Position numbers and translations under genes: made by a program
The notes under the pieces: model-generated
What the model was told of the DNA's origin: nothing
The model's database searches: none
What the model saw: only the letters and a program-made list of their open reading frames with translations
In this document: in pieces, positions 1 to 64,000 of the stretch
Layout of the letters: each line of letters begins with the position of its first letter
Position numbering within the stretch: position 1 is the stretch's first letter
NCBI RefSeq assembly: GCF_003990045.1
Contig: NZ_RZGZ01000001.1
Location: 434,001 to 498,000, forward strand
DNA: 64,000 nt
Source of the DNA: Labedella endophytica
GTDB taxonomy: Bacteria > Actinomycetota > Actinomycetes > Actinomycetales > Microbacteriaceae
Reading direction: 5' to 3'

Positions 1-653
1 CGGTGCTCGGTCCGCTGTCGTTCGTCCTCGTGATCTCGGTGCTCGTGTCGGCGGTGTCGTCCACGCAGACCACGATCCTGCCGACCGCACGCGGCACGCT
101 CGCGATGGCCGCGTACAAGGCGCTGCCGAACCGCTTCGGCTCGGTGCACCCGCGATTCCTCACACCGTCGTTCTCGACGTTCGTCATGGGCGTCGTCGCG
201 ATCGTCTACTACGTGGTGATGACGCTCATCAGCGACAACATCCTGCAGGACTCGATCCTCTCGCTCGGACTCGCGATCGCGTTCTACTACGGCCTCACCG
301 GATTCGCCTGCGTCTGGTTCTTCCGCCGCGACCTCTTCAGTTCCGTGCGCGACTTCTTCTTCAAGGGACTGCTCCCGCTGCTCGGAGCGCTCATGCTCGC
401 CTACGCGTTCATCCAGTCCGCGATCGACATGCTCGATCCGGAGTATGGCTACACGGTCCTCCTCGGAGTGGGCGGCACGTTCGTCGTCGGGATCGGATCG
501 CTTCTCCTCGGCGTCGTCTTCATGGTGGTGTGGGCGCTCTTCGCCGAGTCGAAGCCCTTCTTCCGGGGCGAATCGCTCAACCGCGACACCGAGGTCCTCG
601 TGCCCGAAGAGCCGGAGTCCTACGGCCGCTCGATCGACGGCGGCCTCACGTAG
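1..653 (+). CDS. APC-family amino acid/polyamine permease, C-terminal part (5' end outside window)
   Basis: Only the last 216 codons are present; the reading frame is open through the window edge. The fragment has five to six hydrophobic segments, the conserved stretch ALPNRFGSVHPRF typical of APC permeases, and a polar C-terminal tail. It is clearly paralogous to the complete permease at 15424-16959: ALPERFAQVHPRF, the FYYG segment, the DPEYG/APEYG loop and the PFFRGE/AFFRGE tail correspond in order. The role is therefore uptake of an amino acid or polyamine across the cytoplasmic membrane by H+ or antiport coupling. The substrate cannot be read from the fragment, but the paralogue sits in a putrescine-degradation locus and the same palindromic repeat follows this gene. 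Confidence 0.85.
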   Translation, partial: VLGPLSFVLVISVLVSAVSSTQTTILPTARGTLAMAAYKALPNRFGSVHPRFLTPSFSTFVMGVVAIVYYVVMTLISDNILQDSILSLGLAIAFYYGLTGFACVWFFRRDLFSSVRDFFFKGLLPLLGALMLAYAFIQSAIDMLDPEYGYTVLLGVGGTFVVGIGSLLLGVVFMVVWALFAESKPFFRGESLNRDTEVLVPEEPESYGRSIDGGLT

Positions 654-670
654 CTCGCCCCCGCCACCTT

Positions 671-734
671 CCGTGAAGTGTCGCGAGCTGTTGCCCCACA
701 GGCACGCGAAGCAACAGATTGTGACACCTCACGG
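671..734. repeat. Palindromic repeat, family 1, copy A
   Basis: Two 24-bp arms (671-694 and 711-734) are inverted repeats with a few mismatches and a 16-bp loop. The right arm contains GCAACAGATTGTGACACC. The same element recurs at 11483-11544 and 13047-13108. It lies 18 bp after the permease stop, so it may serve as a transcript-end hairpin, but its sequence conservation implies a dispersed repeat, not an ordinary terminator. Confidence 0.8.
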
Positions 735-785
735 GAGTTGCTGCCAGTCTGCCGCTACCCCGTCGGCGGAGCATGATGGCTCGGA

Positions 786-791
786 TAGGCT
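786..791 (+). promoter_or_regulatory. -10 hexamer of leaderless promoter (polyprenyl synthase)
   Basis: TAGGCT ends six bases before GTG 798. A GTG at 792 directly abuts the hexamer, so the six-base spacing seen at other genes here selects 798 as start. Confidence 0.6.
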
Positions 792-797
792 GTGAGA

Positions 798-1862
798 GTG
801 AATCCAAGCGCCCCCACGCGAGGGTCGAGCCTGTCCAAGCAGTTGGGGCTCGCCGAACGGATGTTCGCGACCCCCGAGACGAAGCGTCTGCTTTCCGCTA
901 TCGAGGAGGGGCTCGACGCCGTCGAAGCGAGTCTCGCCGCCGAACTGAGCTTCACCGACGACCTCGCCGACGCCACCAGCCGGTACCTGCTCGACGCAGG
1001 CGGCAAGCGTGTGCGTCCCATGCTCCTGCTCCTGACCTCCCAGCTGGGCGACGGGGCCGTCGACGACGTGATCACCGCGGCGCGGGGCATCGAGATCACC
1101 CACCTCGCCTCGCTCTACCACGACGACGTCATGGACCACGCCGACCGCCGCCGCGGCGTGCCGAGCGCGCACACCGTCTGGGGCAACTCCATCGCCATCC
1201 TCACGGGCGACCTCCTCTTCGCGCGTGCATCGAACCTCATGGCGAGCCTCGGCGAGGGTGCCATCCGCTTGCAGGCCGAGACCTTCGAACGCCTGGTCCT
1301 CGGCCAGCTCCATGAGACCGTCGGCCCGAAGGACGGCGAGGACGCGCGAGCGCACTACCTTCAGGTCCTCGCCGACAAGACGGGATCGCTCATCGCCGCC
1401 GCCGCCCGCGCGGGCGTCATCTTCTCCCACGCGCCCACCGAGTTCGAGCAGCCCGTGGTGGACTACGGCGAGAAGATCGGCGTGGCGTTCCAGCTCGTGG
1501 ACGACGTCCTCGACCTGTCGACCCAGCCGGAGAAGACCGGGAAGGTCCCCGGCACCGACATCAAGGCGGGTGTCGTGACGCTCCCGCTCATCTCCCTGCG
1601 CGAGCGAGCGGCGACCGACCCGACCTCGGCCGCGCTCCTCGAGCGCATCGACCGCGGTGCGAACGCGTCGGAGGACGCCGACTCGGCCGACTTCGACGCG
1701 GCCATCGCCGAGCTGCGCGCCCACCCCGCCACCGCCGACACCCTCGCGGAAGCCCACCGCTGGGCGCGCGAGGCCGTCGAGGCCCTCGCCCCGCTGCCCA
1801 AGGGGCCCATCAAGACCGCGCTCACGCGTTTCGCCGACTCGATCGTCGAACGCAGCAGCTGA
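798..1862 (+). CDS. Long-chain polyprenyl diphosphate synthase (trans-isoprenyl diphosphate synthase)
   Basis: A 354-residue all-helical prenyl transferase that chain-elongates allylic diphosphates with isopentenyl diphosphate, probably for the menaquinone side chain. Both Mg2+-diphosphate Asp-rich motifs are visible: DDVMD near residue 109 followed by an RRG stretch, and DDVLD near residue 235. The conserved GGKRVRP sits near residue 72, and a lysine follows the second motif in the K-V-PGTDIK segment. Length matches the GrcC/IspB/HepT type. Start 798 is chosen from leaderless promoter spacing; 792 GTG is the alternative. The ferredoxin reductase follows after 70 bp in the same direction. Product chain length cannot be predicted reliably; octaprenyl to decaprenyl is usual in actinobacteria. 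Confidence 0.9.
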   Translation: MNPSAPTRGSSLSKQLGLAERMFATPETKRLLSAIEEGLDAVEASLAAELSFTDDLADATSRYLLDAGGKRVRPMLLLLTSQLGDGAVDDVITAARGIEITHLASLYHDDVMDHADRRRGVPSAHTVWGNSIAILTGDLLFARASNLMASLGEGAIRLQAETFERLVLGQLHETVGPKDGEDARAHYLQVLADKTGSLIAAAARAGVIFSHAPTEFEQPVVDYGEKIGVAFQLVDDVLDLSTQPEKTGKVPGTDIKAGVVTLPLISLRERAATDPTSAALLERIDRGANASEDADSADFDAAIAELRAHPATADTLAEAHRWAREAVEALAPLPKGPIKTALTRFADSIVERSS

Positions 1863-1932
1863 CAGGCGCCCACTCGGCGCATCACATCGAGCGGAGGCCG
1901 CCGGCCTTGCCCGACAGAAGGAGAACGCACAC

Positions 1933-3324
1933 GTGAAGTTGAGACTCGCCATCGTCGGTGCCGGCCCGGCAGGGATCTACGCCGCGGACATCCTGCTCAA
2001 ACAGGAGCGCGCATTCGACGTGTCGATCGACCTCTTCGAGCGGCTCCCCGCTCCCTACGGGCTCGTCCGCTACGGCGTCGCCCCCGACCACCCGCGCATC
2101 AAGGGCATCATCAACGCCCTGCGCGACGTGCTCGACCGCGGCGACATCCGCATCTTCGGCAACGTGAACTTCGGCACCGACGTGACGCTCGACGACCTCA
2201 AGCAGCACTACCACGCCGTCATCTTCTCGACCGGAGCCGTGCGCGACGCCCCCCTCGGCATCGAGGGGGTCGACCTCGACGGCTCGTACGGAGCGGCCGA
2301 CTTCGTCAACTGGTTCGACGGGCACCCGGACGTGCCGCGCACGTGGCCGCTCGAGGCGCGCGAGATCGCCGTTCTCGGCAACGGCAACGTCGCGCTCGAC
2401 GTGGCCCGCATGCTCGTGAAGCACCCCGAGGACCTGCTTCCCACCGAGATCCCCGACAACGTCTACGACGGTCTCGCCGCGTCCCCGGTGACCGACGTCC
2501 ACGTCTTCGGTCGTCGCGGACCGGCGCAGGTGAAGTTCACCCCCCTCGAGCTGCGCGAACTCGGCGAGCTGCGCGACGTCGACATGATCCTCCACGACGA
2601 GGACTTCGACTACGACGACGCCTCGAAGGCCGCCGTCGCCTCGAACAAGCAGGTCATGGTGATCGACCGCGTGCTGCAGGCCTGGAGGAAGCGGGAGACA
2701 GGGTCGGCGAGCCGCCGACTGCACCTCCACTTCTACGCGAAGCCCCTCGGACTCGTCGACGACGGCACGGGGAAGGTCTCGGCCTTCCGGTACGAGCGCA
2801 CCCGACCGGACGGCGAAGGCGGTGTCGAGGGGACCGGTGAGATCCGCGAGATCCCGATCCAGGCCTTCTACCGCGCCGTCGGCTACTTCGGCTCGCCGCT
2901 CGACGGCGTCCCGTTCGACGAGGAGCACGGCGTGATCCCGAACCACGAGGGTCAGGTTCTGCATTCAGAGAGCAACGAGATCGTGCCCGGCGTCTACGCC
3001 ACGGGGTGGATCAAGCGTGGGCCGGTCGGCCTCATCGGCCACACGAAGTCCGACGCGATGGAGACGATCTCCCACCTCGTCTCGGACCAGAGCAACTGGT
3101 GGAGCCCCTCCCACCCGGACGAGGAGAGCGTCGAGGCGCTCCTGACCGAACGCGGTGTGCGGTTCACGACGCTCGACGGCTGGCACCGGCTCGACGAACA
3201 CGAGCTGTCCCTCGGGACGGAGCGCGGCCGCGAGCGCGTGAAGGTCGTCCCCCGCGAGGAGATGGTCGAGGTCTCGCTCGGCGGCGCCGACCCCGTGGTC
3301 GACGCCCCGACGGTCGACGCCTAG
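1933..3324 (+). CDS. fprA: FAD-dependent ferredoxin-NADP+ reductase, adrenodoxin-reductase type
   Basis: A 463-residue two-dinucleotide-domain flavoenzyme passing electrons between NADPH and ferredoxin in the cytoplasm. The FAD-binding GAGPAG is at residues 9-14, followed by APYGLVRYGVAPDH, a hallmark of the FprA/adrenodoxin-reductase family. The NADP-binding GNGNVA is at residues 149-154, and the family C-terminal segment GWIKRGPVGLIG is present. The start is GTG 1933, preceded by the Shine-Dalgarno AGAAGGAG; the open frame extends upstream into the prenyl synthase gene but without homology. Mycobacterial FprA is the best-known relative. The partner ferredoxin is not in this window. Confidence 0.9.
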   Translation: MKLRLAIVGAGPAGIYAADILLKQERAFDVSIDLFERLPAPYGLVRYGVAPDHPRIKGIINALRDVLDRGDIRIFGNVNFGTDVTLDDLKQHYHAVIFSTGAVRDAPLGIEGVDLDGSYGAADFVNWFDGHPDVPRTWPLEAREIAVLGNGNVALDVARMLVKHPEDLLPTEIPDNVYDGLAASPVTDVHVFGRRGPAQVKFTPLELRELGELRDVDMILHDEDFDYDDASKAAVASNKQVMVIDRVLQAWRKRETGSASRRLHLHFYAKPLGLVDDGTGKVSAFRYERTRPDGEGGVEGTGEIREIPIQAFYRAVGYFGSPLDGVPFDEEHGVIPNHEGQVLHSESNEIVPGVYATGWIKRGPVGLIGHTKSDAMETISHLVSDQSNWWSPSHPDEESVEALLTERGVRFTTLDGWHRLDEHELSLGTERGRERVKVVPREEMVEVSLGGADPVVDAPTVDA

Positions 3325-3371
3325 GGGACTTCTCCACCCCGGTATAGCCGCGATTCGGGCCGTCGCGTCGA

Positions 3372-3377
3372 TAGGCT
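3372..3377 (+). promoter_or_regulatory. -10 hexamer of leaderless promoter (Pro/Gln-rich membrane protein)
   Basis: TAGGCT ends six bases before ATG 3384. No Shine-Dalgarno sequence lies between the hexamer and the ATG. Confidence 0.65.
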
Positions 3378-3383
3378 GACCGC

Positions 3384-4115
3384 ATGACGAACGAGGGAAA
3401 CGCCAACCAGAACCCGTGGCCGGGTCAGCCGCAGCAGCCGTACGGCCAGCCCCAGAACCCGCCGGCGCCACAGCAGCAGCCGTACGGCCAGCCGCACCCC
3501 GGGCAGGGCGGGCCCTCCGGTCAGCCGGGACAGGTGCCGAACGGGCAGCAGCCGACCGGCGGGTCCCCGTATCCGTCGCAGCCGCCGGCTCCGCAGCAGC
3601 CGTACGGTCAGCAGCCGAATCAGCAGCCGCCGTACGGTCAGAACCCCAACGCTCCGCAGTACGGAGCCGCCGGACAGTACGGGGCCCCGAAGCCGAAGCG
3701 GTCCCTGCGCGAGCCTCTCGTCGGTGCGATCGCCGTGGCCGCCGTGGCGATCTTGTTCGCGATCCTCAATCTGCTCGGCAACCTCACCTACGGCCTCGGG
3801 ATCATCGGTTCCTCGTTCGGGTACGCCCTCGTACCGATCGTCTTCGCGGGGCTGGCCTTCGTGGCGTCCGCCTTCATCGTCCCCATCGAACCCGCGACGA
3901 CGCGGCCGGCGTTCCTGCGTGCAGCCCTCGTCGCCATCGGCGCGGGAGCGGTCGGCCTGTTCCTCATCTCGCTCGTCTTCTCCGCCTTCAGCATGAACTT
4001 CCTCGGTAGCTTCATCAACTCGGCGCTCCTCGGCACGGTCACCAGCTCCATCCAGTACGGGGCGATCTTCATCGCCGCGATCCTGCTCGACCGCATGGGG
4101 CGGAAGACCTCTTAG
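3384..4115 (+). CDS. Pro/Gln-rich, four-TM membrane protein of unknown function
   Basis: A 243-residue protein in two parts. Residues 1 to about 105 are disordered and built from repeated PYGQP/PYGQQ units, rich in Pro, Gln, Gly and Tyr. From about residue 110 there are four hydrophobic segments ending in a short basic tail. Such N-terminal PYGQ-rich tails on small membrane proteins are common in actinobacteria (DUF4190-like architectures) and are often thought to sit in the cytoplasm as low-complexity scaffolds. I do not recognise a specific family. It is transcribed alone from a leaderless promoter and ends at a strong convergent terminator at 4134-4175. Confidence 0.75.
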   Translation: MTNEGNANQNPWPGQPQQPYGQPQNPPAPQQQPYGQPHPGQGGPSGQPGQVPNGQQPTGGSPYPSQPPAPQQPYGQQPNQQPPYGQNPNAPQYGAAGQYGAPKPKRSLREPLVGAIAVAAVAILFAILNLLGNLTYGLGIIGSSFGYALVPIVFAGLAFVASAFIVPIEPATTRPAFLRAALVAIGAGAVGLFLISLVFSAFSMNFLGSFINSALLGTVTSSIQYGAIFIAAILLDRMGRKTS

Positions 4116-4133
4116 CACCGTCGCGTTGCGACG

Positions 4134-4175
4134 CACGAAACGACCGCGGGGAATACCCGTCGCGGTCGTTTCGTG
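4134..4175. terminator. Bidirectional hairpin terminator
   Basis: A perfect 15-bp stem (CACGAAACGACCGCG, 4134-4148, with its complement at 4161-4175) separates two convergent genes. There is a short T-rich stretch on the plus-strand side. It can serve both the 3384 gene and the CPBP gene ending at 4210. Confidence 0.85.
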
Positions 4176-4209
4176 GTTTCAGGAGGCGTCGCGTCCCGAG
4201 GGTCCGTCG

Positions 4210-5235
4210 TCAGGCCGCAGGGGGAGCGACCGTCGCGGGCGTCGGCTGGCGGGCCCCGCGGGCGGGGGGCAGCGGTGCCGTCGTCGTGACGCCGTTCCGC
4301 TTCGCCCACCACGTGCTGAAGAGAGCGGCGGCCACGCACAGCGTCATCGGGATGAGCATGAACGGTCCGGCCGTGCCCGCCTCGCGCTGGAAGACCATGT
4401 CGGTCTGCGACATGAGCGCCGTGGGAACGAGGAGGAGGACGTTGTTCGTCACGTGGATCAGCACGGGGGCCTCGAGGCCGCCCGTGCCGCGAGCCGCGAC
4501 GGACAGCGACGCGCCGAAGACGAAGTAGTACGCGATGAGCCACGGGTCGCCCGCGAGGTGGGCGGAGGCGAAGATCGCTCCCGAGATGATCACACCGGCG
4601 ACGAAGGCGACCATGGGGCGGGCGAACCACGAACCCACCGAGCGCTGGATGAGGCCACGCGCACCGTACTCCTCTCCCGCGGACTGGAGCGGTGTCGTGA
4701 GGATGACGACGAGGACCATGGCGATCACGGTTCCGTCGATGACGATCGCATCGGTGGGGGAGAACAGGTACGAGACGCCGACGTAGACCGCCCATACCGG
4801 CACGATCACGAGAGCGAGTCGCCCCACCCAGCGCCAGCGGAAGCGGCCCTCGACGGATGACATCCACCCGGGGCGCACGCCGAAGAGCCACCACTGCAGG
4901 AGCATCGCGAGCGGCCAGAGCGCGGCGAGCGAGAGGTTGTTGGCGAGCATCGTCCAGGGAGTGAGGACGATCGAACCCGCCGCGAGATCCTCCAGCGTGT
5001 ACGTGCCGGTCGCGAGGTCGACGACGACGCCGAGACCGCCGAGCACGACCGAGAGGATGAGGAATCCGACGACGAGCAGCACGATCGCGACGACACCACG
5101 CCACCAGGCGGGCGCCACGCGGAGGGCGTGGTCGTAGGTGAACGCGGTGCGGCCTGAGGGCTCCGGCGTCGATGCCGGAGCCGAGGGAGCGGGTGCGGGA
5201 TAACCGGGAGCGGGGGTGCCTTCGAATGCGGTCAT
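4210..5235 (-). CDS. CPBP-family intramembrane glutamic protease (CAAX protease/bacteriocin-processing type)
   Basis: A 341-residue polytopic membrane protein with a Pro/Ala-rich cytoplasmic N-terminus of about 50 residues followed by roughly eight hydrophobic segments. The family motifs appear in order: EEYGARG (motif 1, EExxxR), ASAHLAG (motif 2 His) and HVTNN (motif 3 His), which together form the Abi/Rce1-type active site. In other bacteria such proteins cleave near membrane surfaces, but the substrate here is unknown. A second family member lies at 6903-7889 on the far side of pucR, on the same strand. The leaderless -10 at 5242-5247 fixes the start. Confidence 0.85.
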   Translation of the reverse strand: MTAFEGTPAPGYPAPAPSAPASTPEPSGRTAFTYDHALRVAPAWWRGVVAIVLLVVGFLILSVVLGGLGVVVDLATGTYTLEDLAAGSIVLTPWTMLANNLSLAALWPLAMLLQWWLFGVRPGWMSSVEGRFRWRWVGRLALVIVPVWAVYVGVSYLFSPTDAIVIDGTVIAMVLVVILTTPLQSAGEEYGARGLIQRSVGSWFARPMVAFVAGVIISGAIFASAHLAGDPWLIAYYFVFGASLSVAARGTGGLEAPVLIHVTNNVLLLVPTALMSQTDMVFQREAGTAGPFMLIPMTLCVAAALFSTWWAKRNGVTTTAPLPPARGARQPTPATVAPPAA

Positions 5236-5241
5236 GGCTCC

Positions 5242-5247
5242 ACGTTA
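5242..5247 (-). promoter_or_regulatory. -10 hexamer of leaderless promoter (CPBP protease 1)
   Basis: TAACGT on the minus strand ends six bases before the ATG at 5235. Confidence 0.6.
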
Positions 5248-5286
5248 GGCAGATCGGACAGCCTCCGCCTCCCCCCTGAGACGGGC

Positions 5287-5321
5287 GACGTGAGGCGGAG
5301 TCGCGCAGCCCGCCTCACGTC
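5287..5321 (-). terminator. Hairpin downstream of the PucR gene
   Basis: A perfect 12-bp stem (GACGTGAGGCGG at 5287-5298, complement at 5310-5321) with an 11-base loop lies about 50 bp beyond the PucR stop. There is no clear T-run. Confidence 0.6.
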
Positions 5322-5324
5322 CTC

Positions 5325-5378
5325 GGTGGGGATCACTTCGCCGGTGGGGATCACTTCGCCGGTGGGGATCACTCCCTC
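5325..5378. repeat. 18-bp tandem repeat, about 2.7 copies
   Basis: The unit GGTGGGGATCACTTCGCC occurs at 5325-5342 and 5343-5360; a third partial copy spans 5361-5373. The minus-strand TGA in the third copy is the PucR stop codon, and the other two copies repeat that TGA in the same frame. Confidence 0.9.
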
Positions 5379-6892
5379 GGCAGCGACCGGAGCGCGCGCA
5401 GCGCGATCCACGCCTCGGTGCGAGCGGTGACGGTCGAGAGGTCGCGCTCGATGAGCCGCTCGATCGTCGTGACGCGCGATCGGAGGGTGTGGCGGTGCAC
5501 GCGGAGTCGCCGGGCGGCCGGATCGGTCTGCCCGTTGGCCGCGAGCCACGCCTCGAGGCTCTCGAGCAGGGCCGGGTCGTGGGCGATAGGCCGCAACACG
5601 GCCGAGGCGATCGTGCGGGACTCCGGTCGATCGAGGAGCCAGTCGACACCCCGCGTTGCGAGGTCCGCGGCGCGCACGACCGGTGTCTCCGTGGAGCTCA
5701 CGGCGAGGGCCGCTCGCGCCTCGTCGTCCGCTCGGGCGAGATCCGTCCGCGCAGACGGAGCGGAGACACCGGCCCGAACGGTGCCACGGTCGGCGACCCG
5801 CGATCGGATGGATTCGACGGCGTCGTCGAGGAGGGGAGGGGCGGCGATCACGACGACGGTGCCGTCGAGCCCGGCCGCGAGGACTCCACGTGGGAGATCG
5901 TCGTGGGTGGGGAACCCCTCGTCAGGGGACAGGGCGCCGTTCCCGGTGGCCGGGGCGACCGACAAGCGGGCGATGGCCAGGTCGCCAGCCGGGAGGTCCT
6001 CCGCGAGCCCGCCGAGCACGGACCCCGCGAGATCGGCCCGTCCCTCGAGGAGGAGTCGGACCGCCGCCGTGCGGACCCCCTCCTGTGCGCGGGAGACCCC
6101 GCGACCCTGTTCGAGCGCGAGTCCGACGAGGGCGACGACGCTCGTGACGACGGTCTGGTCCGAGGCGTCGAGCTCACGGCCGCCGATGACGGCCAGGACG
6201 CCGCGGAGTTCGGATCGGCGTCCGATCGTCTGGAGCACGGCGCTCTCGCCTCGATCGTGCAAGGAGGAACTCGACCGCTGCCCGCGCGCGAGGAGGCGCT
6301 GCGCCTCGTCGAGGACGGCGGTACCGAGAGGACCATCGCCGAGCGCGCCGTGCGCCACCGTCGCGCTCGCATCGACGAGGACGACGGCCCGGTCGAGCTG
6401 TCGCGCGAGTTCGTCGAGCGTCGCGGCGACGCCGTCCGCTCGGAGCGCGGAGAACGCGATCGCGCGCATCGCGCCGAGGGCCCAGGTGTCGCGTGCGTGC
6501 TCGGCGGCGGCGACCCGATCGGCGATCGCTCGCGCGACGGCGATGAAGGGCACCTCGTACGGCACCTCGAAGAGGGGGAGGCCGGTGGCTGCACACGCGG
6601 CGACGAGCGGGGCCGGCGTCCCGGTGGTCGCCACCTCCGTGCCGAACCCGAGGGCGGCGATCCCCGCCTCCGTGAGCCGGTTCACGTACACGGCGGCGTC
6701 GATCTCGCCCGTGAGGAACTGCGTGCCCGTGGTGAGGAGGATCTGTCCCGGGTCGAGGAACGGCGTGGGGTCGGGGAGATCGGAGCCGTGCGCCCACGAC
6801 ACGGCTTCCTCGAGCGCACCGTCCGCCCCCGGCTCGAGGAGCGTGAGTCGCAGCGACGGCTCCGCGATGAGGGCGCGGACCGTGGGGTGCAT
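5369..6892 (-). CDS. PucR-family transcriptional regulator
   Basis: A 507-residue cytoplasmic regulator with the classic layout: an N-terminal PucR domain (about residues 1-120, including LLTTGTQF), a middle ligand/GGDEF-like region, and a C-terminal helix-turn-helix near residues 455-500 (NGQTDPAARRLRVHRHTLRSR, PucR C-terminal HTH type). Family members sense purines, amino acids or related nitrogen sources and usually regulate adjacent catabolic genes. Here the flanking genes on both sides are CPBP proteases, while a GABA/putrescine locus starts 3.2 kb away; neither target is proven. ATG 6892 is preceded by TAGACT seven bases upstream. Confidence 0.87.
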   Translation of the reverse strand: MHPTVRALIAEPSLRLTLLEPGADGALEEAVSWAHGSDLPDPTPFLDPGQILLTTGTQFLTGEIDAAVYVNRLTEAGIAALGFGTEVATTGTPAPLVAACAATGLPLFEVPYEVPFIAVARAIADRVAAAEHARDTWALGAMRAIAFSALRADGVAATLDELARQLDRAVVLVDASATVAHGALGDGPLGTAVLDEAQRLLARGQRSSSSLHDRGESAVLQTIGRRSELRGVLAVIGGRELDASDQTVVTSVVALVGLALEQGRGVSRAQEGVRTAAVRLLLEGRADLAGSVLGGLAEDLPAGDLAIARLSVAPATGNGALSPDEGFPTHDDLPRGVLAAGLDGTVVVIAAPPLLDDAVESIRSRVADRGTVRAGVSAPSARTDLARADDEARAALAVSSTETPVVRAADLATRGVDWLLDRPESRTIASAVLRPIAHDPALLESLEAWLAANGQTDPAARRLRVHRHTLRSRVTTIERLIERDLSTVTARTEAWIALRALRSLPRE

Positions 6893-6899
6893 GCTCGGA

Positions 6900-6905
6900 A
6901 GTCTA
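6900..6905 (-). promoter_or_regulatory. -10 hexamer of leaderless promoter (PucR regulator)
   Basis: TAGACT on the minus strand ends seven bases before the ATG at 6892. It lies two to three bases into the intergenic gap just after the CPBP 2 stop at 6903, so the hexamer overlaps that stop codon. Confidence 0.6.
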
Positions 6906-7889
6906 GACGCGGGCCTCGGCGACCGCGGTCGGCCCCGTGAGGTCTGCGGTGGGCCGTGGCCCCGCGGACGTCACGGGTTCGAAGAAGCGCAGGCCGTGCC
7001 TCCGCGACACCCAGAGCGCCAGTCCGGCCGTGACGCCCAGGGTCAGCGGCAGGCTCAGCAGGAGTGCCTCCGGGGGGACCGCGCCCTGCTCGAGGGACGA
7101 CGGGCTGAAGGGCGCGAGGAGGAACAGCACCAGGTTGTTGGCCGTATGGACGACGATCGCGAGCTCCACACCGCCGCTCTTCCAGACGAGGAACCCCATG
7201 CAGACGGCGAAGACCGCGAGATCGATCTGGCCCACCCAGTCGTAGCCGTGTCCGATCATGAAGAGCGGCACGGGCAGGAGGATGCCCCAGAGCGGCGAGC
7301 GGAGCCAGATCCCGAGCACCTGCTGAGGGAGGGCGCGGAAGGCGTACTCCTCGGCGGCGCACTGCAGCGGGGTGAGCAGGAGCACGACGGCGAGCACGGC
7401 GAGGAGACGGCCGTCAGCAGGGGGCCACGAGAGGTCCGTGGGCGGAGCGAGCACGAAGGAGCCCACGAGGACGACCGCGTAGAGGGGGAGGACCACGCTC
7501 GCGGCGCGGAGGAGGAGTCCCCAGCGGACGCGGCGCGCGACGGAGTGGATCGCTCCGCGCATGCCTCCTCCCCAGCGGGAGCCGAGCACGACGGCCGGCA
7601 CACCGATCGCGATGAAGCCGAGCAGCAGGAGGACGTCCCCGGGGTTCCGCGGGTCGGCGAGTCCCTCCGTGGGCTCCCACGACAGGATGATCGTCGCGAC
7701 GGCGAAGACGACGATCGCGATCCCGAAGCCCCCGAGGGCGAGGCCGGTGGTCACTCCGAGGGTGGCGAGGGGGCGCCACCATCTCGCGGTGCCCGGCCGT
7801 TCGAGGGCGAGCCGGTGATATGGCGTGTTCCCCGGGGTCGGGCTCGGGCTCGGGATCGGTGCCGCGAGAGCGGGTGCGTCGGTGTTCAT
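6903..7889 (-). CDS. CPBP-family intramembrane glutamic protease, second paralogue
   Basis: A 328-residue polytopic membrane protein with a Pro-rich N-terminus and about eight hydrophobic segments. Motif 1 reads EEYAFR, motif 2 is MIGHG and motif 3 is VHTANN, as in the Abi/Rce1 protease clan. It resembles the 4210-5235 gene in layout (soluble Pro-rich head, motif spacing, HTANN versus HVTNN), so the pair is probably an old duplication. ATG 7889 follows a GGGGAC stretch; an in-frame GTG/ATG region up to 7946 has no obvious ribosome site. It diverges from the histidine kinase at 8007 across a 117-bp gap. Confidence 0.83.
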   Translation of the reverse strand: MNTDAPALAAPIPSPSPTPGNTPYHRLALERPGTARWWRPLATLGVTTGLALGGFGIAIVVFAVATIILSWEPTEGLADPRNPGDVLLLLGFIAIGVPAVVLGSRWGGGMRGAIHSVARRVRWGLLLRAASVVLPLYAVVLVGSFVLAPPTDLSWPPADGRLLAVLAVVLLLTPLQCAAEEYAFRALPQQVLGIWLRSPLWGILLPVPLFMIGHGYDWVGQIDLAVFAVCMGFLVWKSGGVELAIVVHTANNLVLFLLAPFSPSSLEQGAVPPEALLLSLPLTLGVTAGLALWVSRRHGLRFFEPVTSAGPRPTADLTGPTAVAEARV

Positions 7890-7994
7890 GTCCCCAGCCT
7901 CCCGATCGGCGGCGGCCGGCGGATCGTCCGTTCGGCCGTGATGCACGGGACCGCCCTCCTCCCTTCGGACGATCCCGGGCAGCGGTCGCGTTCA

Positions 7995-8000
7995 TAGGAT
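7995..8000 (+). promoter_or_regulatory. -10 hexamer of leaderless promoter (histidine kinase operon)
   Basis: TAGGAT ends six bases before ATG 8007. This promoter would drive both two-component genes. Confidence 0.65.
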
Positions 8001-8006
8001 GGCCAC

Positions 8007-9251
8007 ATGACCCCCTCGAGTGCAGCCGGACCTCGTCCGCCTGCGATGAGCGCGTCAGGGGACCGGGGCATGCGCCGATCCCGCTTCCGCGCGCTGCTGA
8101 CCTCCACGGTCTGTCTGATCCTCGGCTTCGGTGTGTTCCTGCTCCTCCTGGGGCTCGAACTCGGGATTCCCGGCGACACGTCCTCGGCGGCGTTCGTACT
8201 CCTCGTCCTCGCGGATGCGGCGATCGGGGTCGTCGCGGCCGTCGCAGTGGGTCCGATACGCCGATCCCGCGTGGGGAACCTGCTCATCGTCGTCGCGTCG
8301 ATCGCGAGCACGTGGGCGCTGCCGGCGTTCGTCGTGAGTGTCGTGCGACTCGGAGCGCGTCGATCGCTCGCCCTCGACATCGTGATCGTCTCCCTCGTCG
8401 CTCTCGGTGGGCTCGGGGCCACCGTGGTCCACGACCTGGCGATCGGGCGGCCGTCGGAGGACCTCGTCCTGATCACCGCGATCGGCGCGGCCGGGGCTCT
8501 CATCCTGCTGCTGTGGGGACGGGCGCGCGGGACGCGGGCGGCGCTCGTGGATGCGCTCCGCGAGCAGGCGGCGTCGGCCGAAGAGGCGCACCGGGCGTCC
8601 GAGCGGACGCGGGAGGCCGTGGTCGCCCGGGCTCGCGCTGAGGAGCGGAGCGCCATCGCCCGCGACATGCACGACGGGATCTCCCACCAGCTCGCGATCG
8701 TCGCGATGCACGCCGGCGCACTGGCCTACCGCACGGACCTCGCGCCGGAGCAGCAACGCGATGCCGCGCAGACGGTGCGGGATGCGGCGGCGGAGGGGAG
8801 CGTCATGCTGCGCGACGCGCTCGTCGCTCTCCGTACGTCCGATGGGACGGAGACCCGCGTCCCACTGCGGGATTCCGTGTCGATCGATCAGCTCGTCGAG
8901 GCCGCGCGCGACGCGGGTCACGACGTCGAGCTCCGGTGGACGGGCATCTCCCCGGCGGAGCTCGATGAGATGCCGGGGCGCGCACCGACGGTCGCGCGCA
9001 TCGTCGAGGAGCTCCTCGTGAACGCTCGGAAGTACGCGCCGGGCGCCGCGCATTCCCTGGGGATCGGGCGCGACGGCGACGGCCTCGTCCTCCGCTCGAG
9101 CAATCCGCTCGCCGGACCGGTGCCCGAGACGGCCACCGGGACGGGGCTCGGTCTCGTCGGGGTGGCCGAACGAGCGGTCATCCTCGGGGGGAACGCGCGC
9201 TTCGGCCTCACACCCGGGAACACGTTCGACGTCGAGGTGCGGCTCCCGTGA
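8007..9251 (+). CDS. Membrane sensor histidine kinase, NarL/DesK (HisKA_3) type
   Basis: A 414-residue kinase. About five hydrophobic segments occupy residues 28-170, then a short coiled-coil linker leads to the HisKA_3 dimerisation helix with phospho-accepting His222 in RDMHDGISHQ. The HATPase domain shows the N box EELLVNARKYA and the G box GTGLGLVGVAER. There is no extracytoplasmic sensor domain, so the stimulus is probably felt in or at the membrane. It is translationally coupled to the response regulator by a GTGA overlap. The signal and target genes are unknown; the divergent CPBP protease at 6903-7889 is the nearest candidate. Confidence 0.9.
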   Translation: MTPSSAAGPRPPAMSASGDRGMRRSRFRALLTSTVCLILGFGVFLLLLGLELGIPGDTSSAAFVLLVLADAAIGVVAAVAVGPIRRSRVGNLLIVVASIASTWALPAFVVSVVRLGARRSLALDIVIVSLVALGGLGATVVHDLAIGRPSEDLVLITAIGAAGALILLLWGRARGTRAALVDALREQAASAEEAHRASERTREAVVARARAEERSAIARDMHDGISHQLAIVAMHAGALAYRTDLAPEQQRDAAQTVRDAAAEGSVMLRDALVALRTSDGTETRVPLRDSVSIDQLVEAARDAGHDVELRWTGISPAELDEMPGRAPTVARIVEELLVNARKYAPGAAHSLGIGRDGDGLVLRSSNPLAGPVPETATGTGLGLVGVAERAVILGGNARFGLTPGNTFDVEVRLP

Positions 9252-9952
9252 GCGCGCCCGCCGCGCGTTCGGCCGTCCACGTGCTCCTCGTGGATGACGA
9301 GGCCCTCATGCGGGCGGGACTCCGCCTCATGATCGACGGGACGGACGAGATCGTCGTCGTGGGGGAGGTCGCCGACGGGAGCGGGGTCGCCGACGCCGTC
9401 GAGCGGCTCGACCCGGACGTCGTGCTCATGGACATCCGGATGCCGGTCGTCGACGGGATCGCGGCGACGGCCGCCCTCCGCCGTGCCGGCTCCCGGGCTC
9501 GTGTCGTGATCCTCACGGCCTTCGACACCGATGCGCTCGTGCGCGATGCGCTCCTGGCTGGGGCCGTGTCGTTCCTCGTCAAGGACGCGGCTCCCGAGGC
9601 GGTGGTCGCGGCCGTTCACGATGCGGCCGCCGGGCGGTCGTCCTTCTCCCCGACGGCCCTGGCCCGACTCGTCTCACTCGCAACGCGGGAGGACGGGCCC
9701 GTCGGGGATCGGAAGGCCCCTCGGGATGCTCCGTCCGCTCCCGCCCTCCCCGAGATCGTGACCCCCCGGGAATGGGAGGTCGGCCGCCTCGTCGCGCGCG
9801 GGCTCACGAACGGCGAGATCGCGGAAGCACTCTTCGTGAGCCCGACGACGGTCAAGACGCATCTCTCGAGTCTCTTCGCGAAGCTCCACGTCACCAACCG
9901 GGTGCAGCTCGCGATCCGGGTGCTCGAACAGGAGTCGCTCGAGCGCCCGTAG
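9248..9952 (+). CDS. Response regulator, NarL/FixJ (LuxR HTH) type
   Basis: A 234-residue cognate regulator for the kinase upstream; its GTG start overlaps the kinase TGA. The receiver domain (residues about 14-130) has the acidic pair in VDDEALMRAG, phospho-acceptor Asp62 in LMDIRMPVVDG, and the conserved Lys in FLVKDA. A GerE/LuxR helix-turn-helix occupies the C-terminus: TPREWEVGRLVARGLTNGE, then SPTTVKTHLSS as recognition helix. It is expected to bind DNA as a phosphorylated dimer. The linker is long and proline-rich. No repeated target site is obvious nearby. Confidence 0.92.
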   Translation: MSAPAARSAVHVLLVDDEALMRAGLRLMIDGTDEIVVVGEVADGSGVADAVERLDPDVVLMDIRMPVVDGIAATAALRRAGSRARVVILTAFDTDALVRDALLAGAVSFLVKDAAPEAVVAAVHDAAAGRSSFSPTALARLVSLATREDGPVGDRKAPRDAPSAPALPEIVTPREWEVGRLVARGLTNGEIAEALFVSPTTVKTHLSSLFAKLHVTNRVQLAIRVLEQESLERP

Positions 9953-9976
9953 GCCACCAGAGTGTCGAACCCACTC

Positions 9977-9992
9977 TCTGTCAATAGACAGA
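9977..9992. promoter_or_regulatory. Palindromic operator candidate upstream of gabT
   Basis: TCTGTC-AATA-GACAGA is a perfect 6+6 inverted repeat located 105 bp before the gabT ATG and about 30 bp upstream of a possible -10 (TACGAT, 10022-10027). A second small palindrome, CGACGC-GCTG-GCGTCG, lies at 10001-10016. This is consistent with a GntR- or PucR-like dimer site; no direct evidence. Confidence 0.4.
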
Positions 9993-10096
9993 CTGGACAT
10001 CGACGCGCTGGCGTCGCGCTTCTACGATGGCGGGAGCGGCATCGGCGCACGGCCCTGTCCGCGACGGACCCATCGACACCTCGGGAGACAGCGACC

Positions 10097-11464
10097 ATGG
10101 CCATCGACACCGCCACGACCGGCACCATCGGATCCGCGCTCGAGCGGGACGAACTCGTCCAGGAGCGCCGCATCGTCACCGATCTCCCCGGCCCGCGGTC
10201 TCGCGCGCTCATGGAGCGCAAGCTCGCGGCGGTCTCCTCGGCTGTCGGCACGACGATGCCCGTCTTCGCGGCGCGCGCCGGCGGCGGCGTGATCGTCGAC
10301 GTCGACGGCAACTCCCTCATCGACCTCGGGTCCGGCATCGCCGTGACGGGGGTGGGCAACAGCGCCCCGCGCGTTGTCGCGGCCGTGCAGCAGCAGGTCG
10401 CCGACTTCACCCACACGTGCTTCATGATCACGCCGTACGACTCCTACGTCGGTGTCGCGGAGGCGCTCAACCGCCTGACGCCCGGCGATCACGACAAGCG
10501 CAGCGCTCTCTTCAACTCCGGGGCCGAGGCCGTGGAGAACGCCGTGAAGATCGCCCGCTCGTACACGAAGCGGCAGGCCGTCGTGGCGTTCGACCACGCG
10601 TACCACGGCCGCACGAACCTCACGATGGCGCTCACGGCGAAGTCGATGCCGTACAAGAGCGGCTTCGGGCCGTTCGCATCGGAGATCTACCGCGCGCCGA
10701 TGTCCTACCCGTTCCGCGACGGCCTCTCGGGACCGGAGGCCGCGAAGCGCGCGATCTCGCTCATCGAGAAGCAGATCGGCGCCGACAACCTGGCCGCCGT
10801 CATCATCGAACCCATCCAGGGCGAGGGCGGGTTCGTCGTTCCCGCCGAGGGCTTCCTCCCGGCTCTCGTCGAGTGGGCGCGAGCGAACGGCGTCGTCTTC
10901 ATCGCCGACGAGGTCCAGACGGGCTTCGCCCGCACCGGGCACATGTTCGCCTCGGAGCACGAGGGCATCGTCCCCGACCTCGTCGTCACGGCGAAGGGCA
11001 TCGCGGGGGGCCTCCCCCTCTCCGCGGTCACGGGCCGCGCCGAGATCATGGATGCGCCCCACGCCGGTGGGCTCGGCGGCACGTACGGCGGGAACCCGCT
11101 CGCGTGCGCGGCGGCCCTCGCCGCGATCGAGACGTACGAGGAGGACGGCCTCGTCGAGCGGGCCCGGTCCATCGGCGAGACGATCATCGCTCGGTTCCGC
11201 GACGCGGCCGCCTCCGATGCCCGCATCGGTGACGTCCGCGGGCGCGGCGCCATGATCGCGATCGAGTTCGTCGATCCCGAGACGGGCGAACCGGATGCCG
11301 CCCTCACGGGCCGTGTCGCGAAGGCCGCTCACGCCCAGGGCGTCGTGGTGCTCACGTGCGGTACCTACGGGAACGTCATCCGGTTCCTCCCGCCCCTCAC
11401 GATCCCCGCCGCGCTCCTCGACGAAGGCCTCGACGTCGTCCTCCAGGCACTCGCGGCCTCCTGA
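10097..11464 (+). CDS. gabT: 4-aminobutyrate--2-oxoglutarate aminotransferase
   Basis: A 455-residue class-III PLP aminotransferase converting GABA plus 2-oxoglutarate to succinate semialdehyde plus glutamate. The PLP Schiff-base lysine is Lys300 in VTAKGIAGGLPLSAV, the cofactor Asp is in VVFIADEVQTGFARTG, and NSGAEAVENAVKIAR is the phosphate-binding segment. The IIEPIQGEGGF signature is intact. ATG 10097 is chosen for homology and the upstream GGGAGACAGCGACC; the frame is open to 9962. It leads a collinear run of aldehyde dehydrogenase, amine oxidase, stress protein and permease, completing putrescine to succinate. Confidence 0.93.
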   Translation: MAIDTATTGTIGSALERDELVQERRIVTDLPGPRSRALMERKLAAVSSAVGTTMPVFAARAGGGVIVDVDGNSLIDLGSGIAVTGVGNSAPRVVAAVQQQVADFTHTCFMITPYDSYVGVAEALNRLTPGDHDKRSALFNSGAEAVENAVKIARSYTKRQAVVAFDHAYHGRTNLTMALTAKSMPYKSGFGPFASEIYRAPMSYPFRDGLSGPEAAKRAISLIEKQIGADNLAAVIIEPIQGEGGFVVPAEGFLPALVEWARANGVVFIADEVQTGFARTGHMFASEHEGIVPDLVVTAKGIAGGLPLSAVTGRAEIMDAPHAGGLGGTYGGNPLACAAALAAIETYEEDGLVERARSIGETIIARFRDAAASDARIGDVRGRGAMIAIEFVDPETGEPDAALTGRVAKAAHAQGVVVLTCGTYGNVIRFLPPLTIPAALLDEGLDVVLQALAAS

Positions 11465-11482
11465 CACACCCCCTCCACCTCT

Positions 11483-11544
11483 CGTGAGGTGTCGCAATCT
11501 GTTGCCGAACCAGTCCGCAGAGCAACAGTTTGCGACACCTCACG
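11483..11544. repeat. Palindromic repeat, family 1, copy B
   Basis: Left arm 11483-11505 (includes GTGTCGCAATCTGTTGC), right arm 11522-11544, with one mismatch and a 16-base loop. It starts 19 bp after the gabT stop and ends 25 bp before the next ATG. Confidence 0.9.
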
Positions 11545-11569
11545 GACAGTGAACTTCGGAAGGAACACC

Positions 11570-13030
11570 ATGACGACAGAGCAGGAACTCCTCGAGAGCG
11601 TGCCCACCGGTCTGTACATCGGCGGCGAGTGGCGCGACGCCGAGGGTGGCAGGACATTCGACGTGACCGACCCGTCCACCGGGAAGACGATCGCGACGAT
11701 CGCCGATGCGAGCGCGGCCGACGGGATCGCGGCGCTCGACGCCGCCGTCGCCGCGCAGGCCGAGTGGGCGGCGACCCCGCCTCGCACGCGCTCGAACATC
11801 CTCCGGAAGGCGTTCGACCTGCTGCAGGATCGGAAAGAGGACATCGCGCTCCTCATGACGCTCGAGATGGGCAAGCCGCTCGCCGAATCCCGCGGTGAGG
11901 TGGCCTACGGAGGCGAGTTCCTCCGCTGGTTCAGCGAGGAGGCCGTGCGCATCACAGGGCGCTACGGGCTCAATCCCGAGGGCACCGGTCACATGATCGT
12001 GAGCCAGCTCCCCGTCGGGCCGTGCTACTTCATCACCCCGTGGAACTTCCCGCTCGCGATGGCGACCCGGAAGATCGCGCCGGCGCTCGCCGCCGGATGC
12101 ACGGTCGTCGTGAAGCCCGCGGCCCTGACCCCTCTCACGACGATGGCCTTCGTGAAGATCCTCGAGGACGCCGGCCTCCCGGCAGGGGTCGTCAACGTCG
12201 TGCAGACGACGAGCTCGGGTGAAGTGTCCGAGCCGATCATCGCGGACCCGCGCCTCCGCAAGCTCAGCTTCACCGGCTCGACCCCCGTGGGCAAGAAGCT
12301 CATCGCGCAGTCGGCCGAGGGTGTTCTGCGCACGTCGATGGAACTCGGCGGCAACGCGCCGTTCGTCGTCTTCGGCGACGCCGACCTCGACAAGGCGGTG
12401 GACGGCGCGATCGCCGCGAAGTTCCGCAACATCGGCCAGGCCTGCACGGCGGCCAATCGATTCATCGTGCAGTCCTCTATCGCCGAGGAGTTCGCGCGTC
12501 GGGTGACCGAGCGAGTCCAGGGCTTCGGCATCGGCCGCGGCACCGAGGACGGCGTGACGATCGGCCCGCTGATCGACGAGAAGGCCGTCGCCAAGGCGGA
12601 GGAACTCGTGAACGACGCCGTCTCGAAGGGCGCGACGGTCACGACCGGCGGCAACCCGATCGACCGCGAGGGCACGTTCTTCGAGCCCACCGTCGTGACC
12701 GGCGTGACGCGTGACGCGGAGATCCTCCGCGAGGAGATCTTCGGCCCCGTGCTCGCGATCGCGACATTCGAGGACGAGGACGAGGCCGTACGCCTCGCGA
12801 ACGACACCGAGTACGGTCTCGTGAGCTACGTCTTCACCGAGAACCTCGCGCTCGGTCACCGCATGATCGACCGCCTCGAGACGGGCATGATGGGACTCAA
12901 CGTCGGCGTGATCTCCAACGCCGCGGCCCCGTTCGGCGGCGTGAAGCAGTCGGGCATCGGTCGCGAGGGCGGGCTCGAGGGCATCCACGAGTACCTCTCG
13001 ACGAAGTACACCCTGACCCCCGTCTCCTGA
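11570..13030 (+). CDS. gabD: NAD(P)+-dependent aldehyde dehydrogenase (succinate-semialdehyde / aminobutyraldehyde type)
   Basis: A 486-residue ALDH-superfamily enzyme. The catalytic Cys292 is in GQACTAANRF and the general base Glu258 is in SMELGGNAPF. The cofactor loop FTGSTPVGKKL, the PWNFPLA oxyanion Asn and the C-terminal GVKQSGIGREGG are all intact. The TPVGKKL and ELGGNAPFVVF forms point to succinate-semialdehyde dehydrogenase; with a putrescine oxidase next door it may also oxidise 4-aminobutyraldehyde, since no second ALDH is present in the window. ATG 11570 has a good ribosome site (GGAAGGA). Palindromic repeats flank it on both sides. Confidence 0.9.
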   Translation: MTTEQELLESVPTGLYIGGEWRDAEGGRTFDVTDPSTGKTIATIADASAADGIAALDAAVAAQAEWAATPPRTRSNILRKAFDLLQDRKEDIALLMTLEMGKPLAESRGEVAYGGEFLRWFSEEAVRITGRYGLNPEGTGHMIVSQLPVGPCYFITPWNFPLAMATRKIAPALAAGCTVVVKPAALTPLTTMAFVKILEDAGLPAGVVNVVQTTSSGEVSEPIIADPRLRKLSFTGSTPVGKKLIAQSAEGVLRTSMELGGNAPFVVFGDADLDKAVDGAIAAKFRNIGQACTAANRFIVQSSIAEEFARRVTERVQGFGIGRGTEDGVTIGPLIDEKAVAKAEELVNDAVSKGATVTTGGNPIDREGTFFEPTVVTGVTRDAEILREEIFGPVLAIATFEDEDEAVRLANDTEYGLVSYVFTENLALGHRMIDRLETGMMGLNVGVISNAAAPFGGVKQSGIGREGGLEGIHEYLSTKYTLTPVS

Positions 13031-13046
13031 CCCACACCCCACCTCT

Positions 13047-13108
13047 CGTGAGGTGTCGCAATCCGTTGTCTCCCTCACCGGGATGACAACAGATCGCGAC
13101 ACCTCAGG
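13047..13108. repeat. Palindromic repeat, family 1, copy C
   Basis: Left arm 13047-13070 (contains GTGTCGCAATCCGTTGTC), right arm 13085-13108. It lies 17 bp after the aldehyde dehydrogenase stop and 43 bp before the amine oxidase start. Some substitutions are compensatory: arm tips GTTGTC/GACAAC replace GTTGC/GCAAC. Confidence 0.9.
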
Positions 13109-13150
13109 GGAGTTCAGACTCGAAGAACACGAAGCAGAGGAGCCACCATC

Positions 13151-14515
13151 GTGGACAGCCAGAACCCGATCGACGTGGACGTCGTCATCATCGGAGCCGG
13201 TGCGTCCGGCCTCACGGCCGCCACGCGACTCCGCGCCGCGGGCCACTCGGTCGCCGTGCTCGAGGCGCGAGATCGCGTCGGCGGGCGCCTCCGGACCGAG
13301 ACCATCGAGGGTGCGCTCCTCGAGCTCGGCGGGCAGTGGGTCTCGCCCGACCAGACGGCCCTCATCGAGACGGTCGAGGAGCTCGGGCTCGAGACCTACT
13401 CGCGCTACCGCGAGGGCGACAGCGTGTACGTGAACGCTGCCGGCGAGCTCACGCGCTTCACGGGCGAGCTCTTCCCGGTGGCCGCCGACACGCAGAAGGA
13501 GATGGAGCGCCTCATCGCGATGCTCGACGAGCTCACGGCGGAGATCGGCCCGACGGAGCCCTGGGCGCACCCCAAGGCCGCGGAGCTCGACGCCGTCTCG
13601 TGGGGCGAATGGCTCGAGAAGCAGACCGATGATGTGGAGGCGCGGGACAACATCGCCCTCTTCATCGCCGAGGCCATGCTCACGAAGCCCTCGCACGCGT
13701 TCTCGGCCCTGCAGGCGATCCTCATGGCGGCCTCCGCCGGGAGCTTCTCCCACCTCGTCGACGCGGACTACATCCTCGACAAGCGCGTGGCAGGCGGGCT
13801 GCAGCTCGTTCCGATCACCCTCGCCGAGAAGCTCGGCGACGCCGTGCACCTCGGCGCGCCGGTCCGCCGTCTGGAATGGAGTGAGGACGGCGTGACCGCC
13901 CACGCCGATGGGCTCACGGTGACGGCCCGCCGCGCGGTCGTCGCGGTGCCGCCGAACCTCTACGGACGCATCTCGTTCGAGCCGCCGCTCCCGTTCCGCC
14001 AGCAGCAGATGCACCAGCACGTCTCGCTCGGGCTCGTCATCAAGGTGCACGCCGTGTACGAGACCCCGTTCTGGCGCGAGGCCGGCCTCTCCGGCACCGC
14101 CTTCAGCCCCTACCAGCCCGTGCACGAGGCGTACGACAACACCAACCTCGACGACGAGCGCGGAACGCTGGTCGGCTTCGTCTCCGACCTCAAGGCGGAC
14201 GCGATGCTCGCGCTGCCGGCGGAGGAGCGCAAGCGTCGCATCCTCGAGTCGCTCGCGGCGTACTACGGACCGCAGGCCCTCGAACCGGTCGTGTACTACG
14301 AGAGCGACTGGGCTGCAGAGGAGTGGACGGGCGGCGCATACGCCGCGAGCTTCGACCTCGGCGGCCTGAGCCGCTACGGTGCCGACCAGCGCACGCCCGT
14401 CGGCCCGATCTACTGGTCGTGCAGCGATGTGGCCGCCGAGGGCTACCAGCACGTCGACGGGGCCATCCGGATGGGGCGCTTGACGGCCGACGAGATCGCG
14501 GCCACTCTGGCCTGA
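13151..14515 (+). CDS. puo: Flavin monoamine oxidase, putrescine oxidase-like
   Basis: A 454-residue FAD amine oxidase. The N-terminal VVIIGAGASGLTAATRL Rossmann motif is followed by EARDRVGGR and the amine-oxidase segment ELGGQWVSPDQT. The C-terminal FAD segment is WSCSDVAAEGYQHVDGAIRMG. Overall it matches actinobacterial putrescine oxidases, which oxidise putrescine to 4-aminobutyraldehyde, ammonia and H2O2 in the cytoplasm. GTG 13151 has AGAGGAG seven bases upstream. Its placement after gabT and gabD and before a permease supports a polyamine role. Substrate choice between putrescine, tyramine and longer polyamines is inferred from context. Confidence 0.83.
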   Translation: MDSQNPIDVDVVIIGAGASGLTAATRLRAAGHSVAVLEARDRVGGRLRTETIEGALLELGGQWVSPDQTALIETVEELGLETYSRYREGDSVYVNAAGELTRFTGELFPVAADTQKEMERLIAMLDELTAEIGPTEPWAHPKAAELDAVSWGEWLEKQTDDVEARDNIALFIAEAMLTKPSHAFSALQAILMAASAGSFSHLVDADYILDKRVAGGLQLVPITLAEKLGDAVHLGAPVRRLEWSEDGVTAHADGLTVTARRAVVAVPPNLYGRISFEPPLPFRQQQMHQHVSLGLVIKVHAVYETPFWREAGLSGTAFSPYQPVHEAYDNTNLDDERGTLVGFVSDLKADAMLALPAEERKRRILESLAAYYGPQALEPVVYYESDWAAEEWTGGAYAASFDLGGLSRYGADQRTPVGPIYWSCSDVAAEGYQHVDGAIRMGRLTADEIAATLA

Positions 14516-14545
14516 CCTCGGGGTCGCGACACGGAAGAAGGAACA

Positions 14546-15418
14546 ATGAGGTTCATCGTCGGTTACACCGATACGCCCGCGGGCAAGGACGCGCTCGCGC
14601 TCGGCGTGCGGCTCGCTCGCGCCCGCGGCGCGCGGCTCGAGATCGTTCTCGTCCTCGCGAGTGAGAGCCGTGCGACCCTCGTACCCGCGGCTCCGTCCTA
14701 CGACCGGCACGTGCGCGAGCTCGCCGAGAGTTGGCTCGCCGGAGCGGCGGCGCGTGTGCCCGACGGTGTGGACGCCGACACCCACGTCGTCTACGCCGAG
14801 TCCCTCGCCGAGGGGCTGCTCGACACGTCGAAGCGCCTCGAGGGTTCCATGATCGTGGTGGGAGGCGCGAGCAACGGCCTCCGTCACCGCTACACGATCG
14901 GCTCGGTGCCCCGCGCGCTCCTCCACTCGGCCGTCGTGCCCGTCGCCCTCGCTCCACGCGGGATCCGGAAGCTCGAGACGAGCGGCATCACGCGCGTGAC
15001 GTGCGCGATCGGGAGGCGTCCGGGCGCCGATCGACTCCTCGATGCCGCGGTCGCCGCCGCGTCGAGTGCGCGGGTACCTCTCCGGCTCCTCTCGCTCGTG
15101 GCGGTGGACCTACCCGCCGACGCCTCGGACGAGGCGCTCGCCGCGGCGGAGGAGCACGCGACGACCGTGCTCGATTACGCGACCCGCCATCTTCCCGAGG
15201 GGATCGACGCCGATGTCGTCATCGCCTCCGGCTCGCGCGTCCAGGACGCCGTCGCCTCGGTGTCGTGGGACCCGGAGGAGGTCGTCTTCGTGGGCTCGTC
15301 CCGCCTGGCCGCGTCCGGCCACCTGTTCCTCGGCACCACCGCGGCGAAAATGCTGCGCGAACTCCCCGTGCCGATGATCGTGGTTCCCCGCGACTCGGTG
15401 ATCACGATCGAAGGGTGA
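14546..15418 (+). CDS. Tandem universal stress protein (UspA x2)
   Basis: A 290-residue cytoplasmic protein made of two Usp domains, about residues 1-140 and 148-290. Domain 1 shows GGASNGLRHRYTIGSVPRAL followed by hydrophobic PVALAP; domain 2 shows VGSSRLAASGHLFLGTTAAK and PVPMIVVP. Both resemble the G-2x-G-9x-G(S/T) nucleotide loop, with some divergence in domain 2. It is placed between an amine oxidase and a permease gene with gaps of only 30 and 5 bp, so it is very likely co-transcribed. A link with peroxide or amine stress from the oxidase is plausible but unproven. ATG 14546 follows GAAGAAGGAA. Confidence 0.85.
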   Translation: MRFIVGYTDTPAGKDALALGVRLARARGARLEIVLVLASESRATLVPAAPSYDRHVRELAESWLAGAAARVPDGVDADTHVVYAESLAEGLLDTSKRLEGSMIVVGGASNGLRHRYTIGSVPRALLHSAVVPVALAPRGIRKLETSGITRVTCAIGRRPGADRLLDAAVAAASSARVPLRLLSLVAVDLPADASDEALAAAEEHATTVLDYATRHLPEGIDADVVIASGSRVQDAVASVSWDPEEVVFVGSSRLAASGHLFLGTTAAKMLRELPVPMIVVPRDSVITIEG

Positions 15419-15423
15419 CGACG

Positions 15424-16959
15424 ATGTCCACTCAGCAGCAGTCGTCGGGTCTGTCGAAGAAGGGGCTCGGCGCGGGAACGGTCGGCCTCATCGGCGCGAT
15501 CGTCATCGGTATCTCGTGTATCGCTCCGGCGTACACGATGACGGCCGCCCTGGGCGGCACGACCTCGGTCGTCGGCCTCCAGGTGCCCGCGATCATCCTC
15601 GTGGGATTCATCCCCATGCTCCTCGTCGCGTTCGGCTATCGCGAACTCAACAACGTGATGTCGGACAGTGGGACGTCGTTCACCTGGGCGACCCGCGCCT
15701 TCGGTCCGTACATCGGCTGGATGGCCGGATGGGGGCTCATCGCCGCGACGATCCTCGTCCTGTCCAACCTCGCGGGTATCGCCGTCGATTTCCTGTTCCT
15801 GCTGATCTCGCAGATCACGGGGGCCCCCGACATCGCCGGCATCGCGACGAACCCGTTCGTCAACGTCGTCACGTGTCTCGCATTCATGTTCGCGGCGACG
15901 TGGGTGTCGTACCGCGACATGCAGACGACGCAGAAGATCCAGTACGTGCTCGTGGGCTTCCAGGTCGTCGTCCTCGTACTCTTCGCGATCGCCGCCCTGG
16001 TGCACGTCGCGAACGGTACGGCCTACGACGCGACGCCCATCGAGCTGTCGTGGTTCAATCCGTTCGCGGTCGAGTCCTTCAGCTCGTTCGCCGCCGGCCT
16101 CTCCCTCTCGATCTTCATCTTCTGGGGCTGGGACGTCACGCTCACGATGAACGAGGAGACGAAGGGCGCGAAGACCCCGGGTCGTGCCGCGACCATCACC
16201 GTGGGTGTCATCGTCGTGCTCTACCTCCTCCTCGCGGTCGCCCTCACGAGCTTCGCGGGAGTGGGCACGGGGGAGTTCGGACTCGGGAACGAGGAGATCC
16301 AGGACAACGTCTTCTTCCACCTCGCCGGCCCGATCCTCGGTCCGCTCGCCGTGCTCGTGTCCATCGCGGTGCTCTCGAGCTCGGCGGCGTCGCTGCAGTC
16401 GACGTTCGTCTCGCCTGCGCGCACCCTTCTCGCGATGGGCCACTACGGTGCTCTCCCGGAGCGTTTCGCGCAGGTGCACCCGCGGTTCTTCACGCCGGGC
16501 TTCGCGACGATCGTCGCGAGCGTCGCGGCCTCCGCGTTCTACGCGGTCATGAGGTTCGTGAGCGAGAACGTGCTGTGGGACACGATCACCGCGCTCGGCA
16601 TGATGATCTGCTTCTACTACGGCATCACGGCGTTCTCGGCGGTCTGGTACTTCCGCACGCAGTGGTTCCGTTCCGTGCGGAACGTCTTCTTCCAGCTGCT
16701 CTTCCCGCTCGTCGGCGGTGTCGTGCTCGCCGTGCTCTTCGTGACGACGATCATCGACAGCATGGCGCCCGAGTACGGCTCGGGGTCGAACATCGGGGGA
16801 GTCGGACTCGTCTTCATCCTCGGTGTCACCGTCATCGGACTCGGTTTCGTCATCATGATCGTGCAGCGCGTCGTGCGCCCGGCCTTCTTCCGCGGCGAGA
16901 CGATCACCGTCGGGAAGTCCGACGGACGCGAGGACGCGGCGGTCGAGCTCGCGGAATAG
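15424..16959 (+). CDS. APC-family permease, probable putrescine/polyamine importer
   Basis: A 511-residue transporter with about 12 hydrophobic segments. The first helix carries GLIGAIVIGISCIAPAYTM, an APC substrate-site signature (unwound Gly-rich helix 1). The stretches FGYRELNNVMSDSGTSFTWA and WGWDVTLTMNEETK are typical of YfnA/PuuP-like members. It begins 5 bp after the stress-protein stop, so it belongs to the putrescine operon. The C-terminal third is paralogous to the truncated permease at 1-653. I infer polyamine or GABA uptake from context; another amino acid remains possible. Confidence 0.87.
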   Translation: MSTQQQSSGLSKKGLGAGTVGLIGAIVIGISCIAPAYTMTAALGGTTSVVGLQVPAIILVGFIPMLLVAFGYRELNNVMSDSGTSFTWATRAFGPYIGWMAGWGLIAATILVLSNLAGIAVDFLFLLISQITGAPDIAGIATNPFVNVVTCLAFMFAATWVSYRDMQTTQKIQYVLVGFQVVVLVLFAIAALVHVANGTAYDATPIELSWFNPFAVESFSSFAAGLSLSIFIFWGWDVTLTMNEETKGAKTPGRAATITVGVIVVLYLLLAVALTSFAGVGTGEFGLGNEEIQDNVFFHLAGPILGPLAVLVSIAVLSSSAASLQSTFVSPARTLLAMGHYGALPERFAQVHPRFFTPGFATIVASVAASAFYAVMRFVSENVLWDTITALGMMICFYYGITAFSAVWYFRTQWFRSVRNVFFQLLFPLVGGVVLAVLFVTTIIDSMAPEYGSGSNIGGVGLVFILGVTVIGLGFVIMIVQRVVRPAFFRGETITVGKSDGREDAAVELAE

Positions 16960-17066
16960 GAGGAGTAGGAGGCCCCGGCCCGCCGGGTCTCAGCGGACGC
17001 TGGACGGGCCGGACCGGGCCGGGCCTCGCTCGCTCGGGATCCGGCTGAGCGGGGAGAAGATCTCGG

Positions 17067-17190
17067 GTGGTCGCGAATCGTCGCGTCCTCACCCGCGACG
17101 CGACGTTCTGCGTCCACCCGGCGACGTGGAGGATCTCGGGTGGTCGCGAATCGTCGCCTCCGTACTCGCGGGGCGACGATTCGCAACCAC
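17067..17190. repeat. Tandem hairpin repeat, family 2 (two units)
   Basis: The phrase TCTCGGGTGGTCGCGAATCG followed by TCGC starts twice, 73 bp apart (near 17061 and 17134). Each forms the left arm of an inverted repeat. Unit 1 (17067-17125) is imperfect; unit 2 (17140-17158 with 17172-17190) has one mismatch in 19 bp. It lies between convergent genes, so it can end both transcripts. The core resembles family 1 (TCGCAATC versus TCGCGAATC). Confidence 0.85.
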
Positions 17191-17219
17191 TTCAGCAGGT
17201 GAGCGGCGAGCGGAGCGCC

Positions 17220-18041
17220 TCACATGGTCGAGTAGCGGGCGCGCGCGAAGCAGAACACGCCGTAGAGTGCGAGGCCGACGCCCACGACCCAGAGGATGAT
17301 CTGGCCGAAGGGCAGCTCCGTGAGCGACCGGAGGGCGGCGTCGAGGCCCCCGGCGGCTTCCGGGTCGTGTGTGACCGCGGCCACGATGAAGAGGATGCCC
17401 GCGACGCCGATCGCGATGCCCTTCGCGACGTAGCCGGCGACGCCGAGCGCGACGACGGCCTTCCGCACCGAGCCCCCGGGAACGGCGAGGTGCTTCATGA
17501 ACTTCTGTCCGATTCCCCGCACGATGAACGCGACGCCGACGGCCGCGACGCCGAGCCCCAGGACCACGAGGAGGACGACGCCCGCCGGGACGGCCAGGAT
17601 CTGCGCGCTCAGCGACTGGGACGAATCGGACGACTCCGAGCTCCCGCCGCTCGCGAACACGAACGCCGTCGATGCGATGGCGATGTACGCCACGGCGGTG
17701 CCGAGATACTTCGCCCGGTGGGCCCACTTCTTCTTGTCGTCGGGGTTGCGCTCGAGGAAGGCCTCGGCGATCTGCCAGATCGCGAGCGCCGCGAGCCCGA
17801 CGACGATCGCCCACAGGAGGAAGACCCCGGCCGGCGACTGCTGGATCTGGGCGAGCGCACCGCCCTGGTCGGCTTCACCCCCGCCACTGCCCTGGGAGAT
17901 CGAGATGGCGATCGCGCCGATCAGGAAGTGCAGGACGCCGAGGACGACGTAGCCCACGCGAGCGAGGACCTCGAAGGCTTTCGAGTTCTGCGCCTTTCGG
18001 GCGGCCCCGGACGGGGAGGCGTTCGAGGAGGTGGTGTTCAT
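17220..18041 (-). CDS. DUF1206 six-TM membrane protein
   Basis: A 273-residue protein made of three repeats of a two-helix unit, the DUF1206 architecture. Each unit begins with an Ala/Arg-Gly-Tyr phrase (ARVGYVVLGVLHFLIG, AKYLGTAVAYIAIA, LGVAGYVAKGIAIGVAG) followed by a second helix. The N-terminus is a short Ser/Ala-rich tail and the C-terminus is basic. The biochemical role of DUF1206 is not known. Its ATG overlaps the stop of the upstream PAP2 gene (ATGA, 18038-18041), so the two are translated from one message. The open frame upstream of 18041 belongs to a shadow of the PAP2 gene. Confidence 0.88.
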   Translation of the reverse strand: MNTTSSNASPSGAARKAQNSKAFEVLARVGYVVLGVLHFLIGAIAISISQGSGGGEADQGGALAQIQQSPAGVFLLWAIVVGLAALAIWQIAEAFLERNPDDKKKWAHRAKYLGTAVAYIAIASTAFVFASGGSSESSDSSQSLSAQILAVPAGVVLLVVLGLGVAAVGVAFIVRGIGQKFMKHLAVPGGSVRKAVVALGVAGYVAKGIAIGVAGILFIVAAVTHDPEAAGGLDAALRSLTELPFGQIILWVVGVGLALYGVFCFARARYSTM

Positions 18042-18775
18042 GCGCCGGTGGGCCTTTCGGTGGGGGTGTCGGTCGTGAGGGGATCGGTCGTCGTGAGGTC
18101 TGTCGATCGCGCGGCGCGACGATCGCGCACTGCTTCGACCACGCACCAGACGAGGGTCGCCACGACGACGCCCTCGAGCATGCCCGCGATCACGTCGCTC
18201 AACCAGTGCGCGCGAAGGTAGGTCCGGCTCCACATCATGAGGATCACCCAGAGGGAGCCGAGGGCCCAGACGTACCCGTGACGGAGGAGCAGCCCGAGGA
18301 CGACGGCGGCCGTCGTGGCGACGGCCGTGTGGCCGGAGGGGAACGACGTCGCCACACTCTCGGCGAGGGAGCTCTCGGGACGTGCGCGGGCGATGATCGC
18401 CGCCATCGGCGCTCCGATCGCGACCACGGCGACCATGGCGGCCGCGAGCGTCACCGCGTCCCACGGGCGTCTCCGCCAGAGGAACAGGAGGATGATCACG
18501 AGCCCGACGATGATCATGCCGAGGGTGCCTCCGACGATGCCCGGGATCCACGCGAGGGCGATGAGCGGATCGTTCACCGACGCGAGCATGAGATCGCGCC
18601 ACCACACGTCGATCGGGAGCGGGCGGTGGCCACCGGACGCCACGACGAGCCGGAGGGCGACGAACGCCACGATGGCGGCGATCCCCACGAGGAGGGCGAC
18701 GGAGCGCCGAGCATCGGGCTCGATCGAGCGGGGGAGCGGGAGCGGCTCTCGGGGAGCGCGCTCGGTTGCTGTCAT
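18038..18775 (-). CDS. PAP2-family membrane phosphatase
   Basis: A 245-residue, roughly six-TM phosphatase likely acting on a lipid (phosphatidate or undecaprenyl) phosphate at the outer face of the membrane. The acid-phosphatase signature is recognisable in three blocks: ARARPESS (C1-like, with RP), FPSGHTAV (C2 with catalytic His) and SRTYLRAHWLSDVIAG (C3: SR-x5-H-x3-D). The C1 lysine is weak here. Start ATG 18775 has a leaderless -10. Its operon partner is DUF1206. Candidate roles are undecaprenyl-diphosphate recycling or phospholipid turnover; sequence alone does not decide. Confidence 0.87.
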   Translation of the reverse strand: MTATERAPREPLPLPRSIEPDARRSVALLVGIAAIVAFVALRLVVASGGHRPLPIDVWWRDLMLASVNDPLIALAWIPGIVGGTLGMIIVGLVIILLFLWRRRPWDAVTLAAAMVAVVAIGAPMAAIIARARPESSLAESVATSFPSGHTAVATTAAVVLGLLLRHGYVWALGSLWVILMMWSRTYLRAHWLSDVIAGMLEGVVVATLVWCVVEAVRDRRAARSTDLTTTDPLTTDTPTERPTGA

Positions 18776-18781
18776 CCCGCG

Positions 18782-18787
18782 AGCCTA
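18782..18787 (-). promoter_or_regulatory. -10 hexamer of leaderless promoter (PAP2-DUF1206 operon)
   Basis: TAGGCT on the minus strand ends six bases before the ATG at 18775. Confidence 0.65.
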
Positions 18788-18909
18788 GACGGATCGGCGG
18801 GATGGACGGGGCCGTTGACGAGACGGCACGACGTGCTCGACGCCGAAGACGAAGGGGGTGGTCCATCGACCCCACGGCCGATGGACCACCCCCTCGGGGT
18901 GTCGCTGCC

Positions 18910-21900
18910 CTACTCCGGTTGCACGACTCGGAAGTCGTCGAAGGCGACCGTCGTCAGGGGATTCGACGCGGCGGAGTACACCTTGAGGCCGACGGATCCG
19001 GCGGTCTGGAGTGCCGCTGTCGAGTCGGTCGCGGTCGCGTGCCACTCTGCGGGCTCCGCGACCGAGGTGGACCAGGCCTTCGCGTTCAACGACGTGGTCC
19101 CGGTTCCGAGGACCTGGAGCCTCAGGGTCACCGTTTCACCCGCGGTATAGCCGCCGACGCCGACCGTCTTCCCGAGCTGCGTGCCGCCCTGGAATAACTG
19201 CACCTGGAGCCTGCCGTCCGGTTGGACGACCGCCCGAGCGGAGTACGACGACGACCCCACCTGCCGTCCGACGACCGAGACGTACTGCGCCCCGATCGCC
19301 TCCTCCGCGATCGTGAAGGACACGGTCGTGTCGGTGGCAGCGGCGGAGACCTCGGGGAGCATCATCGATCGGGTAGCGCCGGGCGGCGTCGCGATGACTC
19401 CGCTGAGACCGTCCGCGGACACGTCGGCCGCGCGTCCTCCCACGGTCCACGGCCCGCCCAGCTCGGCGCCTCCCCACCCGTTCGAGCTCGATCGGTCGAA
19501 CGAATCGGCAGCGATCGTGGTGGGACCGGCTTCGACGGTCACGATGGCGGACGTCGTATCCGAGCCGCCGCGGTCGTCCGTCACCGTCACCGTCACGGTG
19601 TACGCACCAGCGGCCGCGTAGGTGTGGGACGCTGTCGCACCCGTCCCGCTCGCGCCGTCGCCGAAGTCCCAGGCGTAGGACGCGATGCTGCCATCGGCGT
19701 CCGTCGATCCGCTCGCGTCGACCGATGCGGCCAGAGCGTTCGTGGTGCTCGTGAACGCCGCCGTCGGCAGGGCATTGGCCGGGGCGATGCGCGCGTCGTA
19801 GTGACGTTCGATCGTCGCGGGGTCGAGGGCCCGCTGGTAGATGCCCACGTTGTCGATCTGGCCGGCGAAGAAGTTGCTCGACGGCTTACCCGCACGATTC
19901 CCGAGGGCCTGGGCTCCGACGATCCAGTGGGCATTCTTGCCTTGGTACCGGTATGCGTACGTGGCGTCGCTCCGTGTGGCGACCCGTTCGCCGTCGATGT
20001 AGAGCGCGAGACCGTCCGGGCCGAGGGTGTTGACGACGTGGTGCCACTCGCCGTCGTTGTACGACTTCTGGGAGGCGAGTTCCTTGAGCGTCCCGTCATA
20101 ATTCGCGGAACGGACCCGTCCGGCGTTGTCCATGTAGACCTGCCGATCGATGCTCCCACCGGTCGAACGCGCGCCGCCCATCCCGATGAGCAGTCCGCCC
20201 TTCTTCGTCGTCGTCGAGAACCACAGCTCGGACGAATACACCTGCGGCGGGGTCTCAGCGGTCCACGTCGCGGCCCACGCGGTCGTGCCGTTGAGGGCAT
20301 ACGACCGGCTGGTCTCGAGTCCTTCGATGCCGTCACCGCGAGCCCCCACGGTCCGCAGGGAGTTGCTCCCGGCCCAGTCGTTACCGACTGCGCCCGTCTC
20401 ATTGAGGGGGAAGTAGGTGGACGGTTGGTCCTGCAGCACGGTCTTGTCGTACGACGTCCACTCATTCGTCGACGCGGTACCGCCCGTGGTGTGCGACACG
20501 GGGTCGCTCATCGTCGCGTTGCCACGAGGGTCCACCGTGCGGATCTGGTAGGTGTAGGTCTCGCCGGGCGTCAGACCGTAATCCACGCCGCGCAGCGTCT
20601 CGATACGCGCACCCGGGAGGTGCATCGTGGTCTTCCCTGTGCCCTTACGCCACTTCCAGAAGTCGGAGTCCCACCTGACGGTGAAGACGGGCTTGTCGAC
20701 GTTTCCGTTGCGGATCACCTCGTAGCGGAGGGCTCGATCGTCCCAGTCGTAGTTGATGCCCCATTCGAGCTTGGCGGCGTTGCCACCCCAGGCCGTCACC
20801 GTCGGATTCATCTCGGAACCCGCGAGCTGCGGACCGACCTCGTTCGGTGCCTCCGCGCGTGGGGCGAACCGGGCGAGGCCCTCCTGACCCCTCCCGTTGA
20901 GGGTCGAGAACTCGCCACCGTAGAGCACATAGCCGTCGGCGGCGGTGATGTCCCACGGTCCCTGCAGGGTCTTCGGCCCGGCATTGAAGTTGGGGTACCA
21001 ATGGAGGACGCTCGGCGCGGGATTCCCCGCGTAGTTGAGGTATCCGGCGTCTTCCTTCCGGACCTTCTGCGTCGTCGCGGTGGTGAAGGCGAGGGCGCGG
21101 TACCAACCGGCCGGTGGCACGTAGTCGCCGAAGCTGTTCAGATTGCCGCAATCGTGCGCGTGGCTGGCCGTGTAGACGATGTCTCCGACCGCGACGGCGT
21201 CATAGGAGTCGCCGTGGCAATCGGCGAGCCATCCGGACGACGCGAGGTCGCCATCGCTCCACCGAGCCTTGAAGACGCCCTCGAAGAGCCCCGGTCCCAT
21301 GCTGCCGTAGACGTACCCGCCATCGGAGGACAGGGAGTAGACCGCGAAGTCATGGCGGTCCGACGGGACTCGCTTCTTCAGATCGCGCTGCGGGATCGTG
21401 GAGTTGATCTTCCACGGAAGGGTGGTCTTGCCGGTGGTCGCGTCGACCGCTCCCATAAGACTTCCGGGGTTCAGCGACCCGTTGAGCGTCTGAAAATTAC
21501 CGCCGAGCACGATCTTGTCCTGTGACGGCGAGATCACCATCGACAGCACGGCGAGCTTCCCCTTCCCCCCGATCTTGGTCATGTTCGGAGCCCACGGAAG
21601 CAACGTGGCGTCGGATGCGGCGAAGGCCGCGGCGGCCGTGCGAGCGGTGGCAACGACTCCCGTCTGTTGCGCGGCACTCGTGAAGGCACCGCCGGCGAAC
21701 AGGGTGTCGTTCGTCGCGACGAGGGTCTCGACGCGCGTGTTCACGAGGGGGCGGAAGTTCGAGACGAGCTTCTCGGACGGGAGGTCGAAGGCGGCGATCC
21801 GATAGCGCGTCTGATCGTCGACCTTCGTGAAGTAGCCGCCCATGTAGAGCCGCTTGCCATCGGGCGATGCCGCGAGCGTCTCGACGGCCGCGTTGACGAC

Positions 21901-22293
21901 CGGCGCGAACGGGAGGAGCTCACCGGTGTCGAGGTCGTAGGCCAGCACGTTCGACCGAGGCGACTCGTCGACACCCCGCTTCGCCGTGAACGGTCGCGCG
22001 CTCGTGAACTCTCCCCCGACGTACACGGTGCGGCCGATGACCACCTGGTCCCACACGACACCGTCGACCTGAGGCACAGGGAGCGATTCCGCCGAGACGG
22101 TCTCCGGTCCGGTGGTGGTCGCATTGGCACTCGGATCGGCACCGGCAGCCTGTGCGCCGGTGGTGCTGAGGCCGACGGGAGTGAGCGCCCCCGCCGTCAA
22201 CGCCATCGTGACCGCCACGGTCGACAGGAGCCGTCGCCATCGGCGCTGGTGCGTCGTCACGTCGCCCCCCGGCGACCTGATCTCTGAATTCAT
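18910..22293 (-). CDS. Secreted mosaic protein: beta-propeller-like head, FN3-like, LamG and PKD domains
   Basis: A 1127-residue exported protein. An Arg-rich N-terminus and hydrophobic core with cleavage after AQA (about residue 50) form a signal peptide. Residues 55-490 contain repeated GGEFTS/GGYFTK/GGAFTSA/GGNFQTLNG blades, a delta-60-like propeller. Residues about 500-610 look like a fibronectin-type linker, 620-830 a LamG/concanavalin lectin domain (DGEWHHVVNTLG, then an ALYIDGE strand), 840-925 a PKD domain (AYAWDFGDG-like: SYAWDFGDGASGTG), and 930-1127 a C-terminal beta-sandwich. No catalytic residues are apparent; binding of extracellular glycan is likely. A GTG at 22260, preceded by GGGGGGCGAC, is an alternative start. 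Confidence 0.85.
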   Translation of the reverse strand: MNSEIRSPGGDVTTHQRRWRRLLSTVAVTMALTAGALTPVGLSTTGAQAAGADPSANATTTGPETVSAESLPVPQVDGVVWDQVVIGRTVYVGGEFTSARPFTAKRGVDESPRSNVLAYDLDTGELLPFAPVVNAAVETLAASPDGKRLYMGGYFTKVDDQTRYRIAAFDLPSEKLVSNFRPLVNTRVETLVATNDTLFAGGAFTSAAQQTGVVATARTAAAAFAASDATLLPWAPNMTKIGGKGKLAVLSMVISPSQDKIVLGGNFQTLNGSLNPGSLMGAVDATTGKTTLPWKINSTIPQRDLKKRVPSDRHDFAVYSLSSDGGYVYGSMGPGLFEGVFKARWSDGDLASSGWLADCHGDSYDAVAVGDIVYTASHAHDCGNLNSFGDYVPPAGWYRALAFTTATTQKVRKEDAGYLNYAGNPAPSVLHWYPNFNAGPKTLQGPWDITAADGYVLYGGEFSTLNGRGQEGLARFAPRAEAPNEVGPQLAGSEMNPTVTAWGGNAAKLEWGINYDWDDRALRYEVIRNGNVDKPVFTVRWDSDFWKWRKGTGKTTMHLPGARIETLRGVDYGLTPGETYTYQIRTVDPRGNATMSDPVSHTTGGTASTNEWTSYDKTVLQDQPSTYFPLNETGAVGNDWAGSNSLRTVGARGDGIEGLETSRSYALNGTTAWAATWTAETPPQVYSSELWFSTTTKKGGLLIGMGGARSTGGSIDRQVYMDNAGRVRSANYDGTLKELASQKSYNDGEWHHVVNTLGPDGLALYIDGERVATRSDATYAYRYQGKNAHWIVGAQALGNRAGKPSSNFFAGQIDNVGIYQRALDPATIERHYDARIAPANALPTAAFTSTTNALAASVDASGSTDADGSIASYAWDFGDGASGTGATASHTYAAAGAYTVTVTVTDDRGGSDTTSAIVTVEAGPTTIAADSFDRSSSNGWGGAELGGPWTVGGRAADVSADGLSGVIATPPGATRSMMLPEVSAAATDTTVSFTIAEEAIGAQYVSVVGRQVGSSSYSARAVVQPDGRLQVQLFQGGTQLGKTVGVGGYTAGETVTLRLQVLGTGTTSLNAKAWSTSVAEPAEWHATATDSTAALQTAGSVGLKVYSAASNPLTTVAFDDFRVVQPE

Positions 22294-22351
22294 CCTCTTT
22301 CTCGTTTCCCTGCCCGGCTGAACGGTGCGGACAGACCCCCGGTGGTGCGAA

Positions 22352-22388
22352 TGTGATTGATCCTCACAATCGCCTCACCGTACGGTGA
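22352..22388. promoter_or_regulatory. Two palindromes in the divergent gap upstream of the secreted mosaic protein
   Basis: TGTGA-N7-TCACA (22352-22368) is followed by a perfect 14-bp palindrome, TCACCGTACGGTGA (22375-22388). Both lie upstream of the mosaic-protein start and look like regulator sites. The first resembles a CRP/GlxR site but has a seven-base, not six-base, spacer. Confidence 0.45.
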
Positions 22389-22410
22389 AACGGCCCGGTG
22401 GCGGCCGGAC

Positions 22411-22419
22411 TTATCCACA
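22411..22419 (+). promoter_or_regulatory. Single perfect DnaA box
   Basis: TTATCCACA matches the DnaA consensus exactly. Only one is seen, with no AT-rich unwinding element or dnaA/dnaN nearby, so it is not an origin. It could be a DnaA titration or regulation site, or chance. Confidence 0.35.
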
Positions 22420-22509
22420 TCCCCCCGTTCGCGGGTGGGGTGTGTAGTAGGCGGTCAGGCGCGCTCGCGTGCCCCGTCCGGGCGCTGCCGTTCGACGTGG
22501 GCGGCGCGA

Positions 22510-22515
22510 TAGCGT
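22510..22515 (+). promoter_or_regulatory. -10 hexamer of leaderless promoter (small membrane protein)
   Basis: TAGCGT ends six bases before ATG 22522. It argues against the in-frame GTG at 22516. Confidence 0.6.
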
Positions 22516-22521
22516 GTGCGC

Positions 22522-22875
22522 ATGATCGGCGACGAGGTGGAGGAGGAGGACGAGCGTGCGCCGGTCCCCGGACTCACGCGAGCGTCGCTCGCCCTGAGCG
22601 CGCTCGGCATCGTGGTGACCATCGCTGCCTACGTCGGCGTGGTCGCCGGTCTCTCCGGGTCGGCCGGTCTCGGAGTCGTCGGCCTGTTCCCGCTCGGCGC
22701 CATCGCCGCCGGCGGGTGCGCGATCCTCGCGTTCGTCCTCGCCGTCGCGGCGATCGTGCGAGCGCGCGGCTTCGGCAACGCCGACTCCGCGACGCACGCG
22801 GCGCTGCTGCTCTCCGTCCTGCTGGCTGCTCCCGTGGTCATCGTCGGAGCGCCGATGATCGCGGGAGGCGTCTAG
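22522..22875 (+). CDS. Small three-TM membrane protein, unknown
   Basis: A 117-residue protein with an acidic head ([10 protein letters not shown]) and three hydrophobic segments: about residues 20-43, 50-73 and 88-112. The composition is Ala/Val/Gly-rich with few charges. No family is recognised; it resembles the DUF4190-like small integral proteins scattered in actinobacteria. It is convergent with the YajQ gene and overlaps it tail-to-tail by four bases (22872-22875). A leaderless promoter supports it as a real gene. Confidence 0.65.
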
Positions 22876-23360
22876 CGGAAGTTGACGAACTGCAGGTCGA
22901 TGTCGAGGTCCTTGCCCTTGAGGAGCGCGATCGTCTCCTGGAGGTCGTCGCGGCTCTTCGACTGGACGCGGAGCTCATCGCCCTGGATCTGGCTCTTGAC
23001 GCTCTTCGGCGCCTCGTCGCGGATGATCTTGCCGATCTTCTTCGCGTTCTCGGAGGAGATGCCGTCCTTGAGCGTGGCCTCCACGCGGTACTCCTTGCCG
23101 CTCGCGTACGGCTCGCCGGCCTCGAGGCTCTTGAGCGAGATGCCGCGCTTGATGAGCTTCGACTGGAGCACGTCGAGGACGGCCTTCACGCGTTCCTCGG
23201 TGTTCGCCTTCATCATGATCTTCTCGCCGCTCCACTCGACCGAGGCGCCGACGCCCTTGAAGTCGTAGCGCTGCTCGATCTCCTTGGATGCCTGGTGGAC
23301 GGCGTTGTCCGCCTCCATCTTTTCGACCTTGCTGACGACGTCGAACGAAGAATCTGCCAT
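22872..23360 (-). CDS. yajQ: YajQ-family nucleotide-binding protein
   Basis: A 162-residue cytoplasmic protein of the UPF0234/YajQ family, which binds cyclic di-GMP or RNA in studied species. The start [14 protein letters not shown] and the following [10 protein letters not shown] are family signatures; [26 protein letters not shown] closes the second ferredoxin-like half and is the usual C-terminus. Length is typical. ATG 23360 is fixed by homology and by TACACT six bases upstream. It stands alone, between the small membrane protein and the Eis-like gene, with a hairpin at 23377-23410 insulating it. Confidence 0.93.
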
Positions 23361-23366
23361 GCGTCC

Positions 23367-23372
23367 AGTGTA
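23367..23372 (-). promoter_or_regulatory. -10 hexamer of leaderless promoter (yajQ)
   Basis: TACACT on the minus strand ends six bases before ATG 23360. Confidence 0.6.
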
Positions 23373-23376
23373 CGCA

Positions 23377-23410
23377 GACGGCCCGGGGCTCATGCGAGTC
23401 CCGGGCCGTC
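23377..23410 (-). terminator. Hairpin downstream of the Eis-like gene
   Basis: A 14-bp stem (GACGGCCCGGGGCT at 23377-23390 with 23397-23410; one G-T pair) and a six-base loop sit 21 bp past the acetyltransferase stop and just upstream of the yajQ promoter. Confidence 0.7.
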
Positions 23411-23430
23411 CGTTCGTGAGCGTCTGCGTC

Positions 23431-24726
23431 TCAGAACCAGCTGCTGAGTCGCGGGGCAACGGCGGTGCGGAAGAGGCGGTCGACGGTCTCGACGTCTCCG
23501 CTGATCCGACCGGAGGCGGCGAGTCCCGGAGCGGCCGACGCTCCGAGATACAGGGATCCGAGCGAGGAGATGGGCATCGACACGTCGGCCGCGTCCTCCG
23601 TTGCGCGCACCTGGGCCGAACCGTCGGCGGCGACGTCGAGCCGGAACCGGCCGCCTGTGAACCCGAGGGAGTCCTCGACGTCGAGCACGATGCTCCCGGA
23701 GGACTCGTAGCGTCGCGCCTCGAGCGCCGCGGGGACGTCGAGGATACGGGTCCACAGGTGGTCCTGCACCCCGGTGATCTGCGCCTGCCGGAGGTCTTTG
23801 ACGAGCCACGGGAGCGGCTCGTCGACGCCGCGGGTGTTCGCGCGCACCTTCCCCACGAGGTCCATCTCGATCACGTAGCGCCACAGCGCCGCGTTCGCCT
23901 CGGGGGTCGTGGAGACGAGCGCGACGATGTCGAGCGTGTGGTCGGTGAAGTCCGACTCGCCGCCGGTGATGACGTAGGTGATGAAGCCCTGCGGGTCGCC
24001 GTCCGGGCCGTCGTAGCGCACGAGGCGGTACCGCTCGGCGTCCGTCGTTCCCTCGAGAGGGGCGATCTGGCGCTCGGCGAGGTAGTCGGTGAGACGGATC
24101 TCGCCCGCGCGGGCCTCGTTCTGGCGCACCAGGAGCTCGCGGCTCGTCTCGCGGAACTCATCGGGAGTGGTGAAGGAGAGCCGGCCCGTCGTCTTCGGAC
24201 CGATCCACCCGGCGCGGCGGGGAGCGATCGACCACGAGGACGCGAATGTGCTCGGGCCGAAGCCCCATCGACCGTAGATCGTCGACTCGGACACTGTCAG
24301 AGCGGCGACGGCGAGGCCGAGGTCTTTGGCCACGCGCAGCTGACCCGGCAGCAGCGCGCTCGCGATGCCGCGTCGGCGGTGCGTGGGGGAGACGGTCACC
24401 GAGCTGATCAGCCAGGCGTCGAGCGGGCGGGGTCCGGGGACGGTCAGCGGGGCGGCCCATGAGCTCACCGTGCCGACGATCCCGGCGGACGCGGGGATCG
24501 CGTCGTCGTGCACGGCGGTCAGGCGGCGGTGCGCGAGCAGCTCGCGCTCCTGCGCGAGGGCGGCGGCGGACGGCTGCTTGGCGTGGAAACCCCGGGCGTC
24601 GGCGGACAGCCAGGCGTCGTAGGCCGCGGTGTCGGAGGTGTCGACGAGGGAGAGGCGCAGGCCCGCCTCGCGCAGCTTCGCGGCCGCGGTCTCGTCGATC
24701 GGTTGGGAGAGGTACGGCTCGGTCAT
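23431..24726 (-). CDS. Eis-type GNAT N-acetyltransferase
   Basis: A 431-residue protein with the three-part Eis layout: N-terminal GNAT domain, central degenerate GNAT domain and C-terminal sterol-carrier-like domain. The acetyl-CoA loop is [17 protein letters not shown], and the putative general-acid Tyr lies in [13 protein letters not shown]. The chain ends in Phe (SSWF), whose C-terminal carboxylate acts as the base in mycobacterial Eis. Such enzymes multi-acetylate amines, including aminoglycosides and lysine side chains; the natural substrate here is unknown. ATG 24726 follows a TACCGT -10 by six bases. The open frame upstream to 25134 is antisense to the PfkB gene. Confidence 0.9.
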
Positions 24727-24732
24727 CCTCCA

Positions 24733-24738
24733 ACGGTA
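24733..24738 (-). promoter_or_regulatory. -10 hexamer of leaderless promoter (Eis-like gene)
   Basis: TACCGT on the minus strand ends six bases before ATG 24726. The six bases between (TGGAGG) resemble a Shine-Dalgarno but directly abut the ATG, too close to work as one. Confidence 0.55.
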
Positions 24739-24773
24739 GCCGCATGCCCCTCCGCCCGGCCACGCTCGTCGTG

Positions 24774-24779
24774 TACATT
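24774..24779 (+). promoter_or_regulatory. -10 hexamer of leaderless promoter (PfkB kinase)
   Basis: TACATT ends seven bases before ATG 24787. Together with the minus-strand promoter at 24733 it forms a compact divergent pair. Confidence 0.6.
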
Positions 24780-24786
24780 CCGAACC

Positions 24787-25719
24787 ATGAGCACAGCTGG
24801 CCGCGTCGCCGCCGACGCACGCATGGACACCGATCGCGTCGTCGTCATCGGGGACGCCCTCATCGACGAGTTGCGGGACGAGACGGGTACGCGGGAGTTC
24901 GTGGGAGGGGCCGCCCTCAATGTGGCCGTCGGTCTCGCCCGGCTCGGCGTGCGTACGACCCTGCTTGCGATGGTCGGCGACGACGAGGACGGGGCGTCGA
25001 TCCGCGCGTTCCTCGACACCCACGGCGTCGACCTGATCGCCACGGCGTCGCCGCACGGATCGTCGCGGGCCGTGAGCGAGCGGGTGGACGGCGAGCCGCA
25101 CTACGTCTTCAACACCGCGGCGCAGAATCGCCACATCGATTTCGGTGCGGACGAGCAGGCGGCGATCGACGGTGCCGCGTTCATCGTCGTGAGCTGCTTC
25201 CCGTTCGACGACGACGCGCAGACGGCCGAGCTCGAGGCCGCGATCGGCGACGGGTCTCGATTCGTGGTGGATCCCAACCCGCGTGAGGCGATGATGGCCG
25301 ATCGCGAGCGTTTCGAGCGCAATGCCCTCCGGCTCTCCGGTCGTGCCCTCCTTGTGAAAGTAGGGGACGACGACGCCCCGTTCCTCGGCGCCGTGGGACT
25401 CGACGATCTCGTCCCCGACCTCACGGCACGCGGGGCGCGGATCGTGCTCGCGACCGAGGGTCGTGCGGGGGCCCGCATCATCGACGGCGGCGTCACGGTG
25501 TCGAGCGGGATCGCGTCGCTCCCCGGAGCGGTCGTCGACACCATGGGCGCCGGGGACGCGTCGCTCGCCTCCCTCGTCTCGGACATCGTCCGGCTCGGCC
25601 GGCCCGTCGATGCAGCCGGGTGGTCGACCCTGCTCGATCGCGCGATGCTCGTGGCCGCCGCGACGTGCCGATCGGAGGGCGCTCTGCTGCAGACACCGGA
25701 CGGATTCACGGCCCTCTGA
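24787..25719 (+). CDS. PfkB-family carbohydrate/nucleoside kinase
   Basis: A 310-residue ribokinase-fold kinase. The first PfkB signature is GGAALNVAVGLARLG near residue 38. The second is VDTMGAGDASLASLVS, with catalytic Asp257 in GAGD. The sugar-binding N-terminal region (GDALIDELRDE) is standard, with an unusual serine/alanine-rich middle. It phosphorylates a sugar or sugar-like hydroxyl with ATP; fructokinase is the default guess, but no neighbouring pathway gene points to the substrate. A hairpin at 25736-25785 probably ends the transcript. Confidence 0.85.
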   Translation: MSTAGRVAADARMDTDRVVVIGDALIDELRDETGTREFVGGAALNVAVGLARLGVRTTLLAMVGDDEDGASIRAFLDTHGVDLIATASPHGSSRAVSERVDGEPHYVFNTAAQNRHIDFGADEQAAIDGAAFIVVSCFPFDDDAQTAELEAAIGDGSRFVVDPNPREAMMADRERFERNALRLSGRALLVKVGDDDAPFLGAVGLDDLVPDLTARGARIVLATEGRAGARIIDGGVTVSSGIASLPGAVVDTMGAGDASLASLVSDIVRLGRPVDAAGWSTLLDRAMLVAAATCRSEGALLQTPDGFTAL

Positions 25720-25735
25720 CGCGTTCCTCCGCGAT

Positions 25736-25785
25736 GTGCGGACTTCCGTCGTCCGTCACGCCGAACAGGGGACGAAAGTCCGCAC
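25736..25785 (+). terminator. Inverted repeat downstream of the PfkB gene
   Basis: GTGCGGACTTCCGTC (25736-25750) pairs with GACGAAAGTCCGCAC (25771-25785), one mismatch, 20-base loop. Position suggests a terminator; the long loop and clean arms also resemble the dispersed repeats elsewhere in the window. Confidence 0.6.
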
Positions 25786-25818
25786 GTGCGCGACAGGGGA
25801 AAGGGGAGGCCGGCGGAT

Positions 25819-25847
25819 TTCGCAGCCCCGCAGCCGGGATGTAGTAT
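25819..25847 (+). promoter_or_regulatory. Promoter of tRNA-Tyr
   Basis: -35 TTCGCA (25819-25824) and -10 TAGTAT (25842-25847) with 17-bp spacing, 50 bp upstream of the mature tRNA. Confidence 0.55.
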
Positions 25848-25897
25848 TTCCTGCGGCGCGTTCGGTTGGCTGATCAAGTTCGGTCGGAAGCGCATCT

Positions 25898-25979
25898 GGC
25901 GAGTTACCCAAGCGGCCAAAGGGATCTGACTGTAAATCAGACTGCTCAGCATTCGGGGGTTCGAATCCCTCACTCGCCA
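25898..25979 (+). tRNA. tRNA-Tyr (GTA)
   Basis: 82 nt. Acceptor arms GGCGAGT (25898-25904) and ACTCGCC (25972-25978) pair fully. The anticodon stem TCTGA/TCAGA encloses CTGTAAA with anticodon GTA at 25932-25934. A long class-II variable arm (CTGCTCAGCATTCG region) and the T loop GGTTCGAATCC are visible. The discriminator is A; no CCA is encoded. Confidence 0.96.
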
Positions 25980-26011
25980 CGGATCTGCTCACGCGGATCG
26001 ACGTACATCTC

Positions 26012-26046
26012 TACAGAGGGCCCGGTCATCGACCGGGCCCTCTGTA
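26012..26046 (+). terminator. Terminator after tRNA-Tyr
   Basis: A perfect 16-bp stem (TACAGAGGGCCCGGTC, 26012-26027, and its complement 26031-26046) with a three-base loop, 33 bp past the tRNA. Confidence 0.85.
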
Positions 26047-26115
26047 CATCCGGCGCTGGTCCGTCGAGGGCGATGCCCTGCAGGGAACGAGCGCCACGAC
26101 GCGAGGGAGACGACG

Positions 26116-26916
26116 ATGACCGGACTGCTGGAGCTCAGGGACCTCGCGGTGACGATCGCTCGGGAGGCCGGGGAGCTCGCGGCCCGGCGCCGGGCGGAGG
26201 GCGTCTCGATCGCCGCCTCGAAGTCGTCGCTCGAGGATGTCGTGACGGAGGCGGACCGCGAGGTCGAGGACCTCATCCGTTCGCGCCTCGGCGAGCTGCG
26301 TCCGGACGACGCGTTCCTCGGCGAGGAGTCGGGCGCCGAAGGAGGCTCGAGCGGCCTCACCTGGGTCGTCGACCCGATCGACGGCACCGTCAACTACCTC
26401 TACGGGATCCCGGACTACTGCGTGAGCATCGCCGTGGTGGAGGGGGAGCCCGAGCCGAGCTCGTGGACCGCGCTCGCCGGAGCCGTCTTCGCCCCAGCGA
26501 AGGGCGAACTCTTCACCGCCGCGGCCGGTCACGGCGCATTCCGGGGCGACGAGCGACTTGCCGTCAACACGGGAATGTCGCCCGCGCTCGCTCTCGTCGG
26601 CACCGGTTTCGGCTACTCCGCCGAGAAGCGCGTTCGCCAGGCCGCGGTCGTCGGGTCCCTCATCGCCGAGGTACGGGACATCCGGCGCATCGGCGCCGCC
26701 GCTCTCGACCTCTGCGCCGTCGCGTGCGGTCGGATCGACGCCTACTACGAGTCCGGACTGAACCCGTGGGACCAGGCGGCCGGGGTCCTCATCGCCCAGG
26801 AAGCGGGGGCTCGCGTGGAGGGACGCGGCGGCGCGCCCGCCGATCGCGAGTTCACGATCGCCGCGGCCCCCGAGATTTTCGGTTTTCTCCACGATCGTGT
26901 CGCGAACGCACAGTGA
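26116..26916 (+). CDS. Inositol monophosphatase-family phosphatase
   Basis: A 266-residue Mg2+-dependent phosphomonoesterase of the IMPase/FBPase superfamily. Metal ligands are visible in order: EADREVEDLI (DxxxE region), GEESG, WVVDPIDGTVNY (DPIDGT signature) and NPWDQAAGVLI (WDxAAG near residue 215). Family members hydrolyse inositol phosphate, histidinol phosphate or sulfonucleotides; this one cannot be assigned further. ATG 26116 is preceded by CGAGGGAG. It lies between tRNA-Tyr and the M23 peptidase gene. Confidence 0.87.
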   Translation: MTGLLELRDLAVTIAREAGELAARRRAEGVSIAASKSSLEDVVTEADREVEDLIRSRLGELRPDDAFLGEESGAEGGSSGLTWVVDPIDGTVNYLYGIPDYCVSIAVVEGEPEPSSWTALAGAVFAPAKGELFTAAAGHGAFRGDERLAVNTGMSPALALVGTGFGYSAEKRVRQAAVVGSLIAEVRDIRRIGAAALDLCAVACGRIDAYYESGLNPWDQAAGVLIAQEAGARVEGRGGAPADREFTIAAAPEIFGFLHDRVANAQ

Positions 26917-26995
26917 ACAACGCGAAACAGTGGTTCATCAGGATTTCCATAGCTGCATAGCGGCTGGAGCGACGCAAAAGCGAGGAAACCTACCA

Positions 26996-27025
26996 TTGGC
27001 TTTCGCGGCGCAAGGGGGTTATTCT
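26996..27025 (+). promoter_or_regulatory. Promoter candidate of the M23 peptidase gene
   Basis: -35 TTGGCT (26996-27001) and -10 TATTCT (27020-27025) are spaced by 18 bp in a 130-bp gap noticeably richer in A/T than the surroundings. I saw no recognisable riboswitch fold in the gap. Confidence 0.4.
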
Positions 27026-27046
27026 TGAGGAATTCGTTACACATCG

Positions 27047-28876
27047 GTGATGTATGACGGTCTTCAAATCCTGCGACGGACGCACCAGCGGCACTCGTTC
27101 TCGACGTGCCCGACGTTCATGCGGGGCCCGTCTCCGATCCCGACCACCACGCCCGACCCGACGCTTCGAAGGATCCATTTCTCCGTGCCAGCCAGCCTCC
27201 CCGGTGACGACGCGCCCCTCCGCCGTTCTCGCCAGCGCCGCTCCTCGGCGGCCGACCGGGTCGACGTGACCGTGCCGACGAACGAATCCACCCTCGAATC
27301 CACGACCGCGGAAACGACGACCGCGCGGGTGGCCGAGACCCACACGATCGCCGATACGGCTCCCGCTGCTGCTTCCCGTTCGGAGCGCCGGTCGCGTCGG
27401 ATTGCGGAGGCGACCGCCGTTGCCTCGTCCACCACCGCGCAGACCGCCTCCGGTCGACGCGCACGCCGCGCGACGGAGCCTGGCGAAGCCCCGACCGAGA
27501 CTCCCGGTGACCTCGTGAGCGACTGGATGGGTGCGCAGTCTCCCGACGCCGTCACGCCGCCGTCTGCCGCGGGACGTCGCGCCCGCCGGGTCCAGGTCGC
27601 CGCTGAGGCCCCTGCCTCGCCGTCGTCCGACATCACCTTGGGCACGCGACGCTCGCGTCGCAGCGAACGCCCGAGCGTTGCCGCGGACGAGAGCGCGCCG
27701 CTGCTCACCCTTGAACCGCGCGTGACCCTCCAGTCGGCCCCGATCGCCGCGAACCCGTCCGACCTCGTCGTCGCCACGGAATCCGAGCACGTCGGCCCCG
27801 CGTTCTCCATCGTGCAGGACGACCCGACGGACGTGGCCGAGCACAATGCGATCCCCGACGAGCGTGAGGCCGTCTCAGTGCTCATCGACGACGTCGCCGT
27901 CGAAACCGTGCTCGCGAGCGTGTCTCCATCCGTCGTGCTCGACCCCGCCGAGGCCGTCGCCGCATCGATCCCCGACCCGCTCGTCTCGGTCCCCGTCTCC
28001 GTGGCCACGACCACGACGGTGACGGCCGATGCGCACCTGACCGAGCAGGCGGAGCGCCCCGTCTTCGTGCCCCGCACGGTCCTCGACGCGCCGGTCGCCG
28101 CACCCGGGCCGATCATGGCCTCCGCCGCCGTCTCGGCCTCCGCTCGTCGTCGTCGCGCGGGTCGCGTCGCCGCCAAGTCCTTCAGCTTCGCGGCCTTCAG
28201 CGTCGCCGGCCTCCTCACCCTCGCGACGTCGCTGCCGGCGAACGCGCTGCTCTCGGCCGACGACGTCGCCGCGCAGAAGGTGCTCGTGACCCAGGGCGAG
28301 ACGGGGTCCACCGGCCAGACCCAGACCGTCGCAGCCTCCGGCGAGACGGCCCTCGAGACCGTCCAACGCGACACCTACGGCGCCGTCTCCGCGATCGACG
28401 CCGCCAAGGCACTCGGGATCCAGCCGGAGGCCACTTTCACGAACGACCCGAACGGGACCATCCAGTGGCCGTTCGCCGTGGGTGTGCACATCGGCAGCGG
28501 CTACGGCGCTCGCCCCGGTTGCCCGATCGGTTGCAGCACGAACCACAAGGGTCAGGACTTCAACCCCGGCTACGGCGCCCCGATCCAGTCGATCGCCGAC
28601 GGCGTCGTCGTGCAGTCCACCGATTCCGGTGGTGCCTTCGGCGTGAAGATCGTGATCGAGCACGTCATCGACGGCCAGATCATCCACAGCCTCTACGGCC
28701 ACATGATCCAGGGCTCGCGCACCGTCCAGGTCGGAGACCCCGTGACGGTCGGCCAGGTCATCGGCCAGACCGGAAACACGGGCCGCTCGACCGGTGCCCA
28801 CCTGCACTTCGAGATCCTCCTGAACGGTACCGACAACGTCGACCCGCTCGCCTGGCTCTACGCCAACACCAACTGA
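27047..28876 (+). CDS. M23-family peptidoglycan endopeptidase with long Arg-rich N-terminal extension
   Basis: Up to 609 residues. The C-terminal M23/LytM domain (about 475-609) has the zinc ligands His500 and Asp504 (HKGQD) and the catalytic HLH at 585-587; GHMIQGSRTVQVGDPVTVGQ is the usual SH3-like loop. This cuts peptide cross-bridges in the cell wall. About 340-380 residues precede a single export segment (FSFAAFSVAGLLTL, near 380). They are low complexity with six Arg clusters of the form RRSRR/RRARR. The start is uncertain: GTG 27047, ATG 27050 or ATG 27119 lack a clear ribosome site. It is convergent with the GH13 gene. Confidence 0.85.
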   Translation: MMYDGLQILRRTHQRHSFSTCPTFMRGPSPIPTTTPDPTLRRIHFSVPASLPGDDAPLRRSRQRRSSAADRVDVTVPTNESTLESTTAETTTARVAETHTIADTAPAAASRSERRSRRIAEATAVASSTTAQTASGRRARRATEPGEAPTETPGDLVSDWMGAQSPDAVTPPSAAGRRARRVQVAAEAPASPSSDITLGTRRSRRSERPSVAADESAPLLTLEPRVTLQSAPIAANPSDLVVATESEHVGPAFSIVQDDPTDVAEHNAIPDEREAVSVLIDDVAVETVLASVSPSVVLDPAEAVAASIPDPLVSVPVSVATTTTVTADAHLTEQAERPVFVPRTVLDAPVAAPGPIMASAAVSASARRRRAGRVAAKSFSFAAFSVAGLLTLATSLPANALLSADDVAAQKVLVTQGETGSTGQTQTVAASGETALETVQRDTYGAVSAIDAAKALGIQPEATFTNDPNGTIQWPFAVGVHIGSGYGARPGCPIGCSTNHKGQDFNPGYGAPIQSIADGVVVQSTDSGGAFGVKIVIEHVIDGQIIHSLYGHMIQGSRTVQVGDPVTVGQVIGQTGNTGRSTGAHLHFEILLNGTDNVDPLAWLYANTN

Positions 28877-28996
28877 CGCCGAGCGGTACGACGCGGTTTC
28901 CGAGTCCGTCGACGGGGAGCGTACGCGGGTCGCCGTGACGCGCTCGACGCGCTCAGCGACCGGGGGCGTGCGTCGTGGGCCCGTTGGATCGTTCCC

Positions 28997-29054
28997 CTGA
29001 GCCTGTCGACGGGTGGCGACCACAGGCTCCCGTGGCGCACGTCGACAGGCTCAG
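28997..29054. repeat. Inverted repeat with the CTGAGCCTGTCGAC core
   Basis: CTGAGCCTGTCGAC (28997-29010) and its exact complement (29041-29054) are separated by 30 bp, between convergent genes. Related GACAGGCTCAG repeats are frequently seen between genes in high-GC actinobacteria. Probable double terminator or dispersed repeat. The 190-bp gap 28877-29067 holds no gene. Confidence 0.8.
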
Positions 29055-29067
29055 CGAGTGCGTGCCG

Positions 29068-30831
29068 TCAGGCCAGGCGGAACCAGACGGTCGTGTCTCC
29101 GGGGAGGACCGTCCCGTCGAAGGGACCGCTCGCGAGCAGCACCTCGGTGTCGAGGTACGCGTCGGGAACGGCGACGTCGGAGGTGCCCGTGTTCGCGAAC
29201 ACCACGACGTCCCCCGTCACGATGCCGAGCACGTCGGCGGGCAGACCGTCGACCCATTCGATGCGTCCGAGGCCGAGCATGTGCTCGCGGCGGATGCGCA
29301 GTGCGGTCCGGTACAGCTCGAGCGTGGTCCCCGGGACGCCGTCCTGCGCATCTCGGGCGAGGTCGGCCCAGCCCTCGGGCTGGGGGAGCCAGGACGCTCC
29401 CGTTGGGCTGAAGCCGAATGCGGGCGACGCCGACTCCCACGGGATCGGCACGCGGCAGCCGTCGCGACCGTAGCGCTCACCGTTCGTGCGGAACCACGTC
29501 GGGTCCTGGCGAGCGTCGTCGGGGAGGTCGATCGCCTCGGGAAGCCCGAGCTCCTCACCCTGGTAGAGATAGGCGCCTCCGGGGAGGGCGAGCATGAGCA
29601 TCGACGCGGCGCGGGCCCGGGCGAGACCTGTGACGGGGTCGGGCTTCCCCGGTGTCTTCGGCCCGATGCCGAAACCCTGAGGGTTGTCCGACGAGAGGGC
29701 GAGGCGGGAGGCGTGGCGCACGACGTCGTGGTTCGAGAGCACCCACGTACTCGGCGCTCCGACGCTGTCGAACGCGGCGATCGACTCGTCGATCACGGCG
29801 CGCAGCGGAGCGGCAGCCCACGGCGTCTCGAGGTACGGGAAGTTGAACGCCTGCTGCATTTCGTCCGGTCGCACCCAGAGTGCCATCTTCGAGAGCGGGT
29901 CGACCCAGGCTTCCGCGCAGAGCACACGGTCCCCGTCGTAGGCGGCGAGCACCTCGTGCCAGTCGCGGAAGATGTCGTGGACGCCGTCCTGCCCCCAGTA
30001 CGGCGCGCCAGGCGTCTCGGTCTCGTCGTCGGACATGCCGGGCTCGAGGACGCCCCCGGCGCCTCCCATGCTGCCGCCCTCGGCCGGCGGGGTGTAGTCG
30101 GGGAGGCCGTCGGCCTTGATCATGCCGTGGGCGACGTCCACGCGGAACCCGTCCACACCGCGGTCGAGCCAGAAGCGCAGCACGTCGCGGAACATCGCGC
30201 GCACCTCGCCGTTCGTCCAGTCGAAGTCGGGCTGGCTCGAGTCGAAGATGTGCAGGTACCACTGCCCGGGTGTGCCGTCGGCGTCGGTCGTGCGCGTCCA
30301 CGCCGGTCCGCCGAAGACGGACTGCCAGTTGTTCGGCGGCTCGGTGCCGTCGGGCCCCTTGCCGTCGCGGAAGAGGTAGCGCGCACGCTCGGGGGAGTCG
30401 TCGGGGGATGCGAGAGCGGCCTGGAACCATTCGTGGGCGTCGGAGGAGTGGTTGGGGACGAGATCGACGATGATGCGGATGCCGAGGCGGTGCGCCTCGG
30501 CCGTCATGAGGTCGAAGTCGCCGAGGTTTCCGAAGAGGGGGTCGACATCGCAGTAGTCGGCCACGTCGTAGCCGGCGTCCTTCTGCGGGCTCGTCATGAA
30601 CGGCGACAGCCACACTGCGTCGATCCCGAGGCTCGCGAGGGCGGGGAGGCGGGAACGGATGCCCGTGAGGTCACCGATGCCGTCGCCGTCGGAGTCGGCG
30701 AAGGAGCGCGGGTAGATCTGGTAGATCACGGCGCTGCGCCACCATTCGGCGCCGGGGGCTGAGCCGGTCCCGGGTGCGTAGGCGACGGGCGAGCCGTCGG
30801 CGGTGGTCGTCGGAAGATCGGCCGTCGTCAT
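29068..30831 (-). CDS. GH13 alpha-glucosidase (oligo-1,6-glucosidase / trehalose-type hydrolase clan)
   Basis: A 587-residue cytoplasmic glycoside hydrolase of the alpha-amylase family. All four conserved regions are present: DLVPNHSSD (region I), GFRVDVAHG with nucleophile Asp near 233 (II), CAEAWV with acid/base Glu near 308 (III) and LSNHDVVRH with stabilising Asp near 371 (IV). YQIYPRSFADSDGDGIGDL and QPDFDW are typical of exo-acting alpha-glucosidases. No signal peptide is present. It lies downstream of the ROK repressor on the same strand with its own leaderless promoter (TAAACT). Confidence 0.92.
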   Translation of the reverse strand: MTTADLPTTTADGSPVAYAPGTGSAPGAEWWRSAVIYQIYPRSFADSDGDGIGDLTGIRSRLPALASLGIDAVWLSPFMTSPQKDAGYDVADYCDVDPLFGNLGDFDLMTAEAHRLGIRIIVDLVPNHSSDAHEWFQAALASPDDSPERARYLFRDGKGPDGTEPPNNWQSVFGGPAWTRTTDADGTPGQWYLHIFDSSQPDFDWTNGEVRAMFRDVLRFWLDRGVDGFRVDVAHGMIKADGLPDYTPPAEGGSMGGAGGVLEPGMSDDETETPGAPYWGQDGVHDIFRDWHEVLAAYDGDRVLCAEAWVDPLSKMALWVRPDEMQQAFNFPYLETPWAAAPLRAVIDESIAAFDSVGAPSTWVLSNHDVVRHASRLALSSDNPQGFGIGPKTPGKPDPVTGLARARAASMLMLALPGGAYLYQGEELGLPEAIDLPDDARQDPTWFRTNGERYGRDGCRVPIPWESASPAFGFSPTGASWLPQPEGWADLARDAQDGVPGTTLELYRTALRIRREHMLGLGRIEWVDGLPADVLGIVTGDVVVFANTGTSDVAVPDAYLDTEVLLASGPFDGTVLPGDTTVWFRLA

Positions 30832-30837
30832 ACCTCG

Positions 30838-30843
30838 AGTTTA
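30838..30843 (-). promoter_or_regulatory. -10 hexamer of leaderless promoter (GH13)
   Basis: TAAACT on the minus strand ends six bases before ATG 30831, in the 27-bp gap after the ROK gene. Confidence 0.65.
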
Positions 30844-30858
30844 CGGGCCGCCCCGGGG

Positions 30859-32082
30859 TCAGGGAGCGGTGGCGAGGGTGACGGCGCGGAGAGAGCGCGG
30901 GGAGAGGTTCTCCTGCAGCACCATGGTGGCCGCGCCGAGAGCGGCGGCGTCGTCGCCGTTGACCGAGATGCGGACGTCGACGCCGCTGATGGATCGGGCG
31001 AGGACGCGCTCGGCGAGCATGCGGGAGATCGTCGTCGCATAGAGCGAACCGGCCACCGAGAACGCGCTCCCGGCGAGCACGATGAGGTGCAGGTCGATGA
31101 GGTTGACCATCGAGACGATCGCGCTCGCAAGATACTCGGCCGACTCGGTGACGAGCTCGAGCGCGGTCGCATCCCCCGCCATGGCGAGTGTCGCGACGGC
31201 TTCGAAATCCCGCGCGACGACTCCGGTGAACGCGAGGTCGAGCCGACCCTCCGCCGATGCCCGGCGTGCGGCCGCGACCACGGCGGGCGGTGCGGCGTAC
31301 AGCTCGACGCACCCGATGTTGCCGCACGGGCACACGCGCCCCCGCGCGTCCACGCTCACATGGCCGAGCTCGCCGACGTTCGAGAGCTCCCCGTGGTAGA
31401 TGGATCCGTCGATGACGATGCCGACGCCGATGCCCATCCCCATGTAGACCGAGCCGTAGGTGAGGTGGTCGCTCGTCGCACCCATCCAGTACTCCCCGAT
31501 GGCTGCGGCCGTCGCGTCGTTGTCGAAGACGCAGGGCAGTCCCGTGGCGGTGCCCACGGCGCGGGCGAGGGGGAAGTCCGTCCAGTGCGCGAGGGTCGGG
31601 GCATTCTGGATGGAGCCGCTCCTCTTGTCGATCGGCCCGGGGGTCACGAGCCCGAGTCCGACGATGCGCGACCGGTCGATGTCGAGGCCGGAGATGAGGC
31701 GGTCGACGTCCGTGGCGATCGTCGCGACCGCCTCGATCGGCGAGGTGTCTGCCGGGCCGGGAGCGCGGAGTCGGCCGATGACAGTGCCGGCGAGATCGGT
31801 CACGACGTACGTGATGTGGTCGGCGCCCACGTGCACCCCGATGCTGAGGCGCGAGCCCGGATTGATCTGCAGGTGCATGCGGGGTTTGCCACCCGTGGAC
31901 TCCGCCCGGCCGGTCTCGGAGATGAGCCCGTCGGTGATGAGTCCCCTGACCACCGTGGAGATCGTGGCCTGGGTGAGACCGGTCATCTCCGCGAGCTCCA
32001 CGCGACTGATCGGTCCGGAGGAACGGATGAGGTCGAGGGCTGTGCCCTTCGACGAACTCCGCCGTCCCAGTTTGTCCACCAC
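30859..32082 (-). CDS. ROK-family sugar-responsive repressor
   Basis: A 407-residue protein with an N-terminal winged helix (about residues 10-70; SRVELAEMTGLTQATISTVVRGL as HTH) fused to a ROK sugar-kinase-like domain. The ROK ATP/sugar signature is GLGLVTPGPIDKRSG; the zinc-binding GHVSVDARGRVCPCGNIGC contains the CxCGxxGC cysteines. Such proteins repress sugar-uptake genes until a sugar binds. It is divergent from the ABC transporter operon across a 147-bp AT-rich gap. GTG 32082 is chosen because TAGGCT ends six bases upstream; GTG 32088 abuts the hexamer. Confidence 0.9.
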   Translation of the reverse strand: MVDKLGRRSSSKGTALDLIRSSGPISRVELAEMTGLTQATISTVVRGLITDGLISETGRAESTGGKPRMHLQINPGSRLSIGVHVGADHITYVVTDLAGTVIGRLRAPGPADTSPIEAVATIATDVDRLISGLDIDRSRIVGLGLVTPGPIDKRSGSIQNAPTLAHWTDFPLARAVGTATGLPCVFDNDATAAAIGEYWMGATSDHLTYGSVYMGMGIGVGIVIDGSIYHGELSNVGELGHVSVDARGRVCPCGNIGCVELYAAPPAVVAAARRASAEGRLDLAFTGVVARDFEAVATLAMAGDATALELVTESAEYLASAIVSMVNLIDLHLIVLAGSAFSVAGSLYATTISRMLAERVLARSISGVDVRISVNGDDAAALGAATMVLQENLSPRSLRAVTLATAP

Positions 32083-32088
32083 GGCCAC

Positions 32089-32094
32089 AGCCTA
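32089..32094 (-). promoter_or_regulatory. -10 hexamer of leaderless promoter (ROK repressor)
   Basis: TAGGCT on the minus strand, six bases before GTG 32082. Confidence 0.55.
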
Positions 32095-32120
32095 GTGGCT
32101 GAAAGGTGAGGGATCGCTTT

Positions 32121-32153
32121 TAACTTGACACACATAATAAAGTGACCTAAGAA
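32121..32153 (+). promoter_or_regulatory. Promoter and AT-rich operator candidate of the oligosaccharide ABC operon
   Basis: -35 TTGACA (32125-32130) and -10 TAAGAA (32148-32153) are 17 bp apart. The spacer holds an AT-rich imperfect inverted repeat, ACTT-...-AAGT (32123-32143), a plausible site for the divergent ROK repressor. This is one of the least GC-rich stretches in the window. Confidence 0.6.
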
Positions 32154-32229
32154 AGTAGGTACCGGCGATGAGGCCACCTGTCGTCGGCGTTGCAGAGCCC
32201 TGCACCACACACCGATGAAAGGTTCGACG

Positions 32230-33915
32230 ATGTCCCTGAAATCACCCCGACGGAGACGGACGGTCGGCGTCGTCGGCTCCCTCGCCGCCGCCGCCCTCCT
32301 GCTCAGCGCGTGCTCGTCCTCTCCGGAGTCCGGGGAGGCGGGAGAGTCCACGATCACCGTCTTCAACGGCTCGACCGGAACGATCACCGAGAACTTCAAC
32401 CCGTTCTCCTCCACCGCCCTCCAGCCCACCAACGGCGTGGTCTTCGAGTCGCTCTACTGGTACAACGCCGCGCAGGACGAGGACCCGGTCCCCGTGCTCG
32501 CGACGGCCTTCGAATGGAACGAGGAGGGTACCGAGCTCACCATCACGACGCGTGAGGGCGTGACCTGGTCGGACGGTGAGGACTTCACCGCCGAGGACGT
32601 CGCCTTCACGTTCAACCTCGTCGCGGAGACCCCCGAGCTGAACACGACCGGCCTGTCGGCCGTGGCCGAGGCCACCGACGAGAACACCGTCGTGCTCACC
32701 TTCGAGGAGCAGTCCTTCATGCAGGAGCCGAGCGTCCTCGGCAACCGCGGCATCGTGCCCGAGCACATCTGGAAGGACGTCGCCGATCCGATCACCGAGG
32801 TCAACTCGAGCCCCGTCGGCACCGGCCCCTACACCGTCGAGTCCTTCAGCCCCCAGAGCTACCTGCTCACGAAGAACGAGAACTACTGGGAGGAGGGCAA
32901 GCCCGCCATCGACCAGGTCCGCTACATCTCCCTCGAGAACGCCGACTCGGCGAGCGCCGCACTCCTCGCGGGTGACATCGACTGGATGAGCTCGTTCCTT
33001 CCCGGTCTCGAGCAGCTCCTGGCTGACAACGAGCAGCTCTCGTACGTGAACACCCCGGCCCTCACGACGTCGATCTTCACGTGCTCCAACCCGGAGCTCG
33101 GTTGCGAGGGCCCCCAGACCGATGCGGCCGTGCGCCAGGCGCTCTACTACGGCATCGATCGTGAGCAGCTCAACAACCTCGCGGGCGGCGGCTTCGCGAG
33201 CCCCGCGTCGCCGACGATGATCCTGCCGGAGCGCGACGCGCGCTGGATCGGCGACTCCGCGAACTCCGAGGTGCCGAGCGGTGCCGAGGTGGACCAGGCC
33301 GAGCAGATCCTCGAGGACGCCGGATGGACGGAAGGCTCCGACGGCATCCGCGAGAAGGACGGCGAACGCCTGAGCCTCACCATCCAGACGGTCTCGGGCT
33401 GGAGCGACTACATCTCGCTCAACGACGCGATGACCCAGCAGCTCGCCGAGATCGGCGTGGAGCTGAACCCGGTGCAGCTGTCGTGGAACGAGTGGAACAA
33501 CAACCAGACGCTCGGCCAGTTCCAGCTGTCGCTCGACTCGATCGGTCTCCAGCCCTCGAACAACCCGTACTTCACCTACAACCGGTGGTACGCGAGCACG
33601 CAGACCGTTCCGGTCGGGGAATCGGCGAGCGCCGGCAACGCCGCCCGCTACAGCAACCCGATCGTCGACGAGGCCGTCCTCACGGCGGGAGCGACCTCCG
33701 ACGAGGCCGTGCAGGCCGAGCAGTACGCGATCATCCAGGGCGAGATCGTGCGTGACATGCCCTACATCCCCATCTACGTGAACTCGATGCTGACGGAGTT
33801 CAGCACGGAGAACGCCGTGGGATGGCCGTCGAACGACGACCCGTACGCGCTCGCCGCCGCGTGGAAGTCGTGGGACAACGGCGTGATCCTCAAGACCATC
33901 ACGCCCGCCGAGTAG
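32230..33915 (+). CDS. ABC transporter solute-binding lipoprotein, family 5 (oligopeptide/oligosaccharide type)
   Basis: A 561-residue lipoprotein capturing substrate outside the membrane. A basic N-terminus and the lipobox LLLSAC (lipidated Cys near residue 27) give the signal. The SBP_bac_5 fold follows, with VTWSDGEDFTAEDVAFTFNL (family signature) and DAAVRQALYYGIDREQL. The Shine-Dalgarno GAAAGG (32218-32222 region) sits seven bases before ATG 32230, preferred to ATG 32215. Family-5 binders carry peptides in the best-known cases, but those beside GH2 enzymes bind beta-manno- or cello-oligosaccharides; I infer beta-mannosides here. A hairpin at 33928-33963 separates it from the permeases. 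Confidence 0.9.
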   Translation: MSLKSPRRRRTVGVVGSLAAAALLLSACSSSPESGEAGESTITVFNGSTGTITENFNPFSSTALQPTNGVVFESLYWYNAAQDEDPVPVLATAFEWNEEGTELTITTREGVTWSDGEDFTAEDVAFTFNLVAETPELNTTGLSAVAEATDENTVVLTFEEQSFMQEPSVLGNRGIVPEHIWKDVADPITEVNSSPVGTGPYTVESFSPQSYLLTKNENYWEEGKPAIDQVRYISLENADSASAALLAGDIDWMSSFLPGLEQLLADNEQLSYVNTPALTTSIFTCSNPELGCEGPQTDAAVRQALYYGIDREQLNNLAGGGFASPASPTMILPERDARWIGDSANSEVPSGAEVDQAEQILEDAGWTEGSDGIREKDGERLSLTIQTVSGWSDYISLNDAMTQQLAEIGVELNPVQLSWNEWNNNQTLGQFQLSLDSIGLQPSNNPYFTYNRWYASTQTVPVGESASAGNAARYSNPIVDEAVLTAGATSDEAVQAEQYAIIQGEIVRDMPYIPIYVNSMLTEFSTENAVGWPSNDDPYALAAAWKSWDNGVILKTITPAE

Positions 33916-33927
33916 CGCGTCGCACGT

Positions 33928-33963
33928 TCCCCCGCCCGCCGGCACGAACCGGCGGGCGGGGGA
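33928..33963 (+). terminator. Intra-operon hairpin (attenuator/stabiliser) after the solute-binding gene
   Basis: A perfect 15-bp GC stem (33928-33942 with 33949-33963), loop CACGAA. No T-run. Such hairpins after binding-protein genes usually leave the 5' message more abundant. Confidence 0.75.
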
Positions 33964-34000
33964 GCCGCCCCGTGTGTCCCCTGAGAGAGGCCCATCCCGC

Positions 34001-34990
34001 ATGCGCTACGTGCTGCAAAAGATCGTGTTCTACATCGTCGCCTTCTGGGCCGCGTTGACCCTCAACTTCGTCCTGCCCCGCCTCATGCCGGGCAACCCCG
34101 TCGACATCATGCTGTCGAAGCTCGCCCAGCGCGGTCCGGTCACGCCGGAGACCCGCCAGGCGATCGAACTCCTGCTCGGCACCGACTCGCAGCAGCCGAT
34201 CCTCGACCAGTACGTCCAATACATGGGCCAGGTGCTCACGGGCAACCTCGGCATCTCGGTGACGTTCTTCCCCGCTCCGGTGTCGCAGGTGATCAGTCAG
34301 ACCCTGCCGTGGACGATCGGCCTCATCGGCATCTCGACCGTCATCTCCTTCCTCCTCGGCGTCGGCCTCGGCCAGCTCGCCGGCTGGAAGCGCGGCTCCT
34401 GGCTCGACAACGTCATCCCGGTGACGACGATGTTCCAGTCTGTGCCGTACTTCTGGCTCGCGCTCATCCTCGTGTTCCTGCTCGGGAGCGTCTGGCAGAT
34501 CTTCCCCATCAACGGCGGTTACGACGTGTGGGAGACGAGTCCCGGCTGGAACGCCGGGTTCATCGGCAGCGTGATCTATCACGGCACGCTCCCGGCGCTC
34601 ACGATCGTGCTCTCCTCGATCGGCGGCTGGATGCTCGGGATGCGCAACATGATGGTCTCGACCCTCTCCGAGGACTACATCGTCACGGCCGAGGCGAAGG
34701 GGCTGCGTCCCCGCCGCATCATGACGACGTACGCGGCACGGAACGCCGTGCTCCCGTCGGTCGCAGGCTTCGCGATCTCACTCGGTTTCGTCGTGGCGGG
34801 CTCCATCGTCACCGAGGCCGTGTTCTCCTATCCCGGGATCGGATCGGCGCTCCTCCAGGCGGTCGGCAGCAACGACTACGCGCTCATGCAGGGCATCTTC
34901 CTCGTGATCACCCTCTCGGTCCTCGGAGCGAACCTGCTCGTCGACCTCCTCTACTCGCTCATCGACCCGCGCACGCGTGCGCGCGCCTAG
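34001..34990 (+). CDS. ABC transporter permease, DppB/OppB type
   Basis: A 329-residue inner-membrane permease with six hydrophobic segments. The short N-terminal helix and first periplasmic loop (MPGNPVDIMLSKLAQRGPVT) are typical of the DppB/GsiC branch. The EAA coupling motif reads EDYIVTAEAKGLRPRRIMTTYAARNAVLPS. ATG 34001 begins the family-standard MRYVLQK. It works with the next gene as the heterodimeric channel. Confidence 0.93.
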   Translation: MRYVLQKIVFYIVAFWAALTLNFVLPRLMPGNPVDIMLSKLAQRGPVTPETRQAIELLLGTDSQQPILDQYVQYMGQVLTGNLGISVTFFPAPVSQVISQTLPWTIGLIGISTVISFLLGVGLGQLAGWKRGSWLDNVIPVTTMFQSVPYFWLALILVFLLGSVWQIFPINGGYDVWETSPGWNAGFIGSVIYHGTLPALTIVLSSIGGWMLGMRNMMVSTLSEDYIVTAEAKGLRPRRIMTTYAARNAVLPSVAGFAISLGFVVAGSIVTEAVFSYPGIGSALLQAVGSNDYALMQGIFLVITLSVLGANLLVDLLYSLIDPRTRARA

Positions 34991-34999
34991 GAGGACACC

Positions 35000-35959
35000 G
35001 TGACGACCGTCTCATCGGACCCCACCGTCGCCGCCGAGGCGGCCACGCGAGTGGGCCGCGCCCGCACGCTCCCGCCACTCACCCCGAAGCTCGTCGCGGG
35101 GGTCGGCCTCGCCGGTGCCATCATCCTGTTCGGCCTCATCGGTCCCCTCGTGGTGGGGGACCCGTCCCGCGTGAACGACATCGGATTGAGCGGACCGAGC
35201 GGGGAGTTCCTGCTCGGCACGACCCAGACCGGCCAGGACGTGCTCGCCCAGCTCGCCTACGCGACGCGTGGCTCCCTGATCATCGGTGCCGTCGTGGGCG
35301 TGCTCTCGATCGCGCTCTCCGCGTTCTTCGGCATCGTCGGAGCGTACGCGGGCGGTTGGGTCGACGAGGGGTTCTCGCTCTTCAGCAATGTGATGCTCGT
35401 GATCCCCGGCCTGCCGCTCGTCATCATCATCTCGAGCTACGTGCAGGACAAGAGCCTGCTGCTCATCGCCGTCGTGCTCGCGATCACGAGCTGGGCTGGG
35501 TCCGCTCGGGTCCTCCGTGGCTTCACCCTCAGCGTGCGCAGCCGCGACTACGTGGCCGCCGCCCGCGTCTCGGGGGAGAAGTCGTGGCGCATCCTCTGCG
35601 TGGAGATCCTCCCCAACCTCATCCCGCTGCTCGCGTCCCAGGCGGTCTTCGCCGTGATCTTCGCGATCCTCGGCGAGGCGGGCCTGTCGTTCCTCGGGCT
35701 CGGGGCGTCCGGGTCGTTCACGTGGGGCACCATGCTCTACTACGCGCAGAACGGGCTCGCGCTCCGGCTCGAGGCGTGGTGGTGGTTCGTCCCGCCGGGC
35801 CTGCTCATCGCCCTGTTCGGAGCGGCCCTGTCGCTCATCAACTTCTCGATCGACGAGATCATCAACCCGAAGCTGCGCACCCAGACCCGGGCGGCGCGAA
35901 AGGGCTGGGGATTCTCCCGCCGCGAGCTGAAGACCATCGCGAAGGAGGACGAGCTGTGA
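35000..35959 (+). CDS. ABC transporter permease, DppC/OppC type
   Basis: A 319-residue permease with six hydrophobic segments and the N-terminal OppC_N segment (LLGTTQTGQDVLAQLAYATRG). The EAA loop is RDYVAAARVSGEKSWRILCVEILPN, for docking the ATPases. GTG 35000 has AGGAGG six bases upstream, overlapping the stop of the DppB-like gene. Its TGA overlaps the next start (GTGA), so the whole operon is translationally coupled. Confidence 0.93.
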   Translation: MTTVSSDPTVAAEAATRVGRARTLPPLTPKLVAGVGLAGAIILFGLIGPLVVGDPSRVNDIGLSGPSGEFLLGTTQTGQDVLAQLAYATRGSLIIGAVVGVLSIALSAFFGIVGAYAGGWVDEGFSLFSNVMLVIPGLPLVIIISSYVQDKSLLLIAVVLAITSWAGSARVLRGFTLSVRSRDYVAAARVSGEKSWRILCVEILPNLIPLLASQAVFAVIFAILGEAGLSFLGLGASGSFTWGTMLYYAQNGLALRLEAWWWFVPPGLLIALFGAALSLINFSIDEIINPKLRTQTRAARKGWGFSRRELKTIAKEDEL

Positions 35960-36858
35960 GCACCCCCACCACCGTCGGTGATCGTTCCGCGGGCAAGCCC
36001 ATCCACGAGACGAACCCCGTCCTGACGATCGATCACGTGAGCATCGACTACCTCGCGCAACGCACCGTGCACGCCGTGAAGGATGTGTCGCTGACGCTCG
36101 GACGTGGCGAGATCCTCGGTCTCGCCGGTGAGAGCGGCTGCGGCAAGTCCACGCTCGCGTATGCGATCAACCGGCTGCTCAAACCGCCGGCCGTGGTCTC
36201 CTCCGGAACGATCTCGTTCCACTCGCGCGAGGGCTACTCGATCGATCTCGGCGCCCTCCAGGGGGAGGAGCTGCGTCAGTTCCGCTGGGACAGGATCTCG
36301 ATGGTCTTCCAGGGCGCGATGAACTCCCTGAACCCGGTCATCTCCATTCAGGCGCAGCTCGAGGATGTCTTCTCGACGCACCGCCCCGAGCTGTCGAAGA
36401 AGGAACGCCGTGAGAAGTGCGGCGAACTCCTCGAACGGGTCGGCGTCGACCGGTCGCGGCTGAAGTCGTTCCCGCACGAGCTGTCCGGAGGGATGCGCCA
36501 GCGCGTCATGATCGCGATGGCCATGGCGCTCGACCCGCAGGTGATGATCATGGACGAGCCCACGACGGCGCTCGACGTGGTCGTGCAGCGGGAGATCCTG
36601 CGGGAGATCACGCGGTTGCGCGCCGAGCTCGGCTTCGCCGTGATCTTCATCACGCACGACCTGCCGCTCCTGCTCGAGATCAGCGACCGCATCGCGGTGA
36701 TGAAGGAGGGGGAGATCGTGGAGCTCGGCCAAGCGCTCGACGTCTACACGAAACCGCAGCACGAATACACGAAGCGATTGCTCGCCTCGTTCCCCAGCCT
36801 CACAGGGGACCGCGGCGACTTCGCACGCGGAACGCACGGGAAGGGAACGGACGCATGA
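35956..36858 (+). CDS. ABC transporter ATP-binding protein, DppD/OppD type
   Basis: A 300-residue ATPase. Walker A GESGCGKST, Q loop MVFQGAMNSLNP, signature ELSGGMRQR and Walker B VMIMDEPTTALD are complete, followed by the switch His in ITHDL. The DppD/OppD C-terminal tail is short and lacks the usual Cys-rich 4Fe-4S-like segment of some members. GTG 35956 is set by overlap with the DppC-like stop. The open frame extending upstream is antisense-free read-through within the permease genes. Confidence 0.93.
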   Translation: MSTPTTVGDRSAGKPIHETNPVLTIDHVSIDYLAQRTVHAVKDVSLTLGRGEILGLAGESGCGKSTLAYAINRLLKPPAVVSSGTISFHSREGYSIDLGALQGEELRQFRWDRISMVFQGAMNSLNPVISIQAQLEDVFSTHRPELSKKERREKCGELLERVGVDRSRLKSFPHELSGGMRQRVMIAMAMALDPQVMIMDEPTTALDVVVQREILREITRLRAELGFAVIFITHDLPLLLEISDRIAVMKEGEIVELGQALDVYTKPQHEYTKRLLASFPSLTGDRGDFARGTHGKGTDA

Positions 36859-37646
36859 GCACACTCGAACTGCGCGACGTGACGAAGACGTACCGGCTGC
36901 GCGGGGGGTTCCGGGCGCGGACCCTCACGGCCGTGGCTGGCGCATCGTTCACGATCGAGAGCGGGAAGACCACGGCTCTCGTCGGCCAGTCCGGCAGCGG
37001 GAAGTCGACGATCGCGAAGCTGCTCATGCAGCTCGAGCGGCCGTCGAGCGGATCGATCCTCCTCGACGGTCGCCCGGTCGGGCGACACGGCGCCGCCCTC
37101 CGGGCGTATCGCAGCGACGTGCAGATGGTGTTCCAGGACCCGTTCGCCTCCCTCAACCCGTACCACTCCGTGCGCCACCACCTCGAGAGGCCGCTCCTCC
37201 TGCACGGGAAGGCCACGGGCCGGGAGGAGCTCGATGCGAAGGTGACCTCGCTCCTCGAGCGCGTGCGGCTCGACCCCGACATGGCCGAGCGTCGGCCGCA
37301 CGAGCTCTCGGGCGGCCAACGTCAGCGCATCGCGATCGCGCGCGCTCTCGCGCCGGAGCCGAAGATCCTCGTGGCCGACGAACCCGTGTCGATGCTCGAC
37401 GTGTCGATCCGACTCGGTGTGCTCAATCTGCTCGCTGACCTCCAGAACGAGGAGGATCTGGGTGTGCTCTACATCACCCACGACCTCGCCACCGCACGGC
37501 ACTTCTCGGACGAGATCCTCGTGATGTACCGCGGCGAGCTCGTGGAGCGGGGACCGGCCGACGACGTCATCCTCAACCCCCAGCACGACTACACCCGACT
37601 GCTCGCTGAGGCGGCACCCAACCCAGAGAAGAGAATCCGAGCGTGA
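36855..37646 (+). CDS. ABC transporter ATP-binding protein, DppF/OppF type
   Basis: A 263-residue second ATPase. Walker A GQSGSGKST, Q loop MVFQDPFASLNPYHSV (classic DppF form), ELSGGQRQR signature and Walker B ILVADEPVSMLDVS are intact, with ITHDL switch. ATG 36855 overlaps the preceding stop (ATGA), and its own TGA overlaps the GTG of the mannosidase gene. It pairs with the DppD-like protein to power import. Confidence 0.94.
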   Translation: MSTLELRDVTKTYRLRGGFRARTLTAVAGASFTIESGKTTALVGQSGSGKSTIAKLLMQLERPSSGSILLDGRPVGRHGAALRAYRSDVQMVFQDPFASLNPYHSVRHHLERPLLLHGKATGREELDAKVTSLLERVRLDPDMAERRPHELSGGQRQRIAIARALAPEPKILVADEPVSMLDVSIRLGVLNLLADLQNEEDLGVLYITHDLATARHFSDEILVMYRGELVERGPADDVILNPQHDYTRLLAEAAPNPEKRIRA

Positions 37647-40105
37647 CTTTCACCTCCCTCGCCACAGCCGGCGGCGCCACCTGGACTCTGACCGCTTCGG
37701 CCGGTCCCATCGACGATGCGGTCGCCGGCCGCGAGGTACCGGCGACCGTGCCCGGTGAGGTGCAGCTCGACCTCCTGGCCGCCGGGCTCATCGGCGACCC
37801 CTTCGACGGCGACAACGAGAAGGTCCAGGAGTGGATCGGCTACTCCGACTGGCGCTACCGCACGAGCTTCGACTGGGTCCCCACGGGGGACGACCGGCAC
37901 GACCTCGTCGCGGACGGGCTCGACACCGCCGCGACGATCACGCTCAACGGCACGGTCGTGGCGAGCACGGCCAATCAGCACCGCTCCTACCGCTTCGACG
38001 TGGGAGCCCTCCTCCGCGAGGGCGCGAACGAGCTCGTCGTCGACTTCCGGTCGCCGATCGAGTTCGCCCGGGAGCAGGAGCAGATCCTCGGAGCCCTGCC
38101 GACCGTGATGCACCACCCGTTCAACGCCGTTCGCAAGATGGCGAGTAATTTCGGGTGGGACTGGGGCATCGACGTCTCGTCGAGCGGCATCGTGAAGCGC
38201 ATCGGGATCGACTCGTGGTCCGGCGTGCGCATCGCCGCGGTGCGACCGCTCGTCGACGTGCCCGACGTGATCCCGGGGGCGCGCACGGGCACGGGTGTGC
38301 TCACCGCCCACGTCGACCTCGACTGGGCGGGCGCGCTCGACAGCGCCGAGGTCGAGGTCACCGTCGCCGGTGCGAGCGGGAGCGCTTCCGTCGCCTCGGG
38401 GCAGACGACCGCCACCGTCGTCGTCGAGGCGGGCGACGTGCCCCTCTGGTACCCGCGCGGCTACGGGGAGCAGCCGCTCCACGAGGTCGAGGTCTCGGTA
38501 GGTGGAGCGCGCTGGGAATCGCGCGTGGGCTTCCGCACGGTCGCCCTCGACACCGCGCCCGACGTGTTCGGCACTCCGTTCACGATCGCGGTCAACGGGC
38601 AGCCCGTCTACGCGAAGGGGGCGAACTGGATCCCGGGGGACCCGTTCCTCACGCGCATGACGCCCGAGCGGTACCGGGCGTCCGTCGTCGACGCCGTCGA
38701 GTCGGGCATGAACATCCTCCGCATCTGGGGCGGCGGCGTGTACGAGAGCGACGAGTTCTACGACGTGTGCGACGAGCTCGGTGTGATGGTGTGGCAGGAC
38801 TTCCTCTTCGCGTGCGCCGCGTACTCCGAGGAGGACCCCCTCCGCAGCGAGGTCGAGGCGGAGGCTCGGGAGAACGTCACGCGGCTCTCGAGTCATGCGA
38901 GCCTCGTGATGTGGAACGGCTGCAATGAGAACATCTGGGGCTACCTCGAGTGGGACTGGCGCCGGAAGATCGGCGACCGAACGTGGGGCGAGGGCTACTA
39001 CACCGAGATCCTCCCGGGGATCGTCGCCGAGCTCGATCCCACGCGGCCGTACTCACCCGGCAGTCCCTTCTCCTTCACGCACTGGGCACACCCGAACGAC
39101 GAGCGTCACGGGACGATGCACATCTGGACGGTGTGGAACGACCTCGACTACGACGAGTACCGCTCGTACCGGCCGCGGTTCGCGTCGGAGTACGGCTTCC
39201 AGGGACCGCCCGCGTGGTCGACGCTCGCCGACGTCGTGCACGACGACCCGATCGATCCCTACGGACCGCAGATGCTCGTGCACCAGAAGGCCTACGAGGG
39301 CAACGCGAAGCTCGAGCGCGGTCTCGGCGCCCACCTGCCCCACTGGCGATCGATCGACGAGTGGCATTGGGCGACCCAGCTCAACCAGGCGCGCGCCGTC
39401 GCGTTCGGGATCGAGCACTTCCGGTCGCTGTACCCGCTCAACACCGGGTCCATCATCTGGCAGCTGAACGACGAGTGGCCCGTGATCTCCTGGGCGGCGG
39501 TCGACGTACACGGCCACCGCAAGCCGCTCTGGTTCGCGCTCCGCCGCGCCTACGCCGACCGGCTCCTGACGTTCCAGCCGCGCGACGGCGCGCTCGAGCT
39601 CGTGGCGCACAACGACCACGGCTCGGACTGGACGGAGTCGCTCAGCGTGTCGCGGCGCCGACTCGACGGTTCGGTCCTCGCAGAGCATGAGGTGTCCCTC
39701 GACATCGAGGCGCGGGGGATCGTGGCGGTGGAGCTCCCGGCGGAGCTCACGACGGCGGGCGACCCTCGCAGCGAGTACCTCGTGGTCGGCACGGCCGGCG
39801 GTCCGCGGGCCTTCGGATATCTCGTCGAGGACACCGAGCTCGCGCTCGTCGCACCGGTCGACGCGCTCGCCGTGGAGGTCGCCGCGACGTCCTCGGGTGC
39901 GACGGTGACCATCACGGCGTCGTCCCTCGTGAAGGACCTCGTCCTCCAGGTGGACCGGGTGGATCCGTCGGCGCGCGTCGACGACGGGCTCGTGACCCTC
40001 GAGGCCGGCGAGAGCCGGATCTTCACCGTGACCGGGGCCGTCGGCGACGCCGCGTGGAGCGGATTCCCGCTGCTATCGTCGGTCAATGATCTCGTCACCG
40101 GCTGA
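37643..40105 (+). CDS. GH2 beta-mannosidase
   Basis: An 820-residue cytoplasmic exo-glycosidase with the GH2 order: N-terminal sugar-binding domain, Ig-like domain, TIM barrel, C-terminal beta domain. Acid/base Glu429 is in MWNGCNE, and nucleophile Glu516 is in FASEYGFQG. The GANWIPGDPFLTRM and HHPFNAVRKMASNFGWDWG segments are characteristic of beta-mannosidases as opposed to galactosidases. It has no signal peptide, so it hydrolyses imported beta-mannosides. Translation is coupled to the ATPase upstream by a GTGA overlap, placing it in the transporter operon. Confidence 0.92.
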   Translation: MTFTSLATAGGATWTLTASAGPIDDAVAGREVPATVPGEVQLDLLAAGLIGDPFDGDNEKVQEWIGYSDWRYRTSFDWVPTGDDRHDLVADGLDTAATITLNGTVVASTANQHRSYRFDVGALLREGANELVVDFRSPIEFAREQEQILGALPTVMHHPFNAVRKMASNFGWDWGIDVSSSGIVKRIGIDSWSGVRIAAVRPLVDVPDVIPGARTGTGVLTAHVDLDWAGALDSAEVEVTVAGASGSASVASGQTTATVVVEAGDVPLWYPRGYGEQPLHEVEVSVGGARWESRVGFRTVALDTAPDVFGTPFTIAVNGQPVYAKGANWIPGDPFLTRMTPERYRASVVDAVESGMNILRIWGGGVYESDEFYDVCDELGVMVWQDFLFACAAYSEEDPLRSEVEAEARENVTRLSSHASLVMWNGCNENIWGYLEWDWRRKIGDRTWGEGYYTEILPGIVAELDPTRPYSPGSPFSFTHWAHPNDERHGTMHIWTVWNDLDYDEYRSYRPRFASEYGFQGPPAWSTLADVVHDDPIDPYGPQMLVHQKAYEGNAKLERGLGAHLPHWRSIDEWHWATQLNQARAVAFGIEHFRSLYPLNTGSIIWQLNDEWPVISWAAVDVHGHRKPLWFALRRAYADRLLTFQPRDGALELVAHNDHGSDWTESLSVSRRRLDGSVLAEHEVSLDIEARGIVAVELPAELTTAGDPRSEYLVVGTAGGPRAFGYLVEDTELALVAPVDALAVEVAATSSGATVTITASSLVKDLVLQVDRVDPSARVDDGLVTLEAGESRIFTVTGAVGDAAWSGFPLLSSVNDLVTG
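40074..40079 (+). promoter_or_regulatory. -10 hexamer of leaderless promoter inside the mannosidase 3' end
   Basis: TATCGT ends six bases before ATG 40086 of the LacI-type gene. It lies within the mannosidase coding sequence. Confidence 0.55.
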
Positions 40106-40967
40106 CCGTCAGCGTGCGGCCGTGACGACGACGATCGGGCTCTGCCTCCACCAGCCGCGCCGGCGGGTGCCGATGGAACCCTTCTGGATGCGCGTGATCG
40201 CCGGCATGGAGGACACGCTCGAGGACGCGGGGGCGTCGCTCCTCGTGCGTGTTGTCGGGGATGTCGCGGAGGAGCTCGCAACCTACGAACGATGGGCCGT
40301 GGACGGCAGCGTCTCCGCCGTCATCGTCGCGAACCTCGTCGCCGACGATCCGCGGATCGATGCACTGTCCTCCGTCGGACTGCCCGCGGTCGTGATGGGG
40401 CGACCCGTCGGCGTCGACGGTTTCTCCTCCGTCCACGCCGTCAACGCGAGCGTCATGACCGACCTCGTCCGGTTCCTCGTCGATGCGGGCCATGAGCGTA
40501 TCGCCCACGTGGCCGGGCCGCCGGACCTCGAGCACGTTCGGTCGCGCAACCGTGCGCTCGAGGAGGCCGGGGCGCGTGCCCGCGTCTCGGTCATGATCGT
40601 CGAGGCCGACTTCACGGGACCCGGCGGCGCCGCGGCCACGCGCGACCTGCTCGCGGATGGGCCGGACGGCCCCACCGCGATCATCTTCGACAACGACGTG
40701 ATGGCGCTCGGCGGCCTCGAGACGGTGCGGGAGGCGGGCCTCAACGTTCCGGGCGACGTGTCGATCGTGGCCTGGGACGATTCCGTGCACTGCCAGATGG
40801 CGTCGCCCCCGCTCTCCGCGCTCACCTACGACCTGCCCGGCTACGGCCGCGCGACCGCGACGGCGATCCTCACACACCTCGAGACGGGGCGGGAGGTGCA
40901 CGTCGACCTCGGACCGGCGCGCCTCGTGGAGCGCGCCTCCACCGCCCCGCGCGCGCTCGTCCCCTGA
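40086..40967 (+). CDS. LacI/GalR-type sugar-sensor domain protein lacking the DNA-binding HTH
   Basis: A 293-residue protein matching the periplasmic-binding-like half of LacI-family repressors from its first 16 residues: TTTIGLCLHQPRRRVP, then HERIAHVAGPP, PTAIIFDNDVMALGGLETVREAG, VPGDVSIVAWDDS and the PALSALTYD-like PPLSALTYDLPGYG. The usual N-terminal HTH and hinge (about 60 residues) are absent. The upstream DNA codes for the mannosidase in another frame, and overlaps by 20 bp, so there is no room for a lost HTH. It may sense mannosides and act through another protein, or be a remnant. It has its own leaderless start. Confidence 0.85.
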   Translation: MISSPADRQRAAVTTTIGLCLHQPRRRVPMEPFWMRVIAGMEDTLEDAGASLLVRVVGDVAEELATYERWAVDGSVSAVIVANLVADDPRIDALSSVGLPAVVMGRPVGVDGFSSVHAVNASVMTDLVRFLVDAGHERIAHVAGPPDLEHVRSRNRALEEAGARARVSVMIVEADFTGPGGAAATRDLLADGPDGPTAIIFDNDVMALGGLETVREAGLNVPGDVSIVAWDDSVHCQMASPPLSALTYDLPGYGRATATAILTHLETGREVHVDLGPARLVERASTAPRALVP

Positions 40968-41002
40968 TCCGCGCCGGGAGCCGGCCCGCTCGCTCGCGTC
41001 CT

Positions 41003-41099
41003 CAGCCCCCCATCCTTCCCGCATTTGCGTACGCAAATCCCGCCCGCGGGTGAAATTTCACCCGCGGAACGCAGTTGCGTGCGCATTTTCCGGGATGGG
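41003..41099. repeat. Nested palindrome cluster (three hairpins inside an outer stem)
   Basis: Two perfect palindromes lie inside: ATTTGCGTACGCAAAT (41023-41038) and a 24-bp one at 41044-41067 with half-site CCGCGGGTGAAA. A third imperfect one, TTGCGTGCGCAT, lies near 41075-41086. Outer arms CCCCCATCC (41006-41014) and GGATGGGGG (41093-41101) pair. It sits between convergent genes (stops at 40967 and 41126). Confidence 0.85.
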
Positions 41100-41125
41100 G
41101 GTGGGTGGAGGCGCGGGTCGCCGAC

Positions 41126-41776
41126 TCAGGCGAGGTAGCGGTGGGGGCGGTGGTTGAGGGCGATCACGAGGTTGAGCACGACGGCGCCCGCGACGGAGAG
41201 CGCGAGCATCGGGAGCGGCACGACGACCACGGACGACAGCACGATGACGGCGTCGAAACCCATCTGGACGTAGCCCGCCCGCCAGCCGAAGCGGTCCTGC
41301 AGGTAGAGGCACAGGATCGAGATCCCGCCGACACTCGCCCGGTGGCGGAAGAGCACGATGAAGCCGACGCCGGTCACGGCGCTTCCGAACAGCACCCCGT
41401 AGACGGGTTCGATCCCGTCGAGGTCGATCAGTGTGGGGTGGATGCTCGAGAAGAGCGAGACGAGGACGACGGTGATGATCGTCTTGACGGTGAACTGCCA
41501 CCCCATCCGGAGCAGCGCGAGCAGGAAGAACGGCGCGTTGATGAGCACGAACCACACGCCGAACGGCCAGTCCGAGACGTAGCTCAGCAGGATCGCGATA
41601 CCCGCGACGCCGCCGGTCACGGCGCCGGACGCTGTCAGGAGGGCGAGGCCGAACGACACCATGAGCGTGCCGATGACGAGGGCGAAGACGTCCTCGAGGA
41701 GGGAGTGCGGCGGGGCGACGGGCGCATCGTTCGTGGGAGGCGCGGTCGTATCCGGGGTGGGGGGCTCGGCGGTCAC
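41126..41776 (-). CDS. YitT-family membrane protein
   Basis: A 216-residue protein with a proline/threonine-rich head (about residues 1-25) and five to six hydrophobic segments. The segments SFGLALLTASGAVTGGVAGIAILLSY and RHRASVGGISILCLYLQD are characteristic of the YitT/YczE membrane family, whose transport or sensory role is not established. GTG 41776 follows TAGCGT by six bases. It is transcribed away from the divergent amidohydrolase and towards the palindrome cluster. Confidence 0.8.
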   Translation of the reverse strand: MTAEPPTPDTTAPPTNDAPVAPPHSLLEDVFALVIGTLMVSFGLALLTASGAVTGGVAGIAILLSYVSDWPFGVWFVLINAPFFLLALLRMGWQFTVKTIITVVLVSLFSSIHPTLIDLDGIEPVYGVLFGSAVTGVGFIVLFRHRASVGGISILCLYLQDRFGWRAGYVQMGFDAVIVLSSVVVVPLPMLALSVAGAVVLNLVIALNHRPHRYLA

Positions 41777-41782
41777 CGGACC

Positions 41783-41788
41783 ACGCTA
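41783..41788 (-). promoter_or_regulatory. -10 hexamer of leaderless promoter (YitT gene)
   Basis: TAGCGT on the minus strand ends six bases before GTG 41776. Confidence 0.6.
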
Positions 41789-41946
41789 CTCCGCTCGCTC
41801 GGGTCCGCCCGACGCGACGGCGGCGTCGGTCTCCTCCCGCTCGCGGGCCTCGTGGCAGGATGACGACAACCGGTCGGCGGTCGCGTCGACCGAGCGGCGC
41901 GAGCGGATGGACCGAACACATGACGACACGGACCGGGCGAACCGAT

Positions 41947-43572
41947 ATGACCTTCCACTCGGGGGTCGTGCGCACGTCCGATCCGGACGCCCCTCTCGCC
42001 GAGGCGGTCGCCGTCGTGGACGGCCGCATCGCCGCCGTCGGCTCGACCACCGACGTGCTCGCCGCGACGTCCTCGGATACCCGGGTCGTGGACCTCGGGG
42101 GAGCCTCCGTGACGCCCGGGCTCATCGACTCCCACCTGCACCCGTTATGGGGGGCGCGGCTCTCCGCCGGGATCGATCTCGAGGGGGTGGCCACACTCGA
42201 GGGCGTTCGTGCGGCGATCGCCGCCGAGGCCGCTCGGCTCGAGGAGGGGGAGTGGGTGCGTGGCTGGAACCTCGACTACGTGGCGTTCGACGGGGCGGCC
42301 CCTCATCGCGCGGTGCTCGACGAGGCCGCCGGAGGCCGGCCCGTCCTTCTCATGTTCTACGACCTGCACACGGCCCTCGCATCGGAGGTGGCACTCGCCG
42401 CGGCCGGGATCGACGGCCCGCGGGAGTTCGGCGACGCGTCCTCGATCGTGGTCGACTCCGCTGGGGTCCTCACGGGCGAGCTCCGCGAACCCTCCGCCTA
42501 CGACCTCGTGGTGAACGCGGCTCCGGCCCCCTCCCTCGACGACGACTGCGCGATGCTCCGCGCGACGTTCCGCGACCTCGCGGCCGTCGGCCTCACGGGG
42601 TGCGCGGTGATGGACGGATCGGTACGGCTCCTCGACGTGCTGGAACGCATGGAGGAGACGGCCGACCTGGGCTTCCGCCTCGACGTCTTCCTCTGGCACC
42701 GGCCGGAGGACGACGACGCGGCCGTCGAGGCGACGATCGCGGCCGGTCGCCGGTCGGGGCGCAGCTGGCGGGTCGCGGGCATCAAACTCTTCAGCGATGG
42801 CGTGATCGACACGGGCACCGCGTGGCTCCACGAACCCGACACGTGCGGCGCGGGACGAGCGGGCTTCTGGCCGGACTGGGACCGCTACCGCGCGGTCATC
42901 CGCCGCTACGACGAGGCCGGTCTCCAGCTCGCGACGCACGCCGTCGGCGACGGCGCGGTCTCCGCGGTGCTCGACGCGTACGCCGAGCTGCCGCCCGCCG
43001 TGCCGGAGCGCCCGCGCCGCATCGAGCACCTCGAGGTGCTGTCGGACGCGGACGTGGAGCAGTTGCGCGGCACCGGTGTCGTCGCGTCGATGCAGCCGTT
43101 GCACATGCAGTGGCGCCACGCCGACCTCTCCGACTCGTGGGCCACGCGGCTCGGGGCGGAGCGCGCGGCGACCGGGTTCCGGGCGCGCGACGTGCTCGAC
43201 GCGGGCGTCCCCACGGTGTTCGGCTCCGACTGGCCCGTGGCTTCCTTCGATCCCCGCACCGGACTCGCGTGGGCGTGCGCGCGCACGGCGCCGGGTGCGG
43301 TTGCGGTCGGCGACGGCGCGGACGCGGCCGGCGTCGTCTTCGAACCGGAACAGCGCGTCTCGGTCGAGGACGCCCTCGTCGCCTACACGCGCTCCGCGGC
43401 CCTCGCGCTCGGCGACCCGGATCGCGGCGTCCTCCGGCTGGGTGCCGTCGCCGATCTCGTGGTGTGGGACGTGGACCCCGCGACGGTCGCTCCGACGGCG
43501 CTCGGCTCTATCGCCATCCGCACGACGATGGTCGGCGGCGTCCTCACCCACGACCGCCCCGCCCCCGCCTGA
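41947..43572 (+). CDS. Amidohydrolase, YtcJ/amidohydrolase-3 family
   Basis: A 541-residue metal-dependent hydrolase. The first metal motif is PGLIDSHLHP (HxH). Further ligands appear in DVFLWHRPEDDD, the conserved KLFSDGVID, ATHAVGDGAV (His) and FGSDWPV (active-site Asp). The N-terminal GVVRTSDPDAP and C-terminal LVVWDVDP form the small beta-sandwich that flanks the barrel in this superfamily. Substrates of YtcJ relatives include N-substituted formamides and dipeptides; this one is unknown. Start ATG 41947 fits the family N-terminus; ATG 41920 and GTG 41860 are in frame and cannot be excluded. Confidence 0.85.
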   Translation: MTFHSGVVRTSDPDAPLAEAVAVVDGRIAAVGSTTDVLAATSSDTRVVDLGGASVTPGLIDSHLHPLWGARLSAGIDLEGVATLEGVRAAIAAEAARLEEGEWVRGWNLDYVAFDGAAPHRAVLDEAAGGRPVLLMFYDLHTALASEVALAAAGIDGPREFGDASSIVVDSAGVLTGELREPSAYDLVVNAAPAPSLDDDCAMLRATFRDLAAVGLTGCAVMDGSVRLLDVLERMEETADLGFRLDVFLWHRPEDDDAAVEATIAAGRRSGRSWRVAGIKLFSDGVIDTGTAWLHEPDTCGAGRAGFWPDWDRYRAVIRRYDEAGLQLATHAVGDGAVSAVLDAYAELPPAVPERPRRIEHLEVLSDADVEQLRGTGVVASMQPLHMQWRHADLSDSWATRLGAERAATGFRARDVLDAGVPTVFGSDWPVASFDPRTGLAWACARTAPGAVAVGDGADAAGVVFEPEQRVSVEDALVAYTRSAALALGDPDRGVLRLGAVADLVVWDVDPATVAPTALGSIAIRTTMVGGVLTHDRPAPA

Positions 43573-43578
43573 CCACGC

Positions 43579-44442
43579 TCAGGCCCCTCCGTCGGTGGTC
43601 GACACTCCCTCGAGCGAACGTCGAAGATCACGGAGGTAGCGGCCGGGGGTCGTGCCGGCGACGGCGCGGAACTCGTTGATGAGGTGCGCTTGATCGACGT
43701 AACCGAGCTCGGCGGCAATGGATGCGGTGTCGGCTCCCGGTGTCGAGAGCAGACGAACGACTTCCTGGAGCCGGATGCGTCGTGCGACGTCGTTCGGCCC
43801 GAGTCCGATCGTGGAGCGGAGAGCGCGCTGCAGAGTCCTCTCACTGATCCCCAGCCGGTCGGCGACCGCCCTCCCCGATCGAACGCGCGCACTGGACGTG
43901 AGCGCATCGACGGCAGCATTGGCGAGCGCGTGCGTCGTGCCGATCGGTCGCTCTCGGATCATCTCAGCGATGATTCGATCCGCGCGCGACGCTCGCTCGG
44001 CGATCGAGTGGCCCGCGGCGATGGCGCGCATTGCTTCGAAGGCCCGTGGGTCGAGCTCACACGTGAGAGCCTGCTCGACGGTGAGCGAGGTCGGCTCCAG
44101 ATCCGAGAGGACGTGCAGGCCGGCCGGCTTCAGGCGGAGAGCGAAGACGGTGCCGCGTCCGCGGATGACACGTGACCAGGCGTCTGGCCGCACGGTCGTC
44201 ACCATGAACGGAGCAGGAACGTCACCGTCCTCGATGCTCAGAGTGATGGCGGGGAAATCGACGATCCGCTGGGCCACGGCCTCGTCGCCGGGGAACTGCC
44301 AGCGAACAGCCCAGTAGGAACCCACGACGTCACAAGCGGCGCCCGACGGTTGTACCCACTCCGCCTCGAATCGACGGAGGTTCGAGGGCGTAAGTACCCC
44401 TGATCGCTCCGTGTCTTCGATGGCCTGGGTCCGCGGGTTCAT
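43579..44442 (-). CDS. AraC-family transcriptional regulator
   Basis: A 287-residue regulator. The C-terminal AraC domain (about residues 180-275) has two helix-turn-helices: GRAVADRLGISERTLQRALR and ASIAAELGYVDQAHLINEFR, then the family P-G-R-Y-L-R box (TTPGRYLRDLRR). The N-terminal 160 residues resemble a DUF6597-type ligand domain seen in AraC regulators of small stress genes. It is transcribed away from the DUF6157 gene across a 53-bp divergent gap, so that gene is its most likely target. ATG 44442 is chosen; TTG 44454 is an alternative. Confidence 0.87.
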   Translation of the reverse strand: MNPRTQAIEDTERSGVLTPSNLRRFEAEWVQPSGAACDVVGSYWAVRWQFPGDEAVAQRIVDFPAITLSIEDGDVPAPFMVTTVRPDAWSRVIRGRGTVFALRLKPAGLHVLSDLEPTSLTVEQALTCELDPRAFEAMRAIAAGHSIAERASRADRIIAEMIRERPIGTTHALANAAVDALTSSARVRSGRAVADRLGISERTLQRALRSTIGLGPNDVARRIRLQEVVRLLSTPGADTASIAAELGYVDQAHLINEFRAVAGTTPGRYLRDLRRSLEGVSTTDGGA

Positions 44443-44495
44443 GGTGTGGCGCAATTCTCCAATACGGGCGACGGGGCTGTCGAGAGAATCGAACC

Positions 44496-44900
44496 ATGAC
44501 GACGAACTACATCGACACCTTCATCTCGGTGGCCCCCGATTGCCGGGTCGCGCGCGCCGAGGCGCCGCCCCTCACACCCAAGCCGTCCGTGGCGGCGTTG
44601 CAGTTCGAGTTGGTCGCCGAGCATCCGTACGAGATGACCTCCGACGAGATCCTCTTCGCCGTGCACGCGACCAGGAACTCGGTGGCCGAGGCGGACCTGG
44701 ATGCCGAACGTGAACGCTTCTTCGCGAAGGATCAGGCGTGTCTTCGCGCGTCCGCGCTGGGCAAGCGGTACGGCTGGGGAACCCACCATGACGCTCAGGG
44801 GCGGGTGGCTCTGTACGGAATCGGCACCGAGGAGTACGACCGGCTGCTCGGTGACCCGGGCCTGACGCACAAGGCGGCCATGCGGTCATCCCGCGCCTGA
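44496..44900 (+). CDS. DUF6157-family protein
   Basis: A 134-residue soluble protein matching DUF6157: MTTNYIDTFISVAPDC, TPKPSVAALQFELVAEHPYEMTSDE, then LRASALGKRYGWGTHHDAQGR. The family has no known activity; it is often found beside AraC-type or stress regulators. A GAGAAT hexamer ends six bases before the ATG, the same spacing as the leaderless promoters in this window. The tRNA-Thr gene follows 95 bp later. Confidence 0.87.
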   Translation: MTTNYIDTFISVAPDCRVARAEAPPLTPKPSVAALQFELVAEHPYEMTSDEILFAVHATRNSVAEADLDAERERFFAKDQACLRASALGKRYGWGTHHDAQGRVALYGIGTEEYDRLLGDPGLTHKAAMRSSRA

Positions 44901-44964
44901 CCGATGATCTCCGCCGACGACCCGCTCCCGTCAGGGGTGGTTCGGCGGGGCGGCGCGCGGATGC

Positions 44965-44970
44965 TATCCT
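44965..44970 (+). promoter_or_regulatory. -10 hexamer of the tRNA-Thr/tRNA-Met unit
   Basis: TATCCT lies 25 bp upstream of the mature tRNA-Thr. The -35 is weak (TTCGGC near 44941). Confidence 0.5.
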
Positions 44971-44995
44971 CGACTGGTGCCATTCCGGTGGTCAC

Positions 44996-45067
<72 letters not shown>

Positions 45068-45096
45068 CGCATTTCCGCGGAAGCGTGGAAACATGC

Positions 45097-45170
45097 GGCA
45101 GGGTAGCTCAGCTGGTAAGAGCGCACGACTCATAATCGTGAGGTCGCGGGTTCGAGCCCCGCTCCTGCTA
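45097..45170 (+). tRNA. tRNA-Met (CAT), elongator type
   Basis: 74 nt. GGCAGGG (45097-45103) pairs with TCCTGCT (45163-45169), with G-T pairs at both ends. Anticodon loop CTCATAA with CAT at 45131-45133. T arm GCGGG-TTCGAGC-CCCGC. The base-paired first position rules out the initiator tRNA; the body is typical of actinobacterial elongator Met rather than the Ile2 form. Confidence 0.94.
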
Positions 45171-45176
45171 CAAGAG

Positions 45177-45200
45177 AAGGCCCGGTTCGCCGGGCCTTTG
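45177..45200 (+). terminator. Terminator after tRNA-Met
   Basis: AAGGCCCGG-TTCG-CCGGGCCTT followed by TT: a 9-bp stem with a UUCG tetraloop, seven bases past the tRNA. Confidence 0.9.
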
Positions 45201-45249
45201 TCATATCCGGGGTCCGTGCGGCAGGTCAGTCGATGGGAGCGGCCCCGGG

Positions 45250-45516
45250 TCAGCGGCGGCCCGCCCCGCGACGGATCCCGAGTACGAAGGCGATCCCGAC
45301 GAGTCCCGCCGCGAAGAGGACCGCACCGGTCACGGCGCCGTGCCGGAGCATGACGAAATCGTCCGAGGTGAAGATGTCGTCGGGGACGCCGGCGGAGGCG
45401 AACCACCCGAATGAGACGGGAGTGGAGACCGCGATCGCGAACAGCACGAGCCCGACGAAGGCGACGACCACCGACACGATCCCGATGAGTCGATCCTGCT
45501 TCGTCCACTCCGCCAT
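45250..45516 (-). CDS. Small two-TM membrane protein, unknown
   Basis: An 88-residue protein with two hydrophobic segments (about residues 11-31 and 58-80) joined by an acidic loop (GVPDDIFTSDDF), and a basic tail GIRRGAGRR. No family is recognised. TATCGT ends seven bases before ATG 45516, supporting that start over the in-frame GTG at 45525. Confidence 0.6.
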   Translation of the reverse strand: MAEWTKQDRLIGIVSVVVAFVGLVLFAIAVSTPVSFGWFASAGVPDDIFTSDDFVMLRHGAVTGAVLFAAGLVGIAFVLGIRRGAGRR

Positions 45517-45523
45517 GACTCCC

Positions 45524-45529
45524 ACGATA
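45524..45529 (-). promoter_or_regulatory. -10 hexamer of leaderless promoter (88-residue membrane protein)
   Basis: TATCGT on the minus strand, seven bases before ATG 45516. Confidence 0.55.
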
Positions 45530-45621
45530 GAGCGCCGCGGGTCCGTGACGACGCGGTTCTGGGCGTCGTGACCCCCGCACCGGGGGAGGACTCCCCATAC
45601 GGAAACCGTCCGGGTGCCCGC

Positions 45622-45627
45622 TAACGT
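45622..45627 (+). promoter_or_regulatory. -10 hexamer upstream of lipoprotein leader ORF
   Basis: TAACGT ends seven bases before a GTG at 45635 that opens a 35-codon frame leading to the lipoprotein gene. Confidence 0.5.
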
Positions 45628-45634
45628 AGGGGCG

Positions 45635-45742
45635 GTGCCGACGACGGCCCACCGCGACGGACGCCCCCCTCACATGGGCGACACGACCGCGCGGAGCGTG
45701 AGGCGCGGCTGTCGTCGTGCCCCTGAGGGAGGAAACCCATGA
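45635..45742 (+). CDS. Possible leaderless upstream ORF (35 codons) coupled to the lipoprotein gene
   Basis: GTG 45635 lies seven bases after TAACGT and opens a basic 35-residue frame ending in ...APEGGNP. Its TGA (45740-45742) overlaps the lipoprotein ATG (45739) as ATGA, and the lipoprotein's ribosome site GGGAGGAAA is inside it. No homology is recognised. It may be a translated leader or chance. Confidence 0.35.
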   Translation: MPTTAHRDGRPPHMGDTTARSVRRGCRRAPEGGNP

Positions 45743-46230
45743 AGAAGACCATCGCAGCCTGGACCATCGCCGTGGCGACCGTGTTCGGCCTCGCCGCCTG
45801 CTCGAGCGCGGACAGCGCCGACACCGGCTCCGAGAGCGCCGCCTCCTCGGCTCCCTCCGCCTCCGCGCCCGTCGAGGAGGCCCCCGCGTCGGGCGCGTCG
45901 GTCGAGGACGCCTGCGCCGCGGTGCAGGCGCAGATCGAGGACGCCAGCACGGCGGTCACCGAGATCGACATGTCGCAGGCCTCGAGCGACCCGCAGGGCA
46001 CGGTCGATGCGTTCTCCGAGACGGTCGACGCCATCGGCGCCGCCGCGGAATCGGTGGACAACGCCGAGGTCAAGGCGGCCGTGACGGCCGTCTACGACGA
46101 CTTCGTCGAGATGCGCGACCTCCTCTCCAAGGTGCTCGTCGACCAGGACATGGAGGCGGCAGGCGACATGGCGACGGTCGTGACCGACGTCCAGACGTCG
46201 GCCCAGGACCTCGCGACTCTCTGCAGCTGA
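45739..46230 (+). CDS. Secreted lipoprotein, unknown function
   Basis: A 163-residue protein with a lysine-led signal peptide and lipobox FGLAAC (Cys near 21). A Ser/Ala/Pro-rich linker of about 30 residues follows, then a helical domain of about 110 residues with two cysteines, one near residue 58 (EDACAAVQAQIEDA) and the penultimate one (LATLCS), possibly disulfide-bonded. I recognise no family; small helical lipoproteins of this shape are common in Microbacteriaceae. It has a strong Shine-Dalgarno (GGGAGG), and a bidirectional terminator follows at 46294-46332. Confidence 0.75.
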   Translation: MKKTIAAWTIAVATVFGLAACSSADSADTGSESAASSAPSASAPVEEAPASGASVEDACAAVQAQIEDASTAVTEIDMSQASSDPQGTVDAFSETVDAIGAAAESVDNAEVKAAVTAVYDDFVEMRDLLSKVLVDQDMEAAGDMATVVTDVQTSAQDLATLCS

Positions 46231-46293
46231 CGGTCGCACCTCGGGGCGGCGCGGTGCGGTGCCGACCCGGTAACGGGTGACGATCGGAAAGGC

Positions 46294-46332
46294 GGAAGGG
46301 CCCACGGAGCGATTGCTCTCGTGGGCCCTTCC
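46294..46332. terminator. Bidirectional terminator
   Basis: GGAAGGGCCCAC (46294-46305) pairs with GTGGGCCCTTCC (46321-46332), with an inner GAG/CTC extension. It lies between the convergent lipoprotein and ion-channel genes. Confidence 0.85.
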
Positions 46333-46375
46333 GTGTTCTCGGTGAGGTGACCGCCCTCCGCGCCTGCGCCCCATG

Positions 46376-47122
46376 TCAGGACCTGCCGGGTTCGCCGCTC
46401 ACGAGGACCGGATCGGTCGACGTGGGTGTGGCGGACTCCCCGCGCAGGAAGAATGCACAGATCGTGCCGGCGAGCGTCGCGAACACCCCGACGGAGTACA
46501 CCGCGAGCACCACCTGCAGGATCCGCGAGAAGCCGTCGTCCGTCGTGATGCCGGTGCCCGTGATGGTCGCGAGCGCCGACTCGTGGAGGGCCGTCGCGTA
46601 GTCGGGCTGCGCGTCGAACGCGAAGAGCAACTGGCTCGAGACGAGCACGACCACGACGGTCACGGCGATGAGGCCGCCGATCCGCGTGGAGAGGAGGCGC
46701 CCGGCGGACCGGGAGCCCCTCACGCCGGCCGAGAGGATTCCGCCGGCACGCGCCACGCGGCTGAGGCGCGCGAGCCGCACGAGTCGGAGCGCCTGCAGCG
46801 CCCGGAAGAACCGCAGGAACGGCACGAGCAGGAAGAGCACCTGCCACCAGTTGCGCTTCCAGAACACCTTCTGAAAGCGCGCGATGTACGCGCGGAGGAG
46901 GAACTCGGCCACGAACACGGCCCAGAACGCCCATCCGGCGACGGACAGGACGAGACCCCACACGGGGTCCGTCACGAGGAGCTGGCCGAGGATCACGAAC
47001 AGGAAGACGACGCCGAGGACCCCCATCGGTCGGTCGAGCCGTCGTGCCAGGTCCTCGGAAACCCGGACCGGCTCGGGTGCGGGCGGCTCGGTCCTCGACG
47101 GTCCGAGGGTCGGCGCCGTCAC
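46376..47122 (-). CDS. Voltage-gated-like ion channel protein with divergent selectivity filter
   Basis: A 248-residue membrane protein with the six-segment channel layout. S4 is unmistakable: RFFRALQALRLVRLARLSR has Arg at near-regular three-residue steps, continuing to VARAGG. The pore region between the last two helices reads ALATITGTGITTDDG where potassium channels have TVGYGD. GTG 47122 overlaps the upstream DUF421 stop (GTGA), so the two proteins are made together. The open frame upstream to 47449 lies in the DUF421 gene and is not part of it. Cation conduction is likely; potassium selectivity is doubtful. Confidence 0.8.
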   Translation of the reverse strand: MTAPTLGPSRTEPPAPEPVRVSEDLARRLDRPMGVLGVVFLFVILGQLLVTDPVWGLVLSVAGWAFWAVFVAEFLLRAYIARFQKVFWKRNWWQVLFLLVPFLRFFRALQALRLVRLARLSRVARAGGILSAGVRGSRSAGRLLSTRIGGLIAVTVVVVLVSSQLLFAFDAQPDYATALHESALATITGTGITTDDGFSRILQVVLAVYSVGVFATLAGTICAFFLRGESATPTSTDPVLVSGEPGRS

Positions 47123-47637
47123 GCGCGCTCCCACCCTCGAACGTCCTGCAGCGCCGATCCGTCGCCGTACGAGGAAGAGGGGAGCACGCTGATCGTTCCG
47201 TTCGTCTCCAGCACGACAGCCGCGATCGACGAGAGGTCGCCCGTGCCCTGCATCCGCACCGCCTGGTGCAGCTCGGACTCCGTCAGCCGATTCCGGCGCA
47301 ACGCGTCGTGGTGCACGGTCCCGTGCGAGAAGAGCAGAACGGGCCGGGAGGTCAGCGCTGCGCGAGTGCGGGGCCACCGTGCGGAGACCGTCGCCATCAC
47401 GAACTGCAGGCCCGCGAGGAGGATGAGGGCCGTGAAGCCCTCGGCCCACGACTCATCGGAGCTCAGCAGGATGGTCGCGAGCGTCGATCCGAGGGCCACC
47501 GTCACGACGAAGTCGAAGGCGTTGAGCTGGCTCAGGGTGCGTTTTCCCGAGACGCGCAGGACCACGATGAGCGCGCCGTAGGACGCGACCCCGACGAGGA
47601 GGATGCGAGCGATGTCGCCCCAGGAGTCGAACCACAT
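47119..47637 (-). CDS. DUF421 (YetF-type) membrane protein
   Basis: A 172-residue protein: three hydrophobic segments near the N-terminus, then a cytoplasmic DUF421 domain. GKRTLSQLNAFDFVVTVALGS is the family signature, and RNRLTESELHQAVRMQGTGD is the conserved domain core. YetF/YdfS relatives are linked to spore or envelope quality in Bacillus but their activity is unknown. ATG 47637 has GAAAGG eight bases upstream. It is coupled to the ion channel gene, and a TAGCCT -10 at 47697-47702 probably drives the pair. Confidence 0.87.
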   Translation of the reverse strand: MWFDSWGDIARILLVGVASYGALIVVLRVSGKRTLSQLNAFDFVVTVALGSTLATILLSSDESWAEGFTALILLAGLQFVMATVSARWPRTRAALTSRPVLLFSHGTVHHDALRRNRLTESELHQAVRMQGTGDLSSIAAVVLETNGTISVLPSSSYGDGSALQDVRGWERA

Positions 47638-47696
47638 GATGGAGCCTTTCGTCGTGTCTCCGCGCGACGTCCGTCGCAGTCGAGGCGGAAGAGTCG

Positions 47697-47702
47697 AGGC
47701 TA
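47697..47702 (-). promoter_or_regulatory. -10 hexamer for the DUF421/ion channel pair
   Basis: TAGCCT on the minus strand, giving a leader of about 50 bases with a GAAAGG ribosome site; not a leaderless case. Confidence 0.45.
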
Positions 47703-47763
47703 GCCCGAGAGCCGGTGTCTCGGCATCCGCTTGACGGCGGGGAGGCATCGCCCCGGGACGCGG

Positions 47764-47799
47764 ATCGGCCCGCCGGGGCAGGTGCTCCGACGGGCCGAT
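47764..47799 (-). terminator. Hairpin downstream of the DHA2 transporter gene
   Basis: ATCGGCCCG (47764-47772) pairs with CGGGCCGAT (47791-47799), 18-base loop with partial inner pairing; 20 bp past the stop. Confidence 0.6.
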
Positions 47800-47818
47800 G
47801 ATGATGTTCGACGATGCG

Positions 47819-49600
<1,782 letters not shown>

Positions 49601-49668
49601 TCACCCCGCCGTCACGGTGGTGCTGACGTGGCGGAGACGGGGTGGCGACGGTGCCGGAGAGGGTGGAG

Positions 49669-50283
49669 TCAGGTCAGGATGGCGCGAGCCGCGGCGATGC
49701 GGCGCGCGATGATCTCGCCGATGGGGTCGGTGTTGTCGGGGCCGAGGAACTCCATCGCACTCGGTCGGGCGAATGCCCCCGCGAGGTGCACGACGGCCGC
49801 GGCGCGCAGGTCGCCGGCCGGCAGACCCTCCCGCTTCTCGACGAGGGCGATGTCCATGGCCTCGTCGCGCATCGCGAGCTCCATCATCCGGGCGAGCAGG
49901 CGAGGTTCCGCCTTGAGGGCGGTGGCGACACCCCGAAGGCCGGTGGTGTCGACGTCGGATCGGATCCAGCGATCCTCCATGAGTCGGAGGAAGTCCTCGA
50001 ACAGGGTGGGGGAGAGGGAGTCGGAGGAGGGGTCGCCGCCCGCGAGGAAGGCGTCGTCGAGTTCGTCGTCCGGTTCGCGGCTGGCGACCCCGACGACGGC
50101 GTCGTCCTTCGACGCGAAGTAGTTGAAGAACGTGCGTCGTGAGATGCCGACGGCGTCGCACAACTCCTCGACCGTGAAGCCGGAGAGGCCGCGCTCGGTG
50201 AAGAGGCGCCGCGCTTCCGCGACGAGCGCCCTCGTCGTCTTGGACTTGCGTCGCTCCCGCACGCCCATTGCACTATCTGCCAT
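49669..50283 (-). CDS. TetR-family repressor
   Basis: A 204-residue regulator. The N-terminal HTH is clear (TVEELCDAVGISRRTFFNYFASKDDAV). The C-terminal 130 residues form an effector-binding helical domain without strong family identity. It precedes the DHA2 efflux gene by 89 bp, so it probably represses itself and the pump until a drug binds. ATG 50283 lies directly downstream of a palindromic operator; ATG 50268 is a second option. Confidence 0.9.
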   Translation of the reverse strand: MADSAMGVRERRKSKTTRALVAEARRLFTERGLSGFTVEELCDAVGISRRTFFNYFASKDDAVVGVASREPDDELDDAFLAGGDPSSDSLSPTLFEDFLRLMEDRWIRSDVDTTGLRGVATALKAEPRLLARMMELAMRDEAMDIALVEKREGLPAGDLRAAAVVHLAGAFARPSAMEFLGPDNTDPIGEIIARRIAAARAILT

Positions 50284-50293
50284 ATGTGCATAT

Positions 50294-50318
50294 TTGCACT
50301 AAGTTGCATCGAGTGCAA
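50294..50318. promoter_or_regulatory. TetR operator/promoter of the efflux pair
   Basis: TTGCACT-N11-AGTGCAA is a perfect 7+7 inverted repeat centred on TGCA, 11 bp upstream of ATG 50283. On the minus strand the distal TTGCAC doubles as a -35, with AAATAT 17 bp later as the -10. Additional TGCA half-sites follow (TGCACATATGGCA). Typical of an autoregulated TetR site. Confidence 0.65.
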
Positions 50319-50360
50319 GTGGGTTGTGGAGGTGCGGAGCGGAACGGCCTCCGACGCAAC

Positions 50361-50394
50361 GAGCCCCCTCGCCGCCGGAGCGGAGAGAGGGCTC
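50361..50394 (-). terminator. Hairpin after the copper (YcnI) gene
   Basis: GAGCCC.CTC at 50361-50370 pairs with GAGAGGGCTC ending at 50394; 20 bp past the stop on the minus strand. Confidence 0.6.
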
Positions 50395-50415
50395 GAATCA
50401 TTGGAACGCGAGTCG

Positions 50416-51147
50416 TCAGGAGGAACGGCGACGCAGCGCCCACACGGCGAGGACCACACCCGCGAGACCGACGACGAGGCCGGCGACGCCGAGGCCGATC
50501 GCCGTGCCCACGGCGGGGTCGGCCGCGGCGTCCGTCGAGGCATCGGCGCTCGCCGCCTCGGTTCCGGAATCGTCGCTCGGCTCGGCGGCGCCGTGGCCGT
50601 GCGCGTCCTCCGATGCCGCGGTGAGGACGACGGCGGGGGCGGGGTGCTCCGGCTCGTCCTCGCCCGCGACGGTCTCCTCGTTCCACTCGGTGGATCCCAC
50701 CTCGCAGGTCTGGAGAACGGGGAACTCGACGACGTCCCCGGCCTCACCCGCCGGCAGCGGCACGGAGAGCGTGAACGTGTCGCGGAGGCCGTCGGCGAGC
50801 GGTGTCTTCGCGGTGTAGACGACCTCGGCGGTGTAGTCGGGGTCCGTCTCCGACGCGACCTTCGTGACGTCCCAGTTCGGGTTCACCGTGGGGGTCACGG
50901 TGATGACGGACTCCGGGATGGTGATGCGGATCTCGGTCGTCGGCGAGCCGTCGCAGCCGTGGGGAACCGCGAAGGTGAGGTTGGCGTACGACCCGGCGGC
51001 CGTCGTGTCGGGGGTGACGCCGACGTGCGCGCTCGCGGCGAGCGGGGCCGCGAACACGAGCGCGAGCCCGGCGACGCCGCCGAGGGCGAGCGTGCGGCGG
51101 CGCGGGGAGCGGGTGGAGGGCGCGGTCGAAGTGGTGCGTGAGGTCAT
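50416..51147 (-). CDS. YcnI-family copper-binding membrane protein (DUF1775)
   Basis: A 243-residue exported protein. After a Tat/Sec-like signal (RSPRRRTLALGGVAGLALVFAAPLAASA) the mature N-terminus begins AHVGV: this His is the copper ligand of the family. The DUF1775 core has NLTFAVPHGCDGSPTTEIRI with conserved Cys, and WDVTKV. A His/Asp-rich stretch (EDAHGHGAAE) precedes the C-terminal TM helix (ignoring the RRRSS tail). It likely binds Cu(II) outside the membrane for delivery to cuproproteins. The preceding gene encodes a His-rich membrane protein on the same strand. Confidence 0.9.
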   Translation of the reverse strand: MTSRTTSTAPSTRSPRRRTLALGGVAGLALVFAAPLAASAHVGVTPDTTAAGSYANLTFAVPHGCDGSPTTEIRITIPESVITVTPTVNPNWDVTKVASETDPDYTAEVVYTAKTPLADGLRDTFTLSVPLPAGEAGDVVEFPVLQTCEVGSTEWNEETVAGEDEPEHPAPAVVLTAASEDAHGHGAAEPSDDSGTEAASADASTDAAADPAVGTAIGLGVAGLVVGLAGVVLAVWALRRRSS

Positions 51148-51293
51148 TGCTGTCGTCCTTCGGGGGTGTGCCGCCCGTCGGCTGGGGACGGGGCGGCGGA
51201 TCGTCGATGTGACGCGGCGCGACGAGGGCGTCTGCGCCGCGGACACGCACACGGAGACCGGTGTCCGGCTCTCTCGAGCGGACGTCGGTCGAT

Positions 51294-51917
51294 CTACGCG
51301 GCGGTGACGAACGCGGGCGGGCCGCGGTGGCGGAGTCCGCCGAGGAGCAGGGGGAGTCGTGAGGGCCGGAGGCCGCTTCCCTCCGGGCGGATCCGCGCCG
51401 AGCCGCGGGTGACGAGCACCGGAACCGGAACGATCGCGCGGATGACCGAGGAGACCACGCGCGCGAGAGCGGCGATCCCGAGCGAGGAGCTGTCCACGAG
51501 ACGCAGCACCAGGATCGTGAGCGCGGCCGCACCGAGGTGCGCGAGGAGCATGGGTGCACCGTCGTGACCGTGACCAGCCGCATTCTGCACGAGAGTGAGC
51601 GTCGTCGACCCGGAGTGTGCCGCGTGTGCTCCGCCGGTTCCCGGCTGCGCCACGACGTGCGCTCCCGCGGGGCCGGCGAGTCCGAACGTGCAGTGGAACA
51701 GGGCCTGCGAAGCCACGACGGCGATCGAGACGCGGGGCCAGGAGAAGCGCCGACCGACGACGGCCGTACACCAGCCGACACTCACGATGAACGCGAGGAC
51801 GAGCAGAGCGGGGGAGGGGAACAGTCCGCCACCGATGGCATGCGAGAACGCCGCGACGAACGTCGCGATTCCGGCTGCGACGGTGCCGCGGGCCAGGCGA
51901 TCGGTGCGCGAGTGCAT
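51294..51917 (-). CDS. His-rich membrane protein, probable partner of the copper protein
   Basis: A 207-residue protein with four to five hydrophobic segments and a His-rich extracytoplasmic loop: GAHVVAQPGTGGAHAAHSGS, then AAGHGHDGAPMLLAHLG. The cluster of five to six histidines suggests metal binding. Its C-terminus is basic and lies in the cytoplasm. No named family is recognised, but such His-rich proteins are often found with YcnI/CopC in actinobacteria. GGAGG (minus strand of 51930-51934) is the ribosome site, 12 bases before ATG 51917. Confidence 0.72.
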   Translation of the reverse strand: MHSRTDRLARGTVAAGIATFVAAFSHAIGGGLFPSPALLVLAFIVSVGWCTAVVGRRFSWPRVSIAVVASQALFHCTFGLAGPAGAHVVAQPGTGGAHAAHSGSTTLTLVQNAAGHGHDGAPMLLAHLGAAALTILVLRLVDSSSLGIAALARVVSSVIRAIVPVPVLVTRGSARIRPEGSGLRPSRLPLLLGGLRHRGPPAFVTAA

Positions 51918-51941
51918 GGGTTCGGGGATCCTCCGGCGTCC

Positions 51942-51947
51942 ACGCTA
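51942..51947 (-). promoter_or_regulatory. -10 hexamer of the copper gene pair
   Basis: TAGCGT on the minus strand; gives a leader of about 20 bases with a GGAGG site. Confidence 0.5.
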
Positions 51948-52017
51948 CCTGTTTCGGGCCACCGTTCCGACGCGCCCCGGGGTGCTCGCCTTGCGTTCCG
52001 GGCGGGTGGCCCGCAGC

Positions 52018-52977
52018 ATGGGAACCATGAGTGGGGGCGGAACGGACGAGGTCGAGGGTGGGACGGCGGGCGACTCCGCTCGATCGCGCGCCCCGCGGCG
52101 TCGGATGCGGCTCCTCCTCATCGCGATGGTGGTCGTCGTGGTCCTCGTGGGTGTCGTGGTCGCGGTGCGGCTCGCCACGCCGGAACCGGTCCCCGTCGCG
52201 CAGACCGCCACTCCCACCCCGACGCCGACCACGACCCCCACCCCGTCGCCCACACCGACGGGGCATGCGCTCGACGCCCGCGGCTACGACCTCACGGGGC
52301 TGCCGACGGTCGACGTGTTCGCGGTGATCCCGGCCCTCCCGGTCGACGACGATCCCGACGGCGGCACGACGGGCGAGGTCGCGACGCCGCTCCCCGCCGG
52401 CGCCCCCGTCTTCGCCGAGCCCGGGCAGGAGCCGGTCGGGTCCCTCCCGCGGGAGCTGCCGTACGAGGGGAGCGTCGTCCCGATCATCGAGCGCGAGGAG
52501 CACTGGGTGCGCGTGCTGCTCGTCGGTCGCTCCGGCCTGCCGTCACAGGGCACGACCGGGCAGCTCACGGGCTGGCTCCGCACGGCGGACGTCGAGATCA
52601 CGCCGCTCGACTCCACCATCGAGGTGAGCATCTCCGCCGGCACGATCGACATCGTCACCCCCGAGGGACGGGAGCGGGTGCCCGGCGAGTTCGCGTGGGG
52701 CACGGAGGCGACCCCGACGCCGATCGGGCGCACGTTCGTCATGAGCGTGCGGACGGCGTCGTCGCTCGCGTACACCCGGGGCCACCCGATCGTGTACCTC
52801 GCCGTCCAGTCCCCGACCCTCGACGGCTTCGGCGGCATCGACGTCGCGATCACGGCGTTCCACTACCACGACACCCACGCCGGGGCGATCTCGAACGGCT
52901 GCCTGCGCGTCGGCACCGAGACGATCGATCGCCTCACCCAGCTGCCGGCCGGCACTTCCGTCCGCATCCTCCCCTGA
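52018..52977 (+). CDS. L,D-transpeptidase (YkuD domain), membrane-anchored
   Basis: A 319-residue protein: a cytoplasmic N-terminus, one TM helix (LLLIAMVVVVVLVGVVVAV, about residues 32-50), a Thr/Pro-rich spacer, an SH3-like region, and the C-terminal YkuD domain. The catalytic Cys295 is in ISNGCLRV, preceded by the histidines 282-287 (HYHDTH) of the family motif. It makes or trims 3-3 peptidoglycan cross-links in the wall, or attaches proteins. ATG 52018 is followed by ATG 52027; either could be the start. A strong hairpin at 52986-53027 ends the gene. Confidence 0.9.
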   Translation: MGTMSGGGTDEVEGGTAGDSARSRAPRRRMRLLLIAMVVVVVLVGVVVAVRLATPEPVPVAQTATPTPTPTTTPTPSPTPTGHALDARGYDLTGLPTVDVFAVIPALPVDDDPDGGTTGEVATPLPAGAPVFAEPGQEPVGSLPRELPYEGSVVPIIEREEHWVRVLLVGRSGLPSQGTTGQLTGWLRTADVEITPLDSTIEVSISAGTIDIVTPEGRERVPGEFAWGTEATPTPIGRTFVMSVRTASSLAYTRGHPIVYLAVQSPTLDGFGGIDVAITAFHYHDTHAGAISNGCLRVGTETIDRLTQLPAGTSVRILP

Positions 52978-52985
52978 CCCCCTAG

Positions 52986-53027
52986 AAATCCCCTCTGTGC
53001 TCGAATTTCCACGCACAGAGGGGATTT
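52986..53027 (+). terminator. Terminator after the L,D-transpeptidase gene
   Basis: AAATCCCCTCTGTGC (52986-53000) pairs perfectly with 53013-53027, ending in a TTTT; 12-base loop. The A/T-capped 15-bp stem is a good intrinsic terminator. Confidence 0.9.
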
Positions 53028-53056
53028 TCAGCGGGGGAGTGTCGGTGGGGGGTTCG

Positions 53057-53062
53057 TAGACT
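53057..53062 (+). promoter_or_regulatory. -10 hexamer of the 108-residue protein gene
   Basis: TAGACT gives a leader of roughly 40 bases with a CAGGAG ribosome site (53096-53101) before ATG 53108. Confidence 0.5.
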
Positions 53063-53107
53063 CGTGCTCGCGCAGGCCGGTGCGCTCCGACCCCCCAGGA
53101 GCCGCGC

Positions 53108-53434
53108 ATGTCCCCGCCGAAACCGATCCGCATCTCGCGGGTCGAATGGGTGTGCATGCGCAACGATCCCGTGCTCCCGAAGGCCGTCATCCGGCTCGTG
53201 ACGGTGCGCGAGCGGCGAAGCGGTCGGGACGGGGATGGATGCGGAGACGAGGACGGGCCCGCCGTCGAGCGCTATCGCGTCGTGACGTGGGCGCCGGACT
53301 CGGCTGATCGTCTCCTCGTCGGGTACTACGCCACGCTCGCCGAGGCGAACGCCGCCGTCCGGTACGACATCCCCGACCCGGCCTCCGTCGTCACGGGCCA
53401 CGCCGCCTTCGGCATGTACGGCCGCCAGCGCTGA
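53108..53434 (+). CDS. Small soluble protein, unknown
   Basis: A 108-residue protein with no signal or TM helix. It has an acidic/basic insert (RRSGRDGDGCGDEDG) and a C-terminal half that looks globular (RVVTWAPDSADRLLVGYYATLAEANAAVRYDIP). I recognise no family. Real-gene support: ribosome site, promoter hexamer and its place between two terminators. Confidence 0.55.
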   Translation: MSPPKPIRISRVEWVCMRNDPVLPKAVIRLVTVRERRSGRDGDGCGDEDGPAVERYRVVTWAPDSADRLLVGYYATLAEANAAVRYDIPDPASVVTGHAAFGMYGRQR

Positions 53435-53505
53435 CCGGGGCCCCGACCGGCTCCACCGCACCCACTCAGCCCGCTCGCGCCATCCGCGCTGCCCCGTCCG
53501 GATCA

Positions 53506-53610
53506 CCGAGCGCTACAGGAACAGCCGAGCGCCACACGAAAACGTGTGACGGTCGGCTGACGGTGGCGCGCTCGGCGCAGGGGAGGTCCAGCGCGCTCGT
53601 CGCGCTGGAC
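53506..53610 (-). terminator. Two stacked hairpins downstream of galE
   Basis: A long imperfect hairpin (53506-53575; AAAA loop between CACACG and CGTGTG) is followed by a perfect one, GTCCAGCGCG-CTCGT-CGCGCTGGAC (53586-53610). They lie 60-160 bp after the galE stop. Apart from these the 236-bp gap 53435-53670 has no gene. Confidence 0.65.
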
Positions 53611-53670
53611 AAGCGACCGCGTTCGGCGCGCGGGCCGGAGCGCCGTGTGACGAGCGCGGAGCGGCCGGTG

Positions 53671-54633
53671 TCAAGCGCCGGAGCGCGAGGCCTCCCAGGC
53701 GCTCCCGATCATCTCGTCGAGGGAGTGCCGCATGCGCCAGTCGAGGTCGCGCGCGGCGAGTTCCCCGCTCGCGACGATCCGCGCCGGGTCGCCGGGGCGA
53801 CGGGGGCTGATCTCCGGATCGAATGGCGTGCCCGTCACCCGGGCGACGCCGTCCATGATCTGGCGGACGGAGACGCCGTCGCCGCTGCCGAGGTTGTAGA
53901 CCGGCTCGATGTCCTCGTCGCCGGTCAGCCGCTCGGCCGCGCGCACGTGCGCCTCGGCGATGTCCGCCACGTGCACGTAGTCACGCACGCACGTGCCGTC
54001 GGGGGTCGGATAGTCGGTGCCGTTGATGCGCGGCACCCGGCCCTCCGCGAGCGCGGCAAAGACCAGTGGGAACAGGTTGTGCGGACTCGTGTCGCGGAGA
54101 TCGGGCGAAGCCGACCCCACGACGTTGAAGTACCGCAGGCTCGTGTGGCGGAGTCCCGTCGCGCGGCCTTGATCGCGGAGCAGCCATTCCCCGATGAGCT
54201 TGGTCTCGCCGTACGGCGACTCGGGCCGCGTGGCCGTGGCCTCCGTCACGAGGTCGGTGTCGGGTGTGCCGTACACCGCGGCACTCGACGAGAACACGAT
54301 GCGGGCCACACCGGCGCGCTCGGCCGCGGCGAGCAGGTTCGTCGTGGCCGTCACGTTCTGCTCGTAGGTGTGGATGGGCTTCTTCACCGATTCGCCGGCG
54401 TACTTGTATCCCGCGATGTGCACGACTCCCGCGAATCGGTACTCCGAGAACACGCGGTCGAGCAGCGGCACGTCGAGGAGAGTGCCCTCGACGAAGTCCT
54501 GGTCGTCGGAGATGAAGGAGCGGTGTCCGCTCGAGAGGTCGTCGAGCACGACGGTGGCGATGCCCGCCGCCGCGAACGCGCGGACGACGTGCGCCCCGAT
54601 GTACCCGGCCCCGCCGGTGATCAACCACGTCAT
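53671..54633 (-). CDS. galE: UDP-glucose 4-epimerase
   Basis: A 320-residue short-chain dehydrogenase-fold enzyme interconverting UDP-galactose and UDP-glucose with tightly bound NAD+. TGGAGYIGAHVVRAF is the nucleotide-binding loop; catalytic Ser is in FSSSAAVYG and the Tyr/Lys pair in SPYGETK. The RYFNVVG strand is present. It closes the Leloir pathway as the last gene of galT-galK-galE on the minus strand, 54 bp after galK. Confidence 0.94.
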   Translation of the reverse strand: MTWLITGGAGYIGAHVVRAFAAAGIATVVLDDLSSGHRSFISDDQDFVEGTLLDVPLLDRVFSEYRFAGVVHIAGYKYAGESVKKPIHTYEQNVTATTNLLAAAERAGVARIVFSSSAAVYGTPDTDLVTEATATRPESPYGETKLIGEWLLRDQGRATGLRHTSLRYFNVVGSASPDLRDTSPHNLFPLVFAALAEGRVPRINGTDYPTPDGTCVRDYVHVADIAEAHVRAAERLTGDEDIEPVYNLGSGDGVSVRQIMDGVARVTGTPFDPEISPRRPGDPARIVASGELAARDLDWRMRHSLDEMIGSAWEASRSGA

Positions 54634-54687
54634 GATGTTCCCGTTCGTCTCGTCGTCTTCTGATCGTGCGGTCGTCCGTCGCCCACG

Positions 54688-55850
<1,163 letters not shown>

Positions 55851-55854
<4 letters not shown>

Positions 55855-56963
55855 CGGACGGCCTCCTTCCAGGCGGCTGCCTGCGTCTCGGGGAGCACAT
55901 CGCCGATGAAGGCGCCCATGGCGCTCTCCGAGCCGGCGAGGTACTTGAGTCGTTCCGGCGCCCGGCGGGGGGACGTGATCTGGAGCGTCAGCCGGATGTC
56001 GCGGTGGTGGTTCACGGGGGCCTGGTGCCAGGCTGCGATGTACGGGGTGGGGTCACCGTAGATCGCATCGATCCCCTGCAGGACGCGGGGGAGGAGCTCG
56101 GCGAGTTCCGCGCGTTCGGCCGAATCGGTCTCCGCGAGGTCCGCGACATGACGGTGCGGCATGACGTGCAGTTCGAGGGGCCAGCGCGCGGCGAAGGGCA
56201 CGTAGGCGCTCCAGTGCTCACCGCGGACGATGACCCTCTCGGAAGCGAGCTCGAACGCGAGGATGTCCTCGAAGAGGCCCGGTCCGTGCTTCTCGACGGA
56301 CGCGACGAGGCGCTGCGTGCGCGGCGTCACGTACGGGTAGGCGTAGATCTGACCGTGCGGGTGGCGCAGGGTGACCCCGATCGCCTCCCCGCGGTTCTCG
56401 AACGCGAAGACCTGCTCGACACCGGGCACCTCGGAGAGCGCCGCCGTGCGATCGGCCCAGGCCTCGACGACCGTGCGGAGGCGCTCAGGGGCCTGGCTCC
56501 CGAGCGATCCCTCGTGCTCGGGGCTGAAGCACACGACCTCGCAGCGGCCGACCGACGGCCGGCTGCTCCCGATGCCGGGTTCGGCGTCTCCGTGTGTGTC
56601 CACGTCGGTCACGGTTGCGGGTCCGAAGGAGGGGGATCGGTTCTCGAAGACGGCGACGTCGTACCGGTCGGGCACCTCGGACGGATTCGTGGCACTCGCC
56701 GGGGCGAGCGGGTCGAGGTCGGCCGGTGGGAGGAAGACGCGGTTCTGGCGGGCGGACGCGATCGAGATCCACTCCCCGGTGAGGGGGTCGTGGCGCATCG
56801 AGGCCGTGGCGGGGCGCGGATCCAGTGTTCGGGCGTCGCTCGCCCGCTCGGCAGTGAGGCTCGATCCGTGGTCGTCGTAGTAGAACAGGTCGCGGCCGTC
56901 GGCGAGAGTGTCGTCGTGGCGCACGACACCGTCCTGGAGGGCGACGGAGGGAAGCAGGGGCAT
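55851..56963 (-). CDS. galT: Galactose-1-phosphate uridylyltransferase
   Basis: A 370-residue HIT-superfamily transferase exchanging UMP between UDP-glucose and galactose-1-phosphate. The active-site LRHPHGQIYAY (HPH-Q) is intact, and ELHVMPHRHVADL supplies the second metal/histidine region. The N-terminal DPLTGEWISIASARQNRVFLP is typical. It leads the gal operon and starts from ATG 56963 with CAATAT six bases upstream. The divergent DeoR gene is 44 bp away. Confidence 0.93.
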
Positions 56964-56969
56964 GGTTTC

Positions 56970-56998
56970 ATATTGACAAGCAAACGCAAGCAAAGCAA
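56970..56998 (-). promoter_or_regulatory. gal operon promoter with DeoR-type direct repeats
   Basis: Minus-strand -35 TTGCTT (56998-56993) and -10 CAATAT (56975-56970), 17-bp spacer, with the start codon six bases after the -10. On the plus strand CAAGCAAA is repeated at 56977-56984 and 56987-56994, exactly one helical turn apart and inside the spacer: a likely operator for the divergent DeoR protein. Confidence 0.65.
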
Positions 56999-57007
56999 GG
57001 TTGGCCT

Positions 57008-57805
57008 ATGTCGGATCCCGTCGAAACGCCCCTCCCTGCCGACATGCGTCGCGCCCGCATCCTCGAGATCGTGCGGGATCGCGGCTTCGTGCGGGTCTCC
57101 GACCTCGGCGGATCGTTCGGCGTCTCCGATGTGACGGTGCGCGGTGATCTCGACGCCCTCGCGGCGACGGGCTCCGTGCGCCGCGTGCACGGCGGTGCGG
57201 TCGCGGCCCTCGGACCGGTCGCGGAACCGTCGTTCGAGCAGGCCTCCGACGCCTTCGCTGGGGAGAAACGCGCGATCGGCCGAGCGGCTGCCGCCCTCGT
57301 CTCCTCCGGCCAGAGCATCTTCCTCGATGTCGGCACCACAGCGAACGCGGTCGCCGTGGCTCTGGCGGAACGCGACGACCTCACCGACGTCGTCGTCATG
57401 ACGAACGGGCTCAACATCGCCCTCGCCCTCGAGGCGACGATCCCCCGCTTCACCGTGCTCGTGACGGGGGGAGCGCTCCGGCCCCTCCAGCACTCCCTCG
57501 TGAACCCCATGGCGCTCCGGCTGCTCGACGGCCTGCACGCCGACCTCGCGATCATCGGCTGCAACGGGGTCCACCCCGAGGCGGGCGTGACCAACGTCAA
57601 CCTCCCGGAGGCCGAGGTGAAGCGGGCGATGGTGGAACGCGCGGGCCGCACCGTCGTGGTCGCGGACGGATCGAAGCTCGGCAACGTGCATCTCGGCCGG
57701 ATCGCGCGGCTCGCGGAGGTGGACGTGCTCATCACGAGCGCGTCTGCACCGGCCGGAGCCCTCGACGAGTTCGCCGCCCTCGACCTGTCGGTCACGCAGG
57801 TCTGA
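57008..57805 (+). CDS. DeoR/GlpR-family sugar-phosphate-responsive repressor
   Basis: A 265-residue regulator with the classic DeoR HTH (RRARILEIVRDRGFVRVSDL ... SDVTVRGDLDAL, residues about 12-60) and a C-terminal sensor domain (AIGRAAAALVSSGQSIFLDVGTT, GGALRPLQHSLV). The DeoR sensor normally binds a phosphorylated sugar, here most likely galactose-1-phosphate or a related ester. It diverges from galT over a 44-bp gap and probably represses both. A start at ATG 57008 follows CCTATG with no obvious ribosome site. Confidence 0.9.
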   Translation: MSDPVETPLPADMRRARILEIVRDRGFVRVSDLGGSFGVSDVTVRGDLDALAATGSVRRVHGGAVAALGPVAEPSFEQASDAFAGEKRAIGRAAAALVSSGQSIFLDVGTTANAVAVALAERDDLTDVVVMTNGLNIALALEATIPRFTVLVTGGALRPLQHSLVNPMALRLLDGLHADLAIIGCNGVHPEAGVTNVNLPEAEVKRAMVERAGRTVVVADGSKLGNVHLGRIARLAEVDVLITSASAPAGALDEFAALDLSVTQV

Positions 57806-57837
57806 GAGCGGCCCTGGCCGGGGAACCCCGGGGGTTG

Positions 57838-57843
57838 TAGCCT
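57838..57843 (+). promoter_or_regulatory. -10 hexamer of the VOC-protein gene
   Basis: TAGCCT gives a leader of about 45 bases with GGAGG (57886-57890) six bases before ATG 57897. Confidence 0.45.
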
Positions 57844-57896
57844 CCTTCCTGACGGCGCCGTCGACTCCGCCGCCGCCCGACGATCGGAGGACCACC

Positions 57897-58280
57897 ATGT
57901 TCGCGACGACCCCGGCCTTCAGCGGTTTCTCGGTGGACGACATCCCCGCGGCAAGGGCCTTCTACGCCGATGTCCTCGGGCTCGACGTGCGCGAGGAGAA
58001 CGGCATGCTCCTCCTCGGGATCCACGAGAGCCAGCCGATCCTCGTCTACCCGAAGGGCGAGGCGCACACTCCCGCATCGTTCACGATCCTGAACTTCCCC
58101 GTCGACAACGTCGAGGCGACCGTTCGGGAGCTCGCCGACCGCGGCGTGGAGTTCGAACGGTACGACGGCGTCGACGAGCTCGGCATCATGCGGGCGGACG
58201 GGCCCCTCATCGCGTGGTTCACCGATCCGGCCGGGAACATCCTGTCCGTGATCGAGAGCGGCGACGACGCCGGCCACTAG
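57897..58280 (+). CDS. VOC-superfamily protein (glyoxalase/dioxygenase fold)
   Basis: A 127-residue single VOC domain of two beta-alpha-beta-beta-beta units: FSVDDIPAARAFYADVLGLDVREENG, then FTILNFPVDNVEATVRELADRG and WFTDPAGNILSVIE. The usual metal ligands of glyoxalase I are largely missing, so it may be a binding protein or a divergent lyase/dioxygenase. A ribosome site GGAGG decides the start. Confidence 0.82.
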   Translation: MFATTPAFSGFSVDDIPAARAFYADVLGLDVREENGMLLLGIHESQPILVYPKGEAHTPASFTILNFPVDNVEATVRELADRGVEFERYDGVDELGIMRADGPLIAWFTDPAGNILSVIESGDDAGH

Positions 58281-58304
58281 AGCGACCGGACGTTTCCGAC
58301 GCGC

Positions 58305-59039
58305 TCAGCTGGCGTAGCGCTCGGCGAACGCCCGCAACACGCGGTGCGATGCGTCGACGTCGGCCCGAGCCACACGCTCGGCGACGGCCGCGGTCTCCGT
58401 CGGATCGAAGTACCCGTGGGTCGAATACGTCAGCACGCGCGCGACCATCGCCTCGACGGTGAGTTCCGGGTGGAACTGGGTCGCGTACCGGTTCCGACCG
58501 ATGCGGAAGGCCTGCACCGGGCAGGCGTCGCCCGTCGCGAGCAGCACCGCGTCGGCGGGGAGGACGGCGACGGCCTCCTTGTGGCCGACGAAGGCGTCGA
58601 ACACACGGGGGAGGGCGCCGAACACCGGGTCGTCCGCTCCCTCGTCCGTGAGCCTCACGGCGACCGCCCCCGAGCGTTCGCCGTATGTCCGATCGATCAC
58701 GGCGCCCGCGTGCCGGCCGAGCGTGCCGATTCCGTAGCACGCGCCGAAGAAGGGAACGTCGTCGCGGGCGACGAGGTCGAGAAGGTCGTGGAGCTCGCGC
58801 TCCACCCGCACCTGCACGGCCGACTTCGTCGCCGGCGGGTCCGTGGAGGTGAAGGGGCTCCCGGCGAGGAACACGCCGGAGTAGTCGCCGAGGTCGAACC
58901 CGGCAGGCAGCGGCGCGACGTCGAGGCGGTGGTGGGCGAGGCCCGTGCGCGGCAGGCCCGTGAGCTCGACGAAGAGCTCGTACTCGTTCGCTGCGGTCGC
59001 GTCCTCGACTCGGGTCGTGAGGAGGAGGAACGGTCGCAT
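58305..59039 (-). CDS. Class-I glutamine amidotransferase-like protein
   Basis: A 244-residue stand-alone GATase-1 domain of the GuaA/YfeJ type. The nucleophile is in FFGACYGIG and the His-Glu pair in TQFHPELTVE; LAGSPFTST forms the oxyanion loop. A HKEAV segment follows the usual GuaA-like order. It probably hydrolyses gamma-glutamyl bonds or glutamine; no acceptor domain is attached. ATG 59039 is six bases after TAATCT. Confidence 0.87.
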   Translation of the reverse strand: MRPFLLLTTRVEDATAANEYELFVELTGLPRTGLAHHRLDVAPLPAGFDLGDYSGVFLAGSPFTSTDPPATKSAVQVRVERELHDLLDLVARDDVPFFGACYGIGTLGRHAGAVIDRTYGERSGAVAVRLTDEGADDPVFGALPRVFDAFVGHKEAVAVLPADAVLLATGDACPVQAFRIGRNRYATQFHPELTVEAMVARVLTYSTHGYFDPTETAAVAERVARADVDASHRVLRAFAERYAS

Positions 59040-59045
59040 CCGCCC

Positions 59046-59051
59046 AGATTA
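59046..59051 (-). promoter_or_regulatory. -10 hexamer of leaderless promoter (GATase gene)
   Basis: TAATCT on the minus strand, six bases before ATG 59039. Confidence 0.6.
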
Positions 59052-59301
59052 GTGCCGGAGCGGGGGCAGTGCCGGCGCGGTGCCCCCCGAACGCGCCGGC
59101 CGTCGTCGGTATCGCGTACGCCCCCGCGTTCTGGGTCGCGACACGGTGACCGCGCACCGCCACAATCGGACACAGGACGCACCACGCGCACGTCGAGCCG
59201 TTCCGGTCGACCTGCGCCGACCGAGGCCGGGGGGCCGCGGTCCGTGTGCGCGGACCACGCAGGACACCTCGTGGTCGTTCGACCGATCGGGGGAGAGTTC
59301 G

Positions 59302-60363
59302 ATGGATGCAACGGGAGATCGGGTCGTGGGCGCGAACGCCGCACGACCGAGCCGCGGACGTGGCCGCGGGCTCGTAGCGGCTCTGGCCGTCGGGATCGGC
59401 GCGCTCGCGCTGCTCGTCATGCCGGCCGGCGGCGCCGCGGCGGCGTCACCGGACGAGTCCGGGGTCGAGGTGTCGGTGCGCATGACCGCCTCGTCGGACC
59501 AGCCGACGGCCGGCGACACGGTGGTCGTCGACCTGACGCTCACGAACACGGGGCCGTCCTCCGAACGTGTCCTCGTCGACGAGGTGGTCACCGGCGTCCT
59601 CGACGATGCCCGCATGGAGGTCGCGGCCGAGGCGTCGTCCTCGTCCGTCACCGTCATCCGACTCGGTCACGATCGACTGGCCCTGTCCGGGTATCTCGAC
59701 CCCGGCCAGGTCGTCACGGTCGGCTACACCGTCGTGATCCGCCCCGACGCGGAACGGGGCGACGGAGTCCTGTCGCGCGTCGCGCTCGCGGCGGACGTGG
59801 CCCGCTCCTGCGCGGACGATGAGGCGACGGACACGGGCTCCGGGCTCGGCGACTGCACGGCGATCGTGCTCGCCGGAGCGCCCGTCGAATCCGCGGGGTC
59901 GACGTCCGCCGAGGACCGCGCCGCCGTATCAGCCGAGGAGTCGCTCGCCGCCTCTGCGCGATCGTCGTCCTCGTCGGATGCGAGCGGGGTCTCGGCTGCG
60001 GGGGATGACGGAGCCTCGGTCGATGCCGCCGTCGGACCGATCCCAACCGCCCTCGTGGTTCCTCTCTCCGTGGTGCTCGCCGCGCTGCTCGCCATCTCCG
60101 CACTCCTGGTGGTCGTGCACCGCGCTCGACGCCGGCGCTCGCGGCGGGTCCTCTCCGAACCGGTGGTCCTCCCGACGCGTCCTGTCTCCGACCGGTCGCG
60201 CCCGGTGGTTCCCGTTCAACCGGCGCGCGCCACCTCGGACCACGCTCTTCCGGTACGCGTGATCCGGCCGCTCCCGCCCGCGGTGCATTTCGACTCCCGA
60301 CGCGAGCGCCGCCTGGCCGAGCGGCGCCTCGCAGAGCGGGGGCTCGCGCTCCCCGTTGCGTAA
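59302..60363 (+). CDS. Cell-surface protein with DUF11-like domain and C-terminal anchor
   Basis: A 353-residue exported protein. A signal segment (VAALAVGIGALALLVMPAGG) ends near residue 48. The next 110 residues resemble a DUF11/conserved repeat beta-sandwich (DTVVVDLTLTNTGPSSERV). A Ser/Ala-rich spacer, a TM helix (ALVVPLSVVLAALLAISALLVVV) and a long basic cytoplasmic tail follow, ending RRERRLAERRLAERGLALPVA. That tail is duplicated downstream at 62260-62329. ATG 59302 has GGGGGAGAG upstream. Role unknown; the stop codon TAA lies in the -10 of the next frame. Confidence 0.75.
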   Translation: MDATGDRVVGANAARPSRGRGRGLVAALAVGIGALALLVMPAGGAAAASPDESGVEVSVRMTASSDQPTAGDTVVVDLTLTNTGPSSERVLVDEVVTGVLDDARMEVAAEASSSSVTVIRLGHDRLALSGYLDPGQVVTVGYTVVIRPDAERGDGVLSRVALAADVARSCADDEATDTGSGLGDCTAIVLAGAPVESAGSTSAEDRAAVSAEESLAASARSSSSSDASGVSAAGDDGASVDAAVGPIPTALVVPLSVVLAALLAISALLVVVHRARRRRSRRVLSEPVVLPTRPVSDRSRPVVPVQPARATSDHALPVRVIRPLPPAVHFDSRRERRLAERRLAERGLALPVA

Positions 60364-60407
60364 GCTTCCAGCATGCCGATCGCCCTCATCCGCCGCGCGC
60401 AGACCAC
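60294..60407 (+). repeat. Direct repeat flanking the GH10 gene, copy 1
   Basis: About 114 bp aligning without gaps to 62260-62373 (offset 1966). By my count roughly four bases in five match over the first 79 positions, and 22 consecutive bases match from the ATG on. It spans the end of the surface-protein gene, its stop, the leaderless promoter and the start of a phosphatase-like frame. Confidence 0.85.
60361..60366 (+). promoter_or_regulatory. -10 hexamer overlapping the surface-protein stop codon
   Basis: TAAGCT includes the TAA stop (60361-60363) and ends six bases before ATG 60373; the same arrangement recurs at 62327-62332. Confidence 0.55.
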
Positions 60408-60549
60408 TCTGCCGTGGGTGGGGTTCTCCGTCGCCACCACTTCCTCGCCCTGTTCCACTCCCGTCGCGGCAGCCACCCCGCAACTGGACGTCACCGGCGG
60501 CTGCGAGCGGCCGGCCCCCGCGGATGACGTTCACCGATGGCAGCCCTGA
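60373..60549 (+). pseudogene. Truncated N-terminus of a histidine phosphatase fused to unrelated sequence
   Basis: A 58-codon frame starting MPIALIRRAQT, identical in its first seven residues to the intact phosphatase at 62339, but the RHG catalytic motif is changed to RRA and homology stops after about 12 residues. The rest (TTSSPCSTPVAATPQ...) is novel. It overlaps the GH10 start by 13 bases. It is best read as a relic of the event that placed the GH10 gene here, although its promoter is intact and it may be translated. Confidence 0.7.
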
Positions 60550-62240
60550 CCGCCCGGCGACGGCGCGTCGTGAGCGTGGCGACCGCCGGCCTCCTCCTCG
60601 CCCTGCTGGGCTGCAGCTCGACGGACTCGCCCTCCGAGCGGGGTACCGTCATCGACCTCCTGCAGCAGGATTGGCGGCACGTGCCGGGAATCGTTGCGGA
60701 CGGCGATCGTGTGCGGGTGACGGCGACGGCGCTGCGCATCGTCGAGCAGGACGGCGGGGGAGGCCAGCCGAACCCGCCGGTCAACCTGGCGGGAACGCAT
60801 CTGGTGGCCGCGGGGGACTTCTCGCTCAGTGCGTCATTCACCGACGTGACGGCCGATGCGACCCTGGCCGTCTACGAGAGCCCGCCGGTGATCGCCGACG
60901 AGTTCCGGATCGAGCCGGCGGGTGTCCAGCTCACGCTCCGCGGCGACGACCTCCGGATCGCCGTCTTCGACGGCTCTCTCCAGCAGGACGTGACCGACCC
61001 GCAGCCGGCGCAGGACGAGCACGTCACGGTCCTCGACCCCGAGGCGGAGCTCTCCGTGCACCGTTCCGGCGACCGGCTCGAGATCTCGAGCGGTGGCGGG
61101 ATGGTGTCCTCCCTGCCCCTCGGCGACGTCTTCGGTTCTGGCGAACTCTGGTTGGGGTTGTCGAGCGACGAGGGGTCCTTCACCGTCGGTTCGCTCACGG
61201 CCGCTGCGCCGGGTGGCTCGTCCCTCGCCACCGCCGGTCCCGCCGCGGCCGACGCGGAGCGATCCGCGGACGGTCTGCAGGCTCGTGCAGCCCGCTCTCG
61301 CCCGGACTTCCTGATCGGCGCGGCAGTGGCACTCGGTCCGCTCGCCTCGGACGCGGACTACGCGAACAACGTCGTGGGCGACTTCGGTGCTCTCACACCG
61401 GAGAACGCGATGAAGCCGCAGGCGCTCTCTCCTCGGCAGGGTGAATACACCTTCGAGGAGGCCGACGCCCTCCTCGATGTCGCGGAGAGCAAGGGAATGG
61501 CCGTGCACGGCCACACCATCGCGTTCACCGAGGCGATGCCCCGCTGGATGAGGGAACTCCCGACCGGCTCCGAGCAGGAGCGCCAGGCCAGCGCCGAGGT
61601 TCTGCTCGACTACGTGAGCACCGTCGTCACGCACTTCAGGGGTCGGCTCGATTCGCTCGACGTCGTGAACGAACCGTTCGACGTCGACCAGGGGACCCAT
61701 CTGCAGGAGAACATCTGGCACCGGGTCTTCGGGCCGACGTACCCGGTGATCGTCTCGCAAGCGGTTCACGACGCGGACCCGGACGTCAGGCAGTTCATCA
61801 ACGAGAACGGCGCCGACGTGCCGGGTCCCCGCCAGGACGCCCTGGTCCAGCTCGCTCTCGACACGAACGAGCAGGGTGGGCACATCGACGGCGTGGGCCT
61901 TCAGTCTCATGTCTACGACCTCGACACCGATGCCCTCTCCGCCGATGATCTCGCGACCACGTTCGACAACGTCGAGGATGCCGGGCTGATCGTTCGGATC
62001 TCCGAGAACGACGTCACGGACAGCGAGGGTCAGGACGCCCAGGCGCAGCAGTACGCCACGGTCCTCGCGGCCTGCCTCCGCTCGGAAACCTGTGTCTCGT
62101 ACACGACGTGGGGAGTGGACGATCGGTTCGACTGGTGGATCGACGACGACGGCGGCCTGCAGCAGGGCCACGACTTCCTGTTCGACGACGGAGAGCCGAC
62201 GCCAGCATACGACGCGGTGAGGAAGGTGCTCGCGGACTGA
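60537..62240 (+). CDS. GH10 endo-beta-1,4-xylanase-like lipoprotein
   Basis: A 567-residue exported enzyme: lipobox LALLGC (Cys near 26), an N-terminal beta-sandwich of about 200 residues (carbohydrate-binding or LamG-like), an Ala-rich linker, then a GH10 barrel from about 258. Acid/base Glu379 is in DVVNEPF and the nucleophile Glu490 in RISENDV. GDFGALTPENAMKPQ and HGHTIAFTE are GH10 landmarks, but the usual HTLVWH tryptophan/His pair and ITELD are altered, so substrate preference may differ. It is anchored to the membrane, cutting polymeric xylan or related glucan outside. It lies inside a duplicated context. Confidence 0.87.
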   Translation: MAALTARRRRVVSVATAGLLLALLGCSSTDSPSERGTVIDLLQQDWRHVPGIVADGDRVRVTATALRIVEQDGGGGQPNPPVNLAGTHLVAAGDFSLSASFTDVTADATLAVYESPPVIADEFRIEPAGVQLTLRGDDLRIAVFDGSLQQDVTDPQPAQDEHVTVLDPEAELSVHRSGDRLEISSGGGMVSSLPLGDVFGSGELWLGLSSDEGSFTVGSLTAAAPGGSSLATAGPAAADAERSADGLQARAARSRPDFLIGAAVALGPLASDADYANNVVGDFGALTPENAMKPQALSPRQGEYTFEEADALLDVAESKGMAVHGHTIAFTEAMPRWMRELPTGSEQERQASAEVLLDYVSTVVTHFRGRLDSLDVVNEPFDVDQGTHLQENIWHRVFGPTYPVIVSQAVHDADPDVRQFINENGADVPGPRQDALVQLALDTNEQGGHIDGVGLQSHVYDLDTDALSADDLATTFDNVEDAGLIVRISENDVTDSEGQDAQAQQYATVLAACLRSETCVSYTTWGVDDRFDWWIDDDGGLQQGHDFLFDDGEPTPAYDAVRKVLAD

Positions 62241-62249
62241 TCGTCGAGT

Positions 62250-62329
62250 ATCTGTGGAGCTCCCAGCGCGAGCGTCGGGTCGCCGAGCGGCGGCTGGCCG
62301 AGCGAGGGCTCGCACTCCCCGTCGCGTAG
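62250..62329 (+). pseudogene. Orphan C-terminal tail of the surface-protein gene
   Basis: The frame reads ...SSQRERRVAERRLAERGLALPVA-stop, matching the last 20-odd residues of the 59302-60363 product. No start codon or upstream domain accompanies it. It directly follows the GH10 stop and precedes the histidine phosphatase, occupying the position the full gene would have had. Confidence 0.8.
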
Positions 62330-62373
62330 GCTCGGAGCATGCCGATCGCCCTCATCCGCCATGGTCAGACCGA
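62260..62373 (+). repeat. Direct repeat flanking the GH10 gene, copy 2
   Basis: Gap-free counterpart of 60294-60407. In this copy the downstream phosphatase gene is intact and the upstream surface gene is reduced to its tail, the mirror of copy 1. Confidence 0.85.
62327..62332 (+). promoter_or_regulatory. -10 hexamer of leaderless promoter (histidine phosphatase)
   Basis: TAGGCT ends six bases before ATG 62339 and includes the TAG stop of the orphan tail. Confidence 0.65.
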
Positions 62374-62938
62374 CTGGAACGCCGCTCTCCGCATTCAGGG
62401 ATCGACGGACATTCCGCTCAACGACATCGGACGGGAGCAGGCCGGGGGCATCGTCCACCGACTCGACGCCTCGCGCTGGGACATCGTGGTCAGTTCTCCG
62501 CTCTCGCGGGCTCGCGAGACCGCCGAGATCCTCGCCGCGGGCCTCGGGCTCGAGCTCGGACCGGCGATCCCCGAGCTCGTCGAACGCGGGTACGGCGAGG
62601 CCGAGGGGGCGACGGCCGAGGTCATCCGAGAGAACTGGCCGGATCGTCAGTACCCCGGGATGGAGAGCGAGGCCGACGTCCAGGCCCGCGGTGCCGCGGC
62701 GATCGCGGCGATCGAGGAGCGCTTCCCCGGACGGAATGTGCTGGCCGTCAGCCACGGGACCCTCATCCGCCTCGCGGTGGGGTTCGTCACCGGGACGGTC
62801 GTCGCGTCATTGCCCAACACCGCGATCGTCGAGATCGACCGCGAGGGCGAGCGCTGGGTCCTCGTGGACGCCGAAGTCACGGTCGACGGCGTCGAGGCCG
62901 CCGTCCGGATCGGGCATCCCGCTCCCAGCGCTCGCTGA
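62339..62938 (+). CDS. Histidine phosphatase (phosphoglycerate mutase-like)
   Basis: A 199-residue cytoplasmic phosphatase. The RHG motif IRHGQTDWN (phospho-His near residue 8) is at the N-terminus, followed by SSPLSRARETAEIL with the second Arg, and the distal catalytic His in VSHGTLIRLAVG. It is shorter than glycolytic phosphoglycerate mutases and fits the broad-specificity GpmB/CobC group. Its 5' end exists as a second, truncated copy at 60373. Confidence 0.9.
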   Translation: MPIALIRHGQTDWNAALRIQGSTDIPLNDIGREQAGGIVHRLDASRWDIVVSSPLSRARETAEILAAGLGLELGPAIPELVERGYGEAEGATAEVIRENWPDRQYPGMESEADVQARGAAAIAAIEERFPGRNVLAVSHGTLIRLAVGFVTGTVVASLPNTAIVEIDREGERWVLVDAEVTVDGVEAAVRIGHPAPSAR

Positions 62939-62995
62939 CGGCGGGCCGACGTCGCGTGGGCGACGCCGTGCGCGCGTGGCGAGGGCGGCCCGCGC

Positions 62996-63820
62996 ATGGA
63001 GGACAATAGGCCGGTGCCGACTCGTCATTCCCCCCGCACCATCACGTTCCTGATCCTCATCGGGCTCGTCGCCGGTTTCATGTCGGGCCTCTTCGGTGTG
63101 GGCGGCGGAATCATCATCGTGCCCGCGCTCGTGATCCTCGCCGGTTTCGAGCAGCGATTGGCGGCCGGAACCTCTCTCGCCGCGATCCTCCCCACCGCCA
63201 TCGTCGGCGTCGTGACCTATGCGATCCAGGGCCACGTCGACGTCGTCGTGGCGCTCATCCTGGCCGCGGGTGCCGTCGTCGGGGCACAGATCGGCTCGTT
63301 CCTCCTGAGCAGGCTCCCGAAGGCCGTGCTCCAGTGGGGCTTCATCGCGTTCCTACTCGTCGTCGTGGTCCAGCTCTTCCTCGTCGTGCCCTCGCGCGAC
63401 GAGGGTGTCGAGCTCTCGGTCGGCGTCGTCGTCGGCCTCGTAGCCCTCGGCCTCGTGACGGGTGTGCTCTCGGGGCTGCTCGGCATCGGCGGGGGCGTCG
63501 TGGTCGTCCCCATGCTCATCCTGCTGTTCGGCTCGAGCGACCTCGTCGCGAAGGGCTCGTCGCTGCTCATGATGATCCCGACGGCGCTCTCCGGCACCAT
63601 CGCCAACACGCGCCGGAGGAACGTCGACCTGATGGCGGCGGCGATCGTGGGTGTCGCCGCCTGCACGACGACGACGGTCGGAGCCCTCGTGGCCGCCGCC
63701 CTCGCGCCCGACGTGGCGAACGTGCTGTTCGCCGTCTTCCTCGTGCTCATCGCCGCTCGGATGATCTCCGACATGATCCGCGCGCGACGGGCTCGCGGCC
63801 GGGAAGGGCTCGAGGGCTGA
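62996..63820 (+). CDS. TSUP-family permease (TauE/SafE, sulfite exporter-like)
   Basis: A 274-residue membrane protein with eight to nine helices and the internal duplication of the family: GFMSGLFGVGGGIIIVPALV in the first half and GVLSGLLGIGGGVVVVPMLI in the second. Members move organosulfonates or sulfite; the substrate here is undetermined. The start is uncertain: ATG 62996, or GTG 63014, which follows AATAGGCC closely. It stands alone between the phosphatase and the MaoC-type gene. Confidence 0.85.
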   Translation: MEDNRPVPTRHSPRTITFLILIGLVAGFMSGLFGVGGGIIIVPALVILAGFEQRLAAGTSLAAILPTAIVGVVTYAIQGHVDVVVALILAAGAVVGAQIGSFLLSRLPKAVLQWGFIAFLLVVVVQLFLVVPSRDEGVELSVGVVVGLVALGLVTGVLSGLLGIGGGVVVVPMLILLFGSSDLVAKGSSLLMMIPTALSGTIANTRRRNVDLMAAAIVGVAACTTTTVGALVAAALAPDVANVLFAVFLVLIAARMISDMIRARRARGREGLEG

Positions 63821-63859
63821 GGGGAGCGGCACGGCCTCTGGCCGTGGCGGGGGTGGCTG

Positions 63860-63865
63860 TAGTCT
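63860..63865 (+). promoter_or_regulatory. -10 hexamer of leaderless promoter (MaoC-type gene)
   Basis: TAGTCT ends six bases before GTG 63872, selecting it over GTG 63878. Confidence 0.6.
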
Positions 63866-63871
63866 GAGGGT

Positions 63872-64000
63872 GTGTCTGTGAACCCCGCGATCCAGGGCAG
63901 GGAGTTCCCGCCCGTCGCCCCTTACCTCGTCGGTCGTGAGAAGGTGCGCGAGTTCGCTCGCGCCGTCCTCGCGACCTCGCCCCTCCACTCGGACCCGGAG
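63872..64000 (+). CDS. MaoC-type (HadA-like) dehydratase, N-terminal fragment cut by window end
   Basis: 43 codons are visible: VSVNPAIQGREFPPVAPYLV, then GREKVREFARAVLATS. This is the start of an actinobacterial hotdog dehydratase with an FAS1-like N-terminal domain, as in HadA/HadC, which removes water from 3-hydroxyacyl thioesters. The frame is open to the window edge. The product should be about 150 residues. GTG 63872 has the six-base leaderless spacing. Confidence 0.75.
   Translation, partial: MSVNPAIQGREFPPVAPYLVGREKVREFARAVLATSPLHSDPE

Follow-up and report, generated by a model that had tools for sequence, protein, structure and literature searches.

A GH10 gene of Labedella endophytica set between two diverged copies of the junction of a surface-protein gene and a phosphatase gene

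How does a single enzyme gene come to lie between two other genes, with the junction of those genes present on both of its sides? This question is raised by a locus of Labedella endophytica, which we studied within a window of 64,000 nt (the whole stretch of DNA analysed), where a gene of the glycoside hydrolase family GH10 is flanked by a diverged direct repeat. The features of the locus, in window coordinates, are:

58305..59039, minus strand: class I glutamine amidotransferase-like gene, bordering the locus on its left in each of the four Labedella genomes
59302..60363, plus strand: intact gene for a putative surface protein of 353 aa, with an Arg/Glu-rich C-terminal tail and a DUF7927/DUF11-type domain
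60294..60405, plus strand: junction copy 1, comprising the surface-gene tail, its stop TAA, a 9-nt spacer and the first phosphatase codons, with an exact run to 60394
60373..60549, plus strand: 58-aa reading frame from the orphan phosphatase start codon (ATG) in copy 1, overlapping the GH10 start by 13 nt
60408..60536, plus strand: 129-nt segment from copy 1 to the GH10 start, with short matches only
60537..62240, plus strand: GH10 gene, 567 aa, with a match to Pfam PF00331
62260..62371, plus strand: junction copy 2, delimited by the repeat alignment, comprising an orphan surface-gene tail, its stop TAG, the spacer and the phosphatase start
62339..62938, plus strand: intact gene of branch 1 of the histidine phosphatase superfamily, 199 aa, with no NCBIfam model above cut-off

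The two junction copies form an ungapped direct repeat of 112 nt with 82% identity (60294-60405 against 62260-62371, offset 1966), and beyond its ends similarity is at background level, as judged by eye. Over the slightly longer span given in the initial annotation, which had described a gap-free repeat of about 114 bp flanking the GH10 gene (60294-60407 and 62260-62373), 92 of 114 positions match and 22 differ, in agreement with that description. Both copies contain the surface-gene tail, a stop, a spacer and the start of the histidine-phosphatase gene. The division of the genes between them is also as previously described: copy 1 joins the intact 353-aa surface gene to a broken phosphatase start, of which only the first 7 codons match before the frame enters unrelated sequence and ends at 58 aa, and copy 2, which starts 19 nt past the GH10 stop, joins a 22-codon orphan surface tail to the intact 199-aa phosphatase gene. 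In copy 1 the phosphatase similarity is secure only to position 60394, where a 25-nt exact run ends, and the 13 nt beyond it match weakly (CAGACC). When the own genome was searched with 60280-60420 at E 0.001, two matches were obtained, the query itself and copy 2 (E 5e-26), and no third junction copy was found at this threshold; under our search settings, the only other direct repeat in the window of at least 60 nt and spaced by at most 8 kb lies at 17056 and is a tandem pair of 62 nt. A shared low-complexity RRER motif, against which the alignment was to be checked, is ruled out as the source of the match, since the similarity extends through the stop codon and spacer into the start of the following gene. 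An assembly error was likewise dropped, as the copies differ at 22 of 114 positions and the locus lies inside a 759-kb contig.

The product of the inserted gene is predicted to be of the GH10 endo-xylanase type, on the grounds of a domain above the curated cut-off (PF00331, residues 257-563, E 2.8e-61, 207.9 bits against 22.1) and of two domain glutamates, Glu379 and Glu490, which were located by alignment to the solved xylanase 3wuf and which we take to be the catalytic residues. Like other GH10 endo-xylanases, the protein carries the PF00331 domain and aligns to solved xylanases (3wuf being the best, E 1.4e-40); unlike them, it has an extra N-terminal region of about 215 aa (residues 30-245, approximately) with no Pfam match at E 0.01, preceded by a lipobox-like Cys26 that presumably has a lipobox role. 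Regarding the 353-aa product of the left gene, it matches DUF7927 (E 1.1e-15) with DUF11 below cut-off, and its surface location is putative. In composition, the GH10 gene (GC 0.690, GC3 0.877) resembles its surroundings, GC3 of five neighbours being 0.85-0.92; consequently, the comparison of composition suggested earlier was uninformative as regards GC3, and compositional foreignness was dropped as an argument.

Within the genus, the own genome was compared with three Labedella congeners (G001, G002 and G003), all of which have one junction and no GH10 gene at this site, so that the empty site anticipated in the initial annotation exists. In G001 and G002 the surface-gene tail directly precedes the phosphatase, with no GH10 gene within the 15 kb examined, and in G003 the surface gene is deleted and a short remnant including its stop still precedes the phosphatase. 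The proposed ancestral order, surface gene directly followed by phosphatase, is seen in G002 and in G001; in the latter the surface gene is shortened to a 131-aa frame bearing the conserved tail, and neither a locus search nor a genome search of G001 returned a match to the surface protein of the window. The GGAG of the spacer and the phosphatase His-Gly codons are present in copy 2 and in G001 and absent from copy 1, and over the whole span copy 2 is nearer to G001 (98/114) than is copy 1 (89/114), with the gap coming mostly from the phosphatase start and the spacer, a pattern that could also result from decay of copy 1 once the insertion had taken place.

Of the four genus genomes, the own genome and G001 gave a GH10 match at E 0.001, and G002 and G003 gave none. 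The G001 gene is 82% identical to that of the window and lies far from this locus, between a left gene that is tentatively DnaJ-type, by a Pfam match below cut-off, and a right gene whose 279-aa product, with no Pfam match, is tentatively taken by eye for a secreted lytic transglycosylase. In the window's genome these two genes adjoin, 220 nt apart; since the flanking genes of the G001 gene are neighbours there, the own genome and G001 are each an empty site for the GH10 location of the other. At the G001 site there is no flanking repeat above shuffles and no clear duplication, the right-hand alignment being gappy up to about the last 50 nt.

Across the family, full-length GH10 relatives were found in at least 16 of 398 Microbacteriaceae genomes, own included, and any match to the GH10 query at E 0.001 in at least 72, both counts being lower bounds because three candidates were scored per genome. 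Matches beyond the 16 full-length genes show at most 37% identity and correspond nearly all to the GH10 domain, or are short fragments; G075 (35 aa, 71%) and G158 (about 95 aa, 34%) were not included in the flank comparison, the tree or the residue survey. All 16 full-length genes, own included, keep the lipobox-like cysteine and the two catalytic glutamates. When 3 kb on each side were compared (1.76 kb downstream for the window), the flanks were mostly unrelated among the 16 loci: related flanks of at least 100 nt occur in G246/G355 on both sides, in G134/G240 downstream at an offset, and in G073/G246 downstream (475 nt at 71%, at different distances from the gene), with a few further between-genome matches of 57-84 nt. 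In the GH10 tree (midpoint root, 7 of 13 inner branches unresolved), three g12 rows group together and a 100/99 branch sets G371, also g12, apart from them; a grouping of the two Labedella rows is recovered in 1% of bootstrap trees. The G371 gene is 82% identical to that of the window, the same value as for G001. Because that branch separates G371 from the other g12 rows, the tree supports movement of the gene between genera, in either direction, at least for G371.

What the divergence of the two junction copies can tell about the insertion was assessed on their coding parts. In the surface tail (66 coding nt), copies 1 and 2 differ at 12 sites and G001 differs from each of them at 14, and the three tails are thus about equidistant. 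The differences between copies are distributed as 1, 1 and 10 over codon positions 1, 2 and 3, and 8 of the 10 affected codons are synonymous; in a simulation of 12 random changes the mean was 7.2 non-synonymous codons, and two or fewer arose in 0.07% of trials. Divergence was further evaluated by simple binomial tests under a simple substitution model, on 66 + 21 informative sites. With 6 changes, i.e., half, given to the orphan branch, the codon-count test was not significant (P 0.11). Two differences are present among the 44 first and second sites; on the assumption that half of the divergence accrued in a freely drifting orphan tail, this has P 9e-5, and P 0.003 and 0.014 when slower rates are used, with third-position differences per one-lineage half set to 0.36 and 0.30. 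In copy 1 the orphan start of the phosphatase is unchanged at all 21 nt (P 0.001 to 0.009). Third-position identity between the copies is 12/22; that between G000 and G001 is 57-77% in 14 of 18 compared frames (those with at least 77% amino-acid identity) and 49 to 86% in the remaining four (55-70% amino-acid identity, partial matches), suggesting that the copies diverged to about species level. Because of the third-position bias and the unchanged phosphatase start, most of this divergence probably arose while the two junctions were still complete. Should the first-site and the second-site difference both lie on the orphan copy, the insertion would fall in the most recent 44% of the depth of one lineage (95% limit). 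The divergence of about 20% had been attributed to an old event or to recombination between related strains; the remnants are too well preserved for an old event in place, and recombination fits better.

Building on the observed repeat, empty sites, other GH10 sites, third-position bias and break in similarity, we favour, at about an even chance, a reading of the locus as a recombination mosaic, whose GH10 gene was acquired by recombination with a related lineage with one end illegitimate. The incoming DNA would come from a Labedella-level lineage in which the GH10 gene lay directly before the donor's own surface-gene tail and phosphatase. On the right side it would have paired homologously at the phosphatase, and on the left it would have been joined illegitimately at, or just past, the identical block of 25 nt over the start of the resident phosphatase, by homology-facilitated illegitimate recombination (HFIR) or by a single crossover with a circle. 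In the product, the surface gene would survive whole at the left end and the phosphatase gene at the right, with dead remnants of the two genes lying in between. The donor lineage, the resident copy and the joining route, linear or circular, are all putative.

The left side has the pattern of a non-homologous join: similarity breaks within the phosphatase start at about 60394-60405, and the 129 nt that come next have only short matches. In the four genus genomes the best match of this segment besides itself has E 0.005 over 32 nt; among the 398 family genomes, with two candidates scored per genome, 35 including the own one match at E 0.001, all of them over short lengths, and outside the own genome these matches span 21-69 nt (best E 4.9e-6), many falling in one GC-rich part. 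On the right side, homology runs unbroken from copy 2 into the phosphatase, and a donor tract is indistinguishable from resident sequence; identity of the flanking genes to G001 is similar left and right, no tract of foreign ancestry is visible, and third positions do not mark a foreign side. A donor genome with a GH10 gene beside the surface tail and phosphatase was not found among the 398 family genomes, the window's gene being the only one of the 16 full-length genes that adjoins this junction; the donor may lie outside this sample. As for genes of end joining and DNA uptake, all four Labedella genomes, own included, have Ku (PF02735), which occurs in 1 of 14 control genomes; they also have a ComEC-type gene (PF03772), as do 10 of 14 controls, E. 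coli included. End joining is therefore possible in Labedella and DNA uptake perhaps so, the presence of these genes proving neither, and PF03772 is weak evidence for natural transformation, being in 10 of the 14 controls. The cited passages of PMC5361080 describe insertion with homology at one end as a rare process, orders of magnitude less frequent than normal recombination. With regard to the initial proposal that the GH10 gene arrived with, or by, a duplication of the junction, the insertion into the surface-phosphatase pair is upheld by the empty sites, and the duplication is probably incorrect: two orthologous junctions may have been joined, for which the term would be a misnomer.

The repeat could instead have been made on the spot, if the GH10 gene was captured at a break or template switch, about 112 nt of the junction were copied twice, and the copies diverged afterwards. 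An insert bounded by a target duplication is a geometry that such repair can give, Ku is at hand in all four Labedella genomes, the missing GGAG and His-Gly codons of copy 1 are what decay would leave, and the codon-count test with half of the changes on the orphan tail does not reject it. Nevertheless, we consider this unlikely, given that dead sequence would hardly show 18% divergence in which third positions hold 10 of the 12 tail differences, together with a 25-nt unchanged phosphatase start, and that the divergence is about of between-species size, yet G001 has a single junction. Another possibility is that the entire surface-phosphatase pair was duplicated in tandem in an ancestral genome and that both units were long kept until the GH10 gene replaced the body of the first phosphatase and that of the second surface gene. 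This would account for the third-position-biased divergence with no donor; it requires two events and the retention of two units, and all three congeners have one unit, which makes it quite improbable.

That a dedicated mobile element (a transposon, an integron-like cassette or an integrase target) carries the gene might be suggested by the 16 or more full-length relatives with mostly unrelated flanks, and it appears extremely unlikely in view of the remaining evidence. The loci share no ends, the G001 site shows no repeat or clear duplication, its right-hand alignment being gappy, and none of the 13 inverted pairs found in 60100-62600 brackets the gene ends, the nearest (14 nt, 86%) lying inside the gene. 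At the other 15 GH10 loci, direct repeats in the flanks, scanned ungapped over 400 nt on each side against five shuffles per locus, score at about shuffle level; those of G134, G073, G130 and G419 lie slightly above their five shuffles and were taken as chance, and the window's locus is the only one of the 16 with a flanking repeat clearly above chance. The earlier statement that neither transposase nor tRNA is involved agrees with the scans, since no transposase was found among seven proteins, three of them the locus's own, and no tRNA or tmRNA gene in 50000-64000. On these grounds we also rejected a transposon with target-site duplication (no transposase in the seven proteins, no bracketing inverted repeats, no shared ends) and a tRNA-targeted integrative island.

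Under the favoured reading, recombination with a related lineage, the locus illustrates that an enzyme gene can enter a gene pair with no visible mobile element while both original genes survive and both scars remain readable, and relatives with the empty site exist for this site and, reciprocally, for that of the congener. Furthermore, a diverged flanking repeat need not date an insertion, because its copies may have diverged before they met. A functional extension can be imagined, in which the captured phosphatase start gives a 58-aa leader frame expressing the xylanase, copy 2 restores a start for the phosphatase, and GH10 spreads through the Microbacteriaceae as a bare gene joining at gene junctions; we hold this combination to be very doubtful, and the 58-aa frame by itself to be a possible leader ORF.

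Among known systems, HFIR, as outlined in the passages cited here, resembles the proposed route in that just one end of the foreign DNA joined to the chromosome is homologous; those of PMC3240628 name it for Streptococcus pneumoniae, Acinetobacter baylyi and Pseudomonas stutzeri and give a low efficiency in E. coli conjugation. Unlike those cases, the Labedella one is deduced from a single product, with putative donor and end points. Small variable segments, described in part of PMC2884548 as short inserts between conserved stretches, some 10% with flanking direct repeats and largely due to illegitimate recombination, differ in that their repeats are mostly <30 bp there, in contrast to 112 nt with 18% divergence here. 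The orphan immunity genes of the Vibrio cholerae T6SS are similar in that, according to the cited section of PMC5361080, insertion of a module leaves an orphan homologous remnant downstream, and for the displacement of effectors its authors suggest, with a "perhaps", an HFIR-like route; the Labedella locus, unlike these, is one enzyme gene between two others, both of which have left remnants, and it involves a single event and no toxin-immunity selection. Compared with these systems, the event is of a known kind, a single-gene insertion, and the example is ordinary, well preserved and unusually legible.

The interval between the amidotransferase and phosphatase genes differs in the Labedella congeners G003 and G001, and the features concerned are as follows.

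L034:7749-7875 (G003), surface-gene remnant before the phosphatase gene
L033:7312-7707, minus strand (G001), shortened surface gene, 131-aa frame

In G003, the surface gene is absent; a remnant of some 20 nt surrounding the former stop codon can be made out by eye immediately 5' of the phosphatase start. Given this loss with a short remnant, the amidotransferase-phosphatase interval looks like a hot spot for both insertion and deletion. The G001 frame, compared with the window's protein, retains the beginning of the surface gene and its conserved Arg-rich tail, while the remainder of that protein has no recognisable counterpart in it, and a large internal deletion has apparently occurred. The DUF7927 part of the surface protein also resembles many stretches of a long frame outside the window, and comparable frames are found in G002 (3038 aa) and G003 (3156 aa).

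G000:C1:510427-516831 (window's genome, 12-19 kb past the window's end), frame of about 3129 aa

The GH10 protein itself carries an N-terminal region displaying 64-80% identity to its counterpart in 15 relatives; a Pfam search of this region returned no match at E 0.01, and it may represent an accessory domain not yet described.

Window 60624-61271, N-terminal region of the GH10 protein, about aa 30-245

Other repeats were also observed.

Window 17056-17190, tandem pair, 62 nt units, 81% alike, spacing 73, with GATCTCGGGTGGTCGCGAATCGTCGC in common
L174:4994-5213 and L041:6843-6960, hairpin-like pair GTGCGGACATCGG / GATGTCCGCAC, identified by eye

The hairpin-like pair lies 3' of the 279-aa gene in both the window's genome and G001, the G001 GH10 gene being located just past it, and its sequence is terminator-like.
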